This document shows positions 1 to 21,461 of a DNA stretch of 21,461 nt, piece after piece. The position numbers were made by a program, and so were the translations under genes. Each line of letters opens with the position of its first letter. Position 1 is the first letter of the stretch. The DNA is taken from positions 1 through 21,461 of the IMG/VR virus record IMGVR_UViG_3300025146_000558; one strand, given 5' to 3'. The notes beneath the pieces are model-generated. The model had not been told where the DNA came from. It did no database searches and worked only from the letters and a program-made list of their open reading frames with translations. Source of the stretch: a virus.

Positions 1-375
1 TGGTGCCCCGGATGTACTTCTTCAGCTTAAAGGCTCCGGACCCCATGATCTCTTTCAGCATGATGTCGTTGCCCTTGGCCGCTATAAAGTCCTTGCTGTA
101 GATGGCCATCCACCCCTGGGCCAGCATGGGCAACAGCGCAGCGTAGGGCCGGCTCAGCTTCAGCTTGACGGTGTAGTCATCGGGAGTCTCGATGCTCACG
201 ATAGGTTCCAGGTTATCGCGCCGCACGCTGACGTTGCCCTTGGGCGGGTCTTTCATGAACTCCAGGCTGAACTTCACGTCCTTGGACGTCAAGGGGGTGC
301 CGTTGTGGAACTTGATGTTCTTGTAGAGGTAGAAGGTGGCTTCTTTGCCGTCCTTGCTGATCTCCCAGCGCTCTG
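1..375 (-). other. Foreign segment: fragment of a family 5 solute-binding protein (SBP_bac_5)
   Basis: The minus-strand frame over this stretch carries the conserved block of periplasmic peptide-binding proteins: a tryptophan-containing AERWEIS, then DGKEATF, KFHNGTPLTSKDVKFSLE, an IETPDDYTVKLKL strand and IMGSGAFKLKKYI. Such proteins deliver peptides to ABC importers and have no place in a capsid operon. No start codon or signal peptide of the transporter gene is present; the fragment begins mid-domain, fused to the phage frame. The right border is set at about 365-390 by where capsid-like residues give way to transporter-like ones. The exact nucleotide cannot be fixed because a short PDWAE/LAE-type similarity spans it. 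Confidence 0.8.
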
Positions 376-655
376 CCCAATCGGGGATCGAATCGGTCTG
401 CAGCACCGTCGCGTATTTCAGCGGCCGGTAGTGCTCGCGCACGAACTCGAGCACGTAGTTCAGGTCGCGCGCGAGCGGGACGGCGCTGTCAGAGCGGACG
501 CCGCGGGCGAAGTCCATTTGCCCCGCTTGCTGCATCGACTGTGCCCAGCCGAGATCGATGAGCCCATCGGCGTCGAGTCGCAGCACGGTACCGCCGCCGC
601 TCGACGCCCCGCCCGCGCCGTCGCTGAACCCGAGGTCGACTGTAGTAACTTCCAC
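1..655 (-). CDS. Major capsid protein N-terminus joined in frame to an ABC substrate-binding protein (partial, chimeric)
   Basis: An open frame starts at GTG 655-653, 7 nt or so after a purine-rich AAAGGGAAG, and runs 218 codons off the left edge. Residues 1 to about 92 resemble the N-terminus of DUF2184-type major capsid proteins (LARDLNYVLEFV, then RPLKYATVLQTDSIPDW), and the position after a cement-type gene fits that role. From about residue 93 the protein becomes a family 5 (oligopeptide/dipeptide) ABC-transporter substrate-binding protein, with WEISKDGKEATF, KFHNGTPLTSKDVKFSLE and SIETPDDYTVKLKL. Base composition also drops: by hand count the first 120 nt are 66/120 G+C, against 44/60 in a phage sample at 9841-9900. 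The two halves have unrelated functions, so a misassembly or unusual recombination is likely. The capsid reading is moderate; the transporter reading is strong. Confidence 0.7.
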   Translation of the reverse strand, partial: MEVTTVDLGFSDGAGGASSGGGTVLRLDADGLIDLGWAQSMQQAGQMDFARGVRSDSAVPLARDLNYVLEFVREHYRPLKYATVLQTDSIPDWAERWEISKDGKEATFYLYKNIKFHNGTPLTSKDVKFSLEFMKDPPKGNVSVRRDNLEPIVSIETPDDYTVKLKLSRPYAALLPMLAQGWMAIYSKDFIAAKGNDIMLKEIMGSGAFKLKKYIRGT

Positions 656-692
656 TGTTCGCTTCCCTTTCAGGCCGGAGTCTCGGGCTGGC

Positions 693-1466
693 TCAGTTCG
701 CCTTGTTCAGGCGGATCTCGACGAGGCCCGCGCCCGTGCGGGAGTGATCGAAGAAGCAGCCCGGAATCGCAGCCGCCTTCTGGTTGTCGACCACGGTGTA
801 GAGCGCGAGGGCCGCGGCCGTCGGGGCGGAGAGCTCCACGACGTCGATGCGGTTACCCACCACCAGCGTGACGGTGCACTCGGTCGTGCCCGCTGCGCTG
901 TAGTTGGCGCTCGCGTCGATCGCCGCCACGAGGCCTGCAACAATCTCCGCGGCGCTCGCCGAGCCGTCGGTGTCGTAGGAGAACTTCTCCTTGAGGACGC
1001 CGTTGAAGAGCTCCACGGAGTACTGGCCTTCGACCGTGGAGGTGGTGTCGATGACCACGGTGCCGCCGCTGTTGGCGCGCACCTTGCCGAGCACGGTGTT
1101 GCTCCCGCCGTCGCTCGTGTGGCGGGCAAACACGGGCTGGTTGGCCACCACCGTGCCCTCGGCCAGCACGTTCATATGCCCGGCCTCCATCAGCGCCACG
1201 GCCTCGTTGTCGGCGTAGTGATGGGTGGCGTCGAAGTCCTCGCTCATGGGGCGGAAGACGCTGAAGCCCACGCCGGCCGCCACGAGAGCTGCCGTGGTGG
1301 GCGACACGCACTCCTGCCCCGCCGTGCCCGACGGCGCGAGCAAGAGCCCTTCGGCGACGCCGGCGGCCTGGTTGAGCGCGCGGGTCGAGACGAACGCGCC
1401 GAGCCGGCTGATGCAACCGGCCTGGGCGAGACCGAGGGTCTCTTGGGGCGTGAGGAGGGACGTCAT
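693..1466 (-). CDS. Putative head cement/decoration structural protein
   Basis: This encodes 257 residues from ATG 1466. An AGGAG sits about 13 nt upstream and the start is 6 nt after the DUF2213 stop. The sequence is rich in Ala, Thr, Val and Gly, with many short alternating beta-type stretches (for example GGTVVIDTTSTVEGQYSVEL) and no membrane segments, as expected of a soluble virion protein. I recognise it mainly by context: in phages with DUF2213 and DUF2184 proteins, a cement protein (phage Gp24 type) commonly lies between the protease/scaffold gene and the major capsid gene, exactly as here. A cement protein would bind the outer capsid lattice and stabilise the expanded head. Another minor head or head-fiber protein is the main alternative. 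Confidence 0.55.
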   Translation of the reverse strand: MTSLLTPQETLGLAQAGCISRLGAFVSTRALNQAAGVAEGLLLAPSGTAGQECVSPTTAALVAAGVGFSVFRPMSEDFDATHHYADNEAVALMEAGHMNVLAEGTVVANQPVFARHTSDGGSNTVLGKVRANSGGTVVIDTTSTVEGQYSVELFNGVLKEKFSYDTDGSASAAEIVAGLVAAIDASANYSAAGTTECTVTLVVGNRIDVVELSAPTAAALALYTVVDNQKAAAIPGCFFDHSRTGAGLVEIRLNKAN

Positions 1467-1472
1467 GGGGGT

Positions 1473-2651
1473 TTACTTTGCTCCTGCGGCGGGTGCCCCG
1501 AACGAGGCGTTGAAGGCGTCCGCGCGCTTGTCCGCGCGCTTTTTGGTCTGGGTGCCACCCGACGAGTCCAGGATGGGCGAGGGCGTGTGCAACGCCGGCG
1601 GCGCCTTGCCGGCCTGGTCGAGCTTGATCTTGAGGTGCGCGGCGACGTAGCCCGCGCGCTCGGGGTCGCTCGAGAGCTTGGCGGCCTCCGCCATCACGGC
1701 GGGCCCGACCGCGTCGGCGCGCACCTGGTCGCGGCTCTTGCCCGTGAAGTCGTACGGCTTACCGTCGACCTTAGGCAGCGCGGGCAGCATGCTCTGCCGG
1801 AACGCGAGCTCGTCCTGCACGAGCTTGTTCACGTCGATGGCTGCGAGCTTGGCCTCTGCGGCGTCGAGCTTGGCCTTCTGCTCGCCGTTCAGCGTCTGCG
1901 CAGCGGTGAGCGCTGCGGCTGCGTCGTCGGCGCGCTTGGTCTGCGCCGCGATGGTCCGCTCGAGCAGCGAGAGGTGGGTGTCGCTGCCCTTTTCCACGTC
2001 GATGCCGTCGACCTTGACGAGCTGCTTGGGGGCCGCGGCGGCGGAGGTGTTGTCATCGTGTCGTACGAGCATCGGGGTGGGCTCCTGGTTGCCGTCGAGG
2101 CGCAGGCGCGCTCCCGATCCGGCGCGCGCATGCCCCGGCGGGAGCAGCGCCAAATGGTTGAAACGGATGTTGGTCTGCCGCGCGTCGTAGTGCTCCCCGC
2201 TCGGGGCGATACCGCTCTCGAGCACGACGTCGGCGAGGTAGCCCATGCTGACCTCGACGAGAGCCTTCGGATCGGTCGGCGGCAGGTCGATGCGTTGCAG
2301 CGTCGCCGCATCGTTGACGACCAGGGCAGTGTCGACCCATTCGGCGGGGCCGTCGGAGCGGCGGGCGGCGGGCGCGTCTGAGACGTGGCCGACCGACAGC
2401 TGCCGGTAGTTCTGAGGCGTCACTCCGCCAGGGGGGTGACCTACCGTGATCGGGATGGAGCCCAGGGTGGCCAGCGACTCGGGCGCGAACACAGCCTCGG
2501 CCGGGCGGAACTCGCGGACCACGTTGCCGCGCTCGTCGGTGTAGGTCTGCACCCCCGTGCGCGACACCGACGCGGGCACCCGCGCGCCGCCCGCGCCCGT
2601 GCGTTTGGCGCGGTCGAGTCTGCCGACGTCAAAGCGCTGGACGCTCGCCAC
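1473..2651 (-). CDS. DUF2213 head-maturation protease/scaffold-type protein
   Basis: This encodes 392 residues from GTG 2651. The N-terminus (DRAKRTGAGGARVPASVSRT) matches the usual start of DUF2213 proteins, and no nearer start exists. Residues 1-185 form the DUF2213 domain. GHPPG at 71-75, VSMGY at 134-138 (Ser135) and NHLALLPPG at 165-173 resemble the His and Ser blocks of the S78/U35 prohead-protease fold; catalysis is inferred, not shown. Residues 225-290 are Ala/Glu/Lys-rich and likely coiled coil, and the tail ends in a Lys/Ala-rich stretch, as in scaffolds fused behind a protease. Its place between minor head and cement/capsid genes fits assembly of the prohead and self-removal by cleavage. 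A repeated 17-bp motif lies 38 nt upstream of the start. Confidence 0.75.
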   Translation of the reverse strand: MASVQRFDVGRLDRAKRTGAGGARVPASVSRTGVQTYTDERGNVVREFRPAEAVFAPESLATLGSIPITVGHPPGGVTPQNYRQLSVGHVSDAPAARRSDGPAEWVDTALVVNDAATLQRIDLPPTDPKALVEVSMGYLADVVLESGIAPSGEHYDARQTNIRFNHLALLPPGHARAGSGARLRLDGNQEPTPMLVRHDDNTSAAAAPKQLVKVDGIDVEKGSDTHLSLLERTIAAQTKRADDAAAALTAAQTLNGEQKAKLDAAEAKLAAIDVNKLVQDELAFRQSMLPALPKVDGKPYDFTGKSRDQVRADAVGPAVMAEAAKLSSDPERAGYVAAHLKIKLDQAGKAPPALHTPSPILDSSGGTQTKKRADKRADAFNASFGAPAAGAK

Positions 2652-2689
2652 TGCATCGGATCGTAGGGGCGGCCGGCCCGGCCAACCAC

Positions 2690-2706
2690 GGCAGAATGCC
2701 CTAACG
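2690..2706 (-). promoter_or_regulatory. Repeated motif upstream of the DUF2213 gene (copy 1)
   Basis: On the minus strand this reads CGTTAGGGCATTCTGCC. It differs at one base from the copy at 7956-7972. The last base lies 38 nt before the GTG start of the DUF2213 gene, and the motif overlaps the TAG stop of the upstream winged-helix gene. It may be a phage promoter element, an operator or a processing site. No standard -35/-10 pair is visible. Confidence 0.45.
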
Positions 2707-3009
2707 AGTCGTGGCTCGGGGTGCGGGCTCGGCGAGCGCGCCCGCTTGTAGCTCGGCTACGACGTCTTGCACGCCGCTCGCCGTCAGCCGCTTGCTCGAC
2801 GAGCAGTACAGGCCCTTCTTTGCCATCCAGTGCAGTCGCTCGAAGGCCGAGGGCTTGCTGATATGGAGCGCCGCGGCGAGCTCGCCCAGCCCCGGGGCGT
2901 GACCATGCAGGAGCGTCAGGCCGGCGACGATGTGCAGCGTGCGGCGCTGCTCTCGGGTGACGCGGCGCGGGGGGCGATCGGGGCGACGGGTCTGTTCCGG
3001 CGTCGCCAT
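2701..3009 (-). CDS. Small LexA-type winged-helix DNA-binding protein
   Basis: This encodes 102 residues from ATG 3009, 8 nt after the preceding stop. Residues about 18-80 match the LexA DNA-binding domain: REQRRTLHIVAGL, then LLHGHAPGLGELAAALHIS as the helix-turn-helix, then AFERLHWMAKKGLYCSSSK as the recognition helix and wing. There is no autopeptidase domain, so it is not a full LexA. It sits inside the head gene cluster, directly before the DUF2213 gene and next to one copy of the repeated motif. A role in tuning late gene expression is therefore plausible but unproven. The GTG immediately before the ATG is an alternative start. Function as a DNA-binding protein is fairly secure; its target is unknown. 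Confidence 0.65.
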   Translation of the reverse strand: MATPEQTRRPDRPPRRVTREQRRTLHIVAGLTLLHGHAPGLGELAAALHISKPSAFERLHWMAKKGLYCSSSKRLTASGVQDVVAELQAGALAEPAPRATTR

Positions 3010-3017
3010 CACGAAGC

Positions 3018-3215
3018 TCAGGGCTGCACGAATCCGAGGAACACGCCCGCCTGAATCAGCGTGTCGCCCAGAATGACCCCGGCCATGCCGCGATCGGCCT
3101 CGTCGACCTCGGTCGCGATCATCGTTTCCGCCGTTGCGACCGCCTCCCGCCACTGTTCCAAGGTGGGATGGTCGGGAAGCTTGGGCTTGCGGACTTGAAA
3201 TTCTTGCCAGGTCAT
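3018..3215 (-). CDS. Small conserved-type protein of unknown function, head cluster
   Basis: This encodes 65 residues from ATG 3215, which overlaps the stop of the MuF gene as ATGA. The protein starts MTWQEFQVRKPKLPDHPTLE and contains a short helical stretch and a C-terminal hydrophobic run (GVILGDTLIQAGVFLGFV) that could be one weak membrane segment or a buried helix. I do not recognise the family. Translational coupling to the head-morphogenesis gene suggests production with virion proteins, and third-codon-position G/C bias supports it as a real gene. Confidence 0.6.
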   Translation of the reverse strand: MTWQEFQVRKPKLPDHPTLEQWREAVATAETMIATEVDEADRGMAGVILGDTLIQAGVFLGFVQP

Positions 3216-4918
3216 GGGGACGCCCTCCGCAAGCGTAGCACGTTGCCCACCAGGGCGTGGGCCTTCGGCGCCACGCGCGCGAGCCAGGCCGGCGCAGCGT
3301 GGTAGGCCGCGAAGGCCTCGGCGAAGTACTCGGCGGCGCGCTGGTGCGGCAGGGTGTCCGGATCTTGGGCGTAGTCGGTGAGATACTCCCGGTCGCTCGC
3401 GCGCCAGCGCTCCTGGATCAGCCGGTCGATGCGGGTCGCCAGGGCCCGCTGCGGCCCCGCTCCGGAGAACGAGCTACCGCCGTGGCGCAGGTGCGCATGG
3501 TGTCCCAGCTCGTGGTACATCGTATTGCGTGCCGCTTCGGCCTGGGTCCCGGGCTGCGTGCCCATCGACCAGAGCTTGCCCGGGCCCGGCGTCTCGGGCA
3601 GAGCGCGCCCGAGCGCCTGCAGGCGCTCGGTCTTGATGTGGACGTCGGCCGTGCCGGGAAAGTACAGGCCCTCGGTGCGCGCGATCGCGAGCTCGGGGGT
3701 GAGCTGGACGACACCGAGTCCCTTCAAGCCGACGGCTTCGGTGGCGGTGGCGACGGCGTCCCGCACTTCTGGCGGCACGGACGCTGCGATCTGCACGCGC
3801 TCGGCGTGGCGCTGGAGGATCTCGTGCGCGTTGGCGGCCCGCTGCTGGCGCTCGAGGCGCGCCCGCTGCTCGCGTTCGGCCTCGGCACGCGCCGCCTCTG
3901 CCGCGCGCCGTTCTTCGGCGAGCCGCGCCGCTTCTCGCTCCACCTCGCGCTGGGCGCGCTCCTCCTCCAGGCGCTGCCGCTCCTGCTCCACCGGGTCGAC
4001 GAGGGGCTGGGCGAGCTCCTGCTCCTCGGGGGCGAGGGGCCGCTCGCGCGGGGGCGGGCGAGGCGGCACGTCATTGGCAGGGTGATCGTTGGCAGGCTCC
4101 CCCGGCTCCGGGAGATCCGTGGGCAGCACGGGGATGGCAGCGCAGCGGCACTGGAAGTCGCCGCCCGGGTGCTCGCGTCGCCCCGTCTTGGGATCGACGA
4201 CGGGCGGCGAGTCCCAGCGCTGCGTCGTGCCCTCGAGCTCCTCGTGCCGGTGGCGCACGCGTTCGTCGTCGGAGGTCGACCAGGTGTACTCCGCGATCCC
4301 GGCTTCGGTCTGCCGCTCCTGCTGCACCTGCCCGTAGAGCTTGAGCGTCTGGTCGCGCGCGATGAGCTCGGCCCGCGAGCGCACGACGCCCAGGCGCTCC
4401 TGGATGCGCTCGCGGATCTCCTCCACCCGAACGCCCTCGCGGATCGGGCCGTCGAGGATACCCGCGACTTCCTGGCGGGCCCGCTCCTCCAGCCGGATGA
4501 GGGACGTGTTGCGCTCGACCCACGCCGTCTGCAGCTCGGCGGCATTCGGCAGCACGTCGCCGAGCGGCACCGGCACGACGCGTTGCAGGTCGCCCGCCGC
4601 CTGGCGGTCGACGAGGCGGAACATGCGCTCGAGGAAGGGCCTCGTGAGCTCGCCCTCGGGCACGCGCCCGAAGACCTCGTCGAGCGCCGCGCCGCCCGGG
4701 CGGACCGATGCCGCGTCCTGCCGCGCTGCATCTTGGCGGCCACCGAAGCGCTGCTCTAGCAACGGCCCGAGGGCGCGCATCAGCCGATCGGTGTAGGCCT
4801 GGACCATGCCGATGGCCGCGACCTGCATCCGCTCGACCAGCTGCAGCGGCGGCCGCGGGCCCTGGCGCGAGGAGGTGCGCCGGATCCGGGTGGAAGTGCG
4901 CCGGGCGCGCTCGGCCAT
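3212..4918 (-). CDS. MuF/SPP1 gp7-like head morphogenesis protein with C-terminal zinc metallopeptidase domain
   Basis: This encodes 568 residues from ATG 4918, placed directly after the TAA of the previous gene. Residues about 130-265 form the phage Mu F head-morphogenesis domain: AELIARDQTLKLYGQVQQ at 183-200, WSTSDDERVRHRH near 213-225 and FQCRCAAIPVLP at 255-266. Proteins of this type are minor capsid components that enter the prohead near the portal. Residues 290-375 are Glu/Arg/Ala-rich, a likely long coiled coil. The last 190 residues form a separate domain with HELGH at 469-473, the zincin motif HExxH, followed by AAEYFAEAFAAYH at 528-540, which could give the third zinc ligand. MuF proteins with variable C-terminal effector domains are known in temperate phages, so a delivered protease is possible; a virion-processing role is the alternative. 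Confidence 0.8.
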   Translation of the reverse strand: MAERARRTSTRIRRTSSRQGPRPPLQLVERMQVAAIGMVQAYTDRLMRALGPLLEQRFGGRQDAARQDAASVRPGGAALDEVFGRVPEGELTRPFLERMFRLVDRQAAGDLQRVVPVPLGDVLPNAAELQTAWVERNTSLIRLEERARQEVAGILDGPIREGVRVEEIRERIQERLGVVRSRAELIARDQTLKLYGQVQQERQTEAGIAEYTWSTSDDERVRHRHEELEGTTQRWDSPPVVDPKTGRREHPGGDFQCRCAAIPVLPTDLPEPGEPANDHPANDVPPRPPPRERPLAPEEQELAQPLVDPVEQERQRLEEERAQREVEREAARLAEERRAAEAARAEAEREQRARLERQQRAANAHEILQRHAERVQIAASVPPEVRDAVATATEAVGLKGLGVVQLTPELAIARTEGLYFPGTADVHIKTERLQALGRALPETPGPGKLWSMGTQPGTQAEAARNTMYHELGHHAHLRHGGSSFSGAGPQRALATRIDRLIQERWRASDREYLTDYAQDPDTLPHQRAAEYFAEAFAAYHAAPAWLARVAPKAHALVGNVLRLRRASP

Positions 4919-5152
4919 TTACTCTCGCCGCTCGGACTCCAGACGAGCGCCGGGGCGGTCAGGGTCTGGGTCATCGTACTCAAGCACCAGGTGGCCCTCT
5001 GTATCCCGGCTCTCGATGAGCCTCGTGGCGTGGACGGCGGTGTTGTTCATGAGCACATCGGCCGCGAAGGCCGCGTACTGGTGCTGGTCGGTGGGGGCAC
5101 GGTCCTTCGGGGTGAACTGCTTGCGTCGCGATGCCATCGTCAGAGTCTCCAT
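4919..5152 (-). CDS. Small unknown protein in the head cluster
   Basis: This encodes 77 residues from ATG 5152, overlapping the stop of the LamG-like gene by one base (TGATG). A later ATG at codon 6 is possible. The sequence begins basic (ASRRKQFTPKDRAP), has a short helical centre (DQHQYAAFAADVLMNNTAV) and ends acidic and Arg-rich (YDDPDPDRPGARLESERRE). No domain is recognised. Its stop abuts the start of the MuF gene, so it is probably co-translated with minor head proteins. Confidence 0.6.
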   Translation of the reverse strand: METLTMASRRKQFTPKDRAPTDQHQYAAFAADVLMNNTAVHATRLIESRDTEGHLVLEYDDPDPDRPGARLESERRE

Positions 5153-5943
5153 CAGGTGGGCCGCTCGAAATCGTAGTAGTTGGCGATCTGCTGCGCGGTC
5201 AGGTTGTCGCCGAACACGAACATGTTGGGTCCGAACTCGCTGCCTTCTTCTTGCGCGGCCGCCGGGGTGTCCGTGTTGCTCACGGCCCCCAGCAGCATGT
5301 TGCCGCCGGGCGACTGTAGGAGACCAAGGGTGCCGCCAGCGCCAAAGCTGGACCACGCGGGGGTGAGCAGGACCTTGTCGCGATACGTGTTGAGGTTCGC
5401 GTCGCCACCGCGGGACGAGTCGTATTGGATGTAGAGCCCTTGCCACGCGCCCGCGGTGAGCACGTTGGCGTACGTGGCGCGGCGCCCGTTGACGTTGGTG
5501 ATGTAGACATCGACGAGCAGGTCATCGCCATTTGTCGAGATGTCGAGCTTGTGAAAACCCGTCGCCGCGCCGGTGCCGATGGCGAGATAGAGAATTCGCG
5601 CTGAGCCCGCAACGTTGACCGGCTTCCACCAGAACCAGAAGCCGAGCTTCGTGGTCATGTTGTTGATGGTCGGACTGAAGGGCCAGACGTGGACGTCGGT
5701 GCCGTCAAAGACCATCGTGGGCAGACCGTTGGCACTCGAGCCCACGGCGCAACGACGATCGGTGTCGACCTGCGTGACGGGGTTGCCGGGATTCAGGACG
5801 TCGACGATGCTTGGCGTCCACTCGCCGCCGCTCTTGTCGGACGCAGCAAGACGCAGCCAGCCCTTGAGGGCGGAGTCCTGAGTGGGCACGAACCGGCGCC
5901 GCCGCCGCTGCCGAGTACCGAGGCTGAGGGTCAGGCCGCTCAT
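5152..5943 (-). CDS. LamG/concanavalin A-like fold virion protein
   Basis: This encodes 263 residues from ATG 5943, overlapping the previous stop as TGATG. After a basic N-terminus (TRQRRRRRF) the protein is beta-rich, with features of LamG/ConA-like jelly rolls: W-rich strands (LGFWFWWKPVNVAG), a GLYIQYDSSRGG strand and the typical end block FGPNMFVFGDNLTAQQIAN before YYDFERPT. These domains usually bind carbohydrate or act as decorations on capsids and fibers. It sits between the portal and MuF genes rather than with tail fibers, so a head-surface decoration is a reasonable inference. A tail or adsorption role cannot be excluded. Its composition is lower in Arg/Glu and higher in aromatic and Asn residues than its neighbours, as expected of a beta-structured virion protein. 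Confidence 0.65.
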   Translation of the reverse strand: MSGLTLSLGTRQRRRRRFVPTQDSALKGWLRLAASDKSGGEWTPSIVDVLNPGNPVTQVDTDRRCAVGSSANGLPTMVFDGTDVHVWPFSPTINNMTTKLGFWFWWKPVNVAGSARILYLAIGTGAATGFHKLDISTNGDDLLVDVYITNVNGRRATYANVLTAGAWQGLYIQYDSSRGGDANLNTYRDKVLLTPAWSSFGAGGTLGLLQSPGGNMLLGAVSNTDTPAAAQEEGSEFGPNMFVFGDNLTAQQIANYYDFERPT

Positions 5944-6515
5944 CAGGTGGATACCTCGACGCCGCCCCCCTTGACGCCGAGCTGCCAGGTGCCCGCGGCA
6001 TCGAATTGTGCCGGCGCCACGATGCCGAATAGCTGCCCCGGCAGCAGGATCAGCGGATCGTCAAAGTGCCAGATCTCGTCGTAGTCGAGCCCAGCAGAGC
6101 CCGCCTGCGACAGCATCAGCCGCGCTCGCGTGGGCGTCTCGTACGTAACGCTGGTCATCGTGAGAGCGCCGGTCGTGGCGACCTGCCCCGTGAGCAGCGT
6201 CTCGGTCGCCTCCGCCGAGTGATCGCGCACCACGTCAATTGCGGTGCCGTCGGACGGGTCGCCGCCCGAGCCGCGTTTGAGCGACAGACGCCGTCCGGCG
6301 GTCACGGGGGTCGTGAAGCTGACGAGGCACGTGAAGTGCAGGTGCACCCACTTGAGCAGGTACTTGCCCGTGGCAGCGAGCGGGTACCGACCCGCAAACA
6401 CCGTGGAGCTCGCGGCGAGCGCCGCGGCGATGGTGCCCGTGAAGCCCGCGAAGGACTGGCCGCGATACAGGCCACCCAGGGCCGCTTCGACTTCGAGTGC
6501 TTGTTTGAATCGCAT
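5943..6515 (-). CDS. Putative virion structural protein, unknown family
   Basis: This encodes 190 residues from ATG 6515, with GAGGAGAG about 8 nt upstream, which fixes the start. The sequence alternates short hydrophobic beta-type segments (YLLKWVHLHFTCLVSFTTPV; LILLPGQLFGIVAPAQF) with Thr/Gly/Ala-rich turns and has no clear membrane helix or enzyme motif. It lies 12 nt after the portal gene and overlaps the LamG-like gene by one base. That placement suggests a minor virion or decoration protein, perhaps paired with the LamG-like protein. No family is recognised. Confidence 0.6.
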   Translation of the reverse strand: MRFKQALEVEAALGGLYRGQSFAGFTGTIAAALAASSTVFAGRYPLAATGKYLLKWVHLHFTCLVSFTTPVTAGRRLSLKRGSGGDPSDGTAIDVVRDHSAEATETLLTGQVATTGALTMTSVTYETPTRARLMLSQAGSAGLDYDEIWHFDDPLILLPGQLFGIVAPAQFDAAGTWQLGVKGGGVEVST

Positions 6516-6527
6516 GCGCTTCTCTCC

Positions 6528-7916
6528 TCAGGCCTTGGGCGGGAATGGGCTCGCGGGCTTCGCCGGCGGGGGCTTGTCGGGCGCGGTGGGATCTTCGGGC
6601 GCCGCGGGGTTCTGTCCCGGCGGGACGATGGCGACGGTGGTCACGGGGCGCGTCGGCTCGGCCGTGGGCGCGTCGCCGTAGGCCATCTTCTCCGGCAGCT
6701 TGCCCGCGTTCTCCGCTTTGCGGAGCTCGGCGTCCGACCAGATGCCCATCGACCAGAGGCGCTCGTTGGTGTTGGTGCGCAGCATCCGGACCTCGGCCTG
6801 CTCCTTCTCGGTCGGCTGCCAGAGCGGCTTGAACTTCACCTGGATGGGCCGCTGCTCGGTGACGGCGAGCGTCTGCTCGAGCCGCGGGTGGATCATGGCC
6901 TGGCCGTAGGCTTCCACTTCGTCGTACCAGCCGCGGACATCGCTCTCGCCGGTGGCGTTCAGCCCCGCGGGGCTGCGCCCAAAGAGCCGCGTGACGGGCA
7001 TCCGGAACGCGCCGGCGACGGCGACCTGGATCTCTTGGAGGAGCGCAGGGATGTCCGTGAAGCTGACGGCCTCGCGGTGGTACTCCTCGCCTTGCTTTGC
7101 GTCGAGGAGCAGAAGGCGCGAGAGGCTCAGCGCCTCGTTCAGCAGATCAATCCGCGCCTGGGCGTCCGCCTGGCGCTTGCTCGCCAGGAGCTCGATGAGC
7201 CCGTGGAGCTTGAGCACCCCGACGCTCGCGAGCTGCATCAGGGTCGAGACCGCCTGCCAGGACACGCCGTAGCGCACGACGTCGTCCCACACGGGCTGGA
7301 GCACCGAGTAGCCCCAGTCCCGGTCCCGCTCGTCGGCGCCGAGCTCGGTGCCCTTGGGCAGCCCCGGGAAGCGGATCATGCGCGAATGGTGAAACCGAAG
7401 CCCCGAGCGGCGCGGGCCGGTCACTTGCCACACCTGGGGGCGGTCGAACTCGGGAGAGTCCACCATGCGATCCCGCTCGGTGCCGACCAGCTGGAAGCGG
7501 TCGAAGACCTCGAGGAACGCGACCTCCGTGCCGGCGGGGGCAGGCTCGAGCAGGTTCTGCCCGGGCGTGGCCTTGTAGCCGATGAAGAGCCCGGCGCCGC
7601 CCTTCAGATCCGCCATGTGGCACGCCCGCTGGAAGGCGCCCTCGGTGTGGGTGGCGGTGTTCAGCGCCTTGAAGCGCTCGAGCTTCTCGGTCTCCTCCAC
7701 GCCCCAGCCGCCGCGGAGCGCATCCTGGCAGCGAGCCTCGACGACCCGGCGCACGAGCCACTGGTCCTTGTAGGCGGCGGAGAGCGTGTAGTCATCGAGC
7801 GACGGGTTTGGGACGAGGACTGTCCGGTCGGTGCGCCCGCGGTCGCGTCGATCGCCGAACGAGCCGAACAGCGACCGCCAGGAATCCTGCCGGAACAGAG
7901 GGGGGAGGCCAAACAC
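6528..7916 (-). CDS. Portal protein, DUF1073 type
   Basis: This encodes 462 residues from GTG 7916; a GGAG lies only 3-4 nt upstream and no in-frame ATG is near. The portal is the dodecameric ring at one capsid vertex through which DNA is packaged by terminase. The family signature LFGRSPAGLNATGESD spans residues 311-326 and is followed by WYDEVEAYGQ. Upstream, AAYKDQWLVRRVVE at 48-60, RACHMADLKGGAGL at 97-110 and RFHHSRMIRFPG at 174-184 also fit DUF1073 portals. The last 40 residues are Pro/Ala/Thr-rich and probably disordered. It follows the large terminase gene after a 76-bp gap containing a repeated motif, and precedes minor head genes, the usual order. Confidence 0.92.
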   Translation of the reverse strand: MFGLPPLFRQDSWRSLFGSFGDRRDRGRTDRTVLVPNPSLDDYTLSAAYKDQWLVRRVVEARCQDALRGGWGVEETEKLERFKALNTATHTEGAFQRACHMADLKGGAGLFIGYKATPGQNLLEPAPAGTEVAFLEVFDRFQLVGTERDRMVDSPEFDRPQVWQVTGPRRSGLRFHHSRMIRFPGLPKGTELGADERDRDWGYSVLQPVWDDVVRYGVSWQAVSTLMQLASVGVLKLHGLIELLASKRQADAQARIDLLNEALSLSRLLLLDAKQGEEYHREAVSFTDIPALLQEIQVAVAGAFRMPVTRLFGRSPAGLNATGESDVRGWYDEVEAYGQAMIHPRLEQTLAVTEQRPIQVKFKPLWQPTEKEQAEVRMLRTNTNERLWSMGIWSDAELRKAENAGKLPEKMAYGDAPTAEPTRPVTTVAIVPPGQNPAAPEDPTAPDKPPPAKPASPFPPKA

Positions 7917-7955
7917 CTGCTCCCATTCTGGGCTCGGCCCGAGGGGTGAGTCTCA

Positions 7956-7972
7956 GGCAGAATACCCTAACG
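7956..7972 (-). promoter_or_regulatory. Repeated motif upstream of the portal gene (copy 2)
   Basis: On the minus strand this reads CGTTAGGGTATTCTGCC, 16 of 17 bases identical to the copy at 2690-2706. Its last base is 39 nt before the portal GTG, nearly the same distance as copy 1. It lies in the only sizeable gap of the structural region, just after the terminase stop. A short GCCCG/CGGGC stem (7973-7977 with 7986-7990) precedes it. A late promoter, operator or RNA-processing signal are all possible. Confidence 0.5.
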
Positions 7973-7992
7973 GCCCGCACGCGTTCGGGCGC

Positions 7993-9648
7993 CTAGTCCT
8001 CCCAGTCGTCATTGGCAGCGGCCTGCTTGGCGAGCTCGGCGACCGCCGCGTAGTACGCAGCCACGCCCTGCGTCAGGCGCGCGAGCGCCATCGAGCTCGT
8101 GTCGACCCGGTCGTCGCGCGCGCCGCGCGGGAAAGCGAGGAGCTCGCGCCGGAACGCGTCCGGGCCGGGCCCGTCGCGCCCGTCGATCGGGTCCGGCACC
8201 GTGCGCCGCCAGGGCGGCAGGAGCACCCGGCTGCCGTGGTACTCGCCCAGATTGGCCCGGTGCCGGTCGAGCTTGCCGAGCTGGGCGAGCTCCTTGCACT
8301 CGGTGTTGATTTCGTGGAACGCGACGACCTGGGCGAACTTCTTTTCGAAGCGCTGCAGGATGCCGATGCCGGCGGCCTTGGCCTCGATGATGCGCTGGGA
8401 AGCGCCCTGCCAGACGGGCATGGTTTGGGTGAGCTCGAACTGCCGCTCGCTCTCGGGCACGGTCCAGATCCCCCACACCTCGTCCATCAGGAAATACCGC
8501 GTCTCCTTGGGCCCGCGCACGAGCACCCGCGTGGGCTCCTCGCCGCGGTCGCGATCGGCCAAGGTGTTCGTGAGCTCGTACCAGGTGTCGCACTCCCCCG
8601 CGCACCAGAGCGCGCCGTGCACGGCCGAGTGGGTGGCCTCGGTGCCTTTGGCGGCGAAGTCCCAGACCTGGATCCAGTAGCCGTGCTTGGGGGGCTCGAG
8701 CCACTCGAAGCGCAGGTGCTGCTCCTCGAGCAGCCCGCCCGTGCGCGGGATCGGGTTTTGCTGGAGCTGCGCGGACGCGTGGTGGGCGAGGCCCGTCTCG
8801 AGTTCGCGCACGGCGCTCTCGGGGTAGCGCCCCGGGTGCAGGAGCTCGCCCTGGAGTTGCCTGGGGTCGGCCTTCCGCGACCGCTCGCCCCGGATCCAGT
8901 GCGCGCGCGGCTCGTACCGCATCGGCAGGCAGAGCTGCTCCCAGCCCCGGTCGAGCGCCATGCCGGCCGGATCGTTTTCGACCAGGCGCTGCATCGTGAG
9001 CATGCAGCCGAACCGTGCAGGGTCGGCGCGGCGGGTGATCATCGTGGTGTCGATCCACTGCTGAGCCTGGGCCAGGCCCGCGCCAAAGTCTCCGCTCTTG
9101 CGGACGTCGAGCACGTGCTTGGGGTTGACCGGGTCGTTCACGCTCACGTCGTGGAAGTGCCGCCCGAGGCCGCCCTTGCCCTGAGGGGAGGTGCTGAAGC
9201 GGTAGCCGCCGAGCTTCGTCCAGACGTCGCTGCGCGCGCCGGACGCGCCGTCCCGGAGCTCGGTGTGGGGCCACGCGAGGCGATAGGCGGGCGACATCAG
9301 GATCGTCTGGACCTTGAGCGCGTCGCGCAGGCACACGTCGATGTCGAACGCGCAGTTCATCCACTTGTAGCCCGGCTTCTGCGACCAGACCCAGGCCTGC
9401 AGGAACACATCGACGAGCAGCGACTTGCCCGTGCCGGGCGGCAGGTTCAAAACGCCGAAACGGAACTCTCTTCGGTGCCAGGCCTCGAGGAACTCGCACA
9501 CGGCCCCGATGTGCCAGTTGTCCTGGAAGGGCTCGGCGGGCTCGACCGCGCCCCAGAAGATGGTGACGAAGCCGCGCAGCGTCGCGCACGCGTCGCGGTA
9601 GAGCTCGGCGCGCTGGTCAGGCGGGGGGCAGCGGGCGAGCCCCGTCAC
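7993..9648 (-). CDS. terL: Terminase large subunit (packaging ATPase and nuclease)
   Basis: This encodes 551 residues from GTG 9648, overlapping the previous stop as GTGA. The N-terminal ATPase has a Walker A motif LPPGTGKS at 69-76 and a Walker B-like HDVSVNDPV at 166-174, where the usual DD is ND. The RuvC-like nuclease follows: VWDFAAKG at 328-335 supplies the first Asp, IEAKAAG at 421-427 the Glu and DDRVDTSSMAL at 512-522 the last Asp. Both domains are complete. The enzyme docks on the portal, pumps DNA into the prohead and cuts the concatemer. The gene lies between a probable small subunit and the portal gene, the classical order. Confidence 0.95.
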   Translation of the reverse strand: MTGLARCPPPDQRAELYRDACATLRGFVTIFWGAVEPAEPFQDNWHIGAVCEFLEAWHRREFRFGVLNLPPGTGKSLLVDVFLQAWVWSQKPGYKWMNCAFDIDVCLRDALKVQTILMSPAYRLAWPHTELRDGASGARSDVWTKLGGYRFSTSPQGKGGLGRHFHDVSVNDPVNPKHVLDVRKSGDFGAGLAQAQQWIDTTMITRRADPARFGCMLTMQRLVENDPAGMALDRGWEQLCLPMRYEPRAHWIRGERSRKADPRQLQGELLHPGRYPESAVRELETGLAHHASAQLQQNPIPRTGGLLEEQHLRFEWLEPPKHGYWIQVWDFAAKGTEATHSAVHGALWCAGECDTWYELTNTLADRDRGEEPTRVLVRGPKETRYFLMDEVWGIWTVPESERQFELTQTMPVWQGASQRIIEAKAAGIGILQRFEKKFAQVVAFHEINTECKELAQLGKLDRHRANLGEYHGSRVLLPPWRRTVPDPIDGRDGPGPDAFRRELLAFPRGARDDRVDTSSMALARLTQGVAAYYAAVAELAKQAAANDDWED

Positions 9649-10019
9649 GCGTAGTCCACTTTCAGCAGCAGCGCCGCCAGCTGCACGCGCTCATCGGGCG
9701 AGAGCCGCGAGTAGTCCGCTTGCGCCGAGTCCTCTGCGCCTCGCCTCGCTGCCGCCCCGAGTTCGGTCGCCAGGCGCAGGAGCGCGATGCAGTCGCTCAT
9801 CGACACCGTGCCCGGCCGCAGCCCCGCCCGCCAGGCGAGCTCTCGGCGCAGGATGACCACCGCGTCCTGGGCGATGCGGGTGAGCGCCTGCTCGGCCGTC
9901 TCGGTCGGTGGCGCGAGCTCGGCGGCAGGCTCGGCCCCGACCCGGGCCCTGCGCTTCTTGCGCTTCGGTTTCCTGGCGGAAGTCGGGGCCGGCTTGGCCT
10001 TGGCCCGGCGCCGGATCAC
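9645..10019 (-). CDS. Putative terminase small subunit (by position)
   Basis: This encodes 124 residues if translation begins at GTG 10019, which overlaps the preceding stop as GTGA. The N-terminal 30 residues are strongly basic (RRRAKAKPAPTSARKPKRKK and on) and would bind DNA. A helical segment follows (TAEQALTRIAQDAVVILRREL), then SMSDCIALLRLATELGAAAR and a C-terminal helix ending VDYA. It overlaps the terminase large subunit gene as GTGA. Small terminase subunits recognise the packaging site and are typically encoded here, but I see no recognisable helix-turn-helix, so the call rests on context, size and basic N-terminus. The gene immediately upstream is the other candidate. Confidence 0.5.
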   Translation of the reverse strand: MIRRRAKAKPAPTSARKPKRKKRRARVGAEPAAELAPPTETAEQALTRIAQDAVVILRRELAWRAGLRPGTVSMSDCIALLRLATELGAAARRGAEDSAQADYSRLSPDERVQLAALLLKVDYA

Positions 10020-10324
10020 TGCCGCTCCTGGACCCACCAGCGCGCGAACCCCTTGCGGTCGATTCCTGCCGCGCAGAGCACCCTGCCGCGCTCGTCGGGG
10101 CCGAGGCGTGCGACGACCCGGGCGACCTCCGTGAAGGCGCGCGCGTGGGCCAGGACGGGCTTCATGGCCCGGGCCTGGGCGGAGGTGACAGGGCCGAGCT
10201 CCAGCTCCTGCGCCGCCAGCACGGCGTCGATCACCCGGCGCCGGACGAGCAGCGGCAACGCGTCCCGGATCTGCCCGCCCAGCCCGGTCGGCGTTGATCG
10301 GCGTCGGTCGGCGTTGGTCGGCAC
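10016..10324 (-). CDS. Small helical protein of unknown function upstream of terminase
   Basis: This encodes 102 residues if GTG 10324 is the start; CAGG lies about 6 nt upstream. The first 15 codons run through a 10-bp tandem repeat. After that the protein is helical: IRDALPLLVRRRVIDAVLAA, then AFTEVARVVARLG, ending in AGIDRKGFARWWVQERQ. No family is recognised. Overlap with the next gene as GTGA ties it to terminase genes, so it could be the true small terminase subunit or a packaging accessory protein. The start is uncertain because no ATG occurs before residue 66 or so. Confidence 0.5.
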   Translation of the reverse strand: MPTNADRRRSTPTGLGGQIRDALPLLVRRRVIDAVLAAQELELGPVTSAQARAMKPVLAHARAFTEVARVVARLGPDERGRVLCAAGIDRKGFARWWVQERQ

Positions 10325-10325
10325 G
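10286..10325. repeat. 10-bp tandem repeat, four units
   Basis: On the plus strand four consecutive 10-bp units occur: GGTCGGCGTT, GATCGGCGTC, GGTCGGCGTT and GGTCGGCACG. The first and third are identical and the others differ by 2 or 3 bases. A 10-bp period places each unit on the same face of the helix, as at protein-binding arrays. The position, two genes upstream of the large terminase, suits a packaging (pac) site or operator, but this is not shown. Confidence 0.6.
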
Positions 10326-10374
10326 TCTGCCTGTAGTCTGGCCCGCGGGGGGCGCGGGCGCCCACGGGCGCGGC

Positions 10375-10599
10375 TCAGCGGCGCGCGGAGTGGCGGGCCA
10401 CGCTCGGGCGGGGCTGCTGCGCCGCAGGCCGCAGCACGTCGTTGGCGGGCGGGGGCTTGCCGAAGCTCGCCAGCCAGGCGCGCAGGCTGCGCGCGGAGGC
10501 CTCCAGCTGCCAGAGCCGGAAGCAGCTCGGGCACATCGCGCCCTCGGTGCACTCGGCTGGGCACCAGCTAGTGCAGGGGCTCTGTGGGGTGGCGACCAT
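10375..10599 (-). CDS. Small Cys-rich, probable zinc-binding protein
   Basis: This encodes 74 residues from ATG 10599. Five cysteines lie close together in SPCTSWCPAECTEGAMCPSC, suggesting a small zinc-binding knuckle, followed by a helix (FRLWQLEASARSLRAWLASF) and a basic tail. An in-frame GTG at 10665 would add 22 residues and overlap the preceding gene, but those codons have poor third-position G/C bias, so I prefer the ATG. There is no Shine-Dalgarno sequence before it. A sigma-70-like promoter predicts a transcript beginning almost at the start codon, so translation might be leaderless. No specific function is recognised. Confidence 0.5.
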   Translation of the reverse strand: MVATPQSPCTSWCPAECTEGAMCPSCFRLWQLEASARSLRAWLASFGKPPPANDVLRPAAQQPRPSVARHSARR

Positions 10600-10608
10600 C
10601 ACCGTTCG

Positions 10609-10637
10609 ATTGTGGGTCGCCTCTGCTGCCTTGTCAA
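10609..10637 (-). promoter_or_regulatory. Candidate sigma-70 promoter
   Basis: On the minus strand a perfect TTGACA (10637-10632) is followed after 17 bp by CACAAT (10614-10609), matching four of six bases of TATAAT. Such an A/T-containing pair stands out in this sequence. Transcription would start near 10602, about at the ATG/GTG of the next gene, and would run toward the terminase. It overlaps the stop of the upstream gene. Confidence 0.4.
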
Positions 10638-10939
10638 CTTGGCAGCCGGCTCGACAGGTTGTCACGGGACCGCCGCCCGTCCTCGGGATAGGCCTGCTGG
10701 TGGCAGCGCATGCAGCAGACCCGGCGCGTGTCCGGGGCCAGCCCGGAGACCACCAGGTCGAGGGCGCGACTCGCGGTGCTGCACCATCGGCAACGCGTGA
10801 ACGGGTAAGGGAGCGAGCTTGCCGCCTGCTGGCTGCCGCCCTCGTCCTCCCAGGTCTCGACCGGAGCCATCTCGCGCCGCACGATACCCGCGGCCTGCTC
10901 GGCGATCCAGTCCTCCCACTGCTGGGCGGCGCCCGTCAC
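10634..10939 (-). CDS. Small zinc-finger-like protein
   Basis: This encodes 101 residues from GTG 10939, overlapping the endonuclease stop as GTGA; this overlap decides the start. Residues 1-25 form a helix (AAQQWEDWIAEQAAGIVRRE). Then CRWC and, about 22 residues later, CCMRCHQQ give a four-cysteine zinc-binding pair, as in small treble-clef or ribbon proteins of phages. The C-terminus is short and basic. It may bind nucleic acid or a host protein; no named family is recognised. Confidence 0.6.
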   Translation of the reverse strand: MTGAAQQWEDWIAEQAAGIVRREMAPVETWEDEGGSQQAASSLPYPFTRCRWCSTASRALDLVVSGLAPDTRRVCCMRCHQQAYPEDGRRSRDNLSSRLPS

Positions 10940-11295
10940 TGAGCGCACAGAATCTCCTTCACCAGCTGCACCCACTCGCGCGCCTGCTGCTTGTCGGTGG
11001 CCGGGAAGCGCAGGACGCGCCAGCCGAGCCGCACCGCCTCGTTGTGCTTCTCGCAGTCCCTGCGCACGCCGTCGACCGTCTGGTGCCTGCCTGGCGTCCC
11101 TGGGTTGCCGCGTGCCCGCCCGTCGATCTCCACCGCGACCTTGGCCGCAGGGAACGCGAAGTCGAAGCGCCATTTGCGCGTCGGGTGGAACACGTACTCG
11201 CTCACCAGGTCCGCGCCGGGCAGTGGCGCCATCCGCCAGGCGAGTTCGAAGTTGCGCTCGGCCTGGCTCCCCAGGCCCAGAGCTTCCCGCGACAC
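10936..11295 (-). CDS. PD-(D/E)XK endonuclease, DUF559/Vsr-like
   Basis: This encodes 119 residues from GTG 11295. ERNFELAWRM contributes a conserved Glu at 13; RFDFAFP has Asp45 and VAVEIDG has Glu56 and Asp58, the core of the DUF559/very-short-patch-repair fold. HNEAVRLGWRVLRFPA at 84-99 is the following conserved helix and strand. Such enzymes nick or cut DNA; here a role in recombination or junction processing fits the nearby nuclease and annealing genes. A consensus AAGGAGGG lies 13 nt before GTG but only 4 nt before a CTG (11304-11302) that overlaps the previous stop as CTGA, so a CTG start adding 3 residues is possible. Confidence 0.7.
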   Translation of the reverse strand: MSREALGLGSQAERNFELAWRMAPLPGADLVSEYVFHPTRKWRFDFAFPAAKVAVEIDGRARGNPGTPGRHQTVDGVRRDCEKHNEAVRLGWRVLRFPATDKQQAREWVQLVKEILCAQ

Positions 11296-11300
11296 GCGCG

Positions 11301-11501
11301 TCAGCGGCCCTCCTTGCGCTTCAGCGCCTCGTCGAAGGCCTCGCCGGCTTCCTTGCTCACGTTGCCCTGGATCCAGCCCAGCGCAAACGCCCTCCGGAGA
11401 CGGGACTCCTTTGGCGCGTCGTCCCTGTCGAGAGCCGTTGCGATGTCGCCCAGGACGCTCTCGAGCCATTGGCGCGCGCCCTGCGGCGGGAGGGCGCTCA
11501 C
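11301..11501 (-). CDS. Small unknown protein
   Basis: This encodes 66 residues from GTG 11501, overlapping the previous stop as GTGA. It is mostly helical and charged: ARQWLESVLGDIATALDRDD, then RLRRAFALGWIQGNVSKEAG and a Lys/Glu-rich end. No motif is recognised. The pattern of coupled starts on both sides and the strong third-position G/C bias support it as a gene of the recombination region. Confidence 0.55.
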   Translation of the reverse strand: MSALPPQGARQWLESVLGDIATALDRDDAPKESRLRRAFALGWIQGNVSKEAGEAFDEALKRKEGR

Positions 11502-11848
11502 CTGGGTGCCCCCAGGGCGTCGTGCACTTCCTTGGTCTGCTCGGGCGTCAGCAGCGCCGCGTTCATGAGCCAGCCGACGAGCGAGGCGTGCCGCCACTCC
11601 GGCGGAAACAGGCGTGGGTACTCCGAGCGCGACCACTCGACCATCAGATCGGCGAGCCAGTGAGCGCGCGTCGGGCAGGCCCGGTGCTGCTCGTCCGCCA
11701 GGGCGCGCGCGGTGGCGAGGGTAGCCTGCCGGTCCGCTGCAGCTTCGTCCTGGACGCGCGCGAGCTCGGCCTGCAGCCGCTCGACTTCGGCCGAGCGCCG
11801 CTGGAGCGCCGCCTGCAGAATCTGCCGCTCGTCCAAGTGCTCGCTCAC
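11498..11848 (-). CDS. Unknown protein with N-terminal coiled coil
   Basis: This encodes 116 residues from GTG 11848, overlapping the stop of the RecT-like gene as GTGA. Residues 5-55 are a likely coiled coil (ERQILQAALQRRSAEVERLQ and on, rich in Ala, Glu, Gln and Arg). The rest contains Trp-rich helices (HWLADLMVEWSRSEYPRLF; HASLVGWLMNAALL). The family is not recognised. Coupling to the annealing protein suggests a partner in recombination or replication, but no direct evidence exists. Confidence 0.55.
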   Translation of the reverse strand: MSEHLDERQILQAALQRRSAEVERLQAELARVQDEAAADRQATLATARALADEQHRACPTRAHWLADLMVEWSRSEYPRLFPPEWRHASLVGWLMNAALLTPEQTKEVHDALGAPR

Positions 11849-12705
11849 GTGATCCGCCCGTCGTCCTCGGGGCTGGCCTCCTGCGCCTTCGGCTGCGCCG
11901 TTGCCTGCGGGGCTGGCGTCGCCGGCGGCGTCTCCGGCGCGGGGGCGGGCGCGGGCCGCTTGCCGTTCATTTTGATGCGCCTGCCGTCCGGGGTGCCCTC
12001 CGGCACGGGCGTGGGCACGGGCTCGCCCGTGGTGGTGATGGGCTCCTCGCCGATCTCGCCGTCGACCGCGCCGAACGTGCTGCCGTTGACGCGCTGGTAG
12101 ACGCGAAACAGCATCTTGCGCTCGGCCTTGCCGAGGACGGCGTCGGCGCCCATGCCGGCGTGGACCTTGATCGGGATGCGCAGGTCGGTGCCGTCCTTCT
12201 CCTGGGCGCAGCGCAGCACCATCTCCTTGCCGTTCAGCCGCCAGCTGGCGACGTAGGGCACGAGCGCGCCCTTGTCGCCGACGCTCTGCGGCACGCCCGC
12301 CTGGAGCACGAGATCCGTCAGCCCCGGGTACTGGGCGAGCTTGCGCGCCCAGCCGGCCTTGGCCCCGTAGAAGCCGCCGGCGATGACGTTGAACTCGTTG
12401 CCGACGACGCTGAAGCCGCGCAGCATCGCCTCGATGCAGCAGTCGCGGACGACCGCGAGCCCGTACCTGCGGCCGTCCTTGTCGTGGTCGAGGTCGGTCA
12501 GGAATCCCAGTTTGGTTCCCATCAGGGGCATGAGCGTCGACTGGACGAACTGGTCGGTCAGCGCAGCGCGCAGCGCGCTGATGCCGTGCGCCATGCGCAC
12601 GGCCTGCATGAACGTGGGCAGGCTGCTGATGGCCTCCACGCCGCACTCGCCGATGGCGAGCTCGATGGCCTGGGATACTTTCTGGATCGCTTCGTTGCTG
12701 CTCAT
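11845..12705 (-). CDS. RecT-like single-strand annealing protein
   Basis: This encodes 286 residues from ATG 12705, overlapping the nuclease stop as ATGA. Residues about 50-180 resemble phage RecT-type recombinases: STLMPLMGTKLGFLTD at 56-71, RDCCIEAMLRGFSVVGNEFN at 87-106, then IAGGFYGAKAGWARKLAQYP, and GADAVLGKAERKMLFRVYQR further on. Such proteins coat and anneal single-stranded DNA during phage recombination. The last 60 residues are Pro/Ala-rich and probably disordered. The nuclease gene directly upstream would supply resected ends, so the two form an exonuclease/annealase pair. A longer in-frame extension upstream is rejected because it would cover the nuclease gene. Confidence 0.65.
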   Translation of the reverse strand: MSSNEAIQKVSQAIELAIGECGVEAISSLPTFMQAVRMAHGISALRAALTDQFVQSTLMPLMGTKLGFLTDLDHDKDGRRYGLAVVRDCCIEAMLRGFSVVGNEFNVIAGGFYGAKAGWARKLAQYPGLTDLVLQAGVPQSVGDKGALVPYVASWRLNGKEMVLRCAQEKDGTDLRIPIKVHAGMGADAVLGKAERKMLFRVYQRVNGSTFGAVDGEIGEEPITTTGEPVPTPVPEGTPDGRRIKMNGKRPAPAPAPETPPATPAPQATAQPKAQEASPEDDGRIT

Positions 12706-13832
12706 GCTTGCCTCCTGACAACCAGCGACGCGCTGGCGCTCGTTTCGATGGCGCCTGCCTTGGCGAGCTTGTCGCCGAGCTCGCGCACGGCCTTGGCGGC
12801 CTGGCCTTTGACGGCCCGCTTGGACACCAGGCTCTCGGCCTTGGCGAGCGAGATGCTGATGACCTGGGCCAGGTCCTCGTCCTCGGGGAACTCCTCCTGC
12901 AGCACCGGGAATGCCTGCAGCACGTTCAGGTGCCGCTTCTCCGAGAGCTGGATCTCCAGGCGCTTGGCCTCGCCCTCGACGGGGCCGCCCCGGATGACCT
13001 CGTCCTTGATGGCCTGGATGACTCGCCCCGCCTGCTTCTCCGCTCGGCGCGCGATTTCGAGCAGCGCCACCGCCTTGTCGGGCTCGGCCCGCACGAGCGC
13101 GCGCACGGTCTCTGCGTCCTCCAGGCGCCCAGGCAGATCCTGATCCATCAGGATGGCCATGTCGCGCCGCGCGAGGGCGTTGGCCGCCACGCACTCGTGG
13201 CTGCGGGGGCAGTACTGGCAGTGCGTGCCCGGCCGGAAGACGCCGTCCCACTGGACGAGTTCCTGCTCGACGCGAGCGAGCCAGTCGAAGAGCCCGGCCC
13301 GCGTCATGGTGTGGGGCTCGTACTCCTGCTCGCGCACCCACAAGATCCCGGACTCGGCCGAGACCGCCTGCGGCGTTTTCAGCAGCCCGAGCGCGCAGTA
13401 GCCGAGCAGCTGCTCGCGGTAGTTCGAGTCGAGGCGCCCGAGCTTCCAGTCCGCGACGCGCAGCACGGTGGCGCTCGCGGCCATCACGTCCGCGTGCCCG
13501 GTCAGCAGCACCGGGCCGATCTCGTGTTTCATTTCCACCTCGGCAGAGGCGTTCGGGAAGCTCTCCCTGACCTGCTGCCAGAGCTTCACCCCGAGCGCGA
13601 GCATCACCCGGAGCTCGGCCGCGTCCACCTCGTGCTTCTGCGCGAGCGCCGGCACGGCGTCCCAGTCGATCCTGCCCGTGCGGACGAGCTCGGCGAGCCC
13701 CTCGTGCCCCGCAGTGCCGACGTCGGCGGCCTCGTGGGACTCGTTCACCGGCACCGCGCCCGGCCGCGCGCTGCCGGGGCAGCGGAAGGCGAGCGGCAAG
13801 GCCGAGCACCGCAGCTGAATCAGATCCGTCAT
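12702..13832 (-). CDS. RecB/Cas4-family PD-(D/E)XK exonuclease with probable Fe-S cluster (DUF2800-like)
   Basis: This encodes 376 residues from ATG 13832, overlapping the previous stop as ATGA. The motifs are in order: CPGS with Cys18, GTAGHEGLAEL with His43, GHADV with Asp115, ADWKLGR with Asp128 and Lys130, and QLLGYCAL with Gln141 and Tyr145. Together they match RecB-type nucleases. Cys18 plus C205-x2-C208-x5-C214 give the four-cysteine arrangement that holds a [4Fe-4S] cluster in AddB and Cas4. The C-terminal third is helical and charged. It probably resects phage DNA ends for the adjacent RecT-like protein. An Fe-S cluster is inferred from cysteine spacing only. Confidence 0.75.
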   Translation of the reverse strand: MTDLIQLRCSALPLAFRCPGSARPGAVPVNESHEAADVGTAGHEGLAELVRTGRIDWDAVPALAQKHEVDAAELRVMLALGVKLWQQVRESFPNASAEVEMKHEIGPVLLTGHADVMAASATVLRVADWKLGRLDSNYREQLLGYCALGLLKTPQAVSAESGILWVREQEYEPHTMTRAGLFDWLARVEQELVQWDGVFRPGTHCQYCPRSHECVAANALARRDMAILMDQDLPGRLEDAETVRALVRAEPDKAVALLEIARRAEKQAGRVIQAIKDEVIRGGPVEGEAKRLEIQLSEKRHLNVLQAFPVLQEEFPEDEDLAQVISISLAKAESLVSKRAVKGQAAKAVRELGDKLAKAGAIETSASASLVVRRQA

Positions 13833-14269
13833 TGACCGGCTCCCATCTCCGCACCGGCTGTCCGCTGGGCGGTTTCAAATGGGTTCGGCCCCCACACCAC
13901 GACGCACTTGCCCTCCTCCTGGTAGACGCGGCGATACCAGCCCGACTGGCGCCCGAGCTCCAGGGTTGCCTGCCTCCAGCACTCCACGACGCAGGTGAAC
14001 TCGCGCCCGGCTGGTGTCAGCTCGACGCTGGCCGCGTAGGCGTCGTCGTGCTTGCCCTGCCAGTCCCAGAGCGCCTCCTGGGGCAGGTCACCGACCCCCA
14101 CGAGGAGCCCGGGGCCCATGACGCTCGGGCTCATCACGGACTGCGGCTCGATGCAGCGCTCGCAGTGGGCTTGCCAGCGGTGGCGGAGCCGCGAGTCGGC
14201 GGGCAGCTCCGTGAGCAGCACGGCCTGCCCGCAGCTGCAGCACGTGGCGGTCGCAATGGTGGGGATCAT
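13829..14269 (-). CDS. Unknown protein with zinc-ribbon-like N-terminus
   Basis: This encodes 146 residues from ATG 14269, which overlaps the preceding stop as ATGA. An ATG 11 codons earlier is less likely. Near the N-terminus CCSCGQ and, after about 24 residues, CERC form a four-cysteine zinc-binding pair. The remainder includes EFTCVVECWRQATLEL and ends near VVVWGPNPFETAQR. No named domain is recognised. It is coupled to the exonuclease gene downstream, so it may act in DNA processing. Confidence 0.6.
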   Translation of the reverse strand: MIPTIATATCCSCGQAVLLTELPADSRLRHRWQAHCERCIEPQSVMSPSVMGPGLLVGVGDLPQEALWDWQGKHDDAYAASVELTPAGREFTCVVECWRQATLELGRQSGWYRRVYQEEGKCVVVWGPNPFETAQRTAGAEMGAGQ

Positions 14270-14475
14270 CGGGCGGTTCCTCTCTTGGGTTGGGGGATCC
14301 ATTGGGGGATCCAGACGGGCTCCGGGCAGGGCTCGAGGAGCACCAGCGAGTACCGCTGGGTGCGAGACAGGCGCACCGGCGGGGCCGCGCGGTATCTCCG
14401 CACGAGCTCGTCGATGGGCGGCTTCGGGGGCTCGATGGGAGCCCAGAAGGCGTTGTGCTCGGTCCTGGCGGTCAC
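14266..14475 (-). CDS. Small Pro-rich unknown protein
   Basis: This encodes 69 residues from GTG 14475, overlapping the stop of the preceding 47-residue gene as GTGA. The sequence has ten or more prolines (FWAPIEPPKPPIDELVRRYR; EPCPEPVWIPQWIPQPK) with a central basic stretch. No family is recognised. A start upstream at 14532 would overlap the previous gene heavily and is not preferred. Confidence 0.5.
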   Translation of the reverse strand: MTARTEHNAFWAPIEPPKPPIDELVRRYRAAPPVRLSRTQRYSLVLLEPCPEPVWIPQWIPQPKRGTAR

Positions 14476-14615
14476 GACTTGCGCGCCTTCCTCGCCGGGC
14501 GGATGATCAGCTGGGCCATCCGCACCCTCCACTCTCGCAGGGCGCTGAGGGTGCCGGTCTGGTCGCGGACGGTCTCCATCTGGGCGATGGCTTGGGCTAA
14601 TGCGGATCGGTTCAT
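14472..14615 (-). CDS. 47-residue helical protein, first gene after the operator region
   Basis: The frame begins at ATG 14615 and ends at TGA 14474-14472: 47 residues beginning MNRSALAQAIAQMETVRD and ending in a basic RPARKARKS. It is predicted to be two helices with a positively charged tail. GGGGAG lies about 15 nt before the start, farther than ideal. It is the first gene after the gap with the inverted repeat, and its stop is coupled as GTGA to the next gene, which supports it as real. No function is recognised. Confidence 0.5.
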   Translation of the reverse strand: MNRSALAQAIAQMETVRDQTGTLSALREWRVRMAQLIIRPARKARKS

Positions 14616-14638
14616 CTGTGTCTTCGTGCTCCCCACTC

Positions 14639-14668
14639 TATCCAGGATAACATTACTTATCCTGGATA
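14639..14668. promoter_or_regulatory. Inverted-repeat operator candidate
   Basis: A perfect 12-bp inverted repeat, TATCCAGGATAA and TTATCCTGGATA, is separated by CATTAC. Each arm is itself a quasi-palindrome TATCCNGGATA, with centres at 14644 and 14663, 19 bp apart. The site is A/T-rich in an otherwise G/C-rich sequence and lies in a 98-bp gap before the small gene starting at 14615. This is what a pair of repressor dimer sites looks like. The binding protein is unknown; the two LexA-type winged-helix proteins are candidates. Confidence 0.6.
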
Positions 14669-14713
14669 ACCACCCGTCGCCCGGTTCGTGGTGTTCGGTT
14701 TTCGGGCAGGCGT

Positions 14714-14959
14714 TCAGTGGTCAGTGACTCGTGTCGGCACAGCAGCACCACTGCGCCGCTGGCGATGGGCCTCCGCCACGGCCGCCGGCGCGTCCTCGAA
14801 GCGCGCGACGTGCACGACGTGCTCGCCCGGGTGGCGGTGCCACTCGCAGAATCGCTTGCCCGTATAGGGGCAGGGCGTGTGCCGCGTCTTGCAGCGGCAG
14901 ATCTCGCAGTACTCGACGGTTGCCGGGTCGAGGTAGGCCGGGTGGAGGTACACGCGCAT
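14714..14959 (-). CDS. Small Cys/His-rich probable zinc-binding protein
   Basis: This encodes 81 residues from ATG 14959, overlapping the methyltransferase stop by one base (TGATG). Near the middle, YCEICRCKTRHTPCPYTGK and FCEWHRHPGEH contain C-x2-C plus further Cys and His residues that could bind one or two zinc ions. The N-terminus is short (MRVYLHPAYLDPATVE) and the tail basic and low in structure. It is the last gene before the regulatory gap. No named family is recognised. Confidence 0.6.
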   Translation of the reverse strand: MRVYLHPAYLDPATVEYCEICRCKTRHTPCPYTGKRFCEWHRHPGEHVVHVARFEDAPAAVAEAHRQRRSGAAVPTRVTDH

Positions 14960-15552
14960 CAGTCGCTCGCCCCTATCTCGCGCGCGGCCCGCAGCAGTTC
15001 GGGCAGGCGCCGATCCCAGATGACCACGACGAGCCCGAACGGCGGCGACTTGCTCGTGCGGTTACCGATCTCCTGGCCGTGGTGGAGGAAGGGTCTGCGC
15101 TTGGGCAGGTTGCGGGTCGTCAGGATGCTGCCCGCCCGGTCCCGGTAGGGCTCGATGAGCTGCTGAAAAAACGGCTGCTCGTCGCGGTTGTTCGGCAGGA
15201 GCAGCGCCACGGTCGCTGCCCGCTCGTCCCAGGCCTTCTCGACCCAGGGCCGTAGACGGCTGAAGGGGGGATTCAGGTAGACGACGCGCTCGTCCCACGG
15301 GTAGGCGAGGCCGTCGCCCGCCCAGATCTTGCGCGGCTCTCCCTTTGCCTGCCGCTCGAACGTGCCCTCGAGCGTGCAGTAGCGGTCGCACTTGGCGTTG
15401 TGGTGGTTCGCCGCGGCGTCGAGCGTGAAGTGGAACTCCGCGTCGAGCGGCACGTAGACGCACGGAGGAGTTTCGCGGTCGTCGATGGTGTCGTCGACGC
15501 CCCGCTTTTTGATCTGGTGCTCGTGGTTCTGCGGCTTGAAACCCGGGAACAT
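14959..15552 (-). CDS. Phage DNA N6-adenine methyltransferase, Dam (PF05869) type
   Basis: This encodes 197 residues from ATG 15552, overlapping the previous stop as TGATG. The family pattern is clear: ETPPCVYVPLDAEFHFTLDA at 27-46 with AANHHNAKCDRYC following, then GLAYPWDERVVYLNPPFSR at 81-99, where NPPF (94-97) is the catalytic motif. PWVEKAW and LLLPNNRDEQPFFQQL complete the fold. It methylates adenine using S-adenosylmethionine, protecting phage DNA or marking it for regulation or packaging. No restriction endonuclease is adjacent, so it is probably an orphan methylase. The target sequence cannot be read from the protein. Confidence 0.88.
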   Translation of the reverse strand: MFPGFKPQNHEHQIKKRGVDDTIDDRETPPCVYVPLDAEFHFTLDAAANHHNAKCDRYCTLEGTFERQAKGEPRKIWAGDGLAYPWDERVVYLNPPFSRLRPWVEKAWDERAATVALLLPNNRDEQPFFQQLIEPYRDRAGSILTTRNLPKRRPFLHHGQEIGNRTSKSPPFGLVVVIWDRRLPELLRAAREIGASD

Positions 15553-15788
15553 CAGCTAGCCTCCCGCTCCCGCTCGAGCGCACGCAGCGCGTCGCGCGCC
15601 TGCTGCCAGCGCTGGAAAGCCATGTGGAAGTTCTTCGGGCCCCAGTCGCACTCCCACTGCAGGCACGGGAGACTCTGTGCAGGCGGTGGGTACCACGCCG
15701 CCTTGCGTGCGGCCTCGAGCTCGGCGATCTCGGCGCGGGCCTGTTCGATCCGGAGGAGCAAAGGAGTTGGGGGGGGGCGAGTCGTCAT
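15552..15788 (-). CDS. Small unknown protein with helical ends
   Basis: This encodes 78 residues from ATG 15788, one base after the previous stop. Helical segments (RIEQARAEIAELEAARKAAW and RWQQARDALRALEREREAS) flank a Trp/Cys-containing centre (CLQWECDWGPKNFHMAF). The two cysteines alone are too few for a zinc site. It overlaps the methyltransferase start as TGATG. No family is recognised; co-expression with the methyltransferase is implied. Confidence 0.55.
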   Translation of the reverse strand: MTTRPPPTPLLLRIEQARAEIAELEAARKAAWYPPPAQSLPCLQWECDWGPKNFHMAFQRWQQARDALRALEREREAS

Positions 15789-15789
15789 G

Positions 15790-15927
15790 TCAGGTTCTCC
15801 AGCGGTTGCAGCTCGCGGCGCGGCGCACGAGCCAGTAGTAGAGGGGCGATTCGGCGATGCCGAGCTGCTCGCAGCCGGCCATCAACCAGAGCCAGAAGCG
15901 CAGCCGTCGACTGCGCGCGTCCGTCAT
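15790..15927 (-). CDS. 45-residue protein, unknown
   Basis: The frame begins at ATG 15927, overlapping the stop of the Fis-type gene as ATGA, and ends at 15790. It is short and basic, with a Trp/Leu-rich stretch (RLRFWLWLMAGCEQLGIAE) that is borderline for a membrane helix but interrupted by charged residues. The coupled start and immediate downstream gene support it. Function is unknown. Confidence 0.45.
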   Translation of the reverse strand: MTDARSRRLRFWLWLMAGCEQLGIAESPLYYWLVRRAASCNRWRT

Positions 15928-16385
15928 GGTCCACACCTCGCGAGCGGCCGCGGCTGCTTGAGCGCCTTCTCGATGGTGAAGCGGTGGGCGCCGAGCTCTT
16001 GGGCGAGGCGGCGCGTGATCTGGTACTCGCTCTTGCCGTCCGCGCGCATCTGCGCCACCACCGCCCACGGGATGCGCGCGGCCAGGTTCATTGCGGGCGG
16101 CGCCTCTGCCGGAGCCTGCGCCTCGCTCGCCGTCTCGGGCTGTTTCATCGCGGGACCCCGCGCACGCGCCGAAGCGCTCATGCGCCGGAGCATCTCGACC
16201 AGCGTGGTGCGGTTCAGACCCAGCAGCTTCGCCGCCTGGGCGCGGTTGCCGAGCGTGCGCGCCATGGCCTGGTCGACCATCCACTGCTGGTAGCGGGCGA
16301 GCTCGGCGATGAGGTCGAGCCCGTCCTCGGGCAGCACCGAGGGCACTGCCGGCGTCGTCGCCAGCGTCGCTGTCAGGGCGCTCAC
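15924..16385 (-). CDS. Fis-type helix-turn-helix protein
   Basis: This encodes 153 residues if started at GTG 16385, which overlaps the preceding stop as GTGA. Residues about 33-70 match the Fis/NtrC C-terminal helix-turn-helix: QQWMVDQAMARTLGNRAQAA then KLLGLNRTTLVEMLRRM, with the GNR-x-AA-x-LG core. A second possible helix-turn-helix lies in the C-terminal third (DGKSEYQITRRLAQELGAHR). Between them is an Ala/Pro/Glu-rich linker. It should be a DNA-binding regulator. It is in the same frame as the sigma factor upstream, with no stop codon between them, so it may also be made as the C-terminal part of a sigma fusion. Confidence 0.6.
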   Translation of the reverse strand: MSALTATLATTPAVPSVLPEDGLDLIAELARYQQWMVDQAMARTLGNRAQAAKLLGLNRTTLVEMLRRMSASARARGPAMKQPETASEAQAPAEAPPAMNLAARIPWAVVAQMRADGKSEYQITRRLAQELGAHRFTIEKALKQPRPLARCGP

Positions 16386-17390
16386 GGCGAGGCCTCCCGC
16401 GTCTCCGGGCCCGCTCCGTCCGCGATCAGGGTCCGGAGCGGGATCGGTTCCGGCAGGAGCTCCAGCACTATCTCCGTCCCCAGATCCGTCCCGCGGATCG
16501 GGGCAAACTCGCGCGCGTGCTTGTCCGCCCAGCTCTGCGCCTCCTGTTCCTCGCGGCACTGGTCGATGAGCTGCCGCAACGGGCGGTCCGCCCATCCAAC
16601 GCACTGGTACTCCGCAGGGGAAAGGGCCCGGACGTGGAGGCGCGCCCTCAGGGCTTCCAGCTCTTCGATCAACTGCTCGATGCTCATGGTTCTCCTTGTG
16701 CTTGCGCTCGATGGCGCCGCGCGCAGCGCGCTGAACTTGCTTGCCGTCGTAGTTGCCGCGCCCGGGAAGCTCGCCCGTTTGCCAGGCGCGCAGCGTGTTG
16801 AGGGCCTGCGCGTGGACCTGCGAGACGCGCGGCTCGGAGACGCCGAGCGCGTCGCCGATGTCCTTGAATTTCTGCCCTCGCCAGTAGTGGCGGCGCAGGA
16901 TCTCCCGGTGCCGGGAGTGGAGCGGGGCCTCTTCGAGATCGATCCGCGCGTCGCTCGACTCCTTTCTGCGGACGCATGCGTCCTCGGGGCTATCGCACTC
17001 GGCCATCAGGTACTCCTCCCAGGAGCGCTTGTCGTCGCGTCCGCCGAGATCGTCGAACCGCACGATGGTCACCGTCCGTGTGCCGGCGTCGTGTCCCCGG
17101 CGGGTGCGCCGCGGCAGCCAGTCCTGCGCGCGCAGCTCGTCCAAGATCTGCCCCCGGATTCGGGTGATGAGGTAGCCTTTGCGCTGCTCGGCCGTGACGT
17201 CGCCGATCGTCTTGCGGAGACCGTCCCAGAGCCCAATGACCGCCGCCTGGTGGATGTCCTCGCGCCGCACGTTTCTCGGCAGGCGCGCCAGGAAACCGTC
17301 GGCGAGCTTTCGGGCGAGCGCGCGCTCCTCCGGCGTGCCGATGCTGGCCATGCTGACGGCGGGCCCGCTGCTCGCGCGCAGGGCGCTCAT
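15924..17390 (-). CDS. Phage FliA/WhiG-type sigma factor; frame continues without a stop into the Fis-type gene
   Basis: The start is ATG 17390, overlapping the previous stop as ATGA. Residues 38-98 are sigma-70 region 2 of the sigma-28 family: REDIHQAAVIGLWDGLRK then RIRGQILDELRAQDWLPR (77-94). Region 4 spans about 155-201, with FKDIGDALGVSEPRVSQVHA as its helix-turn-helix. Region 3 appears shortened. It should direct RNA polymerase to phage-specific promoters. After about residue 234 the codons lose third-position G/C bias and run through the 101-residue gene in another frame, then join the Fis-type frame, ending at 15924 (488 codons). A read-through fusion, a long overlap and a sequencing frameshift near 16690 are all possible. 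The sigma domain is secure; its C-terminal limit is not. Confidence 0.75.
   Translation of the reverse strand: MSALRASSGPAVSMASIGTPEERALARKLADGFLARLPRNVRREDIHQAAVIGLWDGLRKTIGDVTAEQRKGYLITRIRGQILDELRAQDWLPRRTRRGHDAGTRTVTIVRFDDLGGRDDKRSWEEYLMAECDSPEDACVRRKESSDARIDLEEAPLHSRHREILRRHYWRGQKFKDIGDALGVSEPRVSQVHAQALNTLRAWQTGELPGRGNYDGKQVQRAARGAIERKHKENHEHRAVDRRAGSPEGAPPRPGPFPCGVPVRWMGGPPVAAAHRPVPRGTGGAELGGQARARVCPDPRDGSGDGDSAGAPAGTDPAPDPDRGRSGPGDAGGLAVSALTATLATTPAVPSVLPEDGLDLIAELARYQQWMVDQAMARTLGNRAQAAKLLGLNRTTLVEMLRRMSASARARGPAMKQPETASEAQAPAEAPPAMNLAARIPWAVVAQMRADGKSEYQITRRLAQELGAHRFTIEKALKQPRPLARCGP
16382..16687 (-). CDS. Unknown 101-residue protein overlapping the sigma frame
   Basis: This begins at ATG 16687 with a strong AAGGAG four bases upstream, and its codons show the third-position G/C bias of the phage, unlike the sigma frame across the same bases. 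The N-terminus is a coiled-coil-like helix (SIEQLIEELEALRARLHV); the rest is acidic and mixed. No domain is recognised. Its stop overlaps the Fis-type start as GTGA. It might be an independent protein, perhaps a partner of the sigma factor, or the displaced C-terminus of the sigma gene if a base is missing near 16690. Confidence 0.6.
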   Translation of the reverse strand: MSIEQLIEELEALRARLHVRALSPAEYQCVGWADRPLRQLIDQCREEQEAQSWADKHAREFAPIRGTDLGTEIVLELLPEPIPLRTLIADGAGPETREASP

Positions 17391-17653
17391 CGTAGGATTC
17401 TCCTCTGCTCCACGAGCACGTCATGGCCCGCGAACGTGATGGCGATGCCGCGACTCGTTGCCTCGTGGCGGTTGAGCAGGCCCCTCGCCTCGAGCTGGCG
17501 GAGATGATAATGCGCCGCGGCCGTGGACTTCTCGCTTACTCCGAGCTCGGCGCAGATCTCGCGGTGGGTCGGCGGAAAGCCTTTGTCGAACACCCAGCGC
17601 TCGATGATGCCCAGCACCTGGAGCTGGCGCGCAGTGGCGGGACGTTTGTTCAT
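17387..17653 (-). CDS. LexA-type winged-helix DNA-binding protein
   Basis: This encodes 88 residues from ATG 17653, overlapping the previous stop as ATGA. Nearly the whole protein is a LexA DNA-binding domain: ARQLQVLGIIERWVFDKGFP, then THREICAELGVSEKSTAAAH for the helix-turn-helix, then LRQLEARGLLNRHEATSRGI for the helix and wing. There is no LexA peptidase domain. It is directly upstream of and coupled to the sigma factor, suggesting a regulatory pair. A similar domain occurs in the protein at 2701-3009. Its binding site is not known; the inverted repeat at 14639-14668 is one candidate. Confidence 0.75.
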   Translation of the reverse strand: MNKRPATARQLQVLGIIERWVFDKGFPPTHREICAELGVSEKSTAAAHYHLRQLEARGLLNRHEATSRGIAITFAGHDVLVEQRRILR

Positions 17654-18105
17654 GAGGAGACCTCCGTCTCTGCAGCTATGGCCTCGAAGTGGTGGCCAGC
17701 GAACACGACGCCGCCCGGGCAGTAGGCGAGCAAGGCGAGCCCCTGGGCGAGCAGGTTGAAGCCGGCCGCGACCTCACCCCGCTCGGCCTTGCCGACGCGC
17801 CCCTCTGGATTGTCGTCCGCGACGAGCGCCTGGCTCGCGGCGATCTCCTCGCCGAGCTCGTGCGCCTTTTGCTCGCGGTAGGCGGGGCGCCAGTAGCGGA
17901 CCCGGTCGATCCAGAGCGGCACCGCCGTCGACAGAAACACGCGCGTGAGCGGACCCGTGTCTCCCTGGCTCTCCTCGATGCGCATCCGGAGCAGGTCCTC
18001 CTCCGTCCGGCTCGCCCAGTACGCCTCGCGCTCGGCGCGCATCTTCTCGAAGCGCAGCCGGATCCGCTCCGCGATGGCGGCCGCTTCCGTATCGAGCTCG
18101 CTCAC
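17650..18105 (-). CDS. Unknown protein in the regulatory block
   Basis: This encodes 151 residues from GTG 18105, overlapping the preceding stop as GTGA. The N-terminal half is charged and helical (AIAERIRLRFEKMRAEREAY), and the C-terminal part is hydrophobic (FNLLAQGLALLAYCPGGVVF), followed by AGHHFEA. No known catalytic motif is seen. Coupled starts on both sides place it in the same transcript as the winged-helix and sigma genes. Function is unknown. Confidence 0.55.
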   Translation of the reverse strand: MSELDTEAAAIAERIRLRFEKMRAEREAYWASRTEEDLLRMRIEESQGDTGPLTRVFLSTAVPLWIDRVRYWRPAYREQKAHELGEEIAASQALVADDNPEGRVGKAERGEVAAGFNLLAQGLALLAYCPGGVVFAGHHFEAIAAETEVSS

Positions 18106-18299
18106 CGGAAGCCCCTCCGCACCGAGGCCAGGTGCCCCTGGCACAGCAGGCTAGGCAGCGTTGCCTCGAGGCCGCAGTCCTGGCGCAGGCAGATGATCTG
18201 CCCGTTGTCGCAGACCAGGTTCCAGCGCTTGGCCTGCTCGACAGCGGCCTGCTGGATCGGGTCGAGTCGCGCGGGCTCGGTGGCGGCTTCGGCGCTCAC
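18102..18299 (-). CDS. Small Cys-containing unknown protein
   Basis: This encodes 65 residues from GTG 18299, overlapping the previous stop as GTGA. The C-terminal half contains four cysteines and a histidine (VCDNGQIICLRQDCG, then LLCQGH), which could form one zinc site. The N-terminal half is a charged helix. No family is recognised. It belongs to the series of small Cys-rich proteins in this phage. Confidence 0.5.
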   Translation of the reverse strand: MSAEAATEPARLDPIQQAAVEQAKRWNLVCDNGQIICLRQDCGLEATLPSLLCQGHLASVRRGFR

Positions 18300-18700
18300 G
18301 CTGCCCTCCGTGGGAGTTGCGGGCCCATTCGCCCGAGGTGACGCCGGTAGGCCACGCCGAACTTCAGGAGCAGCGGATCGGGTGGACCCGGGTCGTCCTC
18401 TTCGTCCCGCTCATCGGGTGGCCAACGGCGCAGATCCCGGAGGCACTCGAGCACGTCGCCCCGGAGGTTGCCGTGGCTCGGCCAGCAGCCTTCGGTGTCG
18501 TGCCACGCGTTCCGGAGGGCAAAGCACTTCATGCACTCCTCGAACGAGCTCCAGTCGCCATCCCAGCACCCCGCCGCGTAGGCGTAGCGGGCGCCCTTGC
18601 CGATCGGTTCCGCGCACTCCCCGCACTTCCGGTCCTTCCGAGAGACGCGGACGTTGACGTGGTAGACGCTCGGGCCGTCGTAGTCGCTACAGCCGCACAT
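18296..18700 (-). CDS. Zinc-binding protein of unknown function
   Basis: This encodes 134 residues from ATG 18700, overlapping the helicase-loader-like stop by one base (TGATG). Two cysteine pairs, KCGECAEPIGKGARY and ECMKCFALR, about 26 residues apart, fit a treble-clef zinc fold of the kind seen in small phage proteins. MCGCSD at the N-terminus adds two more cysteines. The C-terminus is acidic then basic (RDEEDDPGPPDPLLLKF). Role unknown; the context is replication and regulation. Confidence 0.6.
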   Translation of the reverse strand: MCGCSDYDGPSVYHVNVRVSRKDRKCGECAEPIGKGARYAYAAGCWDGDWSSFEECMKCFALRNAWHDTEGCWPSHGNLRGDVLECLRDLRRWPPDERDEEDDPGPPDPLLLKFGVAYRRHLGRMGPQLPRRAA

Positions 18701-19191
18701 CACGCGATCCTCCGCCGGCCAGCGGCGCCCGAGGGCAACGCAATCCCGCTCGCGTCCGCGTCGCGCTTGCGCGTCGCGAGCGAGTCGTAGAGCTCGATGA
18801 AGCGTGCTCTTCCGCCCGGGTCGTCTTCCGGCGAGTTGCAGAAGTCGAGCCAGGAGCCCCAGAGCCGCAAGGCTTCGCTCACCAGCGGGTCGAGGAACTT
18901 CGGCACGCCGTAGCGGCCGACTCGCCGCACGGCCGCCATGGCATCCTGCCAGGCCTGGCCTCCGTCGCGGGCGGGCCCCAGCTCGAGGTCCGTGGTGCCC
19001 GCGCGGATCTCGGCGATGGTGGGCAGCCACTTGCTGGTGGCGAGCAGGCGCGTCACCGCCTTGCGCACGGTCGCGCAGTCCAGATCCGCGAGCGCGGACT
19101 CGTACACCTGCGACGTGCTCGGCGTGAGGCGCGCGTTGGGGTACGCGGCGATGAGCATCATGACGATTTCTGCGGCTTCCGATGGCTTCAT
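18700..19191 (-). CDS. Replicative helicase loader-like protein
   Basis: This encodes 163 residues from ATG 19191, overlapping the stop of the replication initiator as ATGA. The N-terminal 65 residues (PSEAAEIVMMLIAAYPNARL; ESALADLDCATVRKAVTRLL; SKWLPTIAEIRAG) match the pattern of phage helicase loader/inhibitor proteins of the G40P type, which bring the DnaB-type helicase to the origin. The C-terminal part is helical (WQDAMAAVRRVGRYGVPKFL) and may contact helicase. Position right after the initiator fits the usual initiator-loader order. The helicase itself is not in the window, so the phage may use the host enzyme. Confidence 0.6.
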   Translation of the reverse strand: MKPSEAAEIVMMLIAAYPNARLTPSTSQVYESALADLDCATVRKAVTRLLATSKWLPTIAEIRAGTTDLELGPARDGGQAWQDAMAAVRRVGRYGVPKFLDPLVSEALRLWGSWLDFCNSPEDDPGGRARFIELYDSLATRKRDADASGIALPSGAAGRRRIA

Positions 19192-20060
19192 GGGGCGGGG
19201 GCTTTCGCTTGGGCTTCTTCGGCTTCTCGCGCGCGGAGCATCTCCACGCGTGCGGCTTGCGCGGACAGGCGGTCGTCGGGGGAGGCGCGCGCGAGCCCAG
19301 GGCCGGCGCGGGCATGCTCGGTGCGCTGGTCGACGACCCAGAACGGGAACTGGTCGCGGACCCATTGCTCCCGGTCGAGCACTCCGTCTCGCCCGCCAAT
19401 CGGCTTGTTCTTGGCGCGCTGGACGCGCTCCCTGAAGTACTCGCGCGAGATGTTGTGCATGACCGCCTCGTCCTCGAGCGGAGCCGGCGGGTCCCAGCCC
19501 TTGAGCGTGTGCCAGACGACGGGCGCTCCCTCGGCTGGCTCCGGGCGCACCCTCACGAGCCGTGGCGGGATGCGGGGTGGCGTCGCGACGCGCGACGCGT
19601 CTTCCCCTTCCCTTCCGTTCCCCTTCCCTTCCGTTCCATTCCCTTCCCCTTCCACTGAAGGGGCGTGGGGCACGCGTGGGGCACGCGTGGGGCACGCGTC
19701 GATTGTGGTCGGGTCGGCATCCTCGGGACCTGGAAGTTCGCTAGCAACTTCGCGGTTGTTGACGACCTGGTGGCGCGTGAACGTGCGGACGTAGCCGTAC
19801 TTCTTGCCGCCCGACGCGTAGGGCACGAGAAAGCCACGCGTGGTCAACGCGTCGAGCACGCGTGAAAAGTCTCCGTCCCAGTACGGCAGGATGCCGGCCT
19901 TGAGCGCTCGCGGGCGCCACTCGAAGCGTCCCTCCCGATCGGCGAAGCACCAGATACCGATGAACGCCTGGGCGATCGGCAGCCCCGTCTCCTCGGCGAG
20001 CTCCCAGAGCTCCTCGTCGGTGAAGAGCTCCGGCTTGATGCTGCGGATGCGGGGCCTCAC
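19188..20060 (-). CDS. Phage replication initiator-like protein, carrying candidate origin
   Basis: This encodes 290 residues from GTG 20060, overlapping the previous stop as GTGA. The first 110 residues match a common phage replication protein N-terminus: RPRIRSIKPELFTDEELWEL, GIWCFADREGRFEWRPRALK and VLDALTTRGFLVPYASGGKK, ending FTRHQVVNNREVASELPGP. This part is expected to be a DNA-binding winged helix. Residues about 115-160 are low complexity, Pro/Arg then Gly/Glu-rich, exactly where the DNA carries an 11-bp tandem repeat and a pyrimidine tract. The C-terminal part is helical and would contact a loader or helicase. An origin inside the initiator gene, as in phage lambda O, is likely by analogy. 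Confidence 0.75.
   Translation of the reverse strand: MRPRIRSIKPELFTDEELWELAEETGLPIAQAFIGIWCFADREGRFEWRPRALKAGILPYWDGDFSRVLDALTTRGFLVPYASGGKKYGYVRTFTRHQVVNNREVASELPGPEDADPTTIDACPTRAPRVPHAPSVEGEGNGTEGKGNGREGEDASRVATPPRIPPRLVRVRPEPAEGAPVVWHTLKGWDPPAPLEDEAVMHNISREYFRERVQRAKNKPIGGRDGVLDREQWVRDQFPFWVVDQRTEHARAGPGLARASPDDRLSAQAARVEMLRAREAEEAQAKAPAP
19595..19863. repeat. 11-bp-phased ACGCGT iteron clusters, candidate replication origin
   Basis: ACGCGT begins at 19595, 19672, 19683, 19694, 19814, 19836, 19847 and 19858. The three central copies belong to a perfect tandem repeat of GTGGGGCACGC (19665-19697). The last group is spaced 22, 11 and 11 bp, and 19595 to 19672 is 77 bp, also a multiple of 11. 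A 53-nt tract (19601-19653) is pyrimidine on the plus strand except for three bases and contains CCCTTCCGTTCC twice, 16 bp apart. Because 11 is not a multiple of 3, the repeats are not explained by repeated amino acids. Confidence 0.55.
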
Positions 20061-20446
20061 CCGGCGGTCCCCGATCCGTCGTTCGCTGGCTTGCTCTTGT
20101 TTCGGTGGTACCAGTCGCGCTTGCTCTCGCGCGCCTTGACGACGCCCAGGAGCTCGCGGTGCAGGTCATGGTCGAGGAGCAGCCAGCCCCCTTCGACCTC
20201 CATCAGCTGGCGGCCCCCATGCTGCAGGTGCGCCCCGTCGGGGTCGGCCGCCGAGAGGACGGCGATGGCGTCCTCCGCCTCCGCAACGGTGACGCGCGCC
20301 CGGTGGGCGAGGCTCGGGACGCTCGCGAAGGCGATACCGCTGCGCTTGACCATCGCGCGCAGAGTTACCCAGACGATCCGGACGTGGTGCGGCTTGGACC
20401 ACACCGGCAGATCGGTGATGCTCGAAAACAGCTCGGCGCAGCTCAT
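20057..20446 (-). CDS. Phage replication-associated protein
   Basis: This encodes 129 residues from ATG 20446. An ATG 13 codons earlier (20485) is an alternative with no better ribosome site. The N-terminus (SITDLPVWSKPHHVRIVWVT, then GIAFASVPSLAHRARVTVAE) matches a frequent small phage protein encoded just before replication initiators and thought to have a winged-helix fold. The C-terminus has the typical VEGGWLLLDHDLHREL and a basic end (KARESKRDWYHRNKSKPAND). It is coupled to the initiator gene as GTGA. A role in origin binding or initiation is inferred from neighbours. Confidence 0.65.
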   Translation of the reverse strand: MSCAELFSSITDLPVWSKPHHVRIVWVTLRAMVKRSGIAFASVPSLAHRARVTVAEAEDAIAVLSAADPDGAHLQHGGRQLMEVEGGWLLLDHDLHRELLGVVKARESKRDWYHRNKSKPANDGSGTAG

Positions 20447-20520
20447 GCTGGGGGAAGTCCCTTTCCCTGGTTGACCCGGTCGCATCCTCGCGCCGGGGAA
20501 AAACGAATTTGCAGGTTGGC

Positions 20521-20745
20521 TCAGCGGCTGCGCATGGGGCGCAGCCGACGAGGCGGATCACTGACGGTCTGGAGCGAAGAGAGCGGTTCTGTCGGCTGCC
20601 CCGTGTCGACGATGCAGCGGACGCAGCCGAGCGAGCGCTTGCCGGCGCTGTCGACGGCCTCGGCAAACTCGGTGCCCTGGCAGCTCGGGCACTCGAGCTT
20701 GCGCGTGTAGCGCCGGCGACGGGGGCGAGAGCGCGAGCCGGTCAA
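20521..20745 (-). CDS. Zinc-ribbon protein with TTG start
   Basis: This encodes 74 residues if started at TTG 20745, 8 nt after GAGGG and just past the previous stop. No ATG or GTG occurs at the right place. The N-terminus is very basic (RSRPRRRRYTRK), then ECPSCQG and LGCVRC form a four-cysteine zinc ribbon spaced about 16 residues apart. The tail is basic again. It probably binds nucleic acid. It is followed by a hairpin-forming sequence at its 3' end and a 74-bp gap. Confidence 0.6.
   Translation of the reverse strand: MTGSRSRPRRRRYTRKLECPSCQGTEFAEAVDSAGKRSLGCVRCIVDTGQPTEPLSSLQTVSDPPRRLRPMRSR
20525..20547 (-). terminator. 9-bp inverted repeat at the 3' end of the zinc-ribbon gene, weak terminator candidate
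   Basis: The arms CGGCTGCGC and GCGCAGCCG (20525-20533 and 20539-20547) match perfectly with a 5-nt loop. In the minus-strand RNA the stem ends just before the stop codon, and a run of five U follows only about 21 nt later, so it is not a canonical intrinsic terminator. It sits before the 74-bp gap that separates the right-end genes from the replication genes. Confidence 0.3.
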
Positions 20746-20756
20746 GGCTGCTACCC

Positions 20757-21107
20757 TCAGTCCTCGACCCTGCGCCAACCCTCGGGCGTGTGCTCGCGCT
20801 GCCGGATGATCTGGTAGACGGCGCCCTGCCCGCCACCGAGCCTCAATGTCTCGTGGGTATCGTGCGGCCGGTGGTGCACCACGTCGCACGAGTCCACGCT
20901 CTCGAGGCGCAGGTACGAGATGAGCGGGTCGCCGCCCGTGTAGTGCACCACGCCGGTGTCATCGATGGCGTGGTGATGGCCCGTCTCCGAGTGCGCCACG
21001 ATAAGCCGGGCGCCCTTGCGCGGAGCCACCTCGTAGCCCACCGGCACGTTGTCCACGCGCCGAAACATCACATCCCCCTGCGCACCCATCTTGTCGATCG
21101 TCTTCAT
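20757..21107 (-). CDS. His-rich small protein of unknown function
   Basis: This encodes 116 residues from ATG 21107, overlapping the previous stop as ATGA. The N-terminus (GAQGDVMFRRVDNVPVGYEV) and a centre with IVAHSETGHHHAIDDTG suggest a compact beta-rich, possibly cupin-like protein with a His cluster that might bind metal. DVVHHRPHDTHETLRLGGGQ adds more His residues. I recall similar proteins next to DUF6745 proteins, but this is not verified here. A function cannot be assigned. Confidence 0.65.
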   Translation of the reverse strand: MKTIDKMGAQGDVMFRRVDNVPVGYEVAPRKGARLIVAHSETGHHHAIDDTGVVHYTGGDPLISYLRLESVDSCDVVHHRPHDTHETLRLGGGQGAVYQIIRQREHTPEGWRRVED

Positions 21108-21461
21108 GTCCTAGCCTCCAGTTGCAGCTCTTCTTTGCTGAGCCCGTACGTCCAAGCGTTTGCTTCGCGCGCCGTGGCCATCTCCGGGGGAACAGGCAGC
21201 GCGAACGTCCGTCGAGTGCCGCACTCGACCTTGATGAACCGAGAGCGCGGCGCCTGCGGTAGGTCCACCTCCAGGAGCTGGCCGATCTGCGGATTCGGGT
21301 CGGTGTCGATGACCCTGCTCTGCAGCGCCGCCAGGATCGCGTGCCAGCCGAGCAGCTCCACGGCTGCGCGGCGCAGCTCGGTGTTCTGCTGGCCGAGCGC
21401 CAGCGCCGGCGTCAGCGACGCGCGGTCGGTGATCCAGTTGGGCGGCACACGGACGCCGTCC
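21104..21461 (-). CDS. DUF6745-like protein, C-terminal part (truncated at window edge)
   Basis: The frame is open to the right edge and ends at TGA 21106-21104. Upstream of an apparent internal GTG it reads DGVRVPPNWITD, so the gene continues beyond the window. The visible part has the pattern of DUF6745 C-termini: ELRRAAVELLGWHAILAAL, then GQLLEVDLPQAPRSRFIKVE, then CGTRRTFALPVPPEMATARE and ANAWTYGLSKEELQLEART. DUF6745 proteins have no known function. It overlaps the His-rich gene as ATGA, so the two are probably made together. Confidence 0.6.
   Translation of the reverse strand, partial: DGVRVPPNWITDRASLTPALALGQQNTELRRAAVELLGWHAILAALQSRVIDTDPNPQIGQLLEVDLPQAPRSRFIKVECGTRRTFALPVPPEMATAREANAWTYGLSKEELQLEART

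Follow-up and report, generated by a model that had tools for sequence, protein, structure and literature searches.

A putative phage replication origin built of phased ACGCGT sites inside an initiator gene

The closest described parallels to the locus examined here are initiators whose binding sites lie within their own genes. In the RepA_N initiator pSK41 Rep, a winged-helix N-terminal domain binds four Rep boxes located centrally in the rep gene, in sequence coding for the linker, and replication is assigned to the C-terminal domain (PMC5703833). Lambda-type phages place their origin iterons within the initiator gene, and a sequence-only reading of the DNA studied here had drawn on that placement to propose a probable origin with its initiator-binding array. 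The layout of the locus matches that of lambda O, and the proposal is supported, as a putative assignment, by the retention of the array in relatives (90 of 144), by PHROG initiator matches and by a helicase-loader-like gene next door. We put the probability that the array is the phage's replication origin, lying inside the initiator gene and bound by the initiator, at roughly 0.85. By sequence comparison, it would apparently be a distinct and undescribed type of lambda-O-like intragenic origin.

Initiator gene and its ACGCGT sites

The window, which is the whole of a 21,461-base virus record (IMG/VR IMGVR_UViG_3300025146_000558), carries the replication initiator gene at 19188–20060 on the minus strand, with a GTG start and a product of 290 aa. 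In profile searches, this product matched PHROG 16167, 1408 and 12556, all annotated 'replication initiation protein', and the best match (PHROG 16167, E = 1.5e-37) spanned the N-terminal domain (aa 4–122). The same type of search gave zero matches to Pfam or NCBIfam models, with DnaD, DnaT, DUF1376 and Phg_2220_C domains absent, and a PDB sequence search returned no credible match. An AlphaFold2 model built with 68 sequences predicted an N-terminal winged-helix DNA-binding domain (aa 1–110, encoded at 19731–20060 on the minus strand; pLDDT 90–98) with helices at 29–39, 50–57 and 65–74 and strands at 45–47, 78–83 and 86–91, followed by a linker predicted to be disordered (low confidence at approximately 120–190) and a helical C terminus. 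Helix 65–74, the third of the winged helix, is the predicted recognition helix on the basis of fold topology. Foldseek matches to the domain were weak (best E = 0.02) and of a general winged-helix kind only; fold-search hits with Z below 8 were not taken as kinship.

The gene downstream of the initiator (18700–19191, minus strand) overlaps the initiator stop by four bases and encodes a putative G39P-like helicase loader, which matched phrog_2289 (helicase loader, E = 2.3e-5) and, marginally, PF11417 (E = 3e-4; 21.7 bits, under the cut-off of 22). Among ten relatives tested, five encode either DnaB or a P-like helicase loader at this position, and F10, HK639, JBD44, IFTN8 and Mx8, all named phages from the broader family, have DnaC-, P- or DnaB-like genes there. 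Directly upstream of the initiator, a minus-strand gene for a 142-aa protein (20057–20485) has no PHROG or Pfam match. Elsewhere in the window, minus-strand genes encode a Dam-family DNA methyltransferase (14959–15552; PF05869, E = 3.5e-14) and a 488-aa protein (15924–17390) that combines sigma-70 region 4, a region 2 match below the cut-off and a Fis-type HTH, which is unusual for a phage gene.

ACGCGT occurs 19 times in the window, and nine of these sites are inside the initiator gene. Eight of them start at 19595, 19672, 19683, 19694, 19814, 19836, 19847 and 19858, giving successive steps of 77, 11, 11, 120, 22, 11 and 11 bp within 19595–19863. The eight hexamers in 270 bp and the 77-bp gap that had been read from the letters were thus all located; the two runs at 11- and 22-bp steps were also present, although they take in seven of the eight sites and not six as first counted. 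The ninth site (19246–19251) is isolated toward the gene's 3′ end and belongs to neither conserved cluster. Array 1 (19814–19863) comprises the sites at 19814, 19836, 19847 and 19858, spaced by 22, 11 and 11 bp, the last three of which code for S66–R75 in the predicted third helix. Array 2 (19672–19699) comprises the sites at 19672, 19683 and 19694 and is an exact 11-bp tandem repeat in linker codons; TRF reported the 11-bp unit GCGTGGGGCAC at 100% identity in 3.4 copies over 19663–19699, bearing out the perfect tandem run noticed earlier. The single site at 19595–19600 lies 77 bp (7 × 11) from array 2, at the far edge of a purine tract. This tract (19600–19654), which on the plus strand is the pyrimidine tract of the sequence-only reading and has a few interruptions, consists of RGGAA-type pentamers on the coding (minus) strand, is not AT-rich and is a candidate unwinding or single-strand element. 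Both array 2 and the tract code for the linker predicted to be disordered.

As a null model, synonymous codons were shuffled within the gene 20,000 times, preserving the protein and its codon usage. The nine observed ACGCGT sites compare with 1.73 expected, and the five successive gaps of 11 or 22 bp with 0.08 expected; neither value was reached in any of the 20,000 shuffles. The phased sites are therefore neither a product of chance nor imposed by the protein, and the earlier argument that protein repeats do not explain them stands. A companion claim, that exactly three tandem copies keep the reading frame, fell: the linkers of relatives hold one to five copies, and it is the whole linker that keeps frame. 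Cumulative GC skew over the 21-kb fragment, a partial contig, had no marked minimum at the array.

Conservation and recognition of the sites

Relatives of the initiator were collected from viral contigs, bacterial genomes and phage records and reduced to 144 at <85% protein identity. ACGCGT pairs spaced by 11 or 22 bp are present in 90 of the 144, and the array, whose absence from relatives had been named in advance as counting against an origin, is kept at fixed positions. Array 1 sites fall at gene nt 195, 206 and 217, and often 239, in most relatives; array 2 falls at approximately nt 330–470, with a linker run in 83 of the 90 array-bearing genes, and both arrays occur together in 69. In the HQxx[NG]xxE clade (99 genes), 521 ACGCGT sites were counted versus 78 in synonymous shuffles, and 280 gaps of exactly 11 bp versus 2.7 expected. 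The density of ACGCGT in array-bearing genes is 11.0 per kb over the first 520 nt, compared to 0.06 per kb in upstream DNA (400 nt) and 0.13 per kb in downstream DNA, and the GC content of member genes ranges from 37% to 70%. Pooling of linker sites extended the hexamer to the 10-bp palindrome YSACGCGTSR, neighboring copies of which are separated by a single base. At least 79 newly fetched viral loci carry three ACGCGT sites at 11-bp steps, 69 of them in a gene with the initiator's domain.

Array 1, array 2 and the purine tract follow one another in a fixed order; the sequence-only reading had noticed neither that one cluster falls in codons of the DNA-binding domain nor that the tract is a conserved pentamer repeat. 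Across relatives, the tract starts a median of 22 nt past array 2, has a median length of 42 nt (24 nt in synonymous shuffles) and is made of RGGAA pentamers, with 898 lag-5 repeats versus 147 expected. An ACGCGT site within 40 nt of the tract end was found in 12 of 84 relatives, with approximately 0.009 expected per gene.

Array 1 is selected as DNA, since its exact codons are frozen while most neighboring ones vary. It encodes the peptide S-R-V-L-D-A-L-x-T-R in the predicted third helix (aa 65–74), with near-invariant codons for S66 (TCA, 73/73), R67 (CGC, 96%), D70 (GAC, 95%), A71 (GCG, 98%), T74 (ACG, 99%) and R75 (CGT, 96%). Most of these key codons diverge from pooled usage by 1.1–1.9 bits, versus a median of 0.11 bits for most other conserved residues, the codons of which vary freely. 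With an 11-bp step, successive sites fall once in each reading frame, so that a set of three encodes RV, DA and TR, and the linker repeats the same peptides (for example, SRVNDASPTR), with its ACGCGT sites using all three frames (99, 92 and 62).

The presence of the array parallels a motif that closes the domain: all 90 proteins with an array have HQx[IV]N, compared to 4 of the 53 that lack one. In a sister clade with HQx[PCF]HxxE (the HQxPHxxE type), ACGCGT arrays occur in none of 40 genes; 11-bp repeats are in excess there (136 versus 16 expected), with cores that, judged by eye, resemble AGYACNRTRCA and are followed by CTGATTCC repeats. The pairing of HQ motif and core pattern across clades would fit initiator and site changing together; on the tree, the array requires eight changes, and approximately four independent pairs go with the motif and none against it, which is non-significant (p = 0.125). 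In genes of this sister clade (clade H), CTGATTCC repeats with periods of 7, 15 or 21 bp, often downstream of other 11-bp repeats, encode LIPDSLIPD-like peptides at nt ~380–520, and these repeats are probably the equivalent opening element.

The 11-bp ACGCGT array also occurs in the linkers of PHROG 9474-type (L209/L301) and DUF1376 (L220/L305–L307) genes, for which a sequence relationship to the window protein was not detected, and in L188 and L235, which by eye look like the PHROG 9474 type. Among relatives of the PHROG 9474-type and DUF1376 queries, ACGCGT arrays are mostly absent and are thus not a general feature of those families. At least ten phased loci were found outside the initiator's family, in four initiator-like genes, three HTH genes and three chance-like settings. 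Three loci (L215, L225 and L259) are copies of one gene with a weak HTH match and three phased ACGCGT sites at nt 382, where the encoded peptide is RADAC[AP]TRVRRV; the phased sites at L186, L203 and L252 look like chance. For the DUF1376 genes L309, L312 and L316, the strongest repeats in the linker recur every 11 bp with different cores, such as one around AACCCA; only some are significant, and they suggest that the 11-bp grid may extend beyond one family.

Because the array sits in three initiator families without a detected relationship, its recognition allows two readings: either several winged helices would share specificity or a common partner would read ACGCGT. The second, an origin whose sites are recognized by a common partner from host or phage and not by the initiator's own domain, would account for 11-bp ACGCGT arrays in the linkers of all three families. 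Within the window family, however, the array goes with HQx[IV]N, which closes the DNA-binding domain in 90/90 array-bearing initiators, and the sister clade, which occurs in partly the same host groups as the array-bearing clade, uses other cores. We also know of no host factor with an ACGCGT site and regard such a partner as unlikely. Less probable still is that the array, instead of being an origin, is an operator or roadblock that lets the initiator, or a different phage protein, regulate transcription across the gene. Initiators often autoregulate, and the array is inside a transcribed gene; against an operator stand the scarcity of ACGCGT upstream, where the promoter would lie, the fixed pairing with the purine tract, the helicase loaders or helicases downstream and the lambda ori layout. 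That the repeats are a by-product of selection on the protein (the SRVLDAL.TR helix and a repeat-rich linker) or of codon bias toward GC is refuted by the synonymous shuffles and the codon test: array 1 does encode a conserved helix and the linker is of low complexity, but the signal is gone in the shuffles, the codons are frozen across the whole GC range of the family and linker sites are spread over all frames. Methyltransferase or restriction sites of phage or host, or a packaging or recombination site, are scarcely credible: MluI cuts ACGCGT and the window has a Dam-type methyltransferase gene, but these functions fit poorly with the strict 11-bp phasing, the confinement to the initiator gene and nearby phage DNA almost without ACGCGT.

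Proposed mechanism and implications

In the mechanism that we infer for an initiator-bound origin, the winged-helix domain, as a symmetric dimer or as two monomers, would bind YSACGCGTSR palindromes every 11 bp, a recurrence that would leave the bound initiator copies stacked along almost the same side of the DNA helix. Arrays 1 and 2, in domain and linker codons, respectively, may then be joined by looping into one nucleoprotein complex, which would strain the adjacent RGGAA purine tract so that it opens or is kept single-stranded. DnaB would then be delivered at the tract by the initiator's C-terminal portion and the next-door helicase loader.

The chances seem to us evenly balanced that this is a distinct class of origin, in which recognition-helix codons are part of the protein's own binding site, RGGAA repeats open or load even in GC-rich genomes and a grid of 11-bp palindromes is a grammar shared by several initiator families, with the core changing with the domain. 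If so, the same bases would encode both the specificity of a protein and its target. A literature search, to which subscription journals were outside coverage and in which older work was poorly covered, found no description of ACGCGT iterons or of the origin of this initiator family.

As a rule, phased ACGCGT sites plus an RGGAA tract in an initiator gene predict origins for many phages and prophages, with a reach from Pseudomonadota to Acidobacteriota and Planctomycetota hosts, for which no described origin was found. The contrast of HQx[IV]N with ACGCGT and HQxPHxxE with other cores offers a natural protein–DNA co-variation set for the study of initiator specificity. Array 1 is also a strong example of codon choice within a structured domain being set by a regulatory DNA element, and the findings suggest that phage linker peptides such as SRVxDAxxTR, EGKGKEGK and LIPDSLIPD are translated origin DNA and not functional peptides.

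Comparison with known initiation systems

Primosomal proteins of the DnaD, DnaT and DUF1376 types resemble this system in that some relatives of the initiator have DnaD, DnaT or Phg_2220_C C-terminal domains and in that the array is also present in some DUF1376 and PHROG 9474 genes, whereas the window initiator is without their domains. With pSK41 Rep, the window protein shares its general plan: a predicted winged-helix N terminus, sites in the linker codons of its own gene and a putative replication part at the C terminus. Unlike RepA_N genes, however, the window gene has no AT-rich Rep boxes, a RepA_N Pfam domain was found neither in its product nor in 67 relatives, and the fold match is that of any winged helix: the weak matches to 4pt7 ('Structure of initiator'; Foldseek E = 0.02) and 5kbj ('Structure of Rep-DNA complex'; Z = 5.9) are equaled in score by unrelated winged helices.

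Lambda O served as a positive control for the lag test, which recovered its annotated iterons at lag 20 from gene nt 348 (0/300 shuffles); a 20-nt purine run follows them at nt 450. Lambda has four 18-bp iterons at 20–24-bp steps without ACGCGT, whereas the window gene has 10-bp palindromes at 11-bp steps and a further array in codons for the DNA-binding domain, and its tract is of GGAA-type purines where that of lambda is AT-rich. Homology between the two was not detectable by hhalign of the domain alignment (probability 0.3, E = 0.22), and membership in the lambda O family is ruled out by this result, by the other unit and spacing and by the lack of an AT-rich tract. What the two systems have in common is the arrangement: initiator sites in linker codons (lambda nt 349–433, and 362–389 here), a purine-rich stretch after the sites and a helicase-loader gene, putative in the window, next.
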